Assembly: GCA_905235525.1 (NCBI GenBank)
Contig: CAJOLW010000010.1
Coordinates: 1 to 64,000, forward strand
Source: an uncultured Bacteroidaceae bacterium
GTDB taxonomy: Bacteria; Bacteroidota; Bacteroidia; Bacteroidales; Bacteroidaceae
Direction: 5' to 3'
DNA length: 64,000 nucleotides
The position numbers and the translations under genes were made by a program. The notes beneath the pieces were generated by a model that worked only from the letters and a program-made list of their open reading frames with translations, was not told where the DNA came from and made no database searches. The first letter of the stretch is position 1. Each line of letters opens with the position of its first letter. Below are positions 1 to 64,000 of this stretch, one piece after another.

Positions 1-117
1 GAGATCAAGATGCAAGGTGTGATTGCTACAAGCCCCGGCTACGGCGGCGGTGGCGGCGGTGGCGGCGATGCCCCCAAAATCCCCGACTTCGGCGAAGAGG
101 AACTGCTCGAATGGTAG
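1..117 (+). CDS. 3' end of an unidentified protein (partial)
   Basis: An open frame runs from the first base of the window to a TAG stop at 115-117, giving the last 38 residues of a protein whose start lies outside. The visible tail has a short conserved-looking stretch, then a run of eight glycines encoded by GGC/GGT codons, then an acidic end with two aromatic residues (sequence ending GEEELLEW). A glycine linker followed by an acidic tip resembles the C-terminal tails of single-strand-binding-type proteins, but this is only a resemblance and I do not recognise the family. A strong terminator follows 38 bp after the stop, which supports a genuine gene end. Confidence 0.6.
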   Translation, partial: EIKMQGVIATSPGYGGGGGGGGDAPKIPDFGEEELLEW

Positions 118-155
118 AAGAATCTCTCGGGGTTCTAAACCACAGACATCACGGA

Positions 156-190
156 AAGAGGCTCAGGAACACCCTGAGCCTCTTTTGTTT
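156..190 (+). terminator. Rho-independent terminator
   Basis: A perfect 12-bp stem (156-167 with 173-184) with a 5-nt loop is followed by a T-rich tract. It ends the transcript of the partial gene to its left and overlaps the upstream end of the next promoter. Confidence 0.9.
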
Positions 191-220
191 TGTGTGTGTG
201 AAGAAAAAGTCGTAACTTTG
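189..220 (+). promoter_or_regulatory. Bacteroidetes-type promoter of the ABC gene
   Basis: TTTG at 189-192, a 20-nt spacer and TAACTTTG at 213-220 match the Bacteroidetes -33/-7 pattern. Transcription would start near 226, about 10 nt before the ATG at 236. Confidence 0.75.
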
Positions 221-235
221 CAGGCGTAAACGGAA

Positions 236-1840
236 ATGGATATGCAGAAAATCATTGAGATAAAGGGTGGAGTGGTGCGTCATCCGCAGATGAGGATGGG
301 AGCACCGATTGATTTTGAGTTGCTGGCTGGTGAGCAGTTGGCGATTGTTGGTGATAATGGCAGCGGCAAGACAAGGTTGGTGGATATTCTGACGGGCAAG
401 TGTGCGCTGATGCCGATGAACGGGGTGAAGTATGACTTTGCACCAAGCAAGGCGACGTTGGTGAGTGACAACATGAAGTACCTGTCGTTCCGGGACTCAT
501 ACGGCACAAATGAGGGAGTGTATTACTACCAGCAGCGATGGAACCAGAACGACATTGAGGAGACACCGCTGGTGAGGGATTTGCTGGCGGAGTCTTTCCG
601 CATAGCAGAAGAGGGATTGTCGAGAAAGACGGTGTTTGACAAGTTTCTGGTGCGTGAGGAGACGCCTGAACAGGAAACGGAACGACTGGCTCAGGAGGAG
701 GCTGACAAGGCTGCGATGCACCGAGAACTGGAGAAGGTGAGGAGACATCTGTATGAGGTGTTTCATCTGGAACAGTTGCTGAACAAGCATGTCATCTTGC
801 TGAGCAGTGGTGAGTTGAGAAAATTTCAACTGACGAAGACACTGCTGACGAACCCGAGGGTGCTCATTATGGATAATCCCTTCATCGGGCTGGACGTGAC
901 AGCACGTGCACAGTTGGGCGAGTTTCTGACACTACTGACGAGGGAAACGAACGTGTCGGTGGTGCTGGTGCTGTCGAAGACGGATGACATTCCTGACTTC
1001 ATTACGCACGTGGTGCCCGTGAAGGACATGCAGGTGGGACGGAAAATGACGCTGCAGGAATACAGGGACAGCAGGATGCCCGTGCCTCAGAGGGTGCTGT
1101 CGGAAGAAATGGAGCGTGCAATTCGGGCTTTGCCTAATGAGGAATCGGAGGCATCATGGTCTTCGATGGATTCCGATGCTGTGATTGACTTCCGAAACGT
1201 GAACATCCGCTATGGGGAGCGCACGATACTGAAGGACTTGAGTTTTACGGTGAGACAGGGCGAACATTGGGCGCTGAATGGTGAGAACGGGGCTGGCAAA
1301 TCGACGCTGCTGAGCATCGTGTGTGCAGACAATCCACAGAGTTATGCGAACGACATTGTGTTGTTTGGTCATCAGCGTGGTAAGGGAGAGAGTATCTGGG
1401 ACATCAAGCGACATATCGGCTACATCTCGCCTGAGATGCACCGTGCCTATATGAAGGACGTGCCTGCCATCGACATCGTGGCGAGCGGTCTGAGCGACGT
1501 GTCGGGACTGTACCGCAAACCGAAGCAGGAACAGAGGGCAGTGTGTGAGTTCTGGATGGATGTGTTTGGCGTGAAGCGGTATGCTGACACGACATTCCTG
1601 AAACTGAGCAGTGGTGAGCAGCGTCTGGTGCTGTTGGCAAGGGCGTTTGTGAAAGACCCGTCGCTGCTGATTCTGGACGAGCCTCTGCACGGTCTTGACT
1701 TGAGGAACCGAAGGTTGGTGAAGGACATCATTGAGGTGTTCTGCCAGCGGCGAAACAAGACCTTGCTGATGGTGACACACTATAAGGAGGAGTATCCGAA
1801 AAACATTGACCACGAGATGTACTTGAGGAAGAATAGTTGA
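236..1840 (+). CDS. Twin ATP-binding cassette protein, ModF/PhrA-like
   Basis: This 534-residue soluble protein holds two ABC ATPase domains and no membrane segment. Domain 1 has Walker A GDNGSGKT at 39-46 and a signature LSSGE near residue 192, but its Walker B reads VLIMDNP, with Asn where the catalytic Glu is expected. Domain 2 has GENGAGKST, LSSGEQR and an intact LLILDEP. This asymmetry implies one active and one degenerate ATP site. Twin-NBD proteins of this type are related to E. coli ModF; the substrate or partner is unknown, and no permease is adjacent. The ATG at 236 is the first after the promoter; a second ATG at 242 is also possible. The hydrolase gene follows 45 bp later and may be co-transcribed. 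Confidence 0.85.
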   Translation: MDMQKIIEIKGGVVRHPQMRMGAPIDFELLAGEQLAIVGDNGSGKTRLVDILTGKCALMPMNGVKYDFAPSKATLVSDNMKYLSFRDSYGTNEGVYYYQQRWNQNDIEETPLVRDLLAESFRIAEEGLSRKTVFDKFLVREETPEQETERLAQEEADKAAMHRELEKVRRHLYEVFHLEQLLNKHVILLSSGELRKFQLTKTLLTNPRVLIMDNPFIGLDVTARAQLGEFLTLLTRETNVSVVLVLSKTDDIPDFITHVVPVKDMQVGRKMTLQEYRDSRMPVPQRVLSEEMERAIRALPNEESEASWSSMDSDAVIDFRNVNIRYGERTILKDLSFTVRQGEHWALNGENGAGKSTLLSIVCADNPQSYANDIVLFGHQRGKGESIWDIKRHIGYISPEMHRAYMKDVPAIDIVASGLSDVSGLYRKPKQEQRAVCEFWMDVFGVKRYADTTFLKLSSGEQRLVLLARAFVKDPSLLILDEPLHGLDLRNRRLVKDIIEVFCQRRNKTLLMVTHYKEEYPKNIDHEMYLRKNS

Positions 1841-1885
1841 GAGTTTTAGAGTTTAGAGTTTTTGGAATTAAGAGTTAAGAAATAT

Positions 1886-2467
1886 ATGAAACTGATCTAT
1901 TTTCATGGATTTGGTTCCTCGCATGCGAGTGGAACCGTGGAGACATTCAGAAGGGAACTGCCGAATGACGTGGTGGTGGCTCCTGACATCCCTGTTGACC
2001 CTGCTGAGGCACTGCCTTATCTAAAGGAACTGTGCGAGAAAGAGCAACCTGACCTCATTGTGGGCACGAGCATGGGTGGCATGTATGCCCAGCAGATGCG
2101 CGGCTTCAAACGCATCTTGGTGAACCCTGCATTCACGATGTCGATGAACTCGAAGGTGCTGAAGACGGGGGAATATCATTTCTTCAACGACCGGTATGAC
2201 GGTGCCAAGACATTTAAGATTACGAAGGACATCATCCAGCACTACAATCAGATGGAGCGTCAGCAGTTCAAAAACATTACGCAGGAGGAGAAGCAACTGT
2301 GCTGGTGTCTGGTGGGACTGCATGACACAACGGTGACAAATGCCGAGGCTCTCTTCAAGAAAAACTACCTGGCTGACCATGTCATCCGCTTCGACGGGGA
2401 GCACCAACTGACGGAAAAGGTGATTAAGAAGGTGGTGTTGCCGCTGGTGGAAAAAATAAGAAATTGA
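1886..2467 (+). CDS. YqiA/YcfP-like alpha/beta-fold esterase
   Basis: The 193-residue protein starts MKLIYFHGFGSS, the N-terminal HGF motif of the YqiA/YcfP hydrolase family. The nucleophile elbow is GTSMG, near residue 64. A late His in the segment GEHQL is the likely catalytic base. The frame opens earlier only through a TTG codon, so the ATG at 1886 was chosen. It is cytoplasmic, with no signal peptide. YqiA-type enzymes hydrolyse small acyl or palmitoyl esters in vitro; the physiological substrate here is unknown. Upstream lies a short run of TTTAGAG-like repeats (about 1846-1880). Confidence 0.85.
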   Translation: MKLIYFHGFGSSHASGTVETFRRELPNDVVVAPDIPVDPAEALPYLKELCEKEQPDLIVGTSMGGMYAQQMRGFKRILVNPAFTMSMNSKVLKTGEYHFFNDRYDGAKTFKITKDIIQHYNQMERQQFKNITQEEKQLCWCLVGLHDTTVTNAEALFKKNYLADHVIRFDGEHQLTEKVIKKVVLPLVEKIRN

Positions 2468-2500
2468 AGATTCAAGAAATGAAGGTTTTCTGAGAGAGAA

Positions 2501-2560
2501 AAAAAGAGAATGAGGAAGTCCTCATTCTCTTTTTTTAGAGGAAGTCCTCATTCTCTTTTA
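2501..2560. terminator. Bidirectional terminator with a duplicated 3' arm
   Basis: An A-run, a long stem (2501-2515 pairing with 2520-2534) and a T-run lie between the convergent hydrolase and DUF4270 genes and can end both transcripts. The right half is repeated: 2512-2533 recurs as 2538-2559 with a 26-nt offset, leaving a spare copy of the 3' arm. Confidence 0.85.
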
Positions 2561-2562
2561 TT

Positions 2563-3924
2563 TTATTTGAAGTTGGAATAGATTACTTCCAGTTTTACCT
2601 TGTTGGCGGTACCTCCAACAAGCCGGGCGCTGCTCATACTGAAATCGTGGTTGAGTTTGACGATATTGCCATTAGAGTCTTTAGTAGGCTCAACAGGGAT
2701 GATCAGCACTTTGTTCCAGTTCTCCGTGGCTTTACCTTGCTGCTTTTCTTTTGCCATTCTGGTGACCAAGCGCGCAATGTTGCTGAACTGGTAAGTGTTA
2801 GTGTTGCTATTGAAGGTCGCAAGATAGGACTCCTTGCTATCGTTGATTTGATAGTTCTCGAAGAATCCATTCAAATAATCATCCAGACGGACAAGAAGTA
2901 CGGTTTGGGGGGTGTTAAGTTTGAATGCCCCCCTTACCACATCATTATATCTTGTCAATGTGAGTTTGGCAGAATTGATAGTGTCTTGTACATTGATTTG
3001 ATCAGCAGGTATAGTGGCGAGAGTGAATATACCAGCAGGACTCTTCAGATAGGTCGCACTTTTGTCGGTAAGGAGTTTTTCAAGGTTGGAATTTTCGAAA
3101 TGTGTGGCTTCCACCACTGCGTCAGTGGCTGCAAAAGAAGCCATGCTGACAGTGTCTCGCTGAAGGAAATCATCATAATAGTGGAAGAAAAGGTTCATTT
3201 GTACAAGACTGATGTATGCCATGGCACCATCACCATGTTCAAGTTTGAAATAGAGACCTTTACTGCACGGATTTCCACTCTTCAACCAAGTTGAGGTGTT
3301 GCTAAAATGTTCAGGGTGTGCTTTATGGTCACGTATGATTTCTGTTCCAAGGCTGGTGGGTAAACTGATGAGAATGTTTGGGGTATAAGTCTTAGCCCAT
3401 CGTTCGTTATCACTGATGGTGCGGTCGCTGATTGTGAACCATTTGGTCGCGATGGGTTGAGCCTTTGTGTCGTAGTAGTCTTCGGGGTTGATATTAGTAT
3501 AATAATCGGCGTTAGGATCAAGAGGTTGATCGAGTTCATAGACGCTTAACTTAAATGATTGGAGGGAATCTCCAATGAAGTCGTCGATGAAGAGTCTGAG
3601 GTCAAATCTTGTGCATGAGTCATTAACAATGGTGGAAGGAAAATTGATGCCTTCGTCACTATGGAATTGTGTCAGGAAATCGCTTGTGATAGTCGTGTTT
3701 GTCTCAGGGTCTGTGAAACGTCCGAGATAGGACATATTGGTGCGTGCCAACACAGAATTACCTACCTCATAGGACTCTGTAGTGACATCATACACTTTAT
3801 AATTTTTGTTCACGAGGTCGGAGGGAGGCATCATGTCAACACCTAATGTGGAAGTGTTGTCGTCACACGCAATCAACGTGAGCAATACCATGCTTCCTGC
3901 TATGAAATGCTTGAGATTCTTCAT
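2563..3924 (-). CDS. DUF4270-family lipoprotein
   Basis: The 453-residue product begins with a lipoprotein signal peptide ending LIAC, with the acylated Cys at residue 20. It then shows the start typical of DUF4270 (DDNTSTLGVDMMP), followed by a long beta-rich exported domain. DUF4270 proteins are a Bacteroidetes family with no settled function; the lipobox places it at the periplasmic or outer membrane. It lies 25 bp downstream of the GT5 synthase gene and is probably in the same operon, an arrangement I recall from other Bacteroidales. Length is complete for the family. Confidence 0.9.
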   Translation of the reverse strand: MKNLKHFIAGSMVLLTLIACDDNTSTLGVDMMPPSDLVNKNYKVYDVTTESYEVGNSVLARTNMSYLGRFTDPETNTTITSDFLTQFHSDEGINFPSTIVNDSCTRFDLRLFIDDFIGDSLQSFKLSVYELDQPLDPNADYYTNINPEDYYDTKAQPIATKWFTISDRTISDNERWAKTYTPNILISLPTSLGTEIIRDHKAHPEHFSNTSTWLKSGNPCSKGLYFKLEHGDGAMAYISLVQMNLFFHYYDDFLQRDTVSMASFAATDAVVEATHFENSNLEKLLTDKSATYLKSPAGIFTLATIPADQINVQDTINSAKLTLTRYNDVVRGAFKLNTPQTVLLVRLDDYLNGFFENYQINDSKESYLATFNSNTNTYQFSNIARLVTRMAKEKQQGKATENWNKVLIIPVEPTKDSNGNIVKLNHDFSMSSARLVGGTANKVKLEVIYSNFK

Positions 3925-3949
3925 TTGGCTGAACTCATTAAATCTTCCG

Positions 3950-4759
3950 TTAGAATAGTGACTCGTAGAATTTGTTGTATGTCTCCTTGATGTCTTCTGA
4001 TTTTACGGGCTTGAGGATGGAAAGTCCTAATGACTTTGCATATTCCACGATGGAAGGATTGACTTTCTTGTTCTCCACGATGACGCCATCGGCAAATTTT
4101 ACGCCAATCTTTTCCAACTCAGTGTGTCCATACACCTCACCACAAATATCTTTGATGTCGTCGTAGTGTGCATCCTTGTATTCTACAAATTTGGCTTTGT
4201 CCACACCGAGGTCTTTCTCAAACTCTTTGGCTGATACTTCCATCACAACTTTTGTGTCGCGGAATGACGGCTCATCGCTGTATGCCTGCTTGATATAGAA
4301 AGGTGCCAATGCTGCAGCCCATCCGTAGCAATGGATGATGTCTGGATGCCAACCTAATTTTTTGACTGTCTCCAACACACCACGTGCATAGAAAATGGCA
4401 CGCTCTCCATTGTCAGTATATTCTTTCCCTTCTTTGTCTGTCAAGATGCCTCGCTTCATGAAGTAGTCATCATTATCGATGAAGTAAATCTGCATCTTTG
4501 ATGCCGAAAGGGTGGCAACTTTGATGATGAGCGGGTGGTCGGTGTCGTCGATGATGAGGTTCATGCCTGACAGACGGATGACTTCATGCAACTGGTTGCG
4601 GCGCTCATTGATGTTGCCCCATTTCGGAGAGAAGGTTCTGATTTCGTGTCCGAGTTCCTGGATGGATTGAGGGAGAATGCGTCCCTTCAGGGAATGTTCA
4701 TTCTCTGGAACGAAGGGTTCAATCTCTGTTGTGATAAATAGTACTTTCTTTGCTTCCAT
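3950..4759 (-). CDS. Short glycogen/starch synthase (GT5 catalytic N-domain)
   Basis: The 269-residue protein starts MEAKKVLFITTE and matches the N-terminal Rossmann half of GT5 glycogen/starch synthases (the ADP-glucose enzyme GlgA). It lacks the C-terminal half that carries the nucleotide-binding site in full-length GlgA. Such stand-alone proteins of about 270 residues are common in Bacteroidales, so this looks like a family form rather than a truncation; whether it is catalytic alone is unclear. The frame opens 14 codons earlier, but the inner ATG matches the conserved start. A -7 box lies 39 bp upstream of that ATG. Confidence 0.85.
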   Translation of the reverse strand: MEAKKVLFITTEIEPFVPENEHSLKGRILPQSIQELGHEIRTFSPKWGNINERRNQLHEVIRLSGMNLIIDDTDHPLIIKVATLSASKMQIYFIDNDDYFMKRGILTDKEGKEYTDNGERAIFYARGVLETVKKLGWHPDIIHCYGWAAALAPFYIKQAYSDEPSFRDTKVVMEVSAKEFEKDLGVDKAKFVEYKDAHYDDIKDICGEVYGHTELEKIGVKFADGVIVENKKVNPSIVEYAKSLGLSILKPVKSEDIKETYNKFYESLF

Positions 4760-4798
4760 GCTTAATAGTTCTTCCCGATAGGATATCGGAAAGTTATG

Positions 4799-4806
4799 CA
4801 AAGGTA
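4799..4806 (-). promoter_or_regulatory. -7 box (TACCTTTG) of the GT5 synthase gene
   Basis: TACCTTTG on the minus strand matches TAnnTTTG. No convincing TTTG -33 element is seen. A small inverted repeat (CCGATA/TATCGG) lies in the leader just before the start codon. Confidence 0.6.
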
Positions 4807-4853
4807 CAAATTTTTCTTGAGATTCGGGCGATTTTTTGTTTTAATTAATGATT

Positions 4854-5699
4854 TTAGCCTTCAAATGGCAGGCTGTATTGGCAGTTTGCCACTTCACCGA
4901 GTTGGAATGGTCCCGTAGGAATCTTGCGGCGCAACACGTCGAGCGTGAAGTCCACTCCTGCGATGATGCCATAACTACGAAGAATCGTTTCCACCGTCTT
5001 GCGTGCCAGTTCGGGGTGATTGTTCTCCTCGCTCAGATGACAGAGCCACACGTTCTTGAGGTCGGCATGGAAATTTTCGGCAAGTGCAGATGCTGCTTTC
5101 TTGTTTGACAAGTGTCCATGTCCGCTGACAATACGTTCTTTCAGTATCTCAGGATAGCGTCCTTGGCACAACATCTCTTCGTCATAGTTGGCTTCAAGAA
5201 TAAGATGTGTGCTTTTTAAGATGTATTGTTTCACGTTTTCGGTCACATCACCCACATCGGTCATGATCGTGAAGCGCTCATCGCCCACTTCGATGAAGTA
5301 GCCGACATTTTCGGATGCGTCGTGGGGTAGGGAAAAGGCGGTGATGCGGAACTTGCCAATTTCAAACGGCTCATTCTTGTCGATGTGATGGCGGTTCTCC
5401 ACAGGGATTTTCACGGAATTCTGCCAGTTGCGATTCATTCCTTCATGGATGAGAGGTGTCGTATAGACAGGAATGCCGTATTCCTTGCTGAGTTTGCCCG
5501 CAGCCTTGATGTGGTCGGCATGGTCGTGGGTGATGAGCATTCCTTTCACCTTGCCGATTTTCATCCCATATTCCAACATGTTCTTCTTGAAACGACGGAT
5601 GCTGATGCCACAATCGATGATGATGGCATCAGTATCTGTCGCCAGATAGTAACAATTGCCGCAACTGCCGCTTCCGAGGCTGAAAAAGGTCAGTTGCAT
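4854..5699 (-). CDS. MBL-fold metallo-hydrolase, YycJ/WalJ-like
   Basis: The 281-residue protein has the metallo-beta-lactamase metal motif HDHADH near residue 58, an early Asp strand (IIIDCG) and a later GHGHLS segment, as in YycJ/WalJ proteins. These are thought to be nucleases acting on DNA; that role is known for Gram-positive relatives and is only inferred here. No signal peptide is present, so it is cytoplasmic. Only 3 bp separate it from aspS upstream, so the two genes are co-transcribed. The C-terminal extension (RRKIPTGPFQLGEV) is consistent with a full-length gene. Confidence 0.87.
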   Translation of the reverse strand: MQLTFFSLGSGSCGNCYYLATDTDAIIIDCGISIRRFKKNMLEYGMKIGKVKGMLITHDHADHIKAAGKLSKEYGIPVYTTPLIHEGMNRNWQNSVKIPVENRHHIDKNEPFEIGKFRITAFSLPHDASENVGYFIEVGDERFTIMTDVGDVTENVKQYILKSTHLILEANYDEEMLCQGRYPEILKERIVSGHGHLSNKKAASALAENFHADLKNVWLCHLSEENNHPELARKTVETILRSYGIIAGVDFTLDVLRRKIPTGPFQLGEVANCQYSLPFEG

Positions 5700-5702
5700 T
5701 GT

Positions 5703-7466
5703 CTATTGTTCTTTTGGCAAATTAAGTGCAATGAAATCTTCGTCCAGTTGTTTCTGATCTACAAACGATGGAGCATCCAGCATCACATCGCGACCACTGT
5801 TGTTCTTCGGGAAGGCGATGCAGTCGCGGATGGAATCGAGACCTGCAAAGATGCTCACCCAACGGTCGAGTCCGTATGCCAAACCACCGTGTGGAGGTGC
5901 GCCATACTTGAAGGCGTTCATCAAGAAACCAAACTGCTCCTGTGCCTTCTCGGGTGTGAAGCCGAGTATTTCAAACATCTTGGCTTGCAGTTTCGGATCG
6001 TGGATACGGATGGAACCGCCACCCACTTCGATGCCGTTGCACACCATGTCGTAGGCATCGGCACGTACGGCTGCAGGGTCTGTGTCGAGCAGGTGAATGT
6101 CCTCATCCATCGGATGTGTGAACGGATGGTGCATCGCCATGAGACGTTGCTCTTCGTCACTCCACTCAAACATCGGGAACTCGGTCACCCACAAGAGGGC
6201 AAACTTATTCTTGTCTCTCAAACCGAGGCGTTCGCCCATTTCCAGACGCAACTCGCATAACTGCTTACGGGTCTTCATGGCATCATCGCCACTCAGAATG
6301 AGGATGAGGTCACCTGGCTTGGCTTGCATCTTCTCTTTCAAGGCTTGCAGGTCTTCTTGAGTATAGAATTTATCTACCGATGACTTCACCGTGCCGTCTT
6401 CCTGCACACGGGCATACACCATACCCTTTGCACCAATCTGCGGACGCTTCACCCATTCGGTCAGTTTGTCGATGTCCTTTCTCGTGTAGGAAGCACAACC
6501 TGGTGCACAGATACCGCCGATGTAGGCAGCATCATCAAATACAGCAAATGTGCCCTTTTTCAGTACATCGTCCAGTTCAACAAATTCCATGCCGAAGCGC
6601 ATGTCGGGTTTGTCGCTACCGAAACGCTTCATACATTCAATCCAAGGCAGACGGAGGAAGTCACCTTCAATCTCCACACCTCTCAACTCCTTGAACAAAT
6701 GTTTCGCCATACCTTCGAAAGTCTGGATGATGTCTTCCTGAGTGACGAATGACATTTCGCAGTCAATCTGTGTGAACTCAGGTTGACGGTCGGCGCGGAG
6801 GTCTTCGTCGCGGAAACACTTCACGATTTGGAAGTAGCGGTCAAAGCCTGCCACCATCAGCAGTTGCTTCAGTGTCTGTGGAGATTGGGGCAGGGCATAG
6901 AACTGTCCTGGGTTCATGCGTGATGGCACGATGAAGTCACGTGCACCTTCGGGAGTGGAACCAATCAGCATTGGGGTTTCCACTTCGAGGAAACCGAGGT
7001 TGCTCAAATAGTTGCGCACAGCGATGCAGAATTTGTGTCTCAACTCAAGATTCTTTCTGACAGCGTTGCGGCGTAAATCCAGATAACGATATTTCATGCG
7101 CAAGTCATCGCCGCCGTCAGAATTGTCTTCAATCGTGAACGGAGGTGTGATGGATTCGTTCAGCACCGTCAGTTCGCTCACCTCAATCTCGATGTCACCT
7201 GTCGGGATGTTCTTGTTTTTGCTGTAACGCTCAGCCACTGTGCCCATCACCTGAATCACGAACTCTCGTCCCAGTTTGTTTGCCTGTTCGCACAACGGAG
7301 CATTTGCCTCCTCGTTAAACACCAATTGCGTGATGCCATAACGGTCACGCAAATCAACAAAAGTCAGTGCACCCATCTTTCTTGTGCGCTGCACCCATCC
7401 GGCAAGCGTCACCTGCTTGCCTGCATCGGAGAGTCTCAACTCTCCGTTGGTATGTGTTCTGTACAT
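5703..7466 (-). CDS. aspS: Aspartyl-tRNA synthetase
   Basis: The 587-residue class II synthetase charges tRNA-Asp. An N-terminal OB-fold anticodon-binding domain (first 100 residues or so) is followed by class II motif 2 ([18 protein letters not shown]), the bacterial GAD insertion domain, and motif 3 (GLAYGLDRW) near the C terminus. Length matches the bacterial form. The gene has its own -7 box 30 bp upstream and is followed closely by the MBL hydrolase gene. No defect is seen. Confidence 0.97.
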
Positions 7467-7495
7467 ATTATATATGTGTTATTTTATTTCTTTTG

Positions 7496-7503
7496 CAAAG
7501 TTA
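7496..7503 (-). promoter_or_regulatory. -7 box (TAACTTTG) of aspS
   Basis: TAACTTTG on the minus strand, about 30 nt before the aspS ATG. A clear -33 TTTG is not visible. Confidence 0.65.
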
Positions 7504-7603
7504 CGAAATTTTCATAGAATCGAGAGTGGAAAAGATGTTTTTTCTTATTTGAATATCTGAATTTGTATATTTATGCCGTATAATCATTCTTTTGATGAGA
7601 AAC

Positions 7604-7666
7604 CGTACCCCTCGGGTACGAAGTGGTGTACCCGAGGGGTACGGAATACCGTAGTCGAGGGGTACG
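7604..7666. repeat. Triad of 17-nt palindromes, period 23
   Basis: Three copies of a palindrome with arms CGTACCC/GGGTACG and a 3-nt centre start at 7604, 7627 and 7650, each separated by a 6-nt spacer. The first copy has centre CTC, the others GAG; the second and third carry arm mismatches. The cluster begins 7 nt after the tamL stop codon. A second triad with identical geometry lies at 36724-36786. Confidence 0.9.
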
Positions 7667-7672
7667 ATTCTG

Positions 7673-9970
7673 TTAGAACGGCATGCCCACAGCGAAGTGG
7701 AAGGCGAAGTCGCGGTCGGAGTCGTGGTGAGTGATGGGGTAGTGGTCTCGACCTTCATAGGCAGGGTCGATGGCTTTCATGCCGGCATCGAAGCGAACGA
7801 TGAAGAAGTTAGCATCCATGCGGAGGCCTATGCCGTAACTGAGGGCTATCTCCTTCCAGAACGTGCCAAAACGGAACTCGCCACCAGGTTGATCCTTATA
7901 TTCGCGGATGGTCCAGATGTTACCAGCATCGACAAAGGCGGCTCCACTGAACTTCCAGAAGAGTTGGGCACGGTATTCGAGGCTGAGATCAAGTTTGATG
8001 TCACCTGACTGATTGAGGAAGTTGATGCCTTTATCCTTACCATTGTAGGTGCCAGGGCCGAGTGAACGCACCGACCATCCACGCACGCTGTTGGCTCCAC
8101 CGGCAAAGTAGCGTTTTTCGAAAGGTAATTGGTCGGAGTTGCCATAAGGATAGGCAATACCTAATGCGCCATGAAAGGCTACGGAATTATTTTTGTCGAT
8201 GCGGATGCTCTTGGAATAGTCAAAATCGCCGCGCACATATTGTGCAAAAGCCGTTCCGCAGAAGGTGTACTGACCTGTCGTGTTTCGTTTTCCGTTTGCC
8301 AAGTGAGTAATAGCATTCAGCACATTCCCCGATGTCTCGATGTTGAAACGTATCGTGTATGCATTCTTGCCATAAGTCTGCTCACGTGCTCCGAGCGAAT
8401 TGTATGAATAGGTGTAGCCCATCTTGGTGATGAGCAGGTTCTCGTAGTTGTATTTCAGAATGGCGTTCGTCCTGCCTAAAGAGTCGAGGTACTGCTCCTT
8501 GAAAGTTTTCGAAATCCAAGGCATATAGACGTAGTTCACTTCCAGCAAATCGAAGCGGTGCTGTACCCGTTGATTTGTGTTGTTCCACCTGTAGCGCCAT
8601 GCAGCAGTGAGCACATGTCGTTGGAATTCGGGACGGTTTTGCAGGTTATATTGCAAAGCGATTTCTGATGACGCATTGTGCTCTGTTCCCCATTCGCGTT
8701 TCACGTAGGGAAAAAGAAAAGAGGGAAACCCTAGTGCCGATTCGGCACCCACTTCTACATAGTTGTTGCCATCATAGCCCTCCAATCCAGTGATGGCTTC
8801 ATAGGCACCACGGATCTTGAACGTAAATGATTCTGAGCCACGGAAGAGGTTCTTGTTCTGGTAGGAGGTGGAGAGGGCTGCACCGAGGTCGCCAGCCGAA
8901 TTGGTCGCTTCCACATCGAATCCGAAAGAGTGGGGTTTGGCATGATTGACGATGATGTTGCAATCGAGCGTGTCGCTGCCAGGACGTTCCATTAAGTTGA
9001 TGTTGGAGAATGAAATGGCGCCAAGACGGGCATAGTTGGTGTAGGTACGGCGATAGTGGTTATCATTGTACAGTTCGTTGGGGCGTACTAACGAGTGGCT
9101 GATGAGCAGTCGCTTGCGGAAGTGTGAGTTCTCTTGATACAGAAAGTCGTACCCTTTATAGTGGATGCTGTCTGTCGGTTCGTTGGGATTGGTCACGTCA
9201 GTCAAGAACTTGACGGTTCCGATGGTGTATTGTTTGTGTTCTGTCGCTTCCGTTCGCCCGTTGTCTTGTTGTAGTTTTACAAGCATCTGTACATCCACTT
9301 CGGTCGAGTTTCGTGCAGTGTCAGCACTGAAACGGATGTCGTCTTTCGTGAACTTGTAATATCCATTGTTTCTCAAGTGAGTGGCAATCCGATTTCTTTC
9401 CCCATTCAAGGCAGTTACCTCAAAGGGGAGTCCTGTCTTCAACAGAGAGTTTGCGGTGTCTTCCACCATGATGAAATGTCGGAGTCCTCGGTCTTCCACG
9501 ATGCGGTGTACATTCCGGATGGTGTATCGTTCCTTGGGATGTACATTATAGAGCACGTTCATCTTCTTTCCCTTCACCATCTTGAACTCTTCCACTTCTG
9601 CCTTCATGTATCCAGCATTGTTCAGCACCTGTTCGATGTCGTTCTTGGTTCTTTCCGATTTCACGCTGTCGTACAGTACAGGTGCTTCACCTAATTTTCG
9701 CCAGAATCGGCATGACCTCTTTGTCGTGTCAGTGCCCGACAGCATGTAGATTTTCAAGGGCACCCTTGCTCCAAACCATTTGGAGTTTGTTTGTTGGGTG
9801 ACATAATCTCCTAACATATAGGTCTTCATCACCTCCTCGTCATCGCACGTCACAGCCACCCCTGTCAGCATGTGCTCTCCTTCGGGAATATACTTCTCCA
9901 CAGAACAAGCCCCAGCGAGCATGCTCAACAAGATGATGATGACATATATATATGGAAGATGGAGTTTCAC
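7673..9970 (-). CDS. tamL: TamL-like BamA-family outer membrane lipoprotein
   Basis: The 765-residue protein has a lipoprotein signal peptide (LAGAC, Cys 22), POTRA-like N-terminal repeats and a C-terminal Omp85 beta-barrel ending in Phe. The barrel contains the segment RYFAGGANSVRGWSVRSLGPG, which matches the conserved VRGF-type loop of Omp85 proteins. In Bacteroidetes this lipidated TamA relative is called TamL and is thought to act with TamB in outer-membrane assembly. The gene is single, divergent from the RNA methyltransferase, and its promoter sits 8 nt from a heptamer tetrad. The palindrome triad follows its stop codon. Confidence 0.87.
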   Translation of the reverse strand: MKLHLPYIYVIIILLSMLAGACSVEKYIPEGEHMLTGVAVTCDDEEVMKTYMLGDYVTQQTNSKWFGARVPLKIYMLSGTDTTKRSCRFWRKLGEAPVLYDSVKSERTKNDIEQVLNNAGYMKAEVEEFKMVKGKKMNVLYNVHPKERYTIRNVHRIVEDRGLRHFIMVEDTANSLLKTGLPFEVTALNGERNRIATHLRNNGYYKFTKDDIRFSADTARNSTEVDVQMLVKLQQDNGRTEATEHKQYTIGTVKFLTDVTNPNEPTDSIHYKGYDFLYQENSHFRKRLLISHSLVRPNELYNDNHYRRTYTNYARLGAISFSNINLMERPGSDTLDCNIIVNHAKPHSFGFDVEATNSAGDLGAALSTSYQNKNLFRGSESFTFKIRGAYEAITGLEGYDGNNYVEVGAESALGFPSFLFPYVKREWGTEHNASSEIALQYNLQNRPEFQRHVLTAAWRYRWNNTNQRVQHRFDLLEVNYVYMPWISKTFKEQYLDSLGRTNAILKYNYENLLITKMGYTYSYNSLGAREQTYGKNAYTIRFNIETSGNVLNAITHLANGKRNTTGQYTFCGTAFAQYVRGDFDYSKSIRIDKNNSVAFHGALGIAYPYGNSDQLPFEKRYFAGGANSVRGWSVRSLGPGTYNGKDKGINFLNQSGDIKLDLSLEYRAQLFWKFSGAAFVDAGNIWTIREYKDQPGGEFRFGTFWKEIALSYGIGLRMDANFFIVRFDAGMKAIDPAYEGRDHYPITHHDSDRDFAFHFAVGMPF

Positions 9971-9993
9971 AAGTGAATTTTGAAAAATCTTTG

Positions 9994-10001
9994 CAAAGGT
10001 A
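9994..10001 (-). promoter_or_regulatory. -7 box (TACCTTTG) of tamL
   Basis: TACCTTTG on the minus strand, 24 nt before the tamL ATG. The heptamer tetrad begins exactly 8 nt upstream, separated by a T-rich linker. Confidence 0.75.
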
Positions 10002-10009
10002 GGAAAAAG

Positions 10010-10037
10010 TTAGGAGTTAAGAGTTAGGAGTTAGGAG
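10010..10037. repeat. Tetrad of TTAGGAG heptamers between divergent promoters
   Basis: Four head-to-tail heptamers: TTAGGAG, TTAAGAG, TTAGGAG, TTAGGAG. The 28-bp block lies exactly 8 nt from the -7 box of tamL on one side and 8 nt from the -7 box of the methyltransferase gene on the other. It covers the positions where a -33 element would be expected. Confidence 0.9.
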
Positions 10038-10045
10038 TTTTTTCG

Positions 10046-10053
10046 TACCTTTG
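10046..10053 (+). promoter_or_regulatory. -7 box (TACCTTTG) of the RNA methyltransferase gene
   Basis: TACCTTTG lies 8 nt after the heptamer tetrad, with a TTTTTTCG linker, and 15 nt before the ATG at 10069. Confidence 0.75.
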
Positions 10054-10068
10054 TACAAAATATGTGGA

Positions 10069-10836
10069 ATGATTAGTAAGAACAGAATCAAGTATGTGCG
10101 TTCGCTGGAGATGAAGAAGTATCGCAAGGCGGAGGGTGTGTTTGTGGCGGAGGGTCACAAACTGGTGGGTGATTTGCTGGATGTGTTTGAATGTAAATAC
10201 TTGGCAGCCACCAGTGAATGGTTGTCGGCACATGAAGCGTGGATAGAGCAGAGGAAGAATCGTGTGGAAGTGGATGAGGTGACGGAAGAGGAATTGCGGA
10301 GGGTGAGTTTTCAGGAGACGCCGCAGCAGGTGTTGGCAGTATTCCGACAACCCATTTATGAGGTGAGCGTGGACGAGGTGGTGTCGCGGCAATTATGCTT
10401 GGCATTGGATGATGTACAGAATCCTGGCAATTTGGGCACGATTGTGCGATTGGCTGATTGGTTCGGCATTGAACACATCTTTTGTTCAAAAGGATGTGCC
10501 GACATTTATAATCCTAAGACGGTGCAAGCCACCATGGGAGGAATGGCTCATGTGCAGGTGCATTATGTGGATTTGCCTCAAATGTTGCAAGGGTTGGCGG
10601 ATGATATTCCAGTGTATGGCACCTTTTTGAATGGAGAGAATATGTATCAGAAGGAGTTGGAGAATCGGGGTGTGATTGTGATGGGAAACGAAGGGAAAGG
10701 GGTGTCGAAGGACGTGGAGGCTTTTGTAACGGAACGCCTTTACATTCCGAACTATCCAACGGGTAGGGAAACCTCAGAGTCGCTCAACGTTGCCATTGCT
10801 ACAGCCATCGTATGCGCCGAGTTCCGAAGGAGATAG
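10069..10836 (+). CDS. SPOUT-family (TrmH/SpoU) RNA methyltransferase
   Basis: The 255-residue protein has an N-terminal substrate-binding domain and a C-terminal SPOUT methyltransferase domain. Its three motifs are clear: NPGNLGTIVRLADWFG, VIVMGNEGKGVS and IPNYPTGRETSESLNVAIA. It uses S-adenosylmethionine to methylate ribose 2'-OH in rRNA or tRNA; the target nucleotide cannot be told. The frame opens six codons earlier only via TTG, and the -7 box overlaps that region, so ATG 10069 is the start. Its 3' end overlaps the convergent small gene by 63 bp. Confidence 0.9.
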   Translation: MISKNRIKYVRSLEMKKYRKAEGVFVAEGHKLVGDLLDVFECKYLAATSEWLSAHEAWIEQRKNRVEVDEVTEEELRRVSFQETPQQVLAVFRQPIYEVSVDEVVSRQLCLALDDVQNPGNLGTIVRLADWFGIEHIFCSKGCADIYNPKTVQATMGGMAHVQVHYVDLPQMLQGLADDIPVYGTFLNGENMYQKELENRGVIVMGNEGKGVSKDVEAFVTERLYIPNYPTGRETSESLNVAIATAIVCAEFRRR

Positions 10837-11022
10837 GACCTGTCTTGTATGATAGGCTTCTCTACCACGAATGATGATGGTGCCCCCCAGCCATTCAGTC
10901 ATGGGAAGTTCGCCTTCAAGTGGATAGTGATTGACCACTAAATGCTCAAAGAGTTCGACAACGTGATTGTTGTGGAACTCTTTTTCGTTGATGTAAACTC
11001 TTGATGCAGCAACTCTTCTCAT
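10774..11022 (-). CDS. Small conserved-looking protein of unknown function
   Basis: The 82-residue product starts MRRVAASRVYINEKEF and has a central MTEWLGGTIII segment. The motif resembles small Bacteroidales proteins I have seen near amidohydrolase genes, but I cannot name a family. It has no signal peptide or membrane segment. Its last 20 or so codons lie antisense to the end of the methyltransferase gene, so the two genes converge with overlapping ends and no terminator. The rich, non-repetitive composition outside the overlap supports a real gene. Confidence 0.6.
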   Translation of the reverse strand: MRRVAASRVYINEKEFHNNHVVELFEHLVVNHYPLEGELPMTEWLGGTIIIRGREAYHTRQVLSPSELGAYDGCSNGNVERL

Positions 11023-11024
11023 TT

Positions 11025-11060
11025 TAACCTTAACGCTAACCCTAACCCAAACCCTAACCT
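11025..11060. repeat. Telomere-like CCCTAA-type imperfect repeat
   Basis: A short run of imperfect TAACCC/TTAACC units fills most of the 46-bp gap between the DUF4296 gene and the small gene. It is too short and irregular to be more than a local repeat; its role is unknown. Confidence 0.7.
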
Positions 11061-11068
11061 TGCTGGAC

Positions 11069-12028
11069 TCACCTTCTCCTTCGTGGTCCTATCTTGTTGG
11101 GGGTACGAACTGATGGGGCGGCTTGTATGTTGATGTGTTCGCTCGACTTGTTTTGTTGGCGAATCTCTTCAGGGGTCAGACGGTGCTCTACAGGTTTGGG
11201 GAGTGTGTCGATGGTCACAGAGTCAGTTTTCACACTATCGACAACTTCCATGGTTTCTGGCTCTTTTTCATGCATACGAATCAGAGAGATATTGTCGATG
11301 AGACAGAAGTTGCGGGTGCTCTTCTTGCCTTTATAATAGAAAAAACCTGTAATGCTCTTGATGTCCTCGTCTTTACTCGTCTGCAGAGTCAGTTGTTGAA
11401 GTCCGTTGCCATTGATATTGCGTGTGATGCCAATTTGCTTGCCACTGGCGTAGAGTACGCTCAAACCGATATAAAGGGTAACGTCATAGTCGTCTCTGCT
11501 TTCTTTGATGAATAAGGGCGTTAGTGTGAGTATGAATTGATCTTGTCGTCGGAAACTTGTGTCAGCATGGATGGTGAAACTTTCCTTATTGAGCAGTTCC
11601 TTGTTGCGCAGAGTGAGGAGTTTGGCAGAATTCCAAAGGTTGGTGGTGTCTCCTCCAGTTGCAAAAATCGCCATCATGTCATTGTTTCCGTTCACCAGTT
11701 GAATCTCTTCATTCACGGCTGTGTAGCGGTTTTTCAGATTGTTGTAAATCTCATGAAGTTCTTTGGTGTGACGATTGTAATAGACAATGGACGAATCAAA
11801 TTGTGCCTCAGTGATGCCATGCTTCTCAAAGACTGCATTGATGTAGTCTTGTGCCTTCTCTTCCCGTTCGTTAACAGGTAATTCATCGATGATACCTTGC
11901 ATGAGGTGGTAGTCATACAGCACATCCTCCATTTTGCCTTGTGACAGTACACCTTTGGGACGGTTGTCACATGCCACCATGAGCAACATGGGTATAATGA
12001 TGAATGGTATGACGAAACGGAACCTCAT
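11069..12028 (-). CDS. DUF4296-family lipoprotein
   Basis: The 319-residue lipoprotein has a signal peptide ending LMVAC (Cys 20), then the DUF4296 core (KMEDVLYDYHLMQGIIDE and a helical region to about residue 110). A beta-rich C-terminal region ends in a basic tail. DUF4296 is a Bacteroidetes family of unknown function. It lies 3 bp downstream of lspA, the enzyme that would process its own signal peptide, and is probably co-transcribed with ileS and lspA. Confidence 0.9.
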   Translation of the reverse strand: MRFRFVIPFIIIPMLLMVACDNRPKGVLSQGKMEDVLYDYHLMQGIIDELPVNEREEKAQDYINAVFEKHGITEAQFDSSIVYYNRHTKELHEIYNNLKNRYTAVNEEIQLVNGNNDMMAIFATGGDTTNLWNSAKLLTLRNKELLNKESFTIHADTSFRRQDQFILTLTPLFIKESRDDYDVTLYIGLSVLYASGKQIGITRNINGNGLQQLTLQTSKDEDIKSITGFFYYKGKKSTRNFCLIDNISLIRMHEKEPETMEVVDSVKTDSVTIDTLPKPVEHRLTPEEIRQQNKSSEHINIQAAPSVRTPNKIGPRRRR

Positions 12029-12031
12029 GAT

Positions 12032-12658
12032 CTAATGCTTCTTGAACTGATATTGACTGACCAACTTGTGATAAAACAGCAGCAATGCCACAATGCCACA
12101 TGAAATGGCAGCGTCAGCAAAGTTGAAGATAGGGGAGAAGAACACGCAATGCTGTCCTGGATAGAAGGGCATCCATGTAGGCATTTCCCACTCGATGAGA
12201 GGAAAATAAAACATATCGACCACTTTTCCATAGAGGAACTCACCATAGCCATATCCCCAAGGTTGGAACTCTGCCACTTGAGGATAAGGAGGATTGTTGA
12301 AGATGAGCCCATAGAAGAGGCAGTCGATAATGTTGCCTGCCGCTCCTGCTGCAATGAGGGTAAGGCAAACGATGTATCCCATCGGCCTCCTGCGCTTGAT
12401 TTCAGTGTAAATAAACCATCCGATGAGCACGACAGCCACCATGCGGAAGAGGGTGAGGAAGAGTTTTCCACCCCATAGTTCCCAACCGAATGCCATGCCG
12501 TTGTTCTCCACAAAGACAAGGCTGAACCATGACGTGATCTCGATGCGTTCACCCAAATACATGCCCGTCTTGACACTGACCTTGATGATTTGGTCAATGA
12601 CAAGAACGGTCATGAAGAGGATGATGGAAATAGTGTATTTATTCTTTCTGGACACCAT
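12032..12658 (-). CDS. lspA: Lipoprotein signal peptidase (signal peptidase II)
   Basis: The 208-residue inner-membrane aspartyl protease has four hydrophobic segments. It cleaves signal peptides from diacylglyceryl-modified prolipoproteins. Visible motifs are VIDQIIK near the N terminus, VENNGMAFG, GAAGNIID with the first catalytic Asp, and FNFADAAIS with the second. An insertion between the two catalytic regions (about residues 125-160) is usual for Bacteroidetes LspA. The ileS stop is 5 bp upstream. In other Bacteroidales I recall a dksA-type gene between ileS and lspA; none fits here. Confidence 0.95.
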   Translation of the reverse strand: MVSRKNKYTISIILFMTVLVIDQIIKVSVKTGMYLGERIEITSWFSLVFVENNGMAFGWELWGGKLFLTLFRMVAVVLIGWFIYTEIKRRRPMGYIVCLTLIAAGAAGNIIDCLFYGLIFNNPPYPQVAEFQPWGYGYGEFLYGKVVDMFYFPLIEWEMPTWMPFYPGQHCVFFSPIFNFADAAISCGIVALLLFYHKLVSQYQFKKH

Positions 12659-12663
12659 CGCGT

Positions 12664-15600
12664 TTAGTCTTTCTGAACGGTGATGACTGCCTTGAATTCA
12701 TCGAAGTCGATCACCTCACCAGCGGGGTTGCTCAATTCGATGGAATTGGCAAGTACTTGGGCTGCGATGTTATCCTTGAAGGAGTCAAGGACCGCTTTTG
12801 TTTCAGGCGTTTCGGTGATAATCACCTTGATACGGTCGGTAATCTCGAAACCTTGCGATTTGCGGAGGCCCTGAATCTGCTTGATGACCTTGCGGGCATT
12901 GCCTTCGTTCTTCAAGGCAGGAGTGATGGTGATGTCGAGTGCCACGGTGGTGATGCCTTCGTTGGCTACACTCCATCCAGGGATGTCCTGTGACATGATG
13001 TCAACATCAGCCAATTCAATCACGGCATCCTGTCCGTCGGCTTGCAGTGTCACCTGTCCGTTGGCTTCGAGTTCGGCAATCTGTGCTTGCGACATCTCTG
13101 TTACCGCATTGCTCACGGCTTTCATCATCTTGCCAAACTTCTTACCCATCACACGGAAGTTGCACTTCACATTCTTCACCAGCATCTTGCCATCCATCAA
13201 CTGAAGTTCCTTCACATTCACCTCCTTGGTGATGATGTCTTTCATGCGCTCAATGTGAGCACTGAACACGGCATCAGTGTCAGGGATGGCGATGGCTTGA
13301 AGTGCCTGAATCACAGGAATCTTCACCTTCTTACGGATGGACAATCCCATCGAAGTCACCTTCATGGCATCTTCCATTGCCACTTCCAGTTCAGAGTCGA
13401 TGTATGCCTCGTTGAAGGTTGGGAATTTAGCGAGATGCACACTCTTGGAGTTATCCTTGCCAGTGGCGCTGTTGAGGTCGCGGAAGAGTTGGTCGGCATA
13501 GAAGGGCGCAATAGGTGCAATCAGTCGGCTCAATGTGTCGAGACAGATGTAGAGCGTCTGATAAGCCGAGAGTTTGTCAGTTGTCATCTCGCCACCCCAG
13601 AAACGAGGCTTGTTCAGACGGATGTACCAGTTGGAAAGGTTATCGATGACAAATGCCTGAATCAGACGACCAGCAGGTGTTGGGTCGTAGTCATCAAGAT
13701 AGGTCTGCACATTCTTCACCAGTGTGTTCAACTCAGAGAGCAACCAGCGGTCGAAGTCAGGACGCTCAGCGTAGGGGATGTCTGCTTCCTTGTAGTTGAA
13801 GCCATCCACGTTAGCATACATCGTGAAGAACGAATAAGCCTGTTGCAACTTGATGAAGAACTGGCTCGTCACTTCCTTCACACCTTCAGGGTCAAACGAG
13901 AGGTTGTCCCAAGGTGAAGAATTGGTAATCATGTACCAACGCACAGCGTCTGCACCGAAAGTGCCGATGCAGTCGAATGGGTTGATGACATTGCCCAGAC
14001 GCTTCGACATCTTGATGCCGTTCTTGTCGAGCACAAGACCATTGGAAATCACCGCCTTGTATGCCACCGAGTCAAACACCATCGTGGCGATGGCATGAAG
14101 GGTGAAAAACCAGCCGCGAGTCTGATCCACACCTTCAGCGATGAAGTCGGCAGGGTAGGCGATACCCTTGTCAATCAGTTCCTTATTTTCAAACGGATAG
14201 TGAACTTGTGCGTATGGCATGGCACCAGAGTCGAACCACACGTCGATGAGGTCGAGTTCACGGGTGAGCACATTACCCTTGTCCGACACCAGTTTGATGT
14301 CATCTACATAAGGTCGGTGCAGGTCAATCTTGTCGTAGTTTTCCTGACGCATGTCGCCCGGCACGAAACCTTTCTCCTTCAATGGGTTCGATGCCATCAC
14401 ACCCGCAGCCACAGCCTTCTCAATCTCGTTGTAGAGTTCTTCGAGCAGATTTCCTCGCGAGTGTCGCGGTTGCGCCAGATAGGCAGTGGAGTACCCCAGT
14501 AACGAGAACGGGAGAGGTTCCAGTCGTTGAGGTTTTCGAGCCACTTGCCAAAGCGTCCCGTACCAGTGCTTTCAGGCTTCCACTGGATGGTCTTGTTCAA
14601 CTCAAACATACGGTCTTTCTTTGCCGTCGATTTGATGAACCAAGAGTCGAGCGGATAGTAAAGCACAGGCTTGTCGGTGCGCCAGCAATGAGGATAGTTG
14701 TGGATGTGCTTCTCAATCTTGAAGGCAGTACCTTCTTCCTTCATCTCCAGACACAGCACCACATTCAGGTCCATATCCTTGTTGGCTGCCTTCTCGTCGT
14801 ACTTCCCACCCTGATTGTATTTCGGGTCGTAAGCGTTCTTGACGAAGTCGCCACTATGTTTCCAATAACTTTCATTGACACAAAGATTCACGAACTCCTC
14901 GTTCATGTCATCCTTCACGAAATACTTACCTGTGAAGTCCACCATAGGACGAGTGTCGCCAGCCTTGTCGATGACGAAGAGTGAAGGGATGCCAGCATCC
15001 TTTGCCACCTTGGCGTCGTCGGCACCAAATGTCGGAGCGATGTGTACGATACCCGTACCATCTTCAGTCGTCACATAGTCACCAGGGATAACACGGAAAG
15101 CCTCGTCTTCCTTCACCACCACCTTGTTGTCTTCCAGCGCACATGGTTTCACCCATGGCATCAGTTGTTGGTAGCGCAGACCCACGAGGTCAGTTCCCTT
15201 ACCCTTCCAAAGGATTTCGAGCGGCTTTTCGTTGCCCTCCTCGTCCTTTTCTGCTTGGAAGTAAGCGGACAGACGGCTTTCTGCCAAAATGTAGATAGCC
15301 TCTTCACCGCTGTAAGGGTTCTTGCCCTTGAGTGCCACGTAATCAATCTTAGGACCTACACAAAGAGCCGTGTTGGATGGGAGAGTCCAGGGAGTGGTTG
15401 TCCAAGCGAGGATGTAGGTGGGGAGGGAGGATTCGGGGAAACCGAATCCGGCAAGCCCGGAGGTGTTCTTGAGGCGGAATTGTGCCGTCACCGTTGTGTC
15501 CTTCACATCGCGGTAGCAACCGGGTTGGTTCAACTCATGCGAGGAAAGACCCGTGCCAGCCGCTGGGGAATAGGGTTGGATGGTGTAGCCTTTGTAGAGC

Positions 15601-16108
15601 AGTCCTTTATTATACAGTTGCTTGAGCAGATACCAATCTCGATGTACTTGTTGTCATAAGTGATGTAAGGATGCTCCAAGTCCACCCAGTAGCCCATCTT
15701 GTCCGTCAGTTCCGTCCACTCGTTGGTGTACATCATCACGTTCTTGCGACAAGCGTCGTTGTAGTCATCCACGCTGATTTTCTTGCCTATATCTTCCTTT
15801 GTGATGCCCAGCGATTTCTCCACACTCAGTTCCACAGGCAGGCCGTGTGTGTCCCAGCCAGCCTTGCGCTTCACTTGGAAGCCCTGCATGGTCTTATATC
15901 TGAGGAAAGTATCTTTTATCGTGCGTCCCATCACATGGTGAATGCCCGGATGTCCGTTGGCAGATGGGGGACCTTCAAAAAAGATGAATTGAGGACAACC
16001 TTCGCGTTCCTCTATGCTCTTGTGGAACATGTCTTCTGCGTTCCACTGCTCCAGAACCTCCTTGTTCACATCGGCGAGGTTCAACTTTGCTCTTTCTGTA
16101 AATTTCAT
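12664..16108 (-). pseudogene. ileS: Isoleucyl-tRNA synthetase, reading frame broken twice
   Basis: Three consecutive frames together cover a whole IleS. The N part (16108 to about 15638) has the HIGH-type motif GHPGIHH. The middle part (about 15635 to 14447) has the editing motif WTTTPWTLPSNT. The C part (about 14445 to 12664) has KMSKR and the anticodon-binding end. Near 15636, KYIE should continue to LW but 4 nt seem to be missing. Near 14446, the frame fails between REEIC and LEELYNE, with about 10 nt seemingly missing. Restoring 14 nt gives 3,459 nt, exactly 1,153 codons, a normal length. The missing-base counts are inferred from family sequences. As ileS is essential, either a second copy exists or these are assembly errors. 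Confidence 0.85.
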
Positions 16109-16117
16109 ATATAGAAG

Positions 16118-16212
16118 TTAAAAGTGAAGAGTGAAAAGTGGAAAATCTAAGTTACCCACCATTCGGGTTTGTTCATTGGAAAAGGATGCTTAGATTTTTC
16201 ACTTTTTACTTT
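16118..16212. repeat. AGTGAAAAGT-type repeats forming a long inverted repeat
   Basis: Short AAGTGAAAAG-like units lie on both sides of the gap between pyrI and ileS in opposite orientation. About 21 nt near 16130-16151 pair with about 21 nt near 16189-16210 with two mismatches. The structure follows the pyrI stop codon and could end the pyrBI transcript, although no clean T-run follows. Arm boundaries are approximate. Confidence 0.6.
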
Positions 16213-16219
16213 TCGTTTT

Positions 16220-16663
16220 TCACTTAAGTTTTATATCTTTCAGTTTTTGTTCCTTGCCGCAATACCGACATTTCAGTGTTTCCAAGTCCTTGCGGTAGAA
16301 CACCGTCTTCATGGGTTCGTTGTTGGTGATGCACACGGGATTGGCACACTTCACGATGTTCGTCAACTCTTCTGGTAGTGCAATCTCACGCTTCTCTGCC
16401 ACCTCGTAATCACGAATGACCGTCAGGCGCATATTGGGACAAAGCACAGCAAGTTTGCTGATTTCAGACTCCGAGAAGAACTTGCCTGCAATCTTGATGA
16501 TGCCCTTCTTGCCCATCACCTGACTTTCAAGGTTGTTGCCAATCAGCACAGGCTCGGTGCACAATTCCAGTTGGAGCAGTTGAGCCACTATGAAAAGTTT
16601 ATCTGTTGGGATGTGGTCAATCACTGAGCCGTTCTCCAGTGCTGCCACCTGTTGCTTTTCCAT
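16220..16663 (-). CDS. pyrI: Aspartate carbamoyltransferase regulatory chain
   Basis: The 147-residue chain starts MEKQQVAALENGSVIDHI, the usual beginning of PyrI, with the N-terminal allosteric domain that binds nucleotides such as CTP. The C-terminal zinc domain shows CANPVC and CRYC, the four Cys ligands that hold the catalytic-regulatory contact. The frame is open 21 codons further upstream, but that region overlaps pyrB. The start lies 2 nt after the pyrB stop, so the pair forms a translationally tight operon for the second step of pyrimidine synthesis. Confidence 0.95.
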   Translation of the reverse strand: MEKQQVAALENGSVIDHIPTDKLFIVAQLLQLELCTEPVLIGNNLESQVMGKKGIIKIAGKFFSESEISKLAVLCPNMRLTVIRDYEVAEKREIALPEELTNIVKCANPVCITNNEPMKTVFYRKDLETLKCRYCGKEQKLKDIKLK

Positions 16664-16665
16664 GT

Positions 16666-17613
16666 TCAATCGATGATGGTTTTGTCGTTTTTGATATTTT
16701 CCAAAGTGATGCCCAATACATCGCAAATCAGTGCCTCGCGGGCATACAAACCGTTCTGTGCCTGCTCGAAGTAATAAGCATGCTTCGAATCGTCCACATC
16801 ATACTCAATCTCATTCACACGGGGCAGCGGATGCAGAATCTTCATGTTCTCCTTACATTTGCCCAACATGTTCGCCTTCAGAATATAGGCATCCTTCACA
16901 CGCTCATACTCCATCAGGTCTGTGAAACGCTCCCTCTGCACACGCGTCATGTAGAGGATGTCAGCATCGGCAATCGTGTCCTCCGTGAAGTCCCGCTGCT
17001 CGATATACTTGATATTGTTCTGCTGGCAGTAGAGTTTATATTCCTCGGGCATCTCCAACTCTTTCGGTGCGATGAAGTGGAAAGTGGGATTGTACTTGCG
17101 CATCGACATCAGCAACGAGTGTACCGTTCTGCCATATTTCAGGTCGCCCACCATGTAAATGTTTAGGTTCTCCAGCGTTCCTTGTGTTTTGTAGATGGAA
17201 TAGAGGTCGAGCATTGTCTGTGAGGGGTGCAAGTTTGAACCGTCACCTGCATTGATGATAGGCACATCGGTTACCTCGCTGGCATAGAGTGCGGCACCCT
17301 CCAACTTGTGGCGCATCACAATCACGTCAGCATAGTTGCTCACCATCTTAATGGTGTCCTTCAGCGTCTCGCCTTTCGACGAACTGGTCACCTTCGGATC
17401 GGTGAAACCAATCACACGCGCTCCCAACCGATTGGCAGCCGTTTCAAATGACAATCTCGTGCGAGTACTGGGTTCAAAGAAAAGGGTGGCAACGACCTTG
17501 CCCTTCAGCAACTGACGGTTGGGATGAGCCTCAAATTCAGTTGCCATGTCCAGCAAATATTGAATCTTCTCCTTCCCATAGTCAGCAATCGAAACAATGC
17601 TCCTATTTTCCAT
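16666..17613 (-). CDS. pyrB: Aspartate carbamoyltransferase catalytic chain
   Basis: The 315-residue enzyme condenses carbamoyl phosphate and aspartate in the first committed step of pyrimidine synthesis. The carbamoyl-phosphate loop FEPSTRTR is near residue 50, the SSKGE loop near 78, and HPLPRVNEI near 263. Length is normal. It precedes pyrI, giving a feedback-controlled ATCase holoenzyme of the E. coli type. A -7 box lies about 48 bp upstream; no attenuator-like leader peptide was seen. Confidence 0.97.
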
Positions 17614-17660
17614 ATATCATTTATTTTGTTGAGTTCTTTTCTGATTTCTCAAAAATCGTA

Positions 17661-17668
17661 CAAAGGTA
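17661..17668 (-). promoter_or_regulatory. -7 box (TACCTTTG) of pyrB
   Basis: TACCTTTG on the minus strand, preceded by a T-tract and CG. It lies inside the short palindrome CGTAC-AAAG-GTACG. No TTAGGAG heptamers are next to it. Confidence 0.65.
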
Positions 17669-17757
17669 CGAAAAATTTTGGAAAATAAGGAGAAGCATGC
17701 CACATTATCTTCATCAAATGTGGAAAAACACGTTTTGATGTCTCAAGAATGCTCTTT

Positions 17758-18321
17758 TCAGTCTTCGTAGAGATTGATCAAATCATCCTCGTCATCTTGA
17801 TGGACAGGTGCAACGAAGTTGGGGTTGGGACGAATGCTCTCAAAAACATGCTGGAAGACGGATTGTCCTTCTTGTAGCGTTTCAGCAGTAGTGGTCACTT
17901 GGATGCCACACAAGTAGCCGTTCATGGGTTTGGATCCGTCGAAAACGTAAGTGCCTTCATCCCCTTTCCAGTTGAGGATGTACAGGCTGTCGGTCTTTTG
18001 GACGATGGCTTGATTGTAGATGGAGTCTTCGTGCTCTTTGTAGAGAAATTCGTAAAAGGCGTTGAAGTGCTTCTCTGGAATCAGCGTGTATTCGCCGATT
18101 TCGCAACTGATGGAGAGGGTGTGGTCAGCATTGAGAAACTTGACAAAGAGAGGGCTTGACTCATCCATCTCCCATGTGTCAGGCACCTCAAGGATGTATG
18201 GGAGTCGTCCATTTTCGTAAGTTCTGTATGCTGTTTCCTTCTCACACGAAGTGATGACCCAAAGTGTCAGGGTCAACGCTAAAAATAAGTTCAATCTTTT
18301 TCTCATTTTTCTTTTTTTCAT
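17758..18321 (-). CDS. Small lipoprotein of unknown function
   Basis: The 187-residue protein has a strongly basic N terminus, a hydrophobic helix and a lipobox VITSC (Cys 26). The mature part is mixed alpha/beta with a segment LPYILEVPDTWEMDE, and it ends in an acidic tail (DDEDDLINLYED). A second Met (residue 6) could be the true start. The N-terminal region resembles PsbP/LpqN-like domains that begin with a LxxPxxW pattern, but this is weak. It lies 20 bp downstream of the antiporter gene and may be co-transcribed with it. Confidence 0.75.
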   Translation of the reverse strand: MKKRKMRKRLNLFLALTLTLWVITSCEKETAYRTYENGRLPYILEVPDTWEMDESSPLFVKFLNADHTLSISCEIGEYTLIPEKHFNAFYEFLYKEHEDSIYNQAIVQKTDSLYILNWKGDEGTYVFDGSKPMNGYLCGIQVTTTAETLQEGQSVFQHVFESIRPNPNFVAPVHQDDEDDLINLYED

Positions 18322-18341
18322 TTCTCATTTAGCGCAGCGCA

Positions 18342-19601
18342 TTACGAATATTTCCGTGGATAGCGGAAGAGAATCGCCAAGATGAGTGCCACTCCGATGA
18401 GCATAGGGTAGTATAGGTAGGGGATGATGGCGATGGGGTTCACTTCAGACAATCCTGCTGCAATCAGCACTTGCGCACCATAGGGGAGGAGTCCTTGCGT
18501 GATGCAAGAAGCGGTGTCAAGGATGGAGGCAGACTTGCGCGAATCAATGTGGAACCGTTGGGCAATGTCTTTGGCAATAGGACCCGTCGTAATGATGGCG
18601 ATTGTATTGTTGGCAGTACATACATTGACCAGGCAGGTGAGTGCCGCAATGCTCATCTCGCCAGCCCGTTTGCTCTTGATGTTGCGTGTCAAAGCCTTGA
18701 TGATGAGGTCTATACCTCCGTTGTGACGAATGATTTCGAGCATGCCGCCAGCAAGAATCGTGACGATGATGAGTTCAGACATGCCCATCATGCCCTCGTT
18801 CATGGAGGCAAACCAGCCAAACACGTCATACGTGCCCATCACCATACCGATGATGCCTGTGAGGAGAATGCCGATGCCCAAACTCAGCAAGACGTTCATG
18901 CCACAGATGGCAAAGATGACAACCGCCAGATAGGGCAATACCAACCAGAAGTTTGCCTCACCCACCTCTGCTGGGGTGCTGACACTCTCACCCAAGAAGA
19001 AATAGACGATGAGCATGAGCAGAGCGACGGGTGACACAATGCGGATGTTTACACGGAATTTATCCTTCATGCTGCAACCCTGTGTCTGTGTTGCCACGAT
19101 GGTGGTGTCGCTGATGAAAGAGATGTTGTCGCCAAAGTAAGTGCCACCCACCACAAGACCAATCATCAAAGGGGTGGAGATGCCCGACTGCTGGGCGATG
19201 CCCACTGCCAAAGGGGTGAGTGCTGCAGTGGTGCCACAACTGGTGCCAATACTCAGTGAGATGAAACATGAAGCCAAGAAGATGCCCGGCAAGATGGCTT
19301 GTTCTGGCAGGTATTTCAAGGCAAGATTCACCGTAGCATCAACGGCGCCCATCGTCTTGGCAGAAGCAGCAAAAGCACCTGCGAGGATGAAGATGGCAAG
19401 CATCAGCACCATCGTTGAGTTTCCCGCTCCCTTGGCAAAAATCTTGATGCGTTCGTTCATCGTGCCTTTCACCGTCAACAGTGCATAGGCAGCGCTGACC
19501 ATGAATGCCACAGCAATGGGCACCTTGTAGAAATCCTGTGCAATGATGCTGGTGGCAAGGTACAGGATGAGGAATACGATGAGTGGACTTAATGCTTTCA
19601 T
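18342..19601 (-). CDS. NhaC-family Na+/H+ antiporter
   Basis: The 419-residue inner-membrane protein has about ten to eleven hydrophobic segments. Motifs FISLSIGTSCGTTAALTPLA and GGTYFGDNISFISDTTIVA are those of NhaC-type antiporters in the ion transporter superfamily. It would exchange Na+ for H+, although some members carry organic acids such as malate. Length is complete. The presence of a Na+-pumping decarboxylase at 55.8-59.3 kb fits a sodium-based economy, but this link is inference. Confidence 0.85.
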   Translation of the reverse strand: MKALSPLIVFLILYLATSIIAQDFYKVPIAVAFMVSAAYALLTVKGTMNERIKIFAKGAGNSTMVLMLAIFILAGAFAASAKTMGAVDATVNLALKYLPEQAILPGIFLASCFISLSIGTSCGTTAALTPLAVGIAQQSGISTPLMIGLVVGGTYFGDNISFISDTTIVATQTQGCSMKDKFRVNIRIVSPVALLMLIVYFFLGESVSTPAEVGEANFWLVLPYLAVVIFAICGMNVLLSLGIGILLTGIIGMVMGTYDVFGWFASMNEGMMGMSELIIVTILAGGMLEIIRHNGGIDLIIKALTRNIKSKRAGEMSIAALTCLVNVCTANNTIAIITTGPIAKDIAQRFHIDSRKSASILDTASCITQGLLPYGAQVLIAAGLSEVNPIAIIPYLYYPMLIGVALILAILFRYPRKYS

Positions 19602-19611
19602 GTGCAGAAGT

Positions 19612-19772
19612 TAAAAGTGAATTTTGGGAGTTAAAGGAGTTTGAGGGAGTTAAAGGAGTTAGAGCCGAATGTTATGCTGGTGTCAGGGGTGTGGTCAGGG
19701 CTAAAGTTATAGTATCGGCCTTTAACTCCTGAGCGGAGCGATAACTCCTATAACTCCTTTAACTTCTTTTTT
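19612..19772. repeat. Inverted GGAGTTAAAG / CTTTAACTCC repeat cluster
   Basis: The 183-bp gap between uxaA and the antiporter gene holds several copies of GGAGTTAAAGGAGTT-like units on the left and their complement (AACTCCTTTAACTTC) on the right. They can fold into a large stem around a central loop of about 60 nt. The units resemble the TTAGGAG heptamers near promoters but are less regular, and no -7 box is placed next to them. Confidence 0.7.
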
Positions 19773-19784
19773 CAGATTCTTCAC

Positions 19785-21302
19785 TTATAGTGTTACACCA
19801 TTCTTGAAGATGGCGATTTCTTGATAATTCTTCTTCTCGTTCCACGTCAGTTCACTACTTGCTATCGCTATGACTTTCTGGTAGAAACGCTTAAATACCT
19901 CAACCATAGGTTCACCTTCTACAATAGTGCCTGCATTGAAGTCGATCCATGTGGGTTTGTTCTTGGCGAGGGTAGAGTTAGTGCTCACTTTCAGGGTGGG
20001 AACAAAGGTGCCGAATGGGGTGCCTCGACCAGTGGTAAAGAGCACGATATGGCATCCTGAAGAAGCCAGTGCGGTGGATGCAACGAGGTCGTTGCCCGGA
20101 GCGGAAAGGAGGTTCAGTCCCTTCACGGAGAGACGGTCGCCGTAGGGGAGCACACCTTTCACGGCACTCTTACCACACTTCTGGGTGCAACCTAATGCTT
20201 TCTCTTCGAGCGTGGAGATGCCGCCTGCCTTGTTGCCTGGCGACGGGTTCTCGCCCACGGGTTCGCCATGAGAGAGGAAGTATTGCTTGAAGTCGTTGAC
20301 GAGATGCACCGTCTCATCGAACAGTTCAGATGTTTCGCAACGGTTCATGAGGATGGTTTCTGCACCAAACATTTCGGGCACCTCGGTCAGAACGGTGGTG
20401 CCTCCTTGACTCACGATAAAGTCGCTGAACACGCCTAAGAGCGGATTGGCTGTGATGCCTGAGAAACCGTCGGAACCGCCGCATTTCAGCCCCACACGGA
20501 GTTCAGAGAGTGGGATTGCCTCGCGCTTGTCTTTGGAAGCAATGGCATAGAGTTCGCGCAGAATCTTCATGCCTTCCTCCACCTCGTCGCCCTCCACCTT
20601 CTGGCTGACCATAAAACGGATACGTTCCTTGTCATAATCGCCAAGTAGTTGCTCAAACTGGTCGGGCTGGTTGTTTTCGCAACCTAAACCCACCACAAGC
20701 ACAGCACCGGCATTGGGGTGCAACACGAGGTCACGTAGCACCTTGCGGGTGTTCTCGTGGTCCTCAGAGAGTTGCGAACAGCCGTAGTTGTGGGGATAAG
20801 CCACGATGCGCAGGGGTGTAAGGGATTGCGATGCCACTTCCTGCTTGAGTTTTTCTGCCAACTGGTTGACGATGCCGTTCACACAGCCGACTGTGGGGAC
20901 AATCCACACTTCGTTGCGGATGCCCACCTCACCGTTCTTGCGACGGTAGCCTTGGAAGGTGAGTTCCTCTTTGGTGAACCACTCCTCATAGGCAGGATTT
21001 GTCAGTTCCGCTTTGCCAACAGGTTGATACTCATAGTTAAGCAAGCCAGAGAGATTGGTTTTGATGTGGTCATGACAAACCCAGTCGCCCTTTTTGTGAC
21101 TCTGTCTCACATGCCCGATGGGGTAACCGTATTTGATGACATTCTCCCCTTCGACGAGGTCGGAGAGGAGAATCTTATGGCCAGCAGGGACATCGTTGTT
21201 CAAGGTGATGTGCTGTCCGTCTATGTCAATGGTTTCACCAGCCTTGAGTGGTTCGATAGCGACAGCCACATTGTCGGCAGGGTTGATTTTGATGATCTTC
21301 AT
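19785..21302 (-). CDS. uxaA: Altronate dehydratase
   Basis: The 505-residue protein has an N-terminal SAF domain (about residues 1-90) and the C-terminal UxaA/GarD dehydratase domain. It converts D-altronate to 2-keto-3-deoxygluconate in galacturonate (pectin) breakdown. Family motifs seen include YPHNYGCSQLSEDHENTR, GLKCGGSDGFSGITANPLLG and GCTQKCGKSAV, with Cys residues suited to metal binding. Length matches UxaA. No other uronate genes are adjacent, so it appears as an isolated pathway gene; a galactarate dehydratase role is possible but less likely. Confidence 0.9.
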   Translation of the reverse strand: MKIIKINPADNVAVAIEPLKAGETIDIDGQHITLNNDVPAGHKILLSDLVEGENVIKYGYPIGHVRQSHKKGDWVCHDHIKTNLSGLLNYEYQPVGKAELTNPAYEEWFTKEELTFQGYRRKNGEVGIRNEVWIVPTVGCVNGIVNQLAEKLKQEVASQSLTPLRIVAYPHNYGCSQLSEDHENTRKVLRDLVLHPNAGAVLVVGLGCENNQPDQFEQLLGDYDKERIRFMVSQKVEGDEVEEGMKILRELYAIASKDKREAIPLSELRVGLKCGGSDGFSGITANPLLGVFSDFIVSQGGTTVLTEVPEMFGAETILMNRCETSELFDETVHLVNDFKQYFLSHGEPVGENPSPGNKAGGISTLEEKALGCTQKCGKSAVKGVLPYGDRLSVKGLNLLSAPGNDLVASTALASSGCHIVLFTTGRGTPFGTFVPTLKVSTNSTLAKNKPTWIDFNAGTIVEGEPMVEVFKRFYQKVIAIASSELTWNEKKNYQEIAIFKNGVTL

Positions 21303-21312
21303 GTCTGTTTGC

Positions 21313-21804
21313 CTACTTCAAGGCTGCCTTGGTCAATGTAGTGGCTTGATCGTATGCCTTTTCCCAGTCAGTGTCGAGGCAGAAAGGAGTTATGGTGGTC
21401 TTATCGTCCACGTAGCAGTTCACTTTTTCCTTGTCAGTGTCCTTGAACAAGGGGTTGAACTTGCTGGCATCTGTGTAAATCTTCATGATTTCCATGCGCT
21501 TGGCTGGGGAGATGGCACGAGCCTTCTCCAGATTCACCTGGAAGTCTGTGACGAATGAAGCCATGTTGACGGCTTGGCTGTCATAGAAGTAAGTGTCCTT
21601 CTTCAAGCCACGCTTCTGTACCATCATGGACAAGTAGTTCAGGGCAGTCACCTTGAACTGGTTGATTTGAATCTCTTCGTCCGATGATGCGGGGTTGTTC
21701 ACCACTTTTGTAGCGTTGTCACGTACCGTCTTGAAGAGGTCTTGAGCCTGAGTGCTTGTCACTGATGCTGTCAGCACAAGCAGAGAGAGAATGATTTTTT
21801 TCAT
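21313..21804 (-). CDS. Secreted protein of unknown function
   Basis: The 163-residue protein starts with a type I signal peptide (MKKIILSLLVLTASVTSTQAQ, cut after AQA). The mature part is mostly helical, with the segment DEEIQINQFKVTALNYL, and contains two Cys residues late in the sequence that could form a disulfide. I do not recognise the family. It lies 10 bp upstream of uxaA on the same strand and has a -7 box 33 nt before its ATG, so it may lead a two-gene transcript. Confidence 0.75.
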   Translation of the reverse strand: MKKIILSLLVLTASVTSTQAQDLFKTVRDNATKVVNNPASSDEEIQINQFKVTALNYLSMMVQKRGLKKDTYFYDSQAVNMASFVTDFQVNLEKARAISPAKRMEIMKIYTDASKFNPLFKDTDKEKVNCYVDDKTTITPFCLDTDWEKAYDQATTLTKAALK

Positions 21805-21836
21805 ATTGTTATAGTTACTTTATCAAAAAGATGTTG

Positions 21837-21844
21837 CAAAGTTA
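21837..21844 (-). promoter_or_regulatory. -7 box (TAACTTTG) of the secreted protein / uxaA unit
   Basis: TAACTTTG on the minus strand, 33 nt before the ATG at 21804. A -33 TTTG was not identified. Confidence 0.65.
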
Positions 21845-21910
21845 CTCTTTATCAATGAATTTACCGAGGGGAAAGTCCGTAAATGTTTGTTTCTTAATGA
21901 TGTTTAACAC

Positions 21911-23020
21911 TTATTGCCCTGCAAATTCGCTAATATCATAGTTGTTGGCGACAGCCAGCCGTGCACAATTCTGCAAAAGTTTTCGGTTGGTGTTGTTCAC
22001 TTGACCTATGTCGGATTCCTTTCCGTAGATGGTCGTGTCGTCGCGGAGATTTCGATTGAGGCAGGGTGCGATGATGCTTTCGAAGAATGTGCAAGCCAAC
22101 AGATAACGACCGGCATATAAATTGATGTGTGTGCCGTCGCGTGTCAGTTCGTTGTCAATCTTCAGTGTCTCCACTTCTCTGGCATTCTGCACCGCCGTTC
22201 CGCAAGGGATGATGATGTCAATGCCTGATGCAGCCCTCATCTTCCTCACCGATGTACAAATGCTCTTCCACATGTTCTTCTGAGTCTTGTACTTGGAAAG
22301 GTTCTTGTTGTTCGACGCATATGCCCATGTCTCGTTGAAGGCAAACGTGGTGCGAGCCGCCAGTTTGGTGATGTTGTATGCCTGAATCAGTTTCGACAGA
22401 TAAGGTTCGTATGTCGTATAATCGCCTGACTCCAACGAATATTGCTGCCACACCACCACATCATACGGGAATCGGCTCATCACCTCTCCGATGCTTGTCG
22501 CTTTCTCTAACTGCTGTTCTCCTTGGCTGTTGTAGCGATACAGTTCATAGACTTTTTCTCCGCTTTTGTAATATTCATAGTGTTGTTTCATCGAACAGCC
22601 ACCCTTGTAGAGCACATACACGTTCACGTTGTTGATGCCTAACGAACTCAAGATGGAAGGCAGTGCCACACTGGTGTCGATAGAAAACGAATTGCCGATG
22701 AACAGTACATCCAATTTCTGTGGCATGTAGGGTAGAGGAGCATTGTAGAGATAGCCCGTTGACTGCTGTATCGCCGCAATTTCTTTCTGTGCCTGATTGT
22801 CAGCAGCCGTCTTCTCATTGAAAGCCGTCTTGTCTGTCTTGCTGTTCCCTGCCGTTTGTGTTGTCGTGGTTTTCGTCGTTGTTGTTTTTGTTGCAACAGG
22901 CTTTTTCGCTGCTGGTTTCGTCGTCGTAGGTTTCTTGACCACCGCTGTCTTATTTGTCGTTTGTGCCATTCCCTGCAAGCAGAGAAGCATCAGCATCCCA
23001 ATCCATATCAATCTTTTCAT
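21911..23020 (-). CDS. DUF4886 SGNH-like secreted hydrolase
   Basis: The 369-residue protein has a signal peptide, then a low-complexity Lys/Thr/Pro/Ala linker (about residues 25-65). The folded domain has LFIGNSFSID near residue 105, the family's block with the putative nucleophile Ser, and DGTHINLYAGRYL near 295, the likely Asp-His pair. DUF4886 belongs to the SGNH/GDSL-like hydrolases; many are encoded with polysaccharide-degrading enzymes and may remove acyl groups from sugars. No such cluster is present here, so the substrate is open. It has its own promoter. Confidence 0.85.
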   Translation of the reverse strand: MKRLIWIGMLMLLCLQGMAQTTNKTAVVKKPTTTKPAAKKPVATKTTTTKTTTTQTAGNSKTDKTAFNEKTAADNQAQKEIAAIQQSTGYLYNAPLPYMPQKLDVLFIGNSFSIDTSVALPSILSSLGINNVNVYVLYKGGCSMKQHYEYYKSGEKVYELYRYNSQGEQQLEKATSIGEVMSRFPYDVVVWQQYSLESGDYTTYEPYLSKLIQAYNITKLAARTTFAFNETWAYASNNKNLSKYKTQKNMWKSICTSVRKMRAASGIDIIIPCGTAVQNAREVETLKIDNELTRDGTHINLYAGRYLLACTFFESIIAPCLNRNLRDDTTIYGKESDIGQVNNTNRKLLQNCARLAVANNYDISEFAGQ

Positions 23021-23048
23021 ATCTATTCTGTTTTTTTAATTTCGGGTG

Positions 23049-23056
23049 CAAAGTTA
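23049..23056 (-). promoter_or_regulatory. -7 box (TAACTTTG) of the DUF4886 gene
   Basis: TAACTTTG on the minus strand, 28 nt before the ATG at 23020. Confidence 0.65.
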
Positions 23057-23211
23057 CGGCAAGAAAAGGGGACTGCCAAAAAAATGCAAGAAAAAATAAA
23101 ATTCAGAAAAACAACTGTCAACCACATCACGAAAAGATATTGTCTCCTGCTTCGGTGTTAAATCGTTAAATGCACATCAAGTGGCTTGGGGGATTGTTAT
23201 AGGGGGGAGGT

Positions 23212-23232
23212 TTTAGAGTTTAGGGTTTAGGG
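23212..23232. repeat. Three TTTAGRG heptamers
   Basis: TTTAGAG, TTTAGGG and TTTAGGG stand head to tail in the 313-bp gap between the DUF4886 gene and hsdM. The rest of the gap holds two divergent promoters and a G-rich stretch (23188-23240). The heptamers lie about 43 nt upstream of the hsdM -33 element. Confidence 0.7.
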
Positions 23233-23275
23233 GTGGGGCATTCAAAGGAATCAATGAAAATAAAAGCGATTTTAT

Positions 23276-23306
23276 TTTGTATTGTGCTCGGCTTTTGCTA
23301 ACTTTG
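23276..23306 (+). promoter_or_regulatory. Promoter of the hsd operon
   Basis: TTTG at 23276-23279, a 19-nt spacer and TAACTTTG at 23299-23306. Transcription would begin near 23312, about 22 nt before the hsdM ATG. Confidence 0.8.
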
Positions 23307-23333
23307 CAATATAAAATCAGATGATAGAGAAAT

Positions 23334-24884
23334 ATGGGAAACATACAACAACGTGAGGAATTGCATCGCACCATTTGGGCGATGGCAGACGACTTGAGAG
23401 GTCAGGCAGGTGGATGGGAGTTTAAGGCATACGTGCTGGGCACTCTGTTCTATCGGTTCATCTCCGAGAATCTGACTGACTACATCAACAAACTGCAGGC
23501 TGGCGTGGAGGGCTTTGACTATGCAGCCATGAGTGACGAGGAAGCAGAAGAGGCGCGCGACATGATGGTGACGGAGAAGGGGTTCTTCATCCTCCCTTCC
23601 CAACTCTTCCAGAATGTGTGCAAGCATTGTGAGCAGGACGAGAACCTGAACATGACGCTGGCAAAGGTGTTCAAGGCGATAGAGGGTTCTGCCATCGGTA
23701 CAGCGTCGGAAGATGACATGAAGGGGTTGTTCAGCGACTTCAATGTGGACAGCATGTTTTTGGGTGGCGATGTGAAGACCCGCAACAGGAACATGGCGAA
23801 GGTGCTCCTGAAGATTCGTGACATGAATTTGGGAGAGGACTTTCTGGACAACAAGATAGATGCCTTCGGCGATGCCTATGAGTTTCTGATGACCATGTAT
23901 GCCAGTGGTGCAGGCAAGTCGGGCGGTGAGTTTTTCACCCCTCAGGAAGTGAGTGAACTCTTGGCACGTCTGGCTGCTGCCGATGGGCATGAGATTCGTT
24001 CGGTGTATGACCCTGCATGTGGCAGTGGTTCGCTGTTGCTCAAGTTCTCCAAGACCATCGGAAGGGACAACCCCAACCTGATGTACTACGGACAGGAAAT
24101 CAACCCCACCACCTACAACCTGTGCCGCATCAATATGTTCCTGCACAACATCAACTACGACAAGTTTGACATCCAGTTAGGTGACACGTTGGTTCACCCC
24201 CTGCATCGTCTGTTGGAGCCCTTCGACGCCATTGTCAGCAATCCCCCTTACAGCATCGAATGGGAAGGCTCGAAGAATCCGCTCCTGATTAACGACGACC
24301 GCTTCTCGGGTCCTGGTGTGTTGGCACCCGACAAGACTGCCGACCTCGCTTTCACGCTCCACATGTTGGCATCGCTCAGCGAGAGCGGCACGGCCGCCAT
24401 CGTCGAGTTCCCTGGTGTGCTCTATCGTGGAGGCAAGGAGAAGTCCATCCGTCAGTGGCTCATTGAGAACAACCGCATCGACACCATCATTCAGTTGCCC
24501 AGCAACCTTTTCTTCGGAGTGGGCATCGCCACCTGCATCATCGTGTTGCGCAAGGGGATGCGTCCCGACAATAAGGTGCTCTTCATCGATGCCTCACGCG
24601 AGTTTGTGAAGAATGGCAACAAGAACCGTCTCACCAAGGAGAACCAAGACCACATCTTCAACGTGTTCGCCGAGCGCAAGGAAGAGCAATACTTTTCCTG
24701 CTTGGTGGCCAACAGCGACATTTTGGCGAATGATGCCAACCTCTCAGTTTCCTCCTATGTGGAGCAGGAAGACACCCGTGAGGTGATAGACATCAAGGCA
24801 GTCAATGCCAAGTTGACGGAACTGATTGCAGAAGGAGAAGAGTTGAACAGAAAGATAGAAACGATTATCAAGGATTTGCAATGA
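23334..24884 (+). CDS. hsdM: Type I restriction-modification DNA methyltransferase subunit
   Basis: The 516-residue subunit has the N-terminal HsdM helical domain (residues 1-150) and an N6-adenine methyltransferase domain. The SAM-binding motif DPACGSGSLL starts near 226 and the catalytic NPPY motif near 303. With HsdS it methylates adenine in a bipartite site and joins HsdR for restriction. It ends with an ATGA overlap with the fic gene, so translation is coupled. Length is normal and the motifs are intact. Confidence 0.96.
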   Translation: MGNIQQREELHRTIWAMADDLRGQAGGWEFKAYVLGTLFYRFISENLTDYINKLQAGVEGFDYAAMSDEEAEEARDMMVTEKGFFILPSQLFQNVCKHCEQDENLNMTLAKVFKAIEGSAIGTASEDDMKGLFSDFNVDSMFLGGDVKTRNRNMAKVLLKIRDMNLGEDFLDNKIDAFGDAYEFLMTMYASGAGKSGGEFFTPQEVSELLARLAAADGHEIRSVYDPACGSGSLLLKFSKTIGRDNPNLMYYGQEINPTTYNLCRINMFLHNINYDKFDIQLGDTLVHPLHRLLEPFDAIVSNPPYSIEWEGSKNPLLINDDRFSGPGVLAPDKTADLAFTLHMLASLSESGTAAIVEFPGVLYRGGKEKSIRQWLIENNRIDTIIQLPSNLFFGVGIATCIIVLRKGMRPDNKVLFIDASREFVKNGNKNRLTKENQDHIFNVFAERKEEQYFSCLVANSDILANDANLSVSSYVEQEDTREVIDIKAVNAKLTELIAEGEELNRKIETIIKDLQ

Positions 24885-25879
24885 GCACGTTGAGAGAAAA
24901 ATACGACCAGGCCGACGAAAACAACCGTTTATTGTCAGCATACAGGCCTTTGCCACCCGAAACACTCAAGTCGTTGAGGGACTACTACCGTGTGGGGCTG
25001 ACCTATACGAGCAATGCCCTTGAAGGCAACAGCCTGACGGAATCGGAAACAAAAGTGGTCATTGAAGATGGTTTGACGATAGAGGGGAAACCCTTGCGCG
25101 ACCATTATGAGGCTGTAGGTCACGCCAAAGCATGTGACTATATCTACCAAATCACTGAAAAGGAAGAACTGACAGAAAAGGACATTCAGAATCTTCATTA
25201 TTTGTTCTATCAGCAGATGGATGTCGAACAGGCAGGCCAATACCGTAGTGTAAAAGTCTATATCAGTGGCAGTAGGTATGCGGTATCGGCTGTGTCGAAG
25301 ATTCCTGGCGAGATGCAGAAACTCGTCAAATGGTATAACGAAAACGAGAAAAAGTTGCATCCCATTGAACTGGCCGCCACGCTGCATCAGCGTTTTGTGT
25401 TCATTCACCCCTTTGTGGATGGCAATGGTCGCGTGGCACGCCTGTTGATGAATCTGGCACTGCTTCGCAACGGATATAGCATTGCGATTATCCCTGCTAT
25501 CCTGCGCCACGAGTACATCTATTCGCTCGAAACAGCCCACACCCGTCCTGATGTTTTCGTTGATTTTATAGCAGACCGTGTGATAACTACCCAACTCGAT
25601 TTGCTTCGACTGATGCGGGAAGATGATACTGTAAATGATACTGTAAATGATACTGTAAAAACAGGTGCGTCCACATTGTCAAAGACTGAACAAACAGTAT
25701 TGGAAGCCATCAGTTCATTTCCCCATTATTCATACGAGAAGTTGGCAACAGAGTGCGGTGTCTCTCGCCCAACTGTCGCTCGAACCATCAAGGTCTTACA
25801 GAGTTTTGGGTTGATTCGTCGTATTGGTTCAGACAAATCAGGTCATTGGGAAATCGTAAAAGAATTAGGAGGAGAGTAG
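24881..25879 (+). CDS. Fic-family protein with N-terminal inhibitory motif and winged helix
   Basis: The 332-residue protein has the inhibitory motif SNALEGN (Ser 44, Glu 48), a complete Fic catalytic motif HPFVDGNGRVAR near residue 176, and a C-terminal winged-helix region (CGVSRPTVARTIKVLQ). Fic enzymes usually transfer AMP from ATP to a protein hydroxyl. The internal Ser-Glu motif marks a self-inhibited (class II) form. A hinge of three 12-nt repeats (NDTV units) separates the two domains. Being embedded between hsdM and hsdS suggests that it controls or guards the restriction system; that role is inference. Confidence 0.93.
   Translation: MSTLREKYDQADENNRLLSAYRPLPPETLKSLRDYYRVGLTYTSNALEGNSLTESETKVVIEDGLTIEGKPLRDHYEAVGHAKACDYIYQITEKEELTEKDIQNLHYLFYQQMDVEQAGQYRSVKVYISGSRYAVSAVSKIPGEMQKLVKWYNENEKKLHPIELAATLHQRFVFIHPFVDGNGRVARLLMNLALLRNGYSIAIIPAILRHEYIYSLETAHTRPDVFVDFIADRVITTQLDLLRLMREDDTVNDTVNDTVKTGASTLSKTEQTVLEAISSFPHYSYEKLATECGVSRPTVARTIKVLQSFGLIRRIGSDKSGHWEIVKELGGE
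25625..25660 (+). repeat. Three in-frame 12-nt repeats inside fic
   Basis: GATACTGTAAAT occurs twice and GATACTGTAAAA once, head to tail, encoding a DTVN-type hinge at about residues 249-260 of the Fic protein. The unit length is a multiple of three, so copy-number change would lengthen or shorten the hinge without shifting the frame. Confidence 0.9.
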
Positions 25880-25880
25880 G

Positions 25881-26993
25881 ATGGTGGAGTGGAAGAAATT
25901 GGGAGAGGTATGTGCTTTCAATAGAGGGAAAACAATAACGGCAAAGGATGCCGTTGATGGAGATATCCCTGTTATAGCAGGAGGACAAACACCGTCTTAT
26001 TATCATAACGAATCTAATCGTGAAGGTGAGTCAATCACGGTAGCAGGTTCTGGAGCATACGCAGGTTTTGTTTCATATTGGAACCAACCTATATATGTTT
26101 CTGACGCGTTTACTATAGACCCCTCAGAGGGATTGAAACGCAAATATCTTTTTCATTGGGCAAAGATGAATCAAGAAAGAATTATTGCCACTCAAAAGGG
26201 GGCAGGCGTTCCTCATGTTCATGGAAAAGATATAGCCAATTTTCTCATCCCCATCCCCTCCCTTTCCGAACAATCTCGTATTGTGGGTATTCTTGACACC
26301 TTCACCTCTTCCATTTCCAATCTGAAACAGCAAATTGAGGAGAGAAGAAAACAATATGAGTATGAAAGAGATTTGTTGCTGGATTTGGAAGGAAAAGAAG
26401 GAGTGGAGATGAAGAAGTTGGGAGAAGTGTGCGAGATAAAAGGAAGAATTGGCTATAGAGGCTATACAAAAGAAGACCAAGTCGCAAAAGGTGAAGGAGC
26501 ACTAACATTGACTGCTACGAATATTGTAAATCAAAGGATTGATTATAGTAATAACACCTATATTACTTGGAAAAAATACAATGAATCACCTGAGATAATG
26601 GTCAAAAATGGAGATATTATAATTTGCCAAAGAGGCTCAATAGGAAAAATTGCAATTGTTGAAAATTTACGAGAAGAAGCAACAATAAACCCTCAACTCC
26701 TCCTCCTTAAAAAATTCAGCTGCAATAATAAATATCTGAATTATTATTTGCTGAGTAGATGGTTTCAAGACAAATTAAAAACAATAATAGGTTATGGAAC
26801 TATTCAAATGATTGCTCAAAAAGATTTGAAGAATTTGTCTATCCCTTTCATTGATGAAGAAGCCCAATCCCGCATTGTTTCCATCCTTGACACCTTTGAG
26901 CAATCCATTGCCAACTTGGAGGAGCAACTGGCGATGAGGGAAAAGCAATATGAGTATTATAGGGAGAAGCTGTTGAGGTTTGAGGAGGCTTAG
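25881..26993 (+). CDS. hsdS: Type I restriction-modification specificity subunit
   Basis: The 370-residue protein has two target-recognition domains, each followed by a conserved helix with the pattern SRIVxILDTF and a coiled coil (ISNLKQQIEERRKQYEYERD; IANLEEQLAMREKQYEYYRE). Each domain reads one half of a bipartite DNA site. The second domain (about 26440-26870) is visibly richer in A and T than the first and than hsdM or hsdR, which suggests it was acquired by domain exchange. The gene starts 1 nt after fic. Its TAG stop is the first three bases of the downstream decamer array. Confidence 0.95.
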   Translation: MVEWKKLGEVCAFNRGKTITAKDAVDGDIPVIAGGQTPSYYHNESNREGESITVAGSGAYAGFVSYWNQPIYVSDAFTIDPSEGLKRKYLFHWAKMNQERIIATQKGAGVPHVHGKDIANFLIPIPSLSEQSRIVGILDTFTSSISNLKQQIEERRKQYEYERDLLLDLEGKEGVEMKKLGEVCEIKGRIGYRGYTKEDQVAKGEGALTLTATNIVNQRIDYSNNTYITWKKYNESPEIMVKNGDIIICQRGSIGKIAIVENLREEATINPQLLLLKKFSCNNKYLNYYLLSRWFQDKLKTIIGYGTIQMIAQKDLKNLSIPFIDEEAQSRIVSILDTFEQSIANLEEQLAMREKQYEYYREKLLRFEEA

Positions 26994-27090
26994 GCAGTTC
27001 GAGGGAATCCTAGGAAGACCTAAGAAAACCTAGGAAATTCTAGGGAATTCTAGGGAATTCTAAGAAAACTTAGGAAGAACCAGGAGAGGA
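26991..27090 (+). repeat. Decamer array 1 (TAGGAARACC-like, ten units)
   Basis: Ten head-to-tail units of 10 nt begin with the hsdS stop codon. Clear units start at 26991, 27011, 27021, 27031, 27041, 27051, 27061 and 27071, eight of them with TAG or TAA; the unit at 27001 and the last are more diverged. Because 10 is not a multiple of three, stops fall in all three frames. An A-rich, G-poor leader follows, up to the next ATG. Confidence 0.9.
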
Positions 27091-27141
27091 AACAGAAACA
27101 AATAACAAAAAGAAAGAACAAACTAAAAATAACAGGAAACT

Positions 27142-27810
27142 ATGGAGTATGACACGAAGGGGAAGGTGCTGAAGAAGGCGGTGGTGTGGAAATACTTGTA
27201 TTTCTACCAGAAGAGCGATGCCATCTATCAGTTGACGGTGGAGTTTTGCAAGCGTTTCCTCCCTGCTCACGGCGACAGGACGGTGGATCAGATGGTGCAG
27301 GCGGCTCGCTCGGGCAAGCAGAACATCGTGGAGGGCAGCGAGGACGGGCAGACGAGTTCGGAGATGGAGATTAAACTGATGAATGTGGCGCGCGGAAGCC
27401 TGCAAGAACTTCGTGCCGACTACCACGACTACCTGCACACGCATCATCTTTCACAGTGGGACATCGACAGCGAACGCCAGCGGAAACTGCGCGACTTCTG
27501 CCACTCGCACAACGACTACAGCGCCTATGCTCCCCTGGTGGCGAAGATGAACGACGAGGAGATGGCGAACCTGCTGCTCACCCTTTGCCACCAGGCGGAC
27601 AAGATGATGTGCGCCTATATAGAGAAACTGGAGAAGAGGTTTGTGACTGAGGGCGGCATCAAGGAGAGGATGCACGCTGCGAGGACTGGCTACCGCCAAG
27701 AGGTGGATGCCCGCCTGAAGGCACTAGAGGAAGAGAACCAAAGGCTGAAGAAGGAGAACGAGGAGTTGAAGAAGAGGCTGGAAGGGCTAGGAGAACCTAG
27801 GCAGTCCTAG
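27142..27810 (+). CDS. Four-helix-bundle protein with C-terminal coiled coil
   Basis: The 222-residue protein resembles the four-helix-bundle suffix-domain family (the wider S23/Avd group). Near residue 50 it has a DQMVQAARSGKQNIVEGS block characteristic of that group. The C terminus (residues 190-218) is a strong heptad coiled coil, EEENQRLKKENEELKKRLEG. No catalytic motif is seen. Members often occur inside restriction loci, but their job is unknown; binding to nucleic acid or to the Hsd complex is conceivable. Decamer arrays flank the gene, and the second array encodes the last residues and the TAG stop. Confidence 0.85.
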   Translation: MEYDTKGKVLKKAVVWKYLYFYQKSDAIYQLTVEFCKRFLPAHGDRTVDQMVQAARSGKQNIVEGSEDGQTSSEMEIKLMNVARGSLQELRADYHDYLHTHHLSQWDIDSERQRKLRDFCHSHNDYSAYAPLVAKMNDEEMANLLLTLCHQADKMMCAYIEKLEKRFVTEGGIKERMHAARTGYRQEVDARLKALEEENQRLKKENEELKKRLEGLGEPRQS

Positions 27811-27857
27811 GAAGACCTAGGAAAACCTAGGAGAACGTAGGAAGACCTAGGAAACAA
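27788..27857 (+). repeat. Decamer array 2 (TAGGAARACC-like, seven units)
   Basis: Seven units of 10 nt start with TAG at 27788, 27798, 27808, 27818, 27828, 27838 and 27848. The third TAG (27808-27810) is the stop codon of the four-helix gene. Part of the array closely matches array 1 at about 26991-27036. An A-rich leader then runs to the hsdR ATG at 27886. Confidence 0.92.
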
Positions 27858-27885
27858 AAAGAAAACAACCAAAACCCAAGAGATA

Positions 27886-30800
27886 ATGGAAGACCACAGA
27901 ATTGTCGTTGAGCAGGAACATACCACAGTGATGGCACACTATGAGGCGTTGCCACGGGAGGAACGGGGCTACCAGAGCGAGGCAGAACTGGAAGCGGAGT
28001 TCATCAAGCAACTGGTGGGACAGGGCTATGAGCGGGTGAACATCACCAGCGAGGCGCAATTGTTGGCGAACCTTCGCCAGCAGATGGAACGTCTGAATGG
28101 GTTGACGCTCTCCGATAAGGAGTGGAAGCAACTGCTGGAAGGACATATCGCCTCGCCTCAGATGACCATTGAGGACAAGACGGAACGGATTCAACGCTCA
28201 GAGATTGTGAACATCACGCTTGACAATGGCGACACGCAGAACATCAAACTGATAGACAAGCGTGACATCCACAACAACCACCTGCAGGTGCTGAACCAGT
28301 ATGTGCCAGAAGGGGGCAACTATGCCAACCGCTACGATGTGACCATCTTGGTGAATGGTCTGCCTCTGGTGCATATAGAACTGAAACGGAGAGGCGTTGA
28401 CATCAAGGAGGCGTTCAACCAAATCAACCGCTATGAACGGGACTCGTTTTGGGCAGGATGCGGCTTGTATGACTATGTGCAGGTGTTCATCATCTCGAAC
28501 GGAACACAAACGAAATACTACTCCAACACGACACGCTTTGCCCATGTGTCAGCCGTGTCGAACAGCCAGAAGCAAAGGGTGAAGACACAATCGCAGTCGT
28601 TTGAGTTCACCAGTTACTGGAGCGATGCGGAGAATAACCAGATACTGGATTTGCAAGATTTCACGCGCACCTTTCTGACGAAGATGACGCTGCTGAACGT
28701 GCTGACGAAGTTCTGCGTGTTCACCGTCGATAAGAACCTGATGGTGATGCGTCCCTATCAGATTGCTGCCACGGAAAGGATTCTGCTGCGCATCAAACAG
28801 GCGACGATGAACAAGTGGCAGGGCACAATCAAGGCGGGTGGCTACATCTGGCACACGACAGGAAGCGGCAAGACGCTCACCTCATTCAAGACTGCACAAC
28901 TGGCAAGCAAGTTGCCCTACGTGGATAAGGTGCTCTTTGTGGTCGATAGAAAGGATTTGGACTATCAGACGATGAAGGAGTATGACAACTTTGAGAAGGG
29001 TTGCGCCAACTCCAACACCTCGTCGAACATTCTGCAAAAGCAACTGAATGACCCTCACGATGGGAAGAAAATCATCATCACAACCATCCAGAAACTCACC
29101 TCGCTGCTGAAGAAGAAAAAGGACATTGACTGTGCGGACAAGAATGTGGTGATGATATTCGACGAGTGCCACCGCTCTCAGTTTGGCGACATGCACGTGA
29201 TGGTGACCAAGGCTTTCAAGAAATACTATCTGTTTGGCTTCACAGGCACACCCATCAGTACCGCCAACATCGCCACAGGCAAGTATGCCAACCTGCGCAC
29301 GACGGCACAGGCGTTTGGCGGTGAACTGGACGAGAAGGGAAATGCGACGAAACCATTGCACACCTACACCATCATCGATGCCATCAGGGACAAGAATGTG
29401 CTGAAGTTCAAGGTGGATTACATTCAGACGATGAAGATGAAGGATGATGTGGGAGACAAACAGGTGTGGGGCATTGATACGAAGGAGGCACTGATGGACG
29501 AGCGGCGCATAGCGAACAATGTGCGCTACATTCTGGAGCATTATGCCCAAAAGACAAAGCAGAAGCAGCGATACACCTACAGCGTCATCACGAATGTGGC
29601 TGATGTGGCGAAGAGCAACAAGACGGAGGCTGCAAAGCAGAAGAATCAGTTGGGCGGCTTCAACTCGATTCTGTGTGTGGAGAGCATTCCGATGGCGATT
29701 GCCTATTATAAGGAGTTTCAGAAGCAGCAGGAAGAAAGGGATGAGAAACTATGCATTGCCACCATCTTCACCTTCTCTGCCAACGAAGCCGAGGATGATG
29801 CGATGGGACTGATGGACGATGAAGACCCTGCTGCAACAGAGGGGCTGGATGCCACATCGAGAGATTTCTTGGAACGTACCATTGCCGAGTATAACGGATG
29901 GTTTGGCACCAAATATTCGACAGACAGCGAGAAGTTCCAGAACTACTATAAGGACTTGTCGCTGAGAATGAAGAACCGAGAGGTGGACATGCTGATTGTG
30001 GTGAGCATGTTCCTGACAGGCTTTGACGCGAAGACGCTGAACACGCTGTGGGTGGACAAGAACCTGCGGATGCATGGATTGCTGCAAGCCTACAGCCGTA
30101 CAAACCGAATCCTGAACAGCATCAAGGATTGCGGCAATATCGTGTGCTTCCGCAATCTGGAGAAGGAGACAAATGACTCGCTGGCATTGTTTGGCGACAC
30201 GGGTGCCAAGGGCATTGCCATCATGCGACCCTTTAAGGATTATTATGAGGGGTTTGTGGATGAGAAGGGAAAGAAGCAAATGGGCTATATCGAGATTGTG
30301 GCAACGCTGCTTGCTCAATTTGCCTTGCCGCTGAACCCTCTGAACTTCACCATTGAGGAAAAGAAGCAATTCGTGAAATTGTTTGGTGCCTTCCTGAAGA
30401 TGCAGAACCTGCTCAGCGTGTTTGACGAGTTTACGGAGGAGAAGCGGGGCATCTCTGAGTATGACAAACAGGATTACCTTTCTTGGTATATTGACCTTCG
30501 TGGTGAACTGACGAACACAGGAGGTGGTAACGGAGAACCGAAGGATGACATCGTGGATGACTTGGTGTTTGAGACGGAACTGGTGAAGCAGATTCAGATT
30601 GACATCCCCTACATTCTGCAACTCATCAGGGAGTATCAAGGTAAGAACGGCGAGGACAAGACCATCATTGTGAAGATTCAGAAGGCGGTGGATTCAAGTC
30701 CTGACTTGAGAGATAAGAGGGAACTAATCATGCAGTTCATCGAGCGCATGACTCCAAAGCCTGGGCAGATTCTGGACGAGCAGGAAGATGTGTACGAGGA

Positions 30801-31176
30801 GTGGAACCAGTATGTGCGAGAAGAAAAAGAGAGGGAACTCAATGCCATCATCGAGGAAGAGAATCTGAAACCCGAAGAGACAAGAAAGTTTGTGAAACAG
30901 GCATTTGCGGATGGCTATGTGACCACAACGGGCGTTGCCATTACGAAAGTGCTGCCTCCCATGCCCATCTTTGGCGGCAAGGGCAATCGTGAGGAGAAGA
31001 AGAACACTGTGCTGGAGAAACTGAGCGCCTTCTTCAATCGCTTTGCAAGCATCACCAATGGCGATTTTAGCGATGCGAACACATCAAACATGGTGCCGCT
31101 CCATCCTGTAGATTACTTGGACAAAACCACAAAGGAAGAAGGACGGTCGATTGCTGCGGAAAGAGATGACGTGTAG
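27886..31176 (+). CDS. hsdR: Type I restriction endonuclease subunit
   Basis: The 1,096-residue subunit has an N-terminal nuclease domain with Asp near 151 and IELKR near 164 (the D-ExK core). A superfamily 2 motor follows, with Walker A TTGSGKT near 325 and DECHRSQ near 426. The C-terminal helical region is of the EcoR124 type. With HsdM and HsdS it translocates and cuts unmodified DNA using ATP. All key motifs are intact, so the system appears functional. It is the last gene of the operon and is preceded by decamer array 2. Confidence 0.96.
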   Translation: MEDHRIVVEQEHTTVMAHYEALPREERGYQSEAELEAEFIKQLVGQGYERVNITSEAQLLANLRQQMERLNGLTLSDKEWKQLLEGHIASPQMTIEDKTERIQRSEIVNITLDNGDTQNIKLIDKRDIHNNHLQVLNQYVPEGGNYANRYDVTILVNGLPLVHIELKRRGVDIKEAFNQINRYERDSFWAGCGLYDYVQVFIISNGTQTKYYSNTTRFAHVSAVSNSQKQRVKTQSQSFEFTSYWSDAENNQILDLQDFTRTFLTKMTLLNVLTKFCVFTVDKNLMVMRPYQIAATERILLRIKQATMNKWQGTIKAGGYIWHTTGSGKTLTSFKTAQLASKLPYVDKVLFVVDRKDLDYQTMKEYDNFEKGCANSNTSSNILQKQLNDPHDGKKIIITTIQKLTSLLKKKKDIDCADKNVVMIFDECHRSQFGDMHVMVTKAFKKYYLFGFTGTPISTANIATGKYANLRTTAQAFGGELDEKGNATKPLHTYTIIDAIRDKNVLKFKVDYIQTMKMKDDVGDKQVWGIDTKEALMDERRIANNVRYILEHYAQKTKQKQRYTYSVITNVADVAKSNKTEAAKQKNQLGGFNSILCVESIPMAIAYYKEFQKQQEERDEKLCIATIFTFSANEAEDDAMGLMDDEDPAATEGLDATSRDFLERTIAEYNGWFGTKYSTDSEKFQNYYKDLSLRMKNREVDMLIVVSMFLTGFDAKTLNTLWVDKNLRMHGLLQAYSRTNRILNSIKDCGNIVCFRNLEKETNDSLALFGDTGAKGIAIMRPFKDYYEGFVDEKGKKQMGYIEIVATLLAQFALPLNPLNFTIEEKKQFVKLFGAFLKMQNLLSVFDEFTEEKRGISEYDKQDYLSWYIDLRGELTNTGGGNGEPKDDIVDDLVFETELVKQIQIDIPYILQLIREYQGKNGEDKTIIVKIQKAVDSSPDLRDKRELIMQFIERMTPKPGQILDEQEDVYEEWNQYVREEKERELNAIIEEENLKPEETRKFVKQAFADGYVTTTGVAITKVLPPMPIFGGKGNREEKKNTVLEKLSAFFNRFASITNGDFSDANTSNMVPLHPVDYLDKTTKEEGRSIAAERDDV

Positions 31177-31206
31177 GGTGTTAATTTGTTAATTTTTTGT
31201 TTTTTC

Positions 31207-31243
31207 AACGTCACCAATATCCACTATCAAACGTCACCAATAT
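31207..31243. repeat. 14-nt direct repeat, 23 nt apart
   Basis: AACGTCACCAATAT occurs at 31207-31220 and again, identical, at 31230-31243. It lies in the gap between convergent hsdR and trpA. No function can be assigned. Confidence 0.8.
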
Positions 31244-31280
31244 TCTCGCTTCTGTATCAGGAATGTTCTCAATCCTGTGA

Positions 31281-31342
31281 TGGGGCTATTGAAAGAATGA
31301 AGGGACGCTGTGACGCGCCCCTTCATTCTTTCAATAGCCCCA
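31281..31342. repeat. Perfect 24-bp inverted repeat between hsdR and trpA
   Basis: Bases 31281-31304 pair perfectly with 31319-31342 around a 14-nt loop that itself has short GC pairing. It lies between two converging genes, so it probably stops both transcripts, yet no T-run follows on either side, unlike the other terminators in this window. It could also be a small mobile palindrome. Confidence 0.9.
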
Positions 31343-31353
31343 ATGGTTACGCT

Positions 31354-32202
31354 TTACTTCTTTAATGCTTCCAACAGTTGGTCCATCGCTTTTCCTGCGT
31401 CTTGGGTCTCTTCGTAGAGTTTGACGAACTTGCTGCCGATGATGGCACCTGCTGCATTGGCTTGGGCTGCTTCGAGGGTCTGTTTGTTGCTGATGCCGAA
31501 ACCTATCATGCGAGGGTGCTTGAGATTCATGTTGTTGATGCGTGAGAAGTAGGCTTGCTTGGCATCGTTGAACTCCTTCTGCGCACCCGTGATGGCTGCC
31601 GAAGAGACCATGTAGATGAAGCCGTCGGTGTTGTCGTCGATGAAGCGGATGCGTTCGTCGCTCGTCTCGGGCGTGATGAGCATGATGATGCGGATGTCGT
31701 ACTTGTCGGCGATGGGTTTGTAGTCTTCCAGATAGTCCTTGAAAGGCAGGTCGGGGATGATGACACCGTCGATGCCCACTTCCACACAACGCTGGCAGAA
31801 CTTATCGAAGCCGAACTGCATGATGGGGTTGAGGTAGCCCATGAGGATTAATGGAATTCCCCCTCCTGTCCCCCCAAGGGGGGAAGAGTTGCCATCCGGA
31901 CGGTGTTCCTCCCCTTTGGGGGAGGTTTGGAGGGGGCTTCTATGTAGGTCTTCCAACTGTGAGAACAAGGTCTTGAGCGTCATGCCGTTGTGGAGGGCTT
32001 TGGTGGCGGCATCTTGAATGACGGGACCGTCTGCCATCGGGTCGGAGAAGGGAATGCCTACTTCAATCATGTCCACGCCTTTCTGTTCAAGAGTACGGAT
32101 GGTGTCAGCAGTTCCCTCCAGTGTGGGGTGTCCTGCACAGAAGTATATTGAAAGAATTTTCTCGCTTTTGTCGGCGAAAAGTTTGTTGATTCTGTTCACC
32201 AT
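31354..32202 (-). CDS. trpA: Tryptophan synthase alpha chain with an in-frame inserted repeat
   Basis: The 282-residue subunit cleaves indole-3-glycerol phosphate to indole, which passes to TrpB. The catalytic Glu and Asp segments are visible (VDMIEVGIPFSDPMADGPVIQ), as is the IPLILMGYLNP strand. Between LFSQLEDL and that strand lie about 25-28 extra residues rich in Ser, Pro and Gly, encoded by a palindromic GC-rich element, so the protein is longer than the usual 255-260 residues. The frame stays open. The insertion falls between a helix and a strand and may be tolerated, but activity is unproven. It is the last gene of the trp operon. Confidence 0.93.
   Translation of the reverse strand: MVNRINKLFADKSEKILSIYFCAGHPTLEGTADTIRTLEQKGVDMIEVGIPFSDPMADGPVIQDAATKALHNGMTLKTLFSQLEDLHRSPLQTSPKGEEHRPDGNSSPLGGTGGGIPLILMGYLNPIMQFGFDKFCQRCVEVGIDGVIIPDLPFKDYLEDYKPIADKYDIRIIMLITPETSDERIRFIDDNTDGFIYMVSSAAITGAQKEFNDAKQAYFSRINNMNLKHPRMIGFGISNKQTLEAAQANAAGAIIGSKFVKLYEETQDAGKAMDQLLEALKK
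31859..31937. repeat. GC-rich palindromic element inside trpA
   Basis: Outer arms CCCCCTCC (31859-31866) and GGAGGGGG (31929-31936) enclose two hairpins: CCCCCC-AA-GGGGGG (31870-31883) and CCTCCCC-TTTG-GGGAGG (31908-31925). The element looks like intergenic repeats common in Prevotella and Bacteroides genomes, but here it lies in a coding region and is read through in frame. Exact ends are uncertain. Confidence 0.85.
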
Positions 32203-32211
32203 GTCAGTTAC

Positions 32212-32232
32212 AATTTTACGATTTACTATTTA
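32212..32232 (-). repeat. A-rich heptamer leader of trpA, shared with trpB
   Basis: Three TAAAtcg-like heptamers end 9 nt before the trpA start codon. These 21 nt are identical to 38017-38037, which sits 7 nt before the trpB start codon. Related AATCGTAAA words continue into the end of trpF. Confidence 0.85.
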
Positions 32233-32242
32233 TTGAGTTATT

Positions 32243-32863
32243 TTACGATTTTACGATTTCAACAAAGTCTTTTATCTTTGGGACATCTTTGAAGGCAGAG
32301 GCAGTTTCGAAACGTGAGTTAAGGTCGATGCCTGCCCATTGGGGATGCTTGAAGGCACGGACTTTTTCTGCATCGTCAGCACCGATACCGCCTGTGATGA
32401 GGAAGGGTGTGTCGCCTGTGTAGTGTTGCAGAATGTCCCAGTCGAACTGCTGACCGCTGCCACCATAGCCTTGGCACTTGGTCTCAAAGAGGAAGTAGTC
32501 AACCAGCCCTTCGTATTGCTGCGTCTTGGCGAGGTCTTCTTGGGATGATATCTGAATCATCTTGATGACTTTCACATTGTTGCCAAGTGCATTGCGGAGC
32601 GAGAGGATGTCATTGGGTGTTTCATGCCCATGCAGTTGAATGAGGTGAAATCCAAAAGTCTTCACTCGGCATGCGATGTCCTCTACTGAGGCATTGACAA
32701 AAACGCCGACTCGCTTGCTGTGCTGTGGCAGATAGGTGGGTACTTCACTCACATGACGTGATGAACGTAGAAAGAAGATGAATCCCATCCAGTCCACCGT
32801 GCCAAGTTCATCCACTTGTCGGATGTTTTCGGCATCTCTCATGCCACACACTTTCACTATCAT
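32243..32863 (-). CDS. trpF: Phosphoribosylanthranilate isomerase
   Basis: The 206-residue TIM-barrel enzyme carries out the third step from anthranilate towards tryptophan. The start MIVKVCGMRDAENIRQV holds the catalytic Cys (KVCGM). Later come the HLIQLHGHE strand and the phosphate-binding LITGGIGADD. Its ATG overlaps the trpC stop as ATGA, so translation is coupled. Its last codons run into the A-rich repeats before trpA. It is a separate protein, not fused to TrpC as in E. coli. Confidence 0.96.
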   Translation of the reverse strand: MIVKVCGMRDAENIRQVDELGTVDWMGFIFFLRSSRHVSEVPTYLPQHSKRVGVFVNASVEDIACRVKTFGFHLIQLHGHETPNDILSLRNALGNNVKVIKMIQISSQEDLAKTQQYEGLVDYFLFETKCQGYGGSGQQFDWDILQHYTGDTPFLITGGIGADDAEKVRAFKHPQWAGIDLNSRFETASAFKDVPKIKDFVEIVKS

Positions 32864-33663
32864 TGGGTTACCTCCTCTATGAATGTTTTCAATGCACTTC
32901 CCGGGTCGGCCGTCTTCATGAAAGTCTCGCCAATGAGGAAGCCTCGGAAACCAGCCTCGCGCAACTCTCGTACCGTCTGTGGATTGCTGATGCCGCTTTC
33001 AGAAACAAGTACATAGTCCTTGGGCAGCAGGGAAGCAAGCCGGTAGGAATTCTGCACATCGGTGTGGAAGGTGCCGAGGTTGCGGTTGTTGACACCCACC
33101 ATGTCAATGTTCTCGCCCACGTATTCCAGTTCTTGCTCTGAATGCACTTCGAGCAGGGTTTCGAGTTTCAGTTCGTGCGCCTTCTTGGCGAGGGTCTTGC
33201 ACTCTTCCTTTGTCAGGTCGGCAGCGATGAGCAGCACAGCATCGGCATCCACCATCTTGGCTTGATAGAGTTGATATTCATCGACAATGAAGTCTTTGCG
33301 CAGGATGGGGCAGGTGACCGTTGGACGGGCAATGCGGATATAGCGCAGACTGCCTCCAAAGTATTTCTCATCAGTGAGGATGGATATGGCACTGGCACCA
33401 TTCTGACTGTAGGAGGCAGGAATGACATCAGGCTTGCCCTCTTCCTTAATCCATCCTTTGGAAGGACTTTTGCGCTTAAACTCGGCAATGATGCCCGAAG
33501 CACTGCTGGCAAGACTCTCACGCATGGAGCGATGTCGGCTTGTGCCTTCTGCCATCAGGGTCTCCACACTGCTGTATAATGTGGCAGGTGGGATGATGGC
33601 TTTCTGCTGTTCTATCTCGATGCGCTTGTGAGCAACGATTTCCTCTAATATATCTTTAGCCAT
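32860..33663 (-). CDS. trpC: Indole-3-glycerol phosphate synthase
   Basis: The 267-residue TIM-barrel enzyme closes the indole ring. Motifs seen are IIAEFKRKSPSKG with the catalytic Lys, CPILRKDFIVDEYQ, and VGVNNRNLGTF. Length is normal for the stand-alone form. It lies 8 bp after trpD and overlaps trpF by 4 bp. Confidence 0.96.
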   Translation of the reverse strand: MAKDILEEIVAHKRIEIEQQKAIIPPATLYSSVETLMAEGTSRHRSMRESLASSASGIIAEFKRKSPSKGWIKEEGKPDVIPASYSQNGASAISILTDEKYFGGSLRYIRIARPTVTCPILRKDFIVDEYQLYQAKMVDADAVLLIAADLTKEECKTLAKKAHELKLETLLEVHSEQELEYVGENIDMVGVNNRNLGTFHTDVQNSYRLASLLPKDYVLVSESGISNPQTVRELREAGFRGFLIGETFMKTADPGSALKTFIEEVTQ

Positions 33664-33671
33664 GCTGATTG

Positions 33672-34667
33672 TTAGGAGTTGATTTCCACGAATTTCTTGA
33701 ATGCCTTCAATGCCTTGCCGCTTTCCAACGACTCCCGAGCCACAGCCACAGAGTCTTGGATGGAGAGGTTCTTCTCCATCACGCTAATGCCGCATGCCGC
33801 ATTGGCGATGACCACGTTCTTCTGTGCTTCGCTGGAAGTGCCTTCCAGCACAGCATCGAATATCTTCATGGCTTCCTCTGAAGTCTCGCCGCCGTAGATG
33901 TCCTTCTGCTCAATGTACTTCAACCCTAAATCGACAGGAGTGAGCACTTTCTCGAAGTTGTTGGTGCAAATCTTGAAACCGCTGGTCAGCGAAATCTCAT
34001 CGTAGCCGTCGTAGGAGGTGATGACACCGAAGTTGTCGCCAATCTTCTGGTGTACGTTGGTGTAGAGGCGGAGTTGTGCCTGATTGGCTGTACCATGGAG
34101 CGAGTTCTTCGGATGGCAGGGATTGACGAGGGGACCGAGCAGGTTGAAGCAGGTGGGCACACCTAAAGCCTTGCGGGTGGGACCCACAAACTTCATGCCG
34201 TAGGCAAAGAGGGGAGCGTGGAAATAGCAGATGCCTGCCTCGTCGAGCGAACGCTTCAGTTGGTCGATGTCATCGGTGAACTTCACGCCATGTCCTTGCA
34301 GCACATTGCTGGCGCCGCTCACCGACGATGAACCGCCATTGCCGTGTTTGGTCACCTTGTATCCAGCACCTGCAATGACAAAGGCGGAGCAAGTGGAGAT
34401 GTTGAACGTGTTCTTGCCGTCACCGCCAGTGCCGACGATGTCAAGTGTGTCGTACTCGGTGAAGTCCAGATACTTGCCTGTGTCGAGCAGACCCTGACGG
34501 AAGCCCAAGAGTTCATCCACAGTCACGCCGCGTGTCTGCATCGCCATCAGCAGAGCGGCAATTTGCTGTACATTATACTTTTCCTCAACGATGTTGAGCA
34601 TGATCTGATGGGTATCTTCCTGAGAAAGAGTTTGCCCGTCAATGAGTTGTAAAAGATACTGTTTCAT
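33672..34667 (-). CDS. trpD: Anthranilate phosphoribosyltransferase
   Basis: The 331-residue enzyme transfers phosphoribose from PRPP to anthranilate. The glycine-rich PRPP loop DIVGTGGDGKNTFNIST is near residue 77, followed by KHGNGGSSSVSGASNVL and NLLGPLVNP. Length is normal. It lies 5 bp after trpG and is not fused to it. Confidence 0.96.
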   Translation of the reverse strand: MKQYLLQLIDGQTLSQEDTHQIMLNIVEEKYNVQQIAALLMAMQTRGVTVDELLGFRQGLLDTGKYLDFTEYDTLDIVGTGGDGKNTFNISTCSAFVIAGAGYKVTKHGNGGSSSVSGASNVLQGHGVKFTDDIDQLKRSLDEAGICYFHAPLFAYGMKFVGPTRKALGVPTCFNLLGPLVNPCHPKNSLHGTANQAQLRLYTNVHQKIGDNFGVITSYDGYDEISLTSGFKICTNNFEKVLTPVDLGLKYIEQKDIYGGETSEEAMKIFDAVLEGTSSEAQKNVVIANAACGISVMEKNLSIQDSVAVARESLESGKALKAFKKFVEINS

Positions 34668-34672
34668 TGTGT

Positions 34673-35236
34673 TTAGTGTTTAAGCCAGTTGTTGATGATT
34701 GTTTTCCCATCTTTTGTCAGTACGCTTTCAGGGTGGTACTGGATGCCTCGGATGTCAAACTGCTTGTGGCGGAGTGACATGATGTAGCCCTCGTCCGACA
34801 CGCTGGTCACTTCGAGGCATGCGGGCAAATCGCTTGACGCTACCACCCATGAGTGGTAGCGACCCACTTCGATGCGTTCAGGAAGACCTTCAAAGAGGTA
34901 ATCCTTTACGGTGATGGTGGCAGGAGTCGCCACACCGTGATACACTTCGCTCAGGTTGGTCAATGTGCCGCCGAAACTTTCCCCGATGGCCTGATGACCG
35001 AGGCACACACCGAGGATGGGCTTCTTTCCAGCGTAGGTCTTGATGACATCGAGCAAAAGGCCTGCTTCGCTGGGAATGCCAGGGCCTGGTGAGAGGATGA
35101 TTTTGTCGAAAGCCTCTAATTGCTCCATTTGGAACTGGTCGTTGCGATACACGGTCACTTCTGCTCCCAGTTCCTTGACGAGATGACTCAGATTGTAGGT
35201 AAACGAGTCATAGTTATCTATAATTACTACTTTCAT
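34673..35236 (-). CDS. trpG: Anthranilate synthase glutamine amidotransferase subunit
   Basis: The 187-residue class I amidotransferase supplies ammonia to TrpE. The triad Cys is in LGVCLGHQAIGESFGG near residue 78, and the His-Glu pair is in GIQYHPESVLT near the C terminus. A dual role with PabB in folate synthesis is possible for this family, but its place in the operon points to tryptophan. It overlaps trpE by 4 bp. Confidence 0.95.
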   Translation of the reverse strand: MKVVIIDNYDSFTYNLSHLVKELGAEVTVYRNDQFQMEQLEAFDKIILSPGPGIPSEAGLLLDVIKTYAGKKPILGVCLGHQAIGESFGGTLTNLSEVYHGVATPATITVKDYLFEGLPERIEVGRYHSWVVASSDLPACLEVTSVSDEGYIMSLRHKQFDIRGIQYHPESVLTKDGKTIINNWLKH

Positions 35237-36627
35237 AACTTTTCTGCGATTGAAATGGCTTTCCTTAAAGCCCCCAGTTTGTTGTTCACTTCTTGGAGTT
35301 CATACTCCACATTGCTCTTTGCCACAATGCCGCCACCGGCTTGGAACCACAGTTCGTTGTTGCGGCTCACGAAGGTGCGGATGGTGATGGCTTGGTTGAG
35401 GCTGCCGTCAAAGCCGATGCTGCCCACGCAACCACCGTATGCACCACGGTTGTGCGGCTCGTATTCGCTGATGAGTTGCATGGCTCGAACTTTCGGTGCT
35501 CCAGAGAGGGTGCCGGCTGGGAAGGTGTCTATGAACGTCTTGATGCGGTCGGCTCCCTCGTCGAGCGCGCCGCTCACGCGAGAGACGAGGTGGATGACGT
35601 GGCTGTAGAACTGCATGTCCTTGTAGAAATCCACTTTCACATCGTGACAGTTGCGTGAGAGGTCGTTGCGGGCAAGGTCAACGAGCATGACGTGCTCAGC
35701 ATTTTCCTTGGGGTCGTTCTTCAGGTAAAGGGCATTCTGTCGGTCTTGCTCTGCATCGCCGGTGCGTTTGGTCGTTCCGGCAATGGGGTCGATGTAGGCG
35801 CGGCCTTCCTCGATGCGACAGTGGGTCTCGGGTGAGGAACCGAAGATGCGGAAACCGCCGAAGTCGAGATAGAACAGATAGGGTGACGGGTTGATGCTGC
35901 GGAGGGCACGGTAGAGTTTGAAGTCATCGCCCTCAAACTGCTGCTTGAATCGACGTGAGAGCACAATCTGGAACACGTCGCCTCGCAGACAGTGCTGAAT
36001 GCCTCGGCGGATGTTCTCGCGGTGCTCGTCGTCGGTCAGCGTGGAGGTGTAGTCGCCCACGGGACGGAAACCGTATTTCTGGTAGGGGCGGTTGTTCACG
36101 TCGTGCTCCAGTTGGTCGAGGTCATCCGTTTCGCCGTCCTGCAATAATTCGATGAGTGTCACCTCGTTCTTGAAGTGGTCAAAAATGATGTAATCTTTAT
36201 AGAAGATGTAGAGAAGGTCGGGTGCATCATTCTTCGTCTGTGTCTCGTCCTTCACTTGGATGTGCTCAAAGTAGCGGACGGCATTGAAGGTGGTGTAGCC
36301 AAAGAGGCCGCAGTCACTCTTGTTGTCTCCCTCGATGTGGAAACTCTGTAGAAACTGGTTGATGAGTCTTGCCGTGTCTTTGTCGTCAGCAATGGGGATG
36401 CGTGTTTCTTCCCCGTCGGGAAACTTCATCACTCCTGTTCCGTGTTCCACCGACACGCTTCCGATGGGGTGGAGGCAGATGAAGGAACGGGAGTTCTTGT
36501 TGTCATGATAGTCGGAGCATTCCATCAGTGCGCTTTGCGGATAAGCGTCGCGCACTCGCAGATAGACGCTCACGGGTGTATTGAGGTCGCCGAGAATCTT
36601 TTTGGATGCGGTGTGATAGTGATACAT
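35233..36627 (-). CDS. trpE: Anthranilate synthase component I
   Basis: The 464-residue enzyme makes anthranilate from chorismate. The feedback motif that binds tryptophan in TrpE appears as LMECSDYHDNKNSRSFIC (in place of LLES). The chorismate-binding domain includes DPIAGTTKRTG, DLARNDLSRNC, FPAGTLSGAPKVRAM and the late GGIVAKSN motif. The frame opens 22 codons earlier, but the ATG at 36627 starts the recognisable protein. It follows trpB after 179 bp, a gap that holds the second palindrome triad. Confidence 0.94.
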   Translation of the reverse strand: MYHYHTASKKILGDLNTPVSVYLRVRDAYPQSALMECSDYHDNKNSRSFICLHPIGSVSVEHGTGVMKFPDGEETRIPIADDKDTARLINQFLQSFHIEGDNKSDCGLFGYTTFNAVRYFEHIQVKDETQTKNDAPDLLYIFYKDYIIFDHFKNEVTLIELLQDGETDDLDQLEHDVNNRPYQKYGFRPVGDYTSTLTDDEHRENIRRGIQHCLRGDVFQIVLSRRFKQQFEGDDFKLYRALRSINPSPYLFYLDFGGFRIFGSSPETHCRIEEGRAYIDPIAGTTKRTGDAEQDRQNALYLKNDPKENAEHVMLVDLARNDLSRNCHDVKVDFYKDMQFYSHVIHLVSRVSGALDEGADRIKTFIDTFPAGTLSGAPKVRAMQLISEYEPHNRGAYGGCVGSIGFDGSLNQAITIRTFVSRNNELWFQAGGGIVAKSNVEYELQEVNNKLGALRKAISIAEKL

Positions 36628-36723
36628 GATTGTGTTGTAACTATTACCTTTTTTATGGTTTGTATTTTTGAGTCTATTCAATTCTTTCAGCAAGTGGGCT
36701 GACTGGTGTGTTTAGGAAAGAAC

Positions 36724-36786
36724 CGTACCCGAGGAGTACACTGTGCCGTACCCGAGGGGTACACTATATCGTACCCGAGGGGTACG
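36724..36786. repeat. Second triad of 17-nt palindromes, period 23
   Basis: Copies of CGTACCCGAGGGGTACG or one-to-two-base variants start at 36724, 36747 and 36770, again with 6-nt spacers. The cluster lies 20 nt after the trpB stop and about 97 nt before the trpE start. The spacers differ from those of the triad at 7604-7666 while the geometry is identical. Confidence 0.92.
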
Positions 36787-36806
36787 CCTTATCTTTTCCA
36801 CTCCCA

Positions 36807-38009
36807 TCAGAAGTCTTTCACTTCATTTTGATGTTTCAAATACGTGTCCAAGTCCTTGTCGCCTCTGCCGCTCACGGTGAGCACCACGACGGTGTCTTTC
36901 GTGAACTGCTCTTTCACCTTTGGCAGCAGAGCCAAGGCATGGGCACTTTCGAGGGCTGGGATGATGCCTTCCATACGAGTCAGTTCGTAGGCTGCGCGGA
37001 GTGCCTCGTCGTCGTTGGCAGGGAGTACCTGTGCGCGGCCTGTCTCGTGGAGGTTACAATGGATGGGACCTGTGCCGGGATAGTCAAGACCGGCAGAGAT
37101 GGAGTAAGGCTCAATGATTTGTCCGTCTTCTGTCTGCATCAGTTTGATGCGGCTTCCGTGCAGGATGCCGATGGTGCCCACCTGCATGCTGGCTGCTGTC
37201 TGACCAGATTCTATGCCAAGTCCACCTGCCTCGCCGAGGATAATCTTCACGCGCTCATCATCGATGTAGTGGTAGATGGTGCCTGCGGCATTCGAGCCTC
37301 CACCTACACAAGCCATCAGATAGTCTGGATAATCTCTGCCAATCTTTTCCTTTAACTGCCACGTGATTTCTTCAGAAATGACAGACTGCAGCCGAGCCAC
37401 CATGTCGGGATAGGGGTGTGGGCCGACTGTGCTCCCGATGATATAAAATGTGTCGGCAGGATGGCAACACCAGTCACGGATGGCTTCGTTGGTGGCATCC
37501 TTCAGGGTCTTGTTACCGCTCTCCACGGGCACCACGGTTGCGCCTAACATCTTCATGCGCTCTACGTTCACGTGCTGACGCTGCACATCAAGTGCTCCTT
37601 GATATACCGTGCAGGGCATGTCCATGAGCGCACAGGCAGTGGCGGTTGCCACACCGTGCTGACCTGCACCAGTCTCGGCGATGATGCGCTTCTTGCCCAT
37701 CTTCTTGGCAAGGAGAATCTGCCCCAATGCATTGTTGATCTTGTGAGCACCCGTGTGGTTGAGGTCTTCACGTTTCAGATAGAGTTGGCAGCCGTACTTC
37801 TCGCTCATGCGCTTGGCAAAGTAGAGTGGGGAAGGACGACCCACATAGTCCTTCAGCAGGGCGTGATACTCTTGCTTAAACTCCTCACTCTCCAGAATGG
37901 GGAGGTAGGCCTTTTTCAAATCCTCCACCGTCTTGTAGAGAATCTCAGGAATGTAGGCCCCTCCGAACTGTCCGTAGAAGCCGTTCTCATCTACTTGGTA
38001 TGTTATCAT
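36807..38009 (-). CDS. trpB: Tryptophan synthase beta chain
   Basis: The 400-residue PLP enzyme joins indole and serine. The PLP Lys lies in [15 protein letters not shown] (near residue 90), and the phosphate-binding GGGSNAAG comes later. Length is normal for TrpB1. It is the first structural gene of the trp operon, physically far from trpA, which is last. It is preceded by a heptamer leader, an attenuator and a Trp-rich leader peptide. Confidence 0.97.
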
Positions 38010-38016
38010 ATATTTG

Positions 38017-38044
38017 AATTTTACGATTTACTATTTACAATTTA
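38017..38044 (-). repeat. A-rich heptamer tetrad in the trpB leader
   Basis: Four TAAATnG-like heptamers end 7 nt before the trpB ATG. Twenty-one nt (38017-38037) recur exactly before trpA. The unstructured A-rich sequence could favour ribosome entry in a phylum that seldom uses Shine-Dalgarno pairing. Confidence 0.85.
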
Positions 38045-38070
38045 TTTTGTGATTGTGCTGTCTTTAACGA

Positions 38071-38104
38071 AAAAGAGCCTATCGCAAGTACGACAGGCTC
38101 TTTT
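38071..38104 (-). terminator. trp attenuator terminator
   Basis: A 10-bp stem GAGCCTGTCG/CGATAGGCTC (one G-T pair) with a 6-nt loop is followed by five T on the minus strand. It lies between the trp leader peptide and trpB, as expected of an attenuator. A further hairpin, CTATGC/GCATAG (38110-38136), lies just upstream. Confidence 0.85.
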
Positions 38105-38153
38105 GTTTGCTATGCTTTATGTTTGGTTCTGCATAGGGGTATGACCATTTGAC

Positions 38154-38213
38154 TTACGATTTTTTGAATCCCAAGCATTGCCACCACCAATATGCGTTAA
38201 ACTTCTGTGTCAT
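38154..38213 (-). CDS. trpL: trp operon leader peptide
   Basis: A 19-codon open frame reads MTQKFNAYWWWQCLGFKKS and stops with TAA. Three consecutive Trp codons in a short leader, followed by a terminator hairpin about 50 nt on and then trpB, are the hallmark of transcription attenuation by charged tRNA-Trp. Starved ribosomes would stall at the Trp codons and change downstream RNA folding. The frame begins about 50 nt after the predicted start of transcription. A complete antiterminator pairing was not worked out from the sequence by eye. Confidence 0.9.
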   Translation of the reverse strand: MTQKFNAYWWWQCLGFKKS

Positions 38214-38262
38214 TTTCTTGATGTTTTTGAACTTTGTCCAATAAATGAACTTAATTCGTTTG

Positions 38263-38294
38263 CAAAGTAATGAAAAAACTTTCAAATGAGCAAA
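38263..38294 (-). promoter_or_regulatory. Promoter of the trp operon
   Basis: On the minus strand: TTTG (38294-38291), 20 nt, then TTACTTTG (38270-38263), one mismatch from TAnnTTTG. Transcription would start near 38257, upstream of the leader peptide. Confidence 0.75.
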
Positions 38295-38396
38295 TAAAAA
38301 AGGAAAAAAATTACATATAACATGATTTTTCCCCTTTCTCCTCTCAATTTGTTATTGAATGGATTTCTGTATGCCCTTCAATTAGAAACAAGATGG

Positions 38397-38954
38397 CTAT
38401 ATGTTTGAATTAACCATTGTGTTGAAAATCACTCGATATTTGGCGGCTAACAGATGCTCATAATTGTCATCACCCGCGTCTTCACCTTTCTGGAGGATGA
38501 TATTGTCATCGTTATCCCAGTAGAAGCGGGTTTCATAGACATTCCCAGATTCCAACTCGTAGCGGGCATACGTGAAGATGTGCTTACTGTCGGCATCATC
38601 ATACAGTATCTCACGAAAGACTTCCGACTGATCATCCTTCACATGCTCTGTGACGAAGTAGAGGCGGTAAGGCTCCGTATCAGCATCCAAATCTTCTTCC
38701 ATCTCGATAAGGTCGTAATGGAATGTCACCTCTGTCGTGCAGGTTATGTTGTGTTCTTCAGACAACACTTCGTTGAAAGTGAGTGTCATGCTCCGCAAAG
38801 GGGCTTCTCCCTCCTCCTTTTGCTCTATCATCTGTTTTGCCTTGGTGTAGGCATTGCGGATGGCTTGAATTTGTGGTGACGTGCTGGTCTGTGCATAAGC
38901 AGTTGCCATGCAGCAAAGCATCAGAACGCCACATAAGAATTTATTCATCTTCAT
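38397..38954 (-). CDS. Secreted protein of unknown function
   Basis: The 185-residue protein has a signal peptide (CCMATAYAQ). The mature part is acidic and beta-rich, with a segment VTFHYDLIEMEEDLD and several Asp/Glu-rich strands; two Met near the start (residues 1 and 3) are equivalent. I do not recognise the family. Its start overlaps the 3' end of the next gene upstream by 14 bp (ATGAAGATGAATAA), so the two are translationally coupled and probably act together. Confidence 0.75.
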   Translation of the reverse strand: MKMNKFLCGVLMLCCMATAYAQTSTSPQIQAIRNAYTKAKQMIEQKEEGEAPLRSMTLTFNEVLSEEHNITCTTEVTFHYDLIEMEEDLDADTEPYRLYFVTEHVKDDQSEVFREILYDDADSKHIFTYARYELESGNVYETRFYWDNDDNIILQKGEDAGDDNYEHLLAAKYRVIFNTMVNSNI

Positions 38955-39483
38955 CTTCGAATGGATTTTGGTGTTCTTCCTTGATGAGTTTAAGTTTGCC
39001 TTTTTTCCATGAATAGGTCTGGATCAGCAAATCGTTGAAACTGTAACGGGCGGTGCTGGTAATCGTCTTGGCTTTGGCATCCACCTCAGGATTGACAATG
39101 TCTTCGAAACCTTCCACCTTCTCGAAACGCTTACTTTTTGTGTTCCACACATAGGCTGCATAAGAAGCCTCTACGCGCCCATTGGTGTAATAGCCGAGGA
39201 ATATCTGCAGGTCGGGGATGCCATCGAAGTTGATGTCTTCTTTGTCGTACACCCTTTGGGTGTCCTTGATGAGTTCGCCATCCGTCAATCCTACCAACTC
39301 GTGCTCCTGCTCGAAAGAGGGAATGCCGCTTGAACCTACATAACCTTTGACAATGACGCTACCGAAACATCCATCATCGGTGGGTTGACCAAGTGTGGCT
39401 TCGAAATGATAGTCTTTTCGATTTTGTGCCTGTGCACCAAAGAAGGTGCACAGGCACAAGAGGGTGGCGAATAAATGTCTCAT
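38941..39483 (-). CDS. Secreted protein with a calcium-loop-like motif
   Basis: The 180-residue protein has a signal peptide (FFGAQAQ). It contains DINFDGIPDLQIF near residue 90, which resembles the Dx(N/D)xDGxxDL calcium-binding loop of VCBS/FG-GAP or dockerin-like repeats, followed by YAAYVWNTKSKRFEKVE. The pattern matches XAC2610-like secreted proteins. It overlaps the downstream secreted gene by 14 bp and lies 1 bp after the gene at 39485. The C terminus is strongly acidic. Confidence 0.75.
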   Translation of the reverse strand: MRHLFATLLCLCTFFGAQAQNRKDYHFEATLGQPTDDGCFGSVIVKGYVGSSGIPSFEQEHELVGLTDGELIKDTQRVYDKEDINFDGIPDLQIFLGYYTNGRVEASYAAYVWNTKSKRFEKVEGFEDIVNPEVDAKAKTITSTARYSFNDLLIQTYSWKKGKLKLIKEEHQNPFEDEDE

Positions 39484-39484
39484 T

Positions 39485-40258
39485 TTATTTCACGACTACT
39501 TTTTTGCCTTTCACTACGTATATGCCTTTTTGTAAACCGTTGATACTGTCAGCCACTTTTACACCTGAGAGATTAAATACTTCCACCTTCTCATTTGCAG
39601 CAGCAACGGATTGGATGCTCGTCAACTCACCAGCAGCAATGTGATTGGTCTTCAACTGGGTGAAGTTACCATTGGACATTTGTATGTAACAACGGGTTGC
39701 ATAGAAACCGTTGGTGGTGGTATCCACATTCACGAATGATGCTTCGCTGTTATCTTTTGCCAAGATTCCATAGAGACCCTGTGGCTCTGTTTGCAGTTGT
39801 GCACCAGCCATTGTGACAGTTTCACCAGTCCCTTCTGCAGTGAAGGCTACAGATGCAATGCCGTTCATGATTACGACATTTTCTGCCGTAAACTTCTTGC
39901 TGCCGTTCTCACCTGTATAGTAGAGAATGTAAGGTGTATTAGGCTTAATGCCTTCTGACTTGCAGTCCTGGAAGTTAAGTTTCACGTCAATTCCATCGTT
40001 TTCCACGCCTACGAGTTTTTCAAGTTTGCAGTCACTGCCAAAAGCCTCATTCACTTGCTCTTCTGTCATAGAGAATGGCAGAGAGATGGTGTTCCATCCA
40101 GTGAAGAGATAGCGACTGACGGACACATTCATGGTCTGACCATCATACTTTGCGAGGTCTGTACCCTTGTAGGTGCTCAGTGTCAGAGTCTGCTGAGCCG
40201 ATGCGCTAATGCAACCGAGTGCAAAAGCAGCCATGAGTAATAGTTTCTTCATACGCAT
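39485..40258 (-). CDS. Secreted protein with a C-terminal sorting-like domain
   Basis: The 257-residue protein has a signal peptide (GCISASAQQ). The middle is beta-rich. The C terminus (about residues 225-257) reads VFNLSGVKVADSINGLQKGIYVVKGKKVVVK-like, the pattern of type IX secretion (Por) C-terminal domains common in this order. It may therefore be moved to the surface, although no T9SS gene is seen in the window. It leads a three-gene transcript whose -7 box is 8 nt from a heptamer tetrad. Confidence 0.8.
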   Translation of the reverse strand: MRMKKLLLMAAFALGCISASAQQTLTLSTYKGTDLAKYDGQTMNVSVSRYLFTGWNTISLPFSMTEEQVNEAFGSDCKLEKLVGVENDGIDVKLNFQDCKSEGIKPNTPYILYYTGENGSKKFTAENVVIMNGIASVAFTAEGTGETVTMAGAQLQTEPQGLYGILAKDNSEASFVNVDTTTNGFYATRCYIQMSNGNFTQLKTNHIAAGELTSIQSVAAANEKVEVFNLSGVKVADSINGLQKGIYVVKGKKVVVK

Positions 40259-40305
40259 TAATATTTAAAATGAGTAATACTTTTTTAGTAAAGGTAAATA
40301 TGGGG

Positions 40306-40313
40306 CAAAGATA
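40306..40313 (-). promoter_or_regulatory. -7 box (TATCTTTG) of the secreted-protein operon
   Basis: TATCTTTG on the minus strand, about 48 nt before the ATG at 40258. The heptamer tetrad begins exactly 8 nt upstream across a T-tract. Confidence 0.75.
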
Positions 40314-40321
40314 AAAAAAAG

Positions 40322-40349
40322 TTAGGAGTTAGAAGTTAGGAGTTAGGAG
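40322..40349. repeat. TTAGGAG heptamer tetrad (minus-strand promoter side)
   Basis: TTAGGAG, TTAGAAG, TTAGGAG, TTAGGAG, head to tail. The near end lies 8 nt from the TATCTTTG box of the gene at 39485-40258. Confidence 0.92.
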
Positions 40350-40452
40350 TTTTTTTACCACTTAACGTCTTTTTTTGAAAAAAATAACAAATTCGTTTTT
40401 ATATTTCGCTTCCATGTCTTCAACTTTCCATCTTCAGCAAAAAACGAAAAAA

Positions 40453-40480
40453 CTTCTAACTCCTAACTTCTAACTCCTAA
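40453..40480. repeat. CTCCTAA heptamer tetrad (glnN promoter side)
   Basis: CTTCTAA, CTCCTAA, CTTCTAA, CTCCTAA, the inverse orientation of the tetrad at 40322-40349. It ends 8 nt before the glnN -7 box. The two inverted tetrads could also pair across the 103 nt between them. Confidence 0.92.
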
Positions 40481-40488
40481 CTTTTTTG

Positions 40489-40496
40489 TACCTTTG
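40489..40496 (+). promoter_or_regulatory. -7 box (TACCTTTG) of glnN
   Basis: TACCTTTG, 31 nt before the glnN ATG, with the CTTTTTTG linker to the heptamer tetrad upstream. Confidence 0.78.
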
Positions 40497-40527
40497 CAGC
40501 GTAAACAGTAAAAAAGGAAAATGAATT

Positions 40528-42717
40528 ATGGCTGCACGACTGAGATTTAAGGTGGTGGACGAGGCGTTCAAACGTGCTCCTGTATATGTGAAGCAACGTC
40601 AAGAACGTCCAAGTGAGTATTTTGGAAGATACGTCTTTGATAGGCAAAAGATGTATAAGTATCTGCCCACGGAGGTGTATGAGAAGATGTGTGATGTAAT
40701 AGACAATGGTGCCCCTTTTGATCGCGCAATTGCTGATGCGGTGGCACAAGGTATTAAAACATGGGCTATTGAAAATGGCGTGACCCATTACACACATTGG
40801 TTTCAGCCTCTCACTGAGGGTACGGCTCAAAAGCACGATGGCTTTGTGGAGCACGATGGTAAAGGAGGAATGGTGGAAGAGTTTGAGGGGAAACTCCTTG
40901 TGCAGCAAGAGCCAGATGCCAGTTCGTTCCCATCTGGTGGAATCCGCTCCACTTTCGAGGCTCGAGGTTACTCGGCATGGGATCCCACATCACCTGTTTT
41001 CATTATTGGTGACACGTTGTTGATTCCAACCATCTTCATCTCTTATACAGGTGAAGCCCTTGATTACAAGGTTCCATTGAAAAAAGCGTTACATGCGGTT
41101 GATAAGGCTGCTACGGCTGTGACTCAATACTTTTATCCCAATGTAAAGAAGGTGATTTCCAACCTCGGTTGGGAACAGGAGTATTTTCTTGTGGATGAGT
41201 CGCTCTATGCTGCCCGCCCGGACCTTGTGATGACGGGGCGTACGCTGATGGGACACGACTCTGCCAAGAACCAGCAGATGGATGACCACTACTTTGGTTC
41301 CATCCCTGCCCGTGTAGAGGAGTTTATGAAAGACATCGAGATACATGCACTCGAACTGGGAATCCCTTGCAAGACACGTCACAACGAGGTGGCACCAAAT
41401 CAATTTGAGTTGGCTCCCATCTTTGAAGAGACCAACCTTGCCGTTGACCACAATATGTTGATGATGGCAATCATGAGGCGTGTGGCACGTAAGCACGGTT
41501 TCCGGTGCCTTTTACATGAAAAGCCTTTCAAAGGGGTGAACGGTTCTGGAAAACATGCGAATTGGTCACTTGCTACAGACACTGGCATTTTGCTTCATGC
41601 ACCGGGAAAGACCACGATGGATAACCTGCGTTTTGTCACTTTCATCGTGGAAACTCTCAAGGCTGTTTACGACCATAACGGCTTGCTCAAGGCTTCTATC
41701 ATGAGTGCCACCAATGCTCATCGTCTGGGTGCCAATGAAGCACCTCCTGCTATCATCTCTTCTTTCCTCGGCAAGACTGTTACGGATTTGCTGGAGCATG
41801 TGGAAAAGGCTGATGATGACAACCTTTCGGTGGCAGGAAAGAAGGCTTTCAAACTTGACCTCCCGTCTATTCCCGAATTGCTGATTGACAATACGGATCG
41901 TAACCGCACATCACCTTTTGCCTTCACGGGAAATCGTTTTGAGTTCCGTGCTGTCGGCAGTGAGGCGAACTGTGCTTCCGCCATGTTGATGCTTAATGCA
42001 GCCATGGCTGAAGCCCTCATTGACTTCAAGACCCGTGTTGACGCTCTCATTGAGAAAGGGGAGGCAAAAGAGGCTGCCATCCTCAAGGTGGTGCGTGAAG
42101 ACATCAAGCATGTGAAACCCATTGTTTTCAATGGCAACGGATATAGTGATGAATGGAAAGCCGAGGCTGCCAAACGTGGACTTGATTGCGAAACTTCAGC
42201 CCCCATCGTCTTCGATAACTATCTGAAAGAAAGTTCTGTCAAGATGTTTGAAAGGACACATGTGATGACTCGTTTTGAACTGGAGGCTCGTAATGAAATC
42301 AAATGGGAGACCTACACGAAGAAGATTCAGATAGAGTCACGCATCTTTGGCGACCTGTGTCTCAACCACATCATTCCTGTTGTGACACGTTACCAATCTG
42401 TACTGATTGATAATGTACACAAGGTGAGAGACATCTTCCCTGCTGACAAGACGCAGAAGATTTCTAAGGAGAACCTTCACCTCATTGAACAGATTTCAGA
42501 CCATGAGTCTTTCATCGTCGAGAATGTGGAGAAAATGGTGGAGGCACGCAAGGTGGCAAATCGTATTGAGTCTGAGCGTGAAAAGGCTATTGCTTACCAT
42601 GACACTGTGGCACCGCTCATCGAAGAAATACGTTACCATGTTGATAAACTTGAAACCATTGTTGATGATGAGGCTTGGCCACTTCCGAAATATAGGGAAC
42701 TGCTCTTCATCAGATAA
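40528..42717 (+). CDS. glnN: Glutamine synthetase type III
   Basis: The 729-residue GSIII enzyme makes glutamine from glutamate and ammonia with ATP. It is much longer than GSI (about 470), as expected for the type described in Bacteroides fragilis. Segments typical of GSIII include ENGVTHYTHWFQPLTEGTA, PCKTRHNEVAPNQFELAPIFEE and GSGKHANWSLATDTG. It forms dodecamers in studied species. The gene stands alone with a promoter and a terminator of its own, and the divergent side carries the secreted-protein operon. No defect is visible. Confidence 0.96.
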   Translation: MAARLRFKVVDEAFKRAPVYVKQRQERPSEYFGRYVFDRQKMYKYLPTEVYEKMCDVIDNGAPFDRAIADAVAQGIKTWAIENGVTHYTHWFQPLTEGTAQKHDGFVEHDGKGGMVEEFEGKLLVQQEPDASSFPSGGIRSTFEARGYSAWDPTSPVFIIGDTLLIPTIFISYTGEALDYKVPLKKALHAVDKAATAVTQYFYPNVKKVISNLGWEQEYFLVDESLYAARPDLVMTGRTLMGHDSAKNQQMDDHYFGSIPARVEEFMKDIEIHALELGIPCKTRHNEVAPNQFELAPIFEETNLAVDHNMLMMAIMRRVARKHGFRCLLHEKPFKGVNGSGKHANWSLATDTGILLHAPGKTTMDNLRFVTFIVETLKAVYDHNGLLKASIMSATNAHRLGANEAPPAIISSFLGKTVTDLLEHVEKADDDNLSVAGKKAFKLDLPSIPELLIDNTDRNRTSPFAFTGNRFEFRAVGSEANCASAMLMLNAAMAEALIDFKTRVDALIEKGEAKEAAILKVVREDIKHVKPIVFNGNGYSDEWKAEAAKRGLDCETSAPIVFDNYLKESSVKMFERTHVMTRFELEARNEIKWETYTKKIQIESRIFGDLCLNHIIPVVTRYQSVLIDNVHKVRDIFPADKTQKISKENLHLIEQISDHESFIVENVEKMVEARKVANRIESEREKAIAYHDTVAPLIEEIRYHVDKLETIVDDEAWPLPKYRELLFIR

Positions 42718-42732
42718 TTGAAGTAATGAAGA

Positions 42733-42773
42733 AAAAAGGTCTGGCATCATTTAACGTGGTGCCAGACCTTTTT
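42733..42773. terminator. Bidirectional terminator after glnN
   Basis: A 17-nt arm (42733-42749) pairs with 42757-42773 with one G-T pair and a 7-nt loop, with A-run and T-run ends. It separates glnN from the convergent DUF3256 gene. Confidence 0.92.
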
Positions 42774-42795
42774 GTATAATAACAATGTTTTAATC

Positions 42796-43410
42796 TCAAT
42801 TGGTCATTGTAACGCTAATGACTGATTTGACGTTGAGGATGAATCGATTTTCTTCGGTTGACCAACGGAAGGTGTTGGTCAAGGTATAAGGCTCCTTGGG
42901 TTGATGGCTGCCATTGGTGTGGAGTATGAAAGGAGCGTTTGTGGTGGTCACAGTCAGTTCATTGGTTGTTTTGTCAATTGTGACCCTGCGGAAATTATCG
43001 ATAGAGGGAAGAGTGTAGTAGTCGAGTGTGCGTAGAGGCTCCCAGTCTGTGGAGTAAAAGGAGATGGAAGAGTCGGGCGTTTCATCACAGAAAATGGTGC
43101 TAATGACCATGATGATGCGAGTGCCGTCGTTCTTCGTGAGCATCTTCATCTCTTTCTCTGAGTTCTTGGAAATGACAAGGTGTGCATAGTCATCTGTCAG
43201 TTCTTCCATCTTTGAAAAGGTACGAAAGAGGTTACGTGTCTGCATGGTCTTGTCGTTTTTCTGGTTGTCAACAATCTCCAAACGATTGTATTCGGACAAG
43301 ACGGGGCATACCTCTTGTGGCATCTTGAGGAAGAGGTCCTTGAGTGACTGGGCGTGGGTCATTTCACACAGGAAACACAGAATGCACAGAACTATTGAAA
43401 TCTTTTTCAT
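42796..43410 (-). CDS. DUF3256-family secreted protein
   Basis: The 204-residue protein has a signal peptide (CFLCEMTHAQ) and the DUF3256 start SLKDLFLKMPQEVCPVLSEYNRLEIVD. The mature part is beta-rich. DUF3256 is restricted to Bacteroidetes and has no known function. It lies 40 bp downstream of the ABC permease gene and may be at the end of the efflux transcript. Confidence 0.87.
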   Translation of the reverse strand: MKKISIVLCILCFLCEMTHAQSLKDLFLKMPQEVCPVLSEYNRLEIVDNQKNDKTMQTRNLFRTFSKMEELTDDYAHLVISKNSEKEMKMLTKNDGTRIIMVISTIFCDETPDSSISFYSTDWEPLRTLDYYTLPSIDNFRRVTIDKTTNELTVTTTNAPFILHTNGSHQPKEPYTLTNTFRWSTEENRFILNVKSVISVTMTN

Positions 43411-43450
43411 CTATTTTATTATCTCTAATCTCTAATCTATAGACTCTAAA

Positions 43451-44677
43451 CTACTCATGTCGGATGGCCTCGATTGGATCCATGTTGGCTGCTTTCCGGG
43501 CAGGAATGTAGCCAAAGATGATACCAATGAAGGTGCAGACAGCGAAGGATACATAGATGGACCAGGCTGGAATGCTGGATGGCATACCCATAAGCGGTAC
43601 AACAAAATTGCTGACAAGTCCTCCTAACAACACACCCAATAGTCCACCGGTGAGGGAGATGAGCACTGACTCGATGAGGAATTGGAGCGAGATGACCAAA
43701 CCTGTGGCTCCCACTGCCATGCGCAGACCGATTTCCTTGGTGCGTTCGGTGACACTCACCAACATGATGTTCATGATGCCGATACCTGCCACCAGCAAGG
43801 AGAATGCGGCTGCTACAACGAGAATGACCGTGACGGTGTCCATGGTGGACGACATGGTTTCCATCATTTCCGCCTGTGAACGGATGGTAAAATCATCCAC
43901 CTGATCCGCTTTCAGTTTATGGTTGTTGCGCAATATCTGGGTCAGTTCCTCGATGGCAGCATCGGAAAGTTCTTCTGTGAGTGCGGAACAAACGATAGAA
44001 GAAAAGTATGTTTGAGCCGCTATGCGCTTCATCACGCAAGTGTAGGGTGCAATGATGACGTTGTCTTGGTCCATACCCCATGAGTTATAGCCCTTGCTTT
44101 CCAGCACTCCAATGATACGTAGGGGGATGGATTTGAAACGGATGTTCTTACCGATGGCTTCCGCTTCCTTGCCTTCGCCAAAAAGTTCCTTGACGATAGT
44201 GGTGCCGACAATGCACACTTTGGAGGCTTTGCGAATGTCTTCCTCTGTGAAGTTTGTGCCTTCTTCCAATTCCCACTGCTTAATATCAAGGTATTCGGGG
44301 GATTCACCATAAACAGTGCTGGTCGTGTTGTTATTACCATAAATGACCTGTCCGCCTGATGTCACCTCTGGAGAGACATAACTGACGAACTTCTTTTCAT
44401 CAATGATACGTTGGTAGTCAGCCATTTTGAGAGTCTGCATGGCAGAAGGGTCTTGACGCACACCGCCACGCCTGTCGGCTCCCGGACGAATTGTGAGCAG
44501 GTTGGTGCCCATCGTGGAGAGTTCCTGACGAATGCTTTCCTTCGAGCCTTGTCCGATAGACATCATGATGATGACTGCCGCCACACCGATGATGATACCG
44601 AGCATGGAGAGGAACGAACGCATCTTATTGTTCGCCACTGCATTGAGGCTGACTTTGAAGAGGTTGAGTATATTCAT
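43451..44677 (-). CDS. MacB-like ABC transporter permease (FtsX family)
   Basis: The 408-residue protein has one N-terminal membrane segment, a large periplasmic MacB-type domain (about residues 45-270), and three C-terminal segments forming the FtsX domain. This topology belongs to mechanotransmission ABC proteins such as MacB and LolCE. The ATPase is on a separate gene 3 bp upstream. With the adaptor and the TolC-like protein it would move a substrate from the periplasm across the outer membrane. The substrate is unknown. Confidence 0.93.
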   Translation of the reverse strand: MNILNLFKVSLNAVANNKMRSFLSMLGIIIGVAAVIIMMSIGQGSKESIRQELSTMGTNLLTIRPGADRRGGVRQDPSAMQTLKMADYQRIIDEKKFVSYVSPEVTSGGQVIYGNNNTTSTVYGESPEYLDIKQWELEEGTNFTEEDIRKASKVCIVGTTIVKELFGEGKEAEAIGKNIRFKSIPLRIIGVLESKGYNSWGMDQDNVIIAPYTCVMKRIAAQTYFSSIVCSALTEELSDAAIEELTQILRNNHKLKADQVDDFTIRSQAEMMETMSSTMDTVTVILVVAAAFSLLVAGIGIMNIMLVSVTERTKEIGLRMAVGATGLVISLQFLIESVLISLTGGLLGVLLGGLVSNFVVPLMGMPSSIPAWSIYVSFAVCTFIGIIFGYIPARKAANMDPIEAIRHE

Positions 44678-44680
44678 AAC

Positions 44681-45445
44681 TTAGTCGTCTTGTGGTTTGG
44701 GCAGGGCTGCAAGTGCTTCGGCTGCCGACTTGATGTTGGTGTTGATGGTATCTTCACGAATCTTTCCGTCTCTCAGGTTGATGTTGCGTGAAGCAAAAGA
44801 GGCGATTTCAGGGTTGTGAGTCACGAAAATGATGGTGTGTCCCTCCTGATGAAGTTTCTGGAAAAGCACAAGCATTTCAAAAGAAGTGCGTGTGTCAAGA
44901 TTACCTGTTGCTTCGTCAGCGAGGAGTACAGCAGGATTGTTGACCAAAGCACGGGCGATGGCGACACGCTGCATCTGACCGCCTGACATTTGGTTGCTTT
45001 TGTGGTCGAGTCGATCGCCCAATCCCACTTCCTTCAATGCCTTGATGGCAGCCTCACGACGTTGTTTGGCTGAGTATTTGTTGTTATACATCAGCGGTAA
45101 CTCAACATTTTCCACAGCAGTGGTCTTTGCTAAAAGGTTGTAATTCTGGAATACGAACCCTATCTTGCGGTTGCGTAGTTTAGCACGTTGATTCTTGGAC
45201 ATCTTGCGGACGGGAGTTCCGTCGAGATAGTATTCACCAGAGGTGGGTGTGTCAAGGCATCCCAACTGATTGAGCAAAGTCGATTTGCCCGAGCCTGACG
45301 TTCCTTGTATGGTCACGAACTCGCCTTCGTAAATCTTAAAACTGACACCACGCAAGGCTTTCACGGTCTCTGAACCAACCTGAAAGTAGCGTTTCACATT
45401 GTCGAGTTCGATGACAACTTTACGATTGTCTTTTTGTTCGTTCAT
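44681..45445 (-). CDS. MacB/LolD-like ABC transporter ATPase
   Basis: The 254-residue cytoplasmic ATPase has Walker A GTSGSGKST near residue 49, signature MSGGQMQRVAIARAL, Walker B VLLADEATGNLD and H-loop VTHNPEI. The LolD/MacB subfamily signature is clear. The C-terminal tail beyond the core (INTNIKSAAEALAALPKPQDD) is short and acidic. It works with the permease encoded 3 bp downstream. Confidence 0.95.
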   Translation of the reverse strand: MNEQKDNRKVVIELDNVKRYFQVGSETVKALRGVSFKIYEGEFVTIQGTSGSGKSTLLNQLGCLDTPTSGEYYLDGTPVRKMSKNQRAKLRNRKIGFVFQNYNLLAKTTAVENVELPLMYNNKYSAKQRREAAIKALKEVGLGDRLDHKSNQMSGGQMQRVAIARALVNNPAVLLADEATGNLDTRTSFEMLVLFQKLHQEGHTIIFVTHNPEIASFASRNINLRDGKIREDTINTNIKSAAEALAALPKPQDD

Positions 45446-45467
45446 CTTCAGTCTTTATGTTCGTTGA

Positions 45468-46736
45468 TTATCTTGGGAAATTGCCGCCACTTGGTCTGCC
45501 ACCACCGAAACCGCCAGCACCTTGTGCACCGCCGTTACCTTGTGCACCACCGTTACCTTGTGCACCACCGTTACCTGGAGCACCGCCACGGTTTCTGTTA
45601 CCACCTGGTCGTGGCATGAATGGATTGGATGTGGCTGGTCCCTCTGACTCTTCCTTGCCACCGATGATTTCGAAGTCTGTGAGCACTTCAGTACCTGCCT
45701 TCACACCTGATACAATCTCAGTGAGCATACCGTTGCTGATACCGATTTCCACTTTGTGTGCTTTGAAGACATTACCTTCTTTGGTCCAAACTTTGAAAGG
45801 AGATTGTACATCTTCCACAGTCTCACTTTCTTGCAAGAGGGCTTCGTTAGGAGTGAAACGTAATGCACGGGCTGGAACAGCCAATACACCATTCTTCTCC
45901 AATGTGTAGATGGTCACGTTGGCTGTGAGTCCAGGCTTCAATTTCAGTTGGTCGTTAGGAGCGGAAATGACTACCTCGTAAGTGACCACATTGCTTTCGG
46001 TCGTTGCTTGCTGGCGTACTTGGGTGACAGCACCTTCGAAGATGTCATCAGGGAATGCGTCCACAGTGAAGGTGACACGCTGTCCCTCTTTCACGCCACC
46101 GATGTCAGCCTCGTCAATGTCAGCAATTACACGCATGTCTGTCAAGTCCTGTGCAATAATGAAGAGGGTAGGAGTGGTCATGGCTGATGCCACCGTCTGT
46201 CCTTCCTCCACTTCCTTGGAGAGTACCACGCCATCGATAGGCGATGTGATAGTGGCATAGCCAAGGTTGGTCTGGGCCTCAGTCACATTCTGTTGCTGTA
46301 CACGTACCTGCTGCACCGCCTGCTCGTAATTCAACTTAGCATTCTCATAGTCATTGGCAGAAACAAGTCCTTTGTCGTAGAGTGTTTTGTAACGTTTATA
46401 ATTGGCTGATTGGAAATTGAGTGAGGACTGTGCATTTGAGAGATTGCTCTGTGCAGATGCCAGTTTGGAAAGAAGGTTGGTCTTGTCAAGTTCTGCAATA
46501 ACCTGACCACGGTGCACCTCTGAATTGTAATCCACATAAATGCGGTCGATGATACCAGACACCTGGGTACCAACTTCCACCTCAGTCACTGGCTCGATAG
46601 TACCTGTGGCAGTGATGCTGGTGGTAATGTTTTGTTTCTCTACAGGAGTGGTGGAATATGTAACTTTTGGGGCTTCGCTACATGCGACGAATGTAGTAGC
46701 GATGATGAGCGTTGTGAATATATTGCTTGTTTTCAT
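45468..46736 (-). CDS. MacA-like periplasmic adaptor with Gly/Asn-rich repeat tail
   Basis: The 422-residue lipid-anchored adaptor (VACSE, likely lipobox at Cys 19) has the membrane-fusion layout: two halves of a biotinyl-lipoyl-like domain (GTQVSGIIDRIYVDYNSEVHRGQVIAELD and ATITSPIDGVVL), a helical hairpin between them, and a beta-barrel. It bridges the ABC permease and the TolC-like channel. The C terminus is unusual: it contains three GNGGAQ-type units and a Gly/Arg/Pro-rich end. Proteins of this family rarely need such a tail; its role is unclear. Confidence 0.93.
   Translation of the reverse strand: MKTSNIFTTLIIATTFVACSEAPKVTYSTTPVEKQNITTSITATGTIEPVTEVEVGTQVSGIIDRIYVDYNSEVHRGQVIAELDKTNLLSKLASAQSNLSNAQSSLNFQSANYKRYKTLYDKGLVSANDYENAKLNYEQAVQQVRVQQQNVTEAQTNLGYATITSPIDGVVLSKEVEEGQTVASAMTTPTLFIIAQDLTDMRVIADIDEADIGGVKEGQRVTFTVDAFPDDIFEGAVTQVRQQATTESNVVTYEVVISAPNDQLKLKPGLTANVTIYTLEKNGVLAVPARALRFTPNEALLQESETVEDVQSPFKVWTKEGNVFKAHKVEIGISNGMLTEIVSGVKAGTEVLTDFEIIGGKEESEGPATSNPFMPRPGGNRNRGGAPGNGGAQGNGGAQGNGGAQGAGGFGGGRPSGGNFPR
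45521..45574 (-). repeat. Three 18-nt repeats in the adaptor gene
   Basis: Three nearly identical 18-nt units (45521-45538, 45539-45556, 45557-45574) encode the GNGGAQ repeats near the adaptor C terminus. Copy-number change keeps the frame. Confidence 0.9.
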
Positions 46737-46772
46737 TGCTAATATGAATTATGAATGGGTCAATAATGTTTA

Positions 46773-48113
46773 TTACAATTTAATGTTCTCTCCTGCATAG
46801 AAGTTCAACATGGCAGCATTGAGCAGTGCAGTGTATTTGGTTTGCAGCAGTTGCTGTTCGGCTTGTAGCAGGTTGTTCTTACCTGTGGTCAACTCCACGA
46901 TGTTTTTGAGTCCAAGGTTGAACTGTTCGCTGACAAGGTCATAACTCTCCTGCATACTCTTTACGTTGTTTCGAGCGGAAATGAACTGCTGTTGTGATGT
47001 TGTTGCATTCAACCAATAGTTCTCGATGGTAGAGTAGAGTTGCTTCTGTTGTTCCTGCAGATTCAGTTCACTGGTCTGCAAGGTATACTTGGCTTTGCGG
47101 ATGTTGGTGCGAGCCTGATGGTTGTCAACGATTGGCACAGACACCGACAATCCCAATGAATTGTTCATGTTGTTCTTGACCTGCTTGAAGAAACCTGTGT
47201 GCTGACCTGAAGAGTTGCTCGAACCAATACCTGCCGTCATCGAAATAGTAGGTTTGTAACCTGCACGGGCGGAGTGAATAGCAATCTCTGACGACTCAAT
47301 GTTCAGTTTGCTTGATTGAATCTCTGGACGGTTCTCAAGAGCAGCATTATAAACAGCCTGTTCATCTGGAATCATGGCAAGCACTTGTGCATCTGTCACT
47401 TCTGGAACAGCAATATTGAAAGCCTCATCGTCATGAATCTCCAAGAGTTGCTTTAATTGCAGTTTGTAGTTGGAAAGTTGTGATTGAGCAGATACCAAGG
47501 AATACTCGTCCTGACTCACTTGTGCTTCTAATTGTACAAGGTCAACACGAGCAAGACTACCAACCTCCACCATTGTCTTGGCACGGTCACGTTGCATCAT
47601 GCTTGCCTTGATGATTTCTCTGCAAACCCTGACAGCCTCGGTTTCATACAGAATCTGTACATACAACTGCGCAATTTGCTCCTGAATGGTGTTTGCTTGT
47701 TGTTCGATGCCCAGTTCTGCAATTTTCTCTGTCAGTTGGTTCTGCTTGATAGTGTTTGTGTTACGATTACCGTTCCAGACCGTCCAGTTGGCATTGATGC
47801 CATAGGAACCATTGTAGGAGACTGTGTTGCTGTTGGTGGTCATTGTTCCGCCAGCAAGGTTGATAGTGGTTTCTGCGAAGGGTCGCCACGAAGCATTTTG
47901 ATTTGTGCTGAATGACACGGAAGGGAACAGAGCGGCTTTGCTCTGCAATACGTCCTCATGGTTAGAGGCCGCCGTTATCCTTTTCTGCTGCAATTGGATG
48001 TTGTTGGCAAGGGCATAATCCAGGCATTCTTGTAGCGTCCAGATCTTTTGTCCCCATGCTGCGGTTCCTGTCAGCAGGATGGATAGTGTCGCCAATAAGT
48101 GTTTTTTGTTCAT
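46773..48113 (-). CDS. TolC-family outer membrane channel protein
   Basis: The 446-residue protein has a signal peptide (LLTGTAAWGQ) and two repeats of long helices with beta strands, the TolC/OEP pattern (WTLQECLDYALANNIQLQQKR at the start, repeated NRPEIQSSKLNIES in the second half). It would form the trimeric outer-membrane exit duct of this tripartite pump. It is the first gene of the operon tolC-like, macA-like, ATPase, permease. Confidence 0.93.
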   Translation of the reverse strand: MNKKHLLATLSILLTGTAAWGQKIWTLQECLDYALANNIQLQQKRITAASNHEDVLQSKAALFPSVSFSTNQNASWRPFAETTINLAGGTMTTNSNTVSYNGSYGINANWTVWNGNRNTNTIKQNQLTEKIAELGIEQQANTIQEQIAQLYVQILYETEAVRVCREIIKASMMQRDRAKTMVEVGSLARVDLVQLEAQVSQDEYSLVSAQSQLSNYKLQLKQLLEIHDDEAFNIAVPEVTDAQVLAMIPDEQAVYNAALENRPEIQSSKLNIESSEIAIHSARAGYKPTISMTAGIGSSNSSGQHTGFFKQVKNNMNNSLGLSVSVPIVDNHQARTNIRKAKYTLQTSELNLQEQQKQLYSTIENYWLNATTSQQQFISARNNVKSMQESYDLVSEQFNLGLKNIVELTTGKNNLLQAEQQLLQTKYTALLNAAMLNFYAGENIKL

Positions 48114-48260
48114 TGTTTATCTGTTAGTTATCCGATTTTTTAGAACTCATTGAACTTAAAAAGTTTAGTATTTGTGCTATTGGTTTAACATACTTTGACT
48201 AACAATACAAAGCGAACAAATTTCCTTCATTTTGTTTCGTCCGTAGTTTGTTATAAAAAG

Positions 48261-48673
48261 GAAAGCAGTCGGGCTGTAAGCCGGGTTCTGTACACTCCGA
48301 AGAGCGTGTCTGTCATTTATCTACTCCATGAGTCACCTCATGGCTCTAGCGTTCTACCCTCCACCGCATGAATCCCGGCCCTGTTGCATTGCTGCTCAGA
48401 CCTTCGTCAACTCGGGCGGGCAACCCTCTCTCGGGTGGTTTACATGAACTTGCAGTTTCCAAGATGCACAGCCGACATGTCACCATGCCGCTGGTGAGCT
48501 CTTACCTCACCTTCTCACCATTTCTGCCCGAAGGCAGTTGTTGTTTTCTTCTGCATTACTCAACCCTCGCGGACTGCTTCTACATTAGGAAGTGGAATGC
48601 CCTGTACTGCCCGGACTTTCCTCTTTAGTCACCCCGAAGGACAACTCCAGCGACAGACCGTCCGGCTGCTTTC
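48261..48673 (-). ncRNA. rnpB: RNase P RNA (bacterial class)
   Basis: The minus strand starts GAAAGCAGCCGGACGG and contains the conserved GAGGAAAGTCCGGGC block (CR-I) near the 5' end. The 3' part reads ACAGAACCCGGCTTACAG (CR-V) and the ends pair through CTGCTTTC/GAAAGCAG. It is the catalytic RNA that cuts 5' leaders from pre-tRNAs. The length, about 413 nt, is normal. Ends are set from the terminal helix and may be off by a few bases. Confidence 0.95.
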
Positions 48674-48679
48674 GAATGG

Positions 48680-48687
48680 CGAAGGTA
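48680..48687 (-). promoter_or_regulatory. -7 box (TACCTTCG) of rnpB
   Basis: TACCTTCG on the minus strand, one mismatch from TAnnTTTG, 6 nt before the RNA 5' end, an ideal distance. Confidence 0.7.
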
Positions 48688-48843
48688 CGATTAAATTGGG
48701 AATTAGGAATTACAAATGAGGAATTATTTACTGATTGTTAAGACTTTTTAAGTGAATGACAATCTTTTTTTACTCTCAAATTCCCAATTCAGGTGTGCAA
48801 ACGATTTTGATTTTTGAAAAAAGATAAGTCGTTTTTCTAGCAT

Positions 48844-48885
48844 AAAAGAGGTCGTGTCTGTTACTTTTGACACGACCTCTTTTTA
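48844..48885. terminator. Bidirectional-type terminator after the toxin gene
   Basis: A perfect 15-bp stem (48844-48858 with 48869-48883) with a 10-nt loop and flanking A/T runs. It can end the toxin-antitoxin transcript. The remaining gap between rnpB and the toxin gene (48688-49043) is AT-rich, and I see no other feature in it. Confidence 0.88.
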
Positions 48886-49043
48886 TACTCTTTGCAGAAT
48901 GCGAGGACAAAATTACGGAAAAGAATTGGAATAAACGAAAAAGATGGAGAAAAAATAGAAGTGAGGATGCCAAACTGGCATCATCCCAATACTATATGGC
49001 ATTGTGATAGTCTTCCAATTAATGATATTCTATGGAGGAGTAT

Positions 49044-49319
49044 TTATTTGTCGTTGTAATGCTCCTCTGCTTGAATGACGAGTACAGTAACACGTTCATC
49101 GTAAATATCGTAGATGATACGATTGTCGGCCGTGATGTGCCGCGAATACGTTATGTCATGGCCTCCAACGAGGGGCTCAGGATGACCGATTCCTGTACGT
49201 GGATGCTCCATGATGTCAAGTAGAATCTTCGTGGCCTTCTTGAAAAGATGCGGATTGGACTTCTTCCACTTCTTCAGGGTTTTGTCGGCCTCCTTGGAAT
49301 ACTCAATCGTATACATCAT
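49044..49319 (-). CDS. YoeB/Txe-family mRNA interferase toxin
   Basis: The 91-residue protein has the RelE/YoeB fold pattern: KTLKKWKKSNPHLFKKATKIL, then GIGHPEPLVGGHDITYSRHIT, and a C-terminal DNRIIYDIYDERVTVLVIQAEEHYND. The late His-Tyr pair (EEHY) matches the catalytic end of YoeB. It cuts mRNA on the ribosome when unopposed. Its first codon overlaps the antitoxin stop by 4 bp, and the start is either of two adjacent Met codons. Confidence 0.9.
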   Translation of the reverse strand: MMYTIEYSKEADKTLKKWKKSNPHLFKKATKILLDIMEHPRTGIGHPEPLVGGHDITYSRHITADNRIIYDIYDERVTVLVIQAEEHYNDK

Positions 49320-49576
49320 AGACTGTCGAAATATTTCTGCATTTCTTCAGGTGTGCGGCACGAGATAGTCTCCCCCTTGGCATATTCCTCTCGGGCTTTC
49401 TTCATTGATCGGCGTAGGGCTGGTGTAATGCTCCTTTCGTCGTTGATGGTGGCAGTGCGCACCGATGCAATGCCACGTATTAACTTTAATGCTTTTTTTA
49501 TGTCGGCCACCATGGCATTATCCTCCAGCGTGATGATCATCTGGATGGATGGAGGTGTTAAAGTCGTTGATATCAT
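49316..49576 (-). CDS. Antitoxin partner of the YoeB-like toxin
   Basis: The 86-residue protein lies directly upstream of the toxin. A frame extends to 49627, but a TATCTTTG box at 49607-49614 would start transcription after that codon, so ATG 49576 is the start, helped by an AAGGAAAAG sequence just before it. The N part (TPPSIQMIITLEDNAMVADIKKAL) is beta-alpha; the C part is charged and ends RTPEEMQKYFDSL, which likely wraps the toxin. I do not see a clear Phd/YefM signature, so the DNA-binding family is uncertain. Confidence 0.82.
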   Translation of the reverse strand: MISTTLTPPSIQMIITLEDNAMVADIKKALKLIRGIASVRTATINDERSITPALRRSMKKAREEYAKGETISCRTPEEMQKYFDSL

Positions 49577-49606
49577 TTCTTTTCCTTTCTTAAATGTTTT
49601 CGATTG

Positions 49607-49614
49607 CAAAGATA
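49607..49614 (-). promoter_or_regulatory. -7 box (TATCTTTG) of the toxin-antitoxin pair
   Basis: TATCTTTG on the minus strand, 31 nt before ATG 49576. It sets the antitoxin start downstream of the longer open frame. Confidence 0.7.
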
Positions 49615-49717
49615 CAACTTTTTTCATTTACGTTACAAAAAAAAGGGCATCTGTTTTTCTGAACAGATGTAAATATAGGAATGATGTACTAGAAGTTTGT
49701 TGGGGCTACACTTATAA

Positions 49718-49776
49718 ACGTATTTATGTTATACTCGCAGATGTCATTACGGTGACGAGTGTAACATAAAATACGT
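49718..49776. repeat. Imperfect 20-bp inverted repeat with nested hairpin
   Basis: 49718-49737 pairs with 49756-49776 with one bulge and one mismatch. The 18-nt loop nests a small GTCA/TGAC stem. It lies in the 324-bp gap between the toxin-antitoxin pair and nifJ. No open frame covers it. Apart from this repeat and the nifJ terminator, the gap holds only the antitoxin promoter and a GCTACA/GCTACAA pair near 49830. Confidence 0.8.
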
Positions 49777-49892
49777 CTGTGTGGGGGGCCGCATCCTTGA
49801 TGAAAAGTATGTGCACTTCGTACCAAAATGTTGCTACATTGCTACAATGGTGTGTGATGACTATTGGTGAATGTGGTAAGTGTAGGGCAATA

Positions 49893-49929
49893 GAAAAAGC
49901 GACACATCCGAAGTGGACGTGTCGCTTTC
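49893..49929 (-). terminator. Terminator after nifJ
   Basis: A 14-bp stem (49896-49909 with 49915-49928, one G-T pair) with a 5-nt loop and a T-run on the minus strand. Confidence 0.9.
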
Positions 49930-49951
49930 CTGATGAATATCGTTAAGAATT

Positions 49952-52900
49952 TTACTCTGCTGAGTAGTCAATCTTGCTCATGCGCACATAGGTAGCGTAG
50001 CGGTGCTGGGCTGCCTTCTTGGCTGCGTCGAAGAGTTCCTGAGCCTCGTTGGGGCATACCTTCTTGAGGGAGAGGTAACGAACCTCACCGTCGAGGAATG
50101 CTTGGAAGTTATCCCAGTTTGGTGCCTTGGAGTCGAGTTGGAATGGGTTCTTGCCCTCCTCAGCGAGACGTGGGTCGAAACGCCAGAGGTGCCAGTAACC
50201 GCACTCAACAGCCTTGGCCTCTTCTGCCTGTGACTTACCCATGCCGCCCTTGGCCTTGAGACCGTGGTTGATACATGGAGCGTAAGCGATGACGAGTGAT
50301 GGACCTGGATAAGCCTCTGCCTCGCGGAGAGCCTTGAGACACTGTGCGTTGTCGGCACCCATTGCCACCTGAGCCACGTAAACGTAGCCGTAAGTTGACT
50401 GCATGAGACCGAGGTCCTTCTTGGTGATACGCTTACCGCCTGCAGCGAACTGTGCGATGGCACCGATTGGAGTAGCCTTTGAAGACTGACCACCAGTGTT
50501 AGAGTAAACCTCAGTGTCGATAACGAAGATGTTGATGTCCTCGCCTGATGCAAGTGCGTGGTCAAGACCACCGTAACCGATGTCGTAAGAAGCACCGTCA
50601 CCACCGATGATCCACTGTGAACGCTTCACGAGGTAGTGAGAGAGTTCGCTGAGTTGCTTGCAGATGGGGCAACCAGCGTTGCGGCCTGCCTCGATGGCTG
50701 GAGCCAACTTGGCTGCTGCTGCCTTAGAAGCGTCTGCATTGTCCTTGCCGGCAATCCACTCTTCAGCGGCTGCCTTGAACTCAGCAGGAGTGCCTTCCTG
50801 AGCGCAAGCCTCGTTGAGGAGAGCCACGATGCGAGCACGCATCTTCTTGTTGGCGATGGCCATGCCAAGACCGTATTCGCAGAAGTCCTCGAACAGAGAG
50901 TTAGACCATGCAGGACCCTGACCCTTGGCGTTCTTGGTGTATGGGGTAGATGGGATAGAACCTGAGTAGATAGAAGAACAACCTGTAGCGTTAGCCACCA
51001 TCTGACGCTCACCGAAGAGTTGAGAAATCAACTTCACGTAAGGAGTCTCGCCGCAACCAGAGCATGCGCCTGAGAACTCGAAGAGTGGGGTAGCGAACTG
51101 GCTGACACGTGGGTTTGCCTTGTAGTCGATGAGGTCTTGCTTGCTGGCTACGTTCTTCACGCAGTAGTCCCAGTTCTTTGCCTCGCCGAGTTCGCCCTGC
51201 AGCGGAACCATCTTGAGAGCCTGGTTGCCCTTCTTGCCTGGACATACATCCACACAGTTGCCGCAACCGAGACAGTCCATCACGCTTACCTGCATGCGGA
51301 ACTTCATGCCCTTGAGTTGTGCTGGAGCCAGCATGTCGAGTTTTGCTGCATCGATGCCTGCTGCTTCCTTCTCGTCCATAACAAATGGGCGGATGGCAGC
51401 GTGAGGACAAACGAAGGCACACTTGTTACACTGGATACAGTTTTCTGAATCCCAAGTTGGAACGAAGGCAGACACACCACGCTTCTCGTAAGCGGCTGTG
51501 CCCTGCTCCCACATACCGTCCTCGTAACCCTTGTAGGCAGAAACGGGAAGGAGGTCGCCGTTCTGTGCGTTGATAGGACGCACGAGTTTGTTGATGAATT
51601 CTGGGTCGTCGTTAGCCTCCACAGGATCAGCAGGAAGGTTCTTCCATGCTGGGTCAACGTCGAGTTTCTGATACTCGCCACCGCGGTCAACGGCTGCGTA
51701 GTTCATGTTCACGACATCTTCACCCTTCTTGCCGTAAGACTTCACGATAGCCTTCTTCATCTGCTCCACAGCGAGTTCCACTGGAATGACCTCTGTGATG
51801 CGGAAGAATGCAGACTGGAGGATCGTATTGGTGCGGTTGCCCAGACCAATCTCCTGTGCAATCTTGGTTGCATTGATATAGTAAACGGTAATGTTCTTCT
51901 CTGCGAAGTACTTCTTCACGTTGTTTGGCAGGAAGTTCACGAGTTCCTCACCCTCGAAGATGGTGTTGAGCAGGAACTGACCGTTCTGACGAAGACCGCG
52001 GAGCACATCGTACATGCGGAGGTAAGCCTGCACGTGGCATGCCACGAAGTTTGGAGTCTTAATCTGGTAAGTAGAACGGATGGGCGTGTCGCCGAAACGG
52101 AGGTGAGAGCAAGTGAAACCACCTGACTTCTTAGAGTCATAAGAGAAGTAAGCCTGGCAATACTTATTAGTGTTGTCACCGATAATCTTCACAGAGTTCT
52201 TGTTGGCACCTACAGTACCGTCGGCGCCGAGACCGAAGAACTTAGCCTCGAAGATGCCTTCACCACCGAGTGCCATCTCCTCTTCGATAGGAAGTGAACG
52301 GAAAGTAACGTCATCGACAACGCCTACCGTGAAGTGGTTCTTGGGCTCAGGAAGTTCGAGGTTCTTGTAAACGGTGAGAATCATGGTTGGAGTCACGTCG
52401 GCAGAACCGAGGCCGTAACGGCCACCCACGATGAGAGGAGCATTCTCCTGGCCGTAGAAGGCATCCTTCACGTCAAGGTAGAGAGGTTCGCCGTTAGCAC
52501 CTGGCTCCTTTGTGCGGTCGAGCACAGCGATACGCTTCACGCTCTTTGGAACAGCAGCCAGCAGACGCTCTACTGAGAATGGACGATAGAGGTGAACAGA
52601 CACCATACCGTACTTCTTGCCGTTGGCATTAGCGTAGTCGATAGCCTCACGAGCAGCCTCTGTGGCAGAACCCATCAGAATAATAACATCGGTAGCGTCT
52701 TCTGCACCATAATATGTGAATGGCTTGTACTCACGACCTGTAATCTTGGAGATTTCAGCCATGTACTTCTCAACCACAGCAGGAACTTCCTCGTAGAAGG
52801 GGTTGCAAGACTCACGGTGTGCGAAGAATGTCTCAGGATTCTCAGCCATACCCTTAGCCTCAGGATGCTCAGGAGAAAGGGCGCGAGCACGGAACTCAGC

Positions 52901-53506
52901 CACCTTGTCCATGGGCACGAGTGGACGGATGTCTTCCATATCCATCTCCTCAATCTTGTGGTACTCGTGAGAAGTGCGGAAACCGTCGAAGAAATTGATG
53001 AATGGAACGCGAGTCTCCAATGCTGTCAAGTGTGCTACAGCAGAGAGGTCCATTACTTCCTGTACAGAACCTTCGCAAAGCATGGCGAAGCCTGTCTGAC
53101 GGCAAGCCATCACGTCACCGTGGTCACCAAAGATACAGAGTGAGTGGCTGGCAATGGTACGTGCAGATACATGGAACACAGAAGGAAGCAACTCACCTGC
53201 AATCTTGTACATGTTAGGAATCATCAGGAGAAGACCTTGAGATGCCGTGAAGGTGGTAGTGAGCGCACCAGCCTGGAGAGAACCGTGAACAGCACCTGCT
53301 GCACCTGCCTCTGACTGCATTTCCTGTACGAGAACCGTGTCGCCGAAGAGATTCTTGCGACCTGCAACAGCCCATTCATCCACGTGCTCAGCCATTGGAG
53401 ACGACGGAGTGATGGGGTAGATGGCAGCCACCTCTGAGAACATGTATGCAACATGAGCCGCAGCGGTGTTACCATCACAAGTGATAAATTTCTTTTCTTT
53501 ACCCAT
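49952..53506 (-). CDS. nifJ: Pyruvate:ferredoxin (flavodoxin) oxidoreductase
   Basis: The 1,184-residue single-chain enzyme converts pyruvate and CoA to acetyl-CoA and CO2 while reducing ferredoxin. Domains in order are the pyruvate-binding N-terminal domain (AAAHVAYMFSEVAAIYPITPSSPMAEHVDEW), the gamma domain, a 2x[4Fe-4S] domain (CIQCNKCAFVCPH and CLGCGNCVDVCPG near 695-755), and the thiamine-diphosphate domain with GGDGASYDIGYGGLDH near 975, plus extra Cys for a third cluster. It is complete and is central to anaerobic carbon flow. It has a terminator, and no gene is close upstream in the same direction. Confidence 0.97.
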   Translation of the reverse strand: MGKEKKFITCDGNTAAAHVAYMFSEVAAIYPITPSSPMAEHVDEWAVAGRKNLFGDTVLVQEMQSEAGAAGAVHGSLQAGALTTTFTASQGLLLMIPNMYKIAGELLPSVFHVSARTIASHSLCIFGDHGDVMACRQTGFAMLCEGSVQEVMDLSAVAHLTALETRVPFINFFDGFRTSHEYHKIEEMDMEDIRPLVPMDKVAEFRARALSPEHPEAKGMAENPETFFAHRESCNPFYEEVPAVVEKYMAEISKITGREYKPFTYYGAEDATDVIILMGSATEAAREAIDYANANGKKYGMVSVHLYRPFSVERLLAAVPKSVKRIAVLDRTKEPGANGEPLYLDVKDAFYGQENAPLIVGGRYGLGSADVTPTMILTVYKNLELPEPKNHFTVGVVDDVTFRSLPIEEEMALGGEGIFEAKFFGLGADGTVGANKNSVKIIGDNTNKYCQAYFSYDSKKSGGFTCSHLRFGDTPIRSTYQIKTPNFVACHVQAYLRMYDVLRGLRQNGQFLLNTIFEGEELVNFLPNNVKKYFAEKNITVYYINATKIAQEIGLGNRTNTILQSAFFRITEVIPVELAVEQMKKAIVKSYGKKGEDVVNMNYAAVDRGGEYQKLDVDPAWKNLPADPVEANDDPEFINKLVRPINAQNGDLLPVSAYKGYEDGMWEQGTAAYEKRGVSAFVPTWDSENCIQCNKCAFVCPHAAIRPFVMDEKEAAGIDAAKLDMLAPAQLKGMKFRMQVSVMDCLGCGNCVDVCPGKKGNQALKMVPLQGELGEAKNWDYCVKNVASKQDLIDYKANPRVSQFATPLFEFSGACSGCGETPYVKLISQLFGERQMVANATGCSSIYSGSIPSTPYTKNAKGQGPAWSNSLFEDFCEYGLGMAIANKKMRARIVALLNEACAQEGTPAEFKAAAEEWIAGKDNADASKAAAAKLAPAIEAGRNAGCPICKQLSELSHYLVKRSQWIIGGDGASYDIGYGGLDHALASGEDINIFVIDTEVYSNTGGQSSKATPIGAIAQFAAGGKRITKKDLGLMQSTYGYVYVAQVAMGADNAQCLKALREAEAYPGPSLVIAYAPCINHGLKAKGGMGKSQAEEAKAVECGYWHLWRFDPRLAEEGKNPFQLDSKAPNWDNFQAFLDGEVRYLSLKKVCPNEAQELFDAAKKAAQHRYATYVRMSKIDYSAE

Positions 53507-53610
53507 AATTTAGTTAATTATATAATGTATATTGCAATTCATTTGAAGTGCCATAATGTAAGAGAATTACAGCACCTTTGATTAGTGTCTATGAAAGTAA
53601 CAAATCTTGC

Positions 53611-54788
53611 TTAATAGAGGAATCCAAAAAGCCAGAGAGGTATTTGGTTCCCGTCGCCAATATCGCATTGGTTGACAGCGTAGAGTGCTTTTGCCTTGCT
53701 CTTGAGTTTCGTGCTGTGCTCAGCAATCTTGAATTCTACCTGCTCGTCAACGAGGAAGGAACAGAGGTTGCCGTGTTTGTTCACCTTATGATCCTTCCAA
53801 AGCGTGTTGCAGAAGAAGGTTTCCAGTACGTCATGCTCATCAAAGCAACGAGGGTAGAAACTATACATCAGGTTAGAGTTGTGAAGCAGCACACGTGCTG
53901 GCTTCTTGGGGAACTCGTCACCTTTTCCGTAAATCATGTTCACCAGACGTGCTTCTTCCAGATACTTGATGTAATGCATCACCGTGGCACGGCTCATTCC
54001 AAGTTCTTGTGCCGGCTGACATTGGGAACGCTGCTGCCACTTGTGGTGAGCATATAGAAAAGTTGTTTGATTTTTGCCAAATATTTGAGTTCAATCTGCT
54101 TGACCAGCAGAATGTCCACTTCTATCATCATGTTCATGTTCTTCAACAGGTTCTCACTGTAGTTGGCCTTGTCAAGGAAGAATGGATAGAAACCATGATG
54201 GAGATATGCCTGAAAATACTCGCGAGGGTTGACTTTTGCAAATATTTCTGTAGCAATTTGCTTATGGTTGGAAATAATCTTGTCCAGCGTATATGAAGGC
54301 AGTTGTAGTCCTGTGGTGAGGTTCAAGAATTCACGGAAAGAGAAGCCACGAAGATTGTAAGATTTTACGATGCCGTTCAATTCGGGATTTTCTTCTTTCA
54401 GGCGCATAACGGGAGAACCGGTGAACACAATCTTCAGCCCTGGATAGCGTTCGTAGCATTCGCGCAATTGTGCGCTCCAGTCGGGCTGCTTAAACACTTG
54501 GTCAATGAGCAACACCTTGCCCCCCGAATGATAGAACTCGCCAGCAAACTCCGTGATGCCGACATTTTGGACGTAAAAGTTGTTAGTGTTAATGTACAAA
54601 CACGAATGGTCGTACGGTGAAAAATGCTCTTTAGCATACTGCAGCAAGAAGGTTGTTTTACCTACGCCGCGAGCACCTTTGATGCCAATCATTCGGTCTT
54701 TCCAATTGATCTCGTCCATCAGGTCACGACGCACGGGAGCTTTCAGATGCTCTACCAAATAAGCATGTGTACGGAAAAAGGATTCCAT
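53611..54788 (-). pseudogene. AAA ATPase (DUF4143-type) broken by a frameshift
   Basis: Two frames, 54788-53994 and 53997-53611, form one protein of about 392 residues. The first has Walker A GARGVGKTT near residue 39 and the SFREFLNL segment of the AAA_14/DUF4143 family; the second has the winged helix MSRATVMHYIKYLEEARLV and the family end IPLWLFGFLY. Near 54012 the frame slips between SVPNVS and the AQELGMSR sequence, so 1 or 4 nt are missing. The Walker B reads LLIDQV, with Gln where Glu is expected, a second sign of decay. The normal role of such ATPases is unclear. A GAATGTCA direct repeat around a CATTCGCGAATG palindrome (54804-54824) lies in its promoter region. Confidence 0.88.
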
Positions 54789-54803
54789 AATTTTTTGTTT
54801 TTA

Positions 54804-54824
54804 GAATGTCATTCGCGAATGTCA
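54804..54824. promoter_or_regulatory. Operator-like palindrome upstream of the ATPase
   Basis: CATTCGCGAATG (54810-54821) is a perfect 12-bp palindrome; GAATGTCA stands at 54804-54811 and again at 54817-54824. It is 16-36 nt before the ATPase ATG. The 220-bp gap to comF holds no other feature I can support. Confidence 0.5.
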
Positions 54825-55008
54825 CTTTGAGCACAATAAAGCCTTTGTGACGAAATTTTGTGCAAAAGTACAACATTTTTCCTTAAAATGCAAACTTGAC
54901 TTTGCAAAATTTGGTTTTTCTTTGAAAATAATTCTCGGAAGTGACTTTTTGTTCCCGAAAGGGTCAACTAAAAGGAATGTTTGTGGGCTGAAAGGAGCAA
55001 AAATGATG

Positions 55009-55731
55009 TTAGGGTACATCTTGAAGGGTAGGGATGGCTGTATGAGCGGCAATAGCGAGAGTGAGGACAGATATTTTCACATTGGGAACTTTGGCAAGTT
55101 CTTGAGCACAAGAGGCGAGCGTGGAACCCGTGGTGACCACATCGTCAATGAGTAGAATGTGCTTGCCTGCAATCCGTTCGGGGTGCTGCAGCAGGAAAAT
55201 TCCTTCCACATTTTCTTTACGTTCAAGTCCCTTCTTGCGAGCCTGAGAAGGATTGTTCTTCACTCTTTTCATCACATTTTTCAAGATGGGAATGTTTGTC
55301 CTTTTGCTGATGCCTCGAGCAATGTAATGGCTTTGATTATAGTGGCGCTTCAGTTGTCGTCTCCAATGCAATGGAACAGGAATGATGGCATCAACAGTGT
55401 CGAAAAAGGATGTGTCAGTTTTTAATTCCTCAGCATAAAATTGAGCCATGTGGGTGCCAATTTCTGGATGTCCCCAATACTTGATGTGATAGATAATACG
55501 GCGTGTCCGTTCTCCATCGTGATGAAACATTGCCACCGCACTTTTTATAGGGAATAGGCCCCAGAATTGTTTCTCTAACGGACTGTGCTCCAACTTGTGG
55601 TATTCGGTATACGGGATGTGCATCAGGCAAGAAGTACATATATACCGTTCTTCTTGAGAAAGCCTGTTTCCACACATTAAGCATCTACGTGGCATCAAGA
55701 TATCCGTGATGTCGTTAAATATCTTCATCAT
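55009..55731 (-). CDS. comF: ComF-family amidophosphoribosyltransferase-like protein
   Basis: The 240-residue protein has an N-terminal zinc ribbon with Cys 17, 20, 32 and 35 (CLMCG and ICTSC). A phosphoribosyltransferase domain carries the PRPP loop ILLIDDVVTTGSTLASC near residue 200. ComF proteins take part in DNA uptake in naturally competent bacteria and bind PRPP; a direct role in competence is not shown for this group. It is a single gene, with a terminator between it and oadB. Confidence 0.9.
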   Translation of the reverse strand: MMKIFNDITDILMPRRCLMCGNRLSQEERYICTSCLMHIPYTEYHKLEHSPLEKQFWGLFPIKSAVAMFHHDGERTRRIIYHIKYWGHPEIGTHMAQFYAEELKTDTSFFDTVDAIIPVPLHWRRQLKRHYNQSHYIARGISKRTNIPILKNVMKRVKNNPSQARKKGLERKENVEGIFLLQHPERIAGKHILLIDDVVTTGSTLASCAQELAKVPNVKISVLTLAIAAHTAIPTLQDVP

Positions 55732-55787
55732 CCTACAATTTTCACAAAAGAAATATTCAACTTTGTTTTCTTGTTAGTGGTTGCAAC

Positions 55788-55831
55788 AAAAAAGAGAGAA
55801 AGTTTCATTGGTGGAACTTTCTCTCTTTTTT
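55788..55831. terminator. Terminator after oadB
   Basis: A 19-nt arm (55788-55806) pairs with 55813-55831 with one G-T pair; the A-run and T-run make it work in both directions. It lies between comF and the end of the oad operon. Confidence 0.92.
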
Positions 55832-55851
55832 ATGATAATGTATATCGTCTT

Positions 55852-57114
55852 TTACAGGTTCATGCCTTGCAGGAAAGAGATGAGCACACCTGCAGCCACG
55901 GCAGAACCAATCACACCAGACACGTTGGACGACATGCAGTAGTTGAGCACATGGTTCTTGGGGTCGTACTTGGTGGAAATCTCGTTGCAGACACGAGACG
56001 CCATTGGTACGGCAGAAAGACCTGTCGCACCAATCAGCGGGTTGATCTTCTTCTTGCTGAAAAGGTTTGTCACCTTCACCATGCAGATGCCGGAAGCGAT
56101 TGAAAGACCGAAGGCAAAGAAACCACCTACCACGATGCCAATGGTTGTCCAGTTGAGGAATGCCTGAACGGTCATGGTTGCACCTACGCAGAGGCCAAGG
56201 AACACGGTTGCAGTGTTCATGATGGAGTTGCTGATGGTGTCGAACAGACGGCTGGTGTCAGAACCAATCTCCTTCAAGAGGTTACCGAACATCAACATAC
56301 CGATGAGGCTGACTGCTGATGGAACGAGCAGTGCTACGATAGTGGTCACAGCGATGGGGAAGATAATCTTGATGACCTTCTCATTCTTGATTTTCTGACC
56401 AGAAGGGAAGAGTTTGTCCTGCTCCTTCATGTTTATCTTCAGTTCCTTCTCCGAGCAGAGCATCTTCACCACGAGTGGGATGATGACTGGCACGAGCGCC
56501 ATGTAGGAATATGCTGCAATAGCGATTGGAGCCAGAAGATGTGGAGCCAACTTGATGGTCGTGAAGATAGCCGTAGGGCCGTCAGCACCACCGATGATAC
56601 CGAGTGAAGCAGCCTCCTTGATGTTGAACTGTCCAGATGCCACAGCGATGATGAGCACAGCGAAGATACCCATCTGTGCAGCAGCACCGAAGATGGAGAG
56701 GCGCAAGTTGCGGAGCATAGGACCGAAGTCGGTCAGCGCACCCACACCCATGAAAATCACTGGTGGCAGGAAACCTGTCTTGATAAGCATATAGTAGAGG
56801 AAGTTCATCAAGCCGAGGTCGTGAGCAATCTGGGGAAGCGACATCTCCCAGATGTTTTCAGCCAGCACCTTGCCTTCCGCATTGACGATGCGACCCGCCT
56901 CATCTGCCTGATATACGCCCATGTCGCCACCGGGGAAGTTGGCGATGAGCACACCGAAGGCGATGGGGATGAGCAGCAGCGGCTCGAAGTGCTTGACGAT
57001 GCCGAGGTACAGGAGCACGAAGGCGAGCAAGTACATGACAAGATAAGTACCATTGGCGGCGATGATGTCGCTGAACGCCGTCATCTGGTATATGTTATTG
57101 AGTATTTCTTCCAT
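55852..57114 (-). CDS. oadB: Sodium-pumping decarboxylase beta subunit
   Basis: The 420-residue inner-membrane subunit has about nine hydrophobic segments and carries out decarboxylation of carboxybiotin coupled to Na+ export. The conserved GIIGGADGPTAIFTTIKLAP block near residue 185 and the end CMSSNVSGVIGSAVAAGVLISFL are typical of OadB/GcdB/MmdB. It follows oadA by 5 bp. The substrate class (oxaloacetate, methylmalonyl-CoA or glutaconyl-CoA) depends on the alpha subunit. Confidence 0.94.
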   Translation of the reverse strand: MEEILNNIYQMTAFSDIIAANGTYLVMYLLAFVLLYLGIVKHFEPLLLIPIAFGVLIANFPGGDMGVYQADEAGRIVNAEGKVLAENIWEMSLPQIAHDLGLMNFLYYMLIKTGFLPPVIFMGVGALTDFGPMLRNLRLSIFGAAAQMGIFAVLIIAVASGQFNIKEAASLGIIGGADGPTAIFTTIKLAPHLLAPIAIAAYSYMALVPVIIPLVVKMLCSEKELKINMKEQDKLFPSGQKIKNEKVIKIIFPIAVTTIVALLVPSAVSLIGMLMFGNLLKEIGSDTSRLFDTISNSIMNTATVFLGLCVGATMTVQAFLNWTTIGIVVGGFFAFGLSIASGICMVKVTNLFSKKKINPLIGATGLSAVPMASRVCNEISTKYDPKNHVLNYCMSSNVSGVIGSAVAAGVLISFLQGMNL

Positions 57115-57119
57115 AATTG

Positions 57120-58961
57120 TTATGCCATTTTCATGATTGGGTCATCTTCTTCTACTGAGTCGCCTGAGTTGACGAGGATGGCTGTGATAGTACCAGCCTT
57201 GTCGGCGCGGATGGCGTTGAAGGTCTTCATTGCCTCGATGTAGCCGAGGGTGTCGCCAGCCTGAACGGCATCACCTACCTTCTTAGGAGTCTCAGAGTTG
57301 TCCTTCACGAGGTAGAACTTACCCTCCAGTGGAGCGAGGATGTCCTCACCTTCACCAGCAGGAGCGGCAGCAGGTGCAGCACCAGCGGCTGGAGCAGCAG
57401 GAGCGGCATCGCCGTATGCGATTTCCACCTTGTAGTTCACACCGTTCACCTGAACAGTCACGCTCTTAGGACCTTCGGCACCTGTAGCAGGTGCGTTCTT
57501 GGCAGCCTTACGCTTGGCCAAGTCAGCCTCGAAGTCAGCCTTTGCCTTACCACTCTTGTAAGCGCGGTACTGCTCTGGGTGCATGGCGAGTTCGAAGAGT
57601 TCTTCGTCGTCCTCACCGAGTTCCCAGCCGTTCTGCTTCATTTCCTCGCGGAACTCATCGAGTTTGTCGGGGAAGTATGACTGTGGATCTTGTGTCTCAA
57701 ACTCACGACCCTGTTCTTTCGCCATCTCAATGAGTTCAGGCGCAACAGGACCAGGCAGTTGGCCTGCCTTGCCGAGAATCATGTCCCAGATGGTGTCGGC
57801 AATCATGCTCCAACGAGCCTTGCCCTTTTCCATCTGCATCACGTTCATCAAGGCGAGGTTCTTCACATACTGAGAGAATGGAGTTACCAAGCAAGGATAA
57901 CCCACCTTTGGCCAAACGTATGCCACCTCGTCGAAGAGTTTGATGAGCAGGTCGTCAGTTGTCAGTTCAGGCTGACCATTCTTCACCTTCCACTTGTTGA
58001 GCGACTTGAGGTTGTCTTCCAAGTCGGTCATCAGAGAACCCATCATACCGCCGGGCAGACCGGGCTTCACGAGCAGAGAGTTGTTGATGTGGTTGAGGTC
58101 GGGGATATAGTAGCCGAGGAAGTCGTCACACATCTCCTGAATCATGGTGCGCACTTCCATGTAGGCAGCCATGTTGATTTCCTTTACCTTGAAGCCGGCA
58201 TCCTTCAACATCTCCTGTACGGCGATGATGTCAGCGTGACCTGTACCCCAAGAGAGAGGAGACATACCCGTATCCACGTAGTCACAACCTGCATTGCAGA
58301 CCTCAAGGATGGAAGCCATGTTGAAGCCGGGACCAGCGTGAGAGTGATACTGGATGACGATGTCCTTCTTCAGGTTCTTGATGCCCTCCACAATCTTGCC
58401 GAGCGATACAGGACGACCGATACCTGCCATGTCCTTCAGACAGATTTCGTCAGCACCTGCCTCAATGAACTGCTTGGCGAGGTTCACGTAGTATTCTACA
58501 GTGTGGATAGGGGAGTAGGTGATGCAGAGAGAAGCCTGTGCAATCATGCCAGCCTCTTTTGCATACTGAATAGAAGGTATTACGTTGCGTGGGTCGTTCA
58601 GACCACAGAAAATACGAGTGATGTCAGTGCCCTGAGCCTTCTTCACCTTGTAGAAGAGTTTGCGCACATCCTTTGGCACGGGGCTCATGCGCAGACCGTT
58701 CAGTGCGCGGTCGAGCATGTGAGTCTGGATGCCAGCCTCATGGAAAGGCTTTGTCCAAGCGCGGACAGACTTGTTGGGGTTTTCTCCGTAGAGAAGGTTC
58801 ACCTGCTCAAAGCCACCACCGTTGGTTTCAACACGGTCGAAACATCCCATCTTGATGATAGCAGGAGCCACTTTAACGAGCTGGTCAACACGAGGCTGAT
58901 ACTTGCCAGCACTCTGCCACATATCGCGGAAGACCAGTGAGAACTTTACTTCTTTTGCCAT
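57120..58961 (-). CDS. oadA: Decarboxylase carboxyltransferase subunit with biotin domain
   Basis: The 613-residue protein starts with an HMGL-like carboxyltransferase domain (FRDMWQSAGK; YHSHAGPGFNMAS; DTGMSPLSWGTGHAD). A conserved carboxylase domain follows, then an Ala/Pro linker (about residues 510-540), then a biotinyl domain with EAMKTF, where Lys 579 is the biotin site. This is the OadA layout, and in this subunit the carboxyl group moves from oxaloacetate or pyruvate to biotin. The alpha subunit differs from the textbook LRDAHQS start, so the exact acid used is not certain. It lies in the operon oadG, oadA, oadB. Confidence 0.9.
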   Translation of the reverse strand: MAKEVKFSLVFRDMWQSAGKYQPRVDQLVKVAPAIIKMGCFDRVETNGGGFEQVNLLYGENPNKSVRAWTKPFHEAGIQTHMLDRALNGLRMSPVPKDVRKLFYKVKKAQGTDITRIFCGLNDPRNVIPSIQYAKEAGMIAQASLCITYSPIHTVEYYVNLAKQFIEAGADEICLKDMAGIGRPVSLGKIVEGIKNLKKDIVIQYHSHAGPGFNMASILEVCNAGCDYVDTGMSPLSWGTGHADIIAVQEMLKDAGFKVKEINMAAYMEVRTMIQEMCDDFLGYYIPDLNHINNSLLVKPGLPGGMMGSLMTDLEDNLKSLNKWKVKNGQPELTTDDLLIKLFDEVAYVWPKVGYPCLVTPFSQYVKNLALMNVMQMEKGKARWSMIADTIWDMILGKAGQLPGPVAPELIEMAKEQGREFETQDPQSYFPDKLDEFREEMKQNGWELGEDDEELFELAMHPEQYRAYKSGKAKADFEADLAKRKAAKNAPATGAEGPKSVTVQVNGVNYKVEIAYGDAAPAAPAAGAAPAAAPAGEGEDILAPLEGKFYLVKDNSETPKKVGDAVQAGDTLGYIEAMKTFNAIRADKAGTITAILVNSGDSVEEDDPIMKMA

Positions 58962-58993
58962 ATCTTTTTATCCTTATTATTTGCTTCAACTTT

Positions 58994-59269
58994 TTAATTC
59001 TTCAATTTTTCAATTTTAGTCACATGACCTTTGCCACCTGTTATTTGATTGATAGTGGCATCAATAATAGCCTTCGTGTTGGCATCGATTGCCTCGATCG
59101 CCTTTGCGGCAGGTGCCACCTTCTTGGCTACAGTTTCTTCGGGTGCCCATTTGTTGACAGCCCAGATGAGCAACTTGCCGAGATAAATCACAATGAGCAA
59201 CACAAGGAACACTGTGACCATACCGACAACGAGGAGCTGCAAGGCTCCATAAATGTCATTTGTAATCAT
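58994..59269 (-). CDS. oadG: OadG-family decarboxylase gamma subunit
   Basis: The 91-residue protein has one N-terminal membrane segment (LLVVGMVTVFLVLLIVIYLGKLLIWAV), the OadG hallmark, and an Ala/Lys-rich cytoplasmic tail that would hold the alpha and beta subunits together. It is the first gene of the operon, 32 bp before oadA, with a TATATTTG box 43 nt before its start. Confidence 0.9.
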   Translation of the reverse strand: MITNDIYGALQLLVVGMVTVFLVLLIVIYLGKLLIWAVNKWAPEETVAKKVAPAAKAIEAIDANTKAIIDATINQITGGKGHVTKIEKLKN

Positions 59270-59311
59270 ATAATGTCTGTTTTATTTAATCTTTCTACGT
59301 TAAAAACGGTG

Positions 59312-59319
59312 CAAATATA
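59312..59319 (-). promoter_or_regulatory. -7 box (TATATTTG) of the oad operon
   Basis: TATATTTG on the minus strand, about 43 nt before the oadG ATG. The 307-bp gap to the next gene holds this box, a divergent promoter and A-rich sequence only. Confidence 0.7.
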
Positions 59320-59492
59320 CGAATAAATCCTCACATAGGCATTATTATGTAAGGACTTTTTTCTTAACTGACCAAACATTTGCAAAATTTTTTGAAAAGT
59401 TGTCTGAACTCGAAATGTAAATGATGTAAGAAATAAAAAAGCCTCGATGAAAAGAAAAAGGGAATCATGCAAGACAAAAAAGAAAAGAAGAA

Positions 59493-59523
59493 TTTGTTAT
59501 ATGCCAAAGTTTCTGTATATTTG
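59493..59523 (+). promoter_or_regulatory. Promoter of the DUF1810-ADP-ribosylglycohydrolase gene
   Basis: TTTG at 59493-59496, 19 nt, and TATATTTG at 59516-59523. The start codon follows 53 nt later. Confidence 0.78.
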
Positions 59524-59576
59524 TGGCATCTTTTAGAATCATGGGATTGAATGCCTAATATGAAAAGCCATAAAGT

Positions 59577-60818
59577 ATGATTGGAGAAGGTCAATATGAT
59601 TTGGAGCGATTTGTCCGTGCTCAAGGCTATCAGCATGTGGGGTATGTGGACGCGCTGAAGGAGGTGAAGGAAGGATGCAAATGGGGACACTGGATTTGGT
59701 ATGTCTTTCCGCAAATAAAGGGATTGGGACTTAGCGATTACAGTGAGTTCTATGGCATCGGAAGCATGGATGAGGCTCGTGCATACATGAGGCATCCTGT
59801 GCTGGGAATGCGGCTTAGAGAAATATCTGAGGTGTTGCTGCGAGTGGAGGTGAGGTCAATGACCGATATCTTCGGCAGCATTGATGCCATGAAGGTGAGG
59901 TCGTGCATGACCTTGTTTGACATGGTGGCACCGCATGATGTGTTTGAACGTGTGCTGGAGGAGTGTTTTCGAGGAGAACGGTGTAAGTTGACACTGAAAC
60001 GGTTTGGCACGGCTGACGGGATGAATGTGAGGATGTTGGGTGCGCTGGTGGGGGATGTCGTCGGTTCTGTGTATGAATTTAATAACACGAAAAGCGTGGA
60101 TTTTGAATTGTTCACTCCTTCATCGAATTTCACGGATGATTCGGTGATGACCCTGGCGGTGGCGAAGTGGTTGATGGAGGATGAATGTCACTCGATGCAA
60201 GGGTTGGTGGAATGTATGCAGGAGTTGGGACGTGAGCACCCGAATGCTGGATATGGTGGACGTTTCAGAGGCTGGCTTGGGGAGAGTGAACCGTTGCCGT
60301 ATAACAGTTGGGGCAATGGCTCGGGCATGCGGGTGAGTCCTGTGGGCTTGTATGCGAAGACTCTGGATGAGGCTTTGGCATTGGCAGCAGTGTCGGCGTC
60401 GGTCACTCACAATCATCCAGAGGGTGTGAAGGGTGCGCAGGCGATTGCGGCAAGTGTGTTTCTTTGCAAGGAGGGGCTGTCAAAAGAACAGATTAGATAC
60501 TATGTGGAACGGGTGTTTGGCTACCGATTACGGAGGAAGATAGCGGACATCCGACCTGCTTATTCGTTTGATGTTTCTTGTCAGGGAAGTGTGCCAGAGG
60601 CTATCATCGCCTTCTTGGAGGGAAACGATTTTGAGGAGGTCATCCGTTTGGCGGTTTCATTGGGTGGCGATTCCGACACAATTGCTTGCATGGCGGGTGC
60701 GATTGCCGCTTGTAAGTATCCGATTCCAAACGAGATGGCTGAAAGGTGTGATGAGATTCTGACAAATGACTTGCGGAAAATCAAGGACGATTTTATGAAG
60801 TTGTTGGATGAGAGATAG
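59577..60818 (+). CDS. DUF1810 - ADP-ribosylglycohydrolase fusion protein
   Basis: Residues 1-140 match DUF1810 (KWGHWIWYVFPQIKGLGLSDYSEFYGI; RHPVLGMRLREI). Residues 150-413 form a complete ADP-ribosylglycohydrolase with GALVGDVVGSVYEF, the magnesium site FTDDSVMTLAVA, and GGDSDTIACMAGAIA near the end. Glycohydrolases of this family remove ADP-ribose from proteins or from small molecules; DUF1810 has no proven function. The fusion suggests DUF1810 acts on the same or a related ADP-ribose substrate, which is inference. It is a single gene, with its own promoter and no transferase next to it. Confidence 0.9.
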   Translation: MIGEGQYDLERFVRAQGYQHVGYVDALKEVKEGCKWGHWIWYVFPQIKGLGLSDYSEFYGIGSMDEARAYMRHPVLGMRLREISEVLLRVEVRSMTDIFGSIDAMKVRSCMTLFDMVAPHDVFERVLEECFRGERCKLTLKRFGTADGMNVRMLGALVGDVVGSVYEFNNTKSVDFELFTPSSNFTDDSVMTLAVAKWLMEDECHSMQGLVECMQELGREHPNAGYGGRFRGWLGESEPLPYNSWGNGSGMRVSPVGLYAKTLDEALALAAVSASVTHNHPEGVKGAQAIAASVFLCKEGLSKEQIRYYVERVFGYRLRRKIADIRPAYSFDVSCQGSVPEAIIAFLEGNDFEEVIRLAVSLGGDSDTIACMAGAIAACKYPIPNEMAERCDEILTNDLRKIKDDFMKLLDER

Positions 60819-60887
60819 GTGATTTGTCTTGAAAATGCGTCTGATAGGGATTCTTAAGGTACTAACGCTCGGAAAACTCCCTTAAAA

Positions 60888-60919
60888 TTTGGATTTTCGC
60901 TCACTTAATCGTACCTTTG
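60888..60919 (+). promoter_or_regulatory. Promoter of ispE
   Basis: TTTG at 60888-60891, 20 nt, and TACCTTTG at 60912-60919, followed 28 nt later by the ispE ATG. Confidence 0.82.
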
Positions 60920-60946
60920 TCCCGTTAACTTAAAAAAGAAGAATGT

Positions 60947-61774
60947 ATGATAGTATATCCTAATGCGAAGATTAACATTGGTTTGAACGTTGTGGAGAAG
61001 CGTCCGGACGGCTACCATGATTTGGAAACGGTGTTTTATCCGATTGGTCTGCAAGACATCTTGGAGATTCAGGAGATTGAAACTGATGCACCTGAGTGTG
61101 GATATCGGTTGAAGGTGACAGGTACGGTACTGGATGGCTCGCCAGAGGATAATCTGGTGATACGTGCTTTTAAGTTGCTGAAGAAGGAGTTTGACTTGCC
61201 GCCAGTGAGCATCGGACTGTATAAGCATATTCCCACGGGTGCAGGTCTTGGCGGTGGCTCGGCTGATGCTGCTTTCACCATCAAGACATTGAACGAACGA
61301 TTCAAGTTGGGACTGACCACACAGCAAATGGAAGACCGTTGCTCTCAGTTGGGGGCTGACTGCCCATTCTTCATCCAGAATAAGCCTGTGTTTGCAACGG
61401 GTATCGGTAATGTCTTCCATCCCATAGAACTGAACTTGAAGTATAAGCAGTTGGTGCTGGTGAAGCCCGATGTGTTTGTCTCGACGAAAGATGCCTACGC
61501 CAAGGTGAAGGTGCAGCATCCGGAAAAGCAGTTGCCTGAACTGTTGGCACAGCCGATTGAAACATGGAAGGATACGGTGGTGAATGACTTCGAGGCGAGT
61601 GTATTCTCTAAGTATCCGGAGATTGCTGCGATCAAGGATAAATTGTATGATATAGGTGCGCTTTATGCCAGTATGTCAGGCAGTGGTTCGAGTGTGTTTG
61701 GCATCTTTGATGATCCTGTGGAGAATGTCGATGAGAAGTTCAGCGGCATGTTCTGCCGACAGAGAGAACTTTGA
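60947..61774 (+). CDS. ispE: 4-diphosphocytidyl-2-C-methyl-D-erythritol kinase
   Basis: The 275-residue GHMP kinase phosphorylates CDP-methylerythritol in the MEP isoprenoid pathway. The N-terminal [20 protein letters not shown] holds the catalytic Lys/Asp region, [15 protein letters not shown] near residue 93 is the ATP loop, and [12 protein letters not shown] near 243 is motif 3. Length is normal. It is transcribed alone, with a strong terminator right after it. Confidence 0.96.
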
Positions 61775-61793
61775 ATAGGTGAAAGAGAAGCAT

Positions 61794-61844
61794 AAAAAAT
61801 GCTACCGAACTTGTCAATGAGAACAAGTTCGGTAGCATTTTTTT
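61794..61844. terminator. Bidirectional terminator between ispE and the porin gene
   Basis: A perfect 21-nt stem (61794-61814 with 61823-61843) and an 8-nt loop with A and T runs. The right end overlaps the stop codon of the putative porin gene. Confidence 0.93.
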
Positions 61845-63903
61845 AATCGTAGAAGTTCCAACTCAATCCGAAACGGATGCTGGCAGGATTCATCGGGTAG
61901 TGAGGAGACCAGAAGTAGCGGCCGTCAGACTGGTTGAAGTGGTGGTACATCACATAGAAGCGAGTGCGTTTCAAATCGAAATTGGCATAGACGGAAAGGA
62001 GAGGGTAGTTGCCCACTTTTTCTTTTTTCAGAGGATTTTGATTCATAAACATGCCAATGACGGGCGAATAGTCAGGTGCATAGTATTCAGTGAAGTATTT
62101 CATATCGGCACCAAACTCGGTCTTGAGCACCTTGGCAATTTTGAAACGCAGATACAGGTTTGTGTAGAGCGATATTGTCGGGAGAGGAAGCACTTCTGAG
62201 TGACTACAAGTCTGATAGGTGATGTCATTTTCCCAATGCAAGATGCCTAACTTGAAGTATTGGCGCAAATTGGCACTGAACACTTGGATGTTGTCGCTGC
62301 ACTGCATGGAAGAGACATTGTTGCTGATGGCTTGTTGCTCTGTACCTTCGTTGAATACGATGCCTGTATTTTGGAAATAGCAGAAGTTCTTGATGTTCTC
62401 CACACCCACGGTAATTTTTGTGTTGGTGTGTGGAATGTCAATGACACCTTCGATGCGCTGTCGGAACTCTTTGTCCACATCCTTGTCCCACCATGCGTGT
62501 TTGCCGTGATAGTTCCCGAAGTAGAAACTGGAACCGACATTCTTGACATAGGCGTTGAGTGCCACTTGGGCTGTGTCACCGAGTAATGGGATGTTGACCT
62601 CTGCATGACCATCCACCTCGAACTGTCCGATGTCCTGACCTGCCACGACAAATTCTCCGTTGAGATTGTAATGTACTGTTGTACCCTGGGTGCGGATGAT
62701 TTGGCCTCCCACAAATACATTGTGCTCATTGAAGTATTGCTTGCCGACAAGTCCTGTTTTGTTGGTGTAGTAACCTCCGTATCTGGTGGAATCGGGCAGC
62801 ATGAATCGGTTGTATTCGAAACCTACGTATGCATTTAGTCCAAACAATGCCCATTTGTTGAACCCTTCACACATGGAGATACCCAACAGACTCTTGGCAT
62901 GGAGGTGTTTTGTGTAGTCCTGCGTCGAATCGCCTGGCAGATAGGTGTAAGAATGATAATTCTCCGTCTCTTTATAAGCACGGTTGTTGCGCATCATGTT
63001 TTGAAACTTCACCGTATGGAAGATTTTGCTGACAGGCACAAAGACCTCTCGGGTGGTGACGGAATCCACTTCCTCTTCATGGTAAAAGCCTATGTTGTAG
63101 TGATGGTTGAAAAACACGATGTCGTGCTCTTGACGGTTCCAGGTCTGGGAGAGCAGGGTGGGGATGTCATTCGACGTAAACTCCCTTGACATGTTCTCAG
63201 GATTGGTGATGTAGCCTTCATCTTCAATGCCACCATTTTCTGCGGTCTTCATGAAGTTGTGCTGGTAGTAGAAGTGAAAGTTGTATTTGTCAGCGATGTA
63301 GGAAGCCCATGCCGAGGCGTTCATGTAACTGGTGGATTGTGTATCGTAGTATCCACGACCATAGATGTAGTCGAAGCCACCAAAGTTGAATTTCTTGCCT
63401 GCGTTATTGGTATAGGTCGCTTTGACATGGTCGGACCCCGTATTTTTCGAGCCATTCCAATTATAGGTCACGTTCATGAATGGCGATTTCGTATTGTAGA
63501 AGCGGAAATGTTCGGTGTCCACGAAGAACATGTCGAAAGGTTCCGTGAACATGAAGTCGGGAGTGATGGAACGTTCCATGAAAACACGCGACATGCGTGG
63601 GGAACCGACATTACCCAACGAATTGTAGTGCCCCTCAACACCTTCAGGTAAGTCGGTGTTCATGAACATGTGATGGAGTGTGTCAACATTAGTGTCTGTC
63701 ATGTTGCCATACTTCTCATCTACAATCCATGCTCTTATGTCGTTGGGAACGATTTTCTTTTTCTTTTTGGTTTCAGCAGAATCAGGACGGGAATCCATTG
63801 ACAAATCCGAGTTTGTTTCCAACTCTGATATGATACGTTGTGCATGACTCCCCGACGCAAGTAGTACAAAGAAAAGAATCGTTAATAAATATCTTGATTT
63901 CAA
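61843..63903 (-). CDS. Putative porin (Porin_10-type beta barrel)
   Basis: The 686-residue protein has a signal peptide (FFVLLASGSHAQ) and a Lys-rich start of the mature part. The rest is made of many alternating strands with aromatic girdles, such as FYYQHNFMKTAENGG and DLKRTRFYVMYHHFNQ, ending SIRFGLSWNFYD, a typical outer-membrane barrel end. It matches the putative-porin family found throughout Bacteroidetes. The role is probably passage of small solutes across the outer membrane; specificity is unknown. The 97 bp upstream to the window end hold no clear gene. Confidence 0.87.
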   Translation of the reverse strand: MKSRYLLTILFFVLLASGSHAQRIISELETNSDLSMDSRPDSAETKKKKKIVPNDIRAWIVDEKYGNMTDTNVDTLHHMFMNTDLPEGVEGHYNSLGNVGSPRMSRVFMERSITPDFMFTEPFDMFFVDTEHFRFYNTKSPFMNVTYNWNGSKNTGSDHVKATYTNNAGKKFNFGGFDYIYGRGYYDTQSTSYMNASAWASYIADKYNFHFYYQHNFMKTAENGGIEDEGYITNPENMSREFTSNDIPTLLSQTWNRQEHDIVFFNHHYNIGFYHEEEVDSVTTREVFVPVSKIFHTVKFQNMMRNNRAYKETENYHSYTYLPGDSTQDYTKHLHAKSLLGISMCEGFNKWALFGLNAYVGFEYNRFMLPDSTRYGGYYTNKTGLVGKQYFNEHNVFVGGQIIRTQGTTVHYNLNGEFVVAGQDIGQFEVDGHAEVNIPLLGDTAQVALNAYVKNVGSSFYFGNYHGKHAWWDKDVDKEFRQRIEGVIDIPHTNTKITVGVENIKNFCYFQNTGIVFNEGTEQQAISNNVSSMQCSDNIQVFSANLRQYFKLGILHWENDITYQTCSHSEVLPLPTISLYTNLYLRFKIAKVLKTEFGADMKYFTEYYAPDYSPVIGMFMNQNPLKKEKVGNYPLLSVYANFDLKRTRFYVMYHHFNQSDGRYFWSPHYPMNPASIRFGLSWNFYD

Positions 63904-64000
63904 AACTTTAATGCTTCTTACTTAAAATAAAAAAGGAATAAAATCTTTTCGTGCTGAAAATCCTTCTAAAACATGAATCGCAGATAGAACTCTACCAACT

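Follow-up and report, generated by a model that had tools for sequence, protein, structure and literature searches.

Short tandem repeats of seven nucleotides in bacterial intergenic regions have long been known, to our knowledge without an agreed role; in cyanobacteria such short tandemly repeated heptamers (STRR) are species-typical and intergenic, and we know of no STRR that is locked to a promoter box. The window, by which we mean the whole analysed stretch of 64,000 nt, comes from contig 10 of a genome (G000) that comprises 2.77 Mb and 72 contigs. Three arrays in it lie beside four -7 boxes of the type TAnnTTTG, and a sequence-only reading had proposed that their exact spacing points to a functional promoter element. 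By glnN, RUG14887 (95%) comes nearest among 80 named loci recovered with this gene, which stem mainly from uncultured Bacteroidales, Bacteroidaceae and Prevotella of gut and rumen, as judged by their titles.

The first array (10009-10039), located like the other two by repeat and pattern search, consists of 4.4 units of GTTAGGA, one of which reads GTTAAGA, and is common to two divergent promoters. Toward the minus strand, the linker TTTTTCC (10002-10008, -), which according to the gap rule described below extends 7 nt past AAC, leads to the -7 box TACCTTTG (9994-10001, -) of a tamL-like gene (ORF 7673-9970, -), the product of which has Omp85 and POTRA matches in Pfam. Toward the plus strand, the linker TTTTCG (10040-10045, +) leads to the -7 box TACCTTTG (10046-10053, +) of a gene starting with the ATG at 10069, which encodes a methyltransferase of the SpoU family (Pfam). 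The second array (40321-40351, -) has 4.4 units, which read AACTCCT toward the box with one AACTTCT, and belongs to the box TATCTTTG (40306-40313, -) upstream of an ORF at about 39485-40258 (-), for the predicted 'secreted protein' of which no match was found in Pfam. The third array (40451-40481, +), in which AACTTCT and AACTCCT alternate over 4.4 units, precedes the box TACCTTTG (40489-40496, +) of glnN (40528-42717), which encodes a type III glutamine synthetase (GSIII, Pfam). The three blocks (10010-10037, 40322-40349 and 40453-40480) and the four boxes are indeed located where the sequence-only reading had placed them, and the 8-nt linker is found at all four boxes in the phase used there. 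The claim of 8 nt on both sides of the block at 10010-10037 holds in that phase as well, but the equality is phase-dependent: measured by a single definition, from the end of AAC or GTT to TA, the two sides of such arrays give different sets of distances, as described below. A three-heptamer pattern with up to three mismatches yielded six overlapping matches in the window, all on the three blocks, and none in 100 shuffles. The sequence TTTTTNNTACCTTTG, with up to one mismatch, occurs five times in the window versus 0.05 times expected, once without an array (17661-17675).

The spacing was analysed in 79 arrays of the AACTCCT type from the own genome and three congeners, which cover 28 loci of G000, 19 of G014, 15 of G063 and five of G113; the stretches of the three congeners were taken from the first-listed array places and represent a part of the arrays of those genomes. 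A -7 box on the AACT side within 60 nt was present at 40 of the arrays and absent at 39, and in 36 of the 40 cases the box is located exactly 7 nt past the last AAC. Boxes on the GTTAGGA side are found at 11 arrays, at a distance of 5, 6, 7 or 12 nt, and all of these arrays have an AACT-side box as well, so that 29 of the 40 array promoters are one-sided. A search of the own genome with the three-unit pattern (up to three mismatches) gave 51 matches, many of which overlap, and the reversed control pattern gave none. When AACTNNN arrays followed by a box were searched with 0-30 nt permitted in between, 40 of the 301 genomes of the family matched. Counted after AACT, and with overlapping duplicates of one array removed, a gap of 6 nt was found at 77 and a gap of 8 nt at 17 of the 117 family places among the matches listed. 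In the same set, the gap is 6 nt at 57 of 68 places in genus g1 (by subtraction) and at 16 of 29 in g21, and 8 nt at 12 of 18 in g11, such that a fixed gap to the box also exists in two further genera of the family, g11 and g21. From this we conclude that the peak in spacing is not a local coincidence, as it is seen in the own genome, in the genus and in parts of the family; the proposal had been made to depend on a peak in the distances, and the places covered here do show one.

We also analysed an 830-kb sample of congener DNA together with the window, for which the contigs were known through earlier hits and the positions of the stretches were picked blind to arrays. The sample holds 42 period-7 arrays, most of them noncoding. 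At 13 of these (10 of 39 if the three blocks of the window are left out) a box is found within 12 nt of one end, whereas 300 rounds of random placement gave a mean of 1.34 and never more than 6; the range of 13-40 nt from the arrays contains no box. A period-7 array accompanies 18 of the 247 AT-rich boxes in the congener sample, compared with 0-3 boxes for each of the other periods between 3 and 13 and 12 boxes for the double period of 14. Chance or low complexity is ruled out as an explanation by the shuffles, the random placement and this comparison of periods. The remaining AT-rich boxes, which lack an array, show no excess of identity at lag 7, which rules out a general 7-nt rhythm running unseen through every promoter of the genus and sets the array promoters apart as a separate class of about 7%. 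Misassembly of one genome is unlikely, because the same block occurs at the same position in several separate congeners.

A rule of a single orientation is ruled out, too. Within the genus, arrays in the AGTT orientation have a peak of their own at gaps of 5-7 nt (27 of 43 among the matches listed), with a broader spread, and outside the genus gaps of 5-6 nt account for 6 of 27 arrays in the part of the matches listed. Judging from the sequences, both orientations of the array occur, which the sequence-only reading had overlooked along with the turnover of the heptamers described below.

The promoters correspond in part to the Bacteroidota housekeeping promoter (-7 TAnnTTTG, -33 TTTG; sigma ABfr), with which they share the -7 box, the place before genes and the short leader. 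The box is located shortly upstream of a gene, with the first start codon 12-95 nt from TA at 19 of the 20 boxes listed, according to a crude rule that accepts the first ATG, GTG or TTG opening a frame of more than 60 aa, and with one of the 19 not belonging to an array of the AACT type. In contrast to the housekeeping promoter, the TTTG about 24 nt upstream is not found; instead, the heptamer array reaches as far as the A-tract that is found 37-42 nt before TA. A TTTG at 23-25 nt upstream of TA was present at none of 68 array promoters versus 26 of 125 array-less promoters of the genus, in a comparison for which the loci were partly chosen for arrays and 10 intermediate promoters were left out. 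The array spans the -33 region and no TTTG is visible there, as had been proposed. Since an exact TTTG is absent from 99 of the 125 array-less promoters as well, its loss is a weak mark, and the contrast between the two groups is a difference of frequency.

For 69 promoters, which were selected by the presence of AAYT at -10 and of an array with period 7, the consensus consists of an A-tract at -42 to -37 (77-96% A at each position), four CTCCTAA-like units, CTTTTtc and the box. AACT starts at -10, -17, -24 and -31, and the copy at -24 coincides with the usual position of TTTG. As AAYT at -10 was a condition of selection, the independent information from this set is confined to the upstream border. 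The promoter arrays are thus bordered by an A-tract upstream and a T-rich linker downstream. They are also of a near-constant length: a length of 31 nt is shared by 33 of the 36 arrays whose box stands at the standard gap, versus 14 of the 39 arrays without an AACT-side box, and in the other sample 9 of 13 arrays at boxes versus 5 of 29 elsewhere measure 31-34 nt (Fisher p 0.003, with the range chosen afterwards), while a variance test of array length between box and non-box arrays was not significant (p 0.12).

This near-constancy bears on the idea that the number of heptamers tunes expression, which had been put forward for these blocks and which our results do not support. In Haemophilus influenzae, changes in the number of 7-bp repeats before hmw1A switch or tune expression, and tandem direct repeats inside a promoter, as found here, are what a contingency locus would contain. 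Slippage that alters the heptamer number upstream of the box is nonetheless a most improbable explanation of the arrays, given that 33 of 36 promoter arrays have the same length and the second sample agrees with this; a comparison between species, with one genome for each, likewise shows promoter arrays of almost unvarying length.

The sequence of the heptamer, by comparison, was followed at orthologous promoters, for which 30 loci were collected for each of four genes: dut, the methyltransferase gene, Fba and glnN. dut and Fba were picked because G000 has arrays there, and arrays were kept at a score of at least 9, a cutoff that in itself raises the identity at lag 7. At dut, a box near the start is present at 23 loci, 16 of which carry an array, and eight families of arrays can be distinguished by eye (AACTCCT, AATTCCT, AGTTTTT, AATTCTT, TTCACTC, TTCATTC and two that are less well defined). 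When placed on a DNA tree of glnN and Fba, the families changed at least nine times, and if families that are one base apart are merged, five groups with a minimum of seven changes are left. Sister pairs such as G000/G063, G131/G151 and G127/G130 differ at dut. Arrays are present at 8 of 21 boxed loci of the methyltransferase gene and, by score, at 8 of 23 boxed loci of Fba, where further degenerate arrays exist and where the 30 loci include two, G134 and G137, that run off the end of a contig and for which the wrong position was read. Identity at lag 7 inside arrays exceeds the identity between species at dut (.77 versus.45) and at the methyltransferase gene (.79 versus.53), which is not the case at Fba (.68 versus.70). 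At Fba, a CTC core recurs at 7-nt steps with 12 mismatches in 126 positions versus 63 in 168 for the other positions (p 2e-8), the core having been chosen post hoc, on 14 of the 23 boxed promoters picked by eye with whole or decayed arrays, and with relatedness ignored. At glnN, an array is found in 1 of 24 boxed orthologues, namely in G000 alone, which means that the array is dispensable at this gene. At these orthologous promoters, the heptamer changes between close species while the layout is kept. One heptamer per genome is ruled out as an explanation, because several families occur within single genomes.

The block between the tamL-like gene and the methyltransferase gene is inverted in the sister genomes G124 and G142 relative to G000, G063, G130, G014 and G134, and the distance between the two boxes is 44 nt in both groups. 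One could therefore regard the block between divergent boxes as an invertible or mobile segment with the -7 boxes and linkers as its inverted repeats, and by eye the left linker of G124 does fit an inversion. We consider this explanation very improbable, since the right linker fits less well, the inversion is a single event in two sister genomes and most array promoters have a box on one side only. At the same locus, G081, G128, G129 and G136 lack an array and have 22-23 nt between the boxes. These methyltransferase orthologues had prompted the idea that divergent boxes stand at quantised distances of 22-23 and 43-44 nt, which the wider sample, with sets of 42 and 90 pairs and no clear peaks, does not support.

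Our best reading, to which we give an even chance, is that of a promoter architecture under geometric constraint, in which the array would be a putative working part of the promoter. The promoters would be of the ordinary Bacteroidota -7 type (TAnnTTTG), except that about four tandem heptamers fill the region from the box to the A-tract, where an unconstrained spacer and a TTTG at -33 would otherwise be expected. What is kept is the arrangement of A-tract, 28-30 nt of heptamers, a T-rich linker of about 6 nt and the box, whereas the sequence of the heptamer is replaceable. We infer that the array may take the place of the -33 contact, in that it would offer a short core at 7-bp steps to a protein bound there. 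This protein might be RNA polymerase with an additional contact to the upstream A-tract or a small cooperative protein that occupies the heptads side by side, as does omega of pSM19035. New heptamers might arrive as whole blocks that are traded between promoters via the common borders, i.e. the A-tract on one side and the T-tract with the box on the other; for families that differ by one base, stepwise homogenisation inside the array would serve equally.

The second of these candidates can also be extended to a rival explanation, according to which the heptads would be the sites of a dedicated cooperative protein, similar to the ribbon-helix-helix protein omega, that activates or represses a regulon. 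Omega, the ParB of pSM19035, is described as recognising one fixed heptad, WATCACW, in 7-10 promoter-overlapping copies and as functioning in plasmid partition, where the partner ATPase requires four contiguous heptads, in various orientations, to be fully stimulated (PMC9499535). Omega thus demonstrates that a cooperative reading of unspaced heptads of mixed orientation over promoters is possible (PMC9499535). Like the omega heptads, the present arrays are unspaced, non-palindromic 7-bp repeats that overlap promoters in several orientations, with about four units; unlike those heptads, the present heptamers are variable, and only a loose core is common to their families. No candidate protein was found, but the search for the Pfam omega family PF07764, without a match in 21 genomes, does not weigh either way, since it was likewise silent in the control (0 of 14 control genomes). 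The genes with arrays, which include those for a dUTPase, an aldolase and a glycosyltransferase (Pfam) and others recognised by eye, are unrelated core genes and form no obvious regulon. We regard a dedicated regulator as rather doubtful.

The main rival is passive copying of blocks together with their linker. Here, heptamers would be passive dispersed repeats of a kind frequent in the intergenic DNA of this order, and blocks would be copied between promoters by recombination via the shared T-tract and box, so that the spacing would be inherited with the copied block and would have no function of its own. Several observations agree with this. Among noncoding tandem repeats, no period is as frequent as 7, both in the congener sample, where it accounts for 24 of 50 (and its double, 14, for another 11), and at the glnN loci of other genera, where it accounts for 50 of 96. 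The latter loci show no enrichment of boxes next to arrays (2 of 71 versus 2.4 at random), although in other genera a looser score assigns a period-7 array to 11 of 451 AT-rich boxes and box-adjacent arrays with other heptamers exist as individual cases. At dut, the linker differs together with the heptamer, as judged by eye. Moreover, the 39 of 79 arrays without an AACT-side box within 60 nt indicate that the heptamers also live elsewhere, several of them before start codons around another element. Against mere copying, there is an upstream A-tract border as well, three genera have preferred gaps of their own (6 nt in g1, 6 nt in g21 and 8 nt in g11), and the degenerate Fba arrays retain the core at 7-nt steps. 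On balance, we take the passive explanation to be possible, albeit on the unlikely side.

With regard to the wider distribution, the AACT pattern with a box was found in 31 of 395 genomes class-wide, and outside the family the gap is 6 nt at 12 of 50 places among the matches listed, the others being spread over 0-30 nt. Heptamer arrays are thus widespread, with a promoter-locked form that is strong in some lineages.

A comparable repeat is TAACTGA, which forms direct repeats in Beggiatoaceae, cyanobacteria and five Bacteroidetes, with as many as 43 copies in some species, the majority just upstream of start codons, for which a role in translation was suggested (PMC4679880). By our own reading, its rotation AACTGAT contains the AACT core of the present arrays, which also resemble it in that the tandem 7-nt units are mainly intergenic. 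In the congener sample, they are far denser per base in noncoding DNA (24 period-7 arrays in 73 kb) than in predicted coding DNA (21 in 757 kb); coding was assigned by a crude frame rule, and some of the 21 and of 19 further 'coding' period-7 arrays may be false frames. In the TAACTGA case, a single heptamer is repeated and its relatives are not (PMC4679880); here, many AACTNNN variants are repeated, several heptamers replace each other and one class lies upstream of the -7 box. Because of this position, transcription of the array is not expected. Six heptamer-array strings were not found in the open-access literature, and no description of promoter-locked heptamers in Bacteroidota was present among the open-access literature matches listed. 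What the present analysis adds is the upstream A-tract border, the near-constant length, the changes of heptamer at dut and the one inverted block.

The arrays represent a class of heptamers with one fixed address in core-gene promoters, from the upstream A-tract to the -7 box, which turns a vague question about repeats into a direct test of whether sequence, period or spacing is important for transcription, and which bears on how Bacteroidota promoters function without a -33 motif as well as on a possible block exchange of promoter sequence. We go one step further only tentatively, and with the chances against it: the promoters might form a class that is read by period rather than by sequence, with a minimal core every 7 bp between the A-tract and the -7 box being recognised by the polymerase or by a protein that coats the heptads. 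If so, heptamer blocks could be swapped or inverted by recombination with the promoter retained, and a genome could rewire the promoters of core genes through block exchange.

Further repeats were observed outside these promoters. Congeners use these heptamers on both sides of an element with a GCCATGCGG core that precedes start codons and in which inverted arrays surround a GC-rich core, GCCATGCGG...GCATCGCGTCAGCCT or variants of it, the second array sometimes being AACTGTC. Elements of the GCCATGCGG type are located at L266:512-600, L282, L283, L275, L273, L274 and L279 (G014, G063 and G113) and at L024:1185-1245 on contig 40 of G000; most of them, as judged by eye, occupy short gaps that precede a start codon. 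Rfam gave no match for the GCCATGCG-cored elements at seven loci. From its sequence, the GC-core element with its inverted heptamer arrays looks like a dispersed element. In G096, which belongs to the same family (genus g13), the GTTAGGA pattern gave 164 matches, versus none in the other g13 genomes searched, which shows that the repeat can expand in one species.

Within the window, two facing arrays of another family, AAGTGAA and TTTTCAC, lie at 16115-16144 and 16196-16225 with no TAnnTTTG box beside them, and hairpin pairing between the two could occur. Degenerate heptamer arrays at 48694-48726 (AATTAGG) and 43421-43453 (ATCTCTA), both without a box within 100 nt, are possibly decayed copies. 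Finally, arrays of a ten-base unit, CCTAGGAAAA, are located at 26991-27085 and 27780-27854, before and across the end of an ORF of 222 aa (27142-27810).
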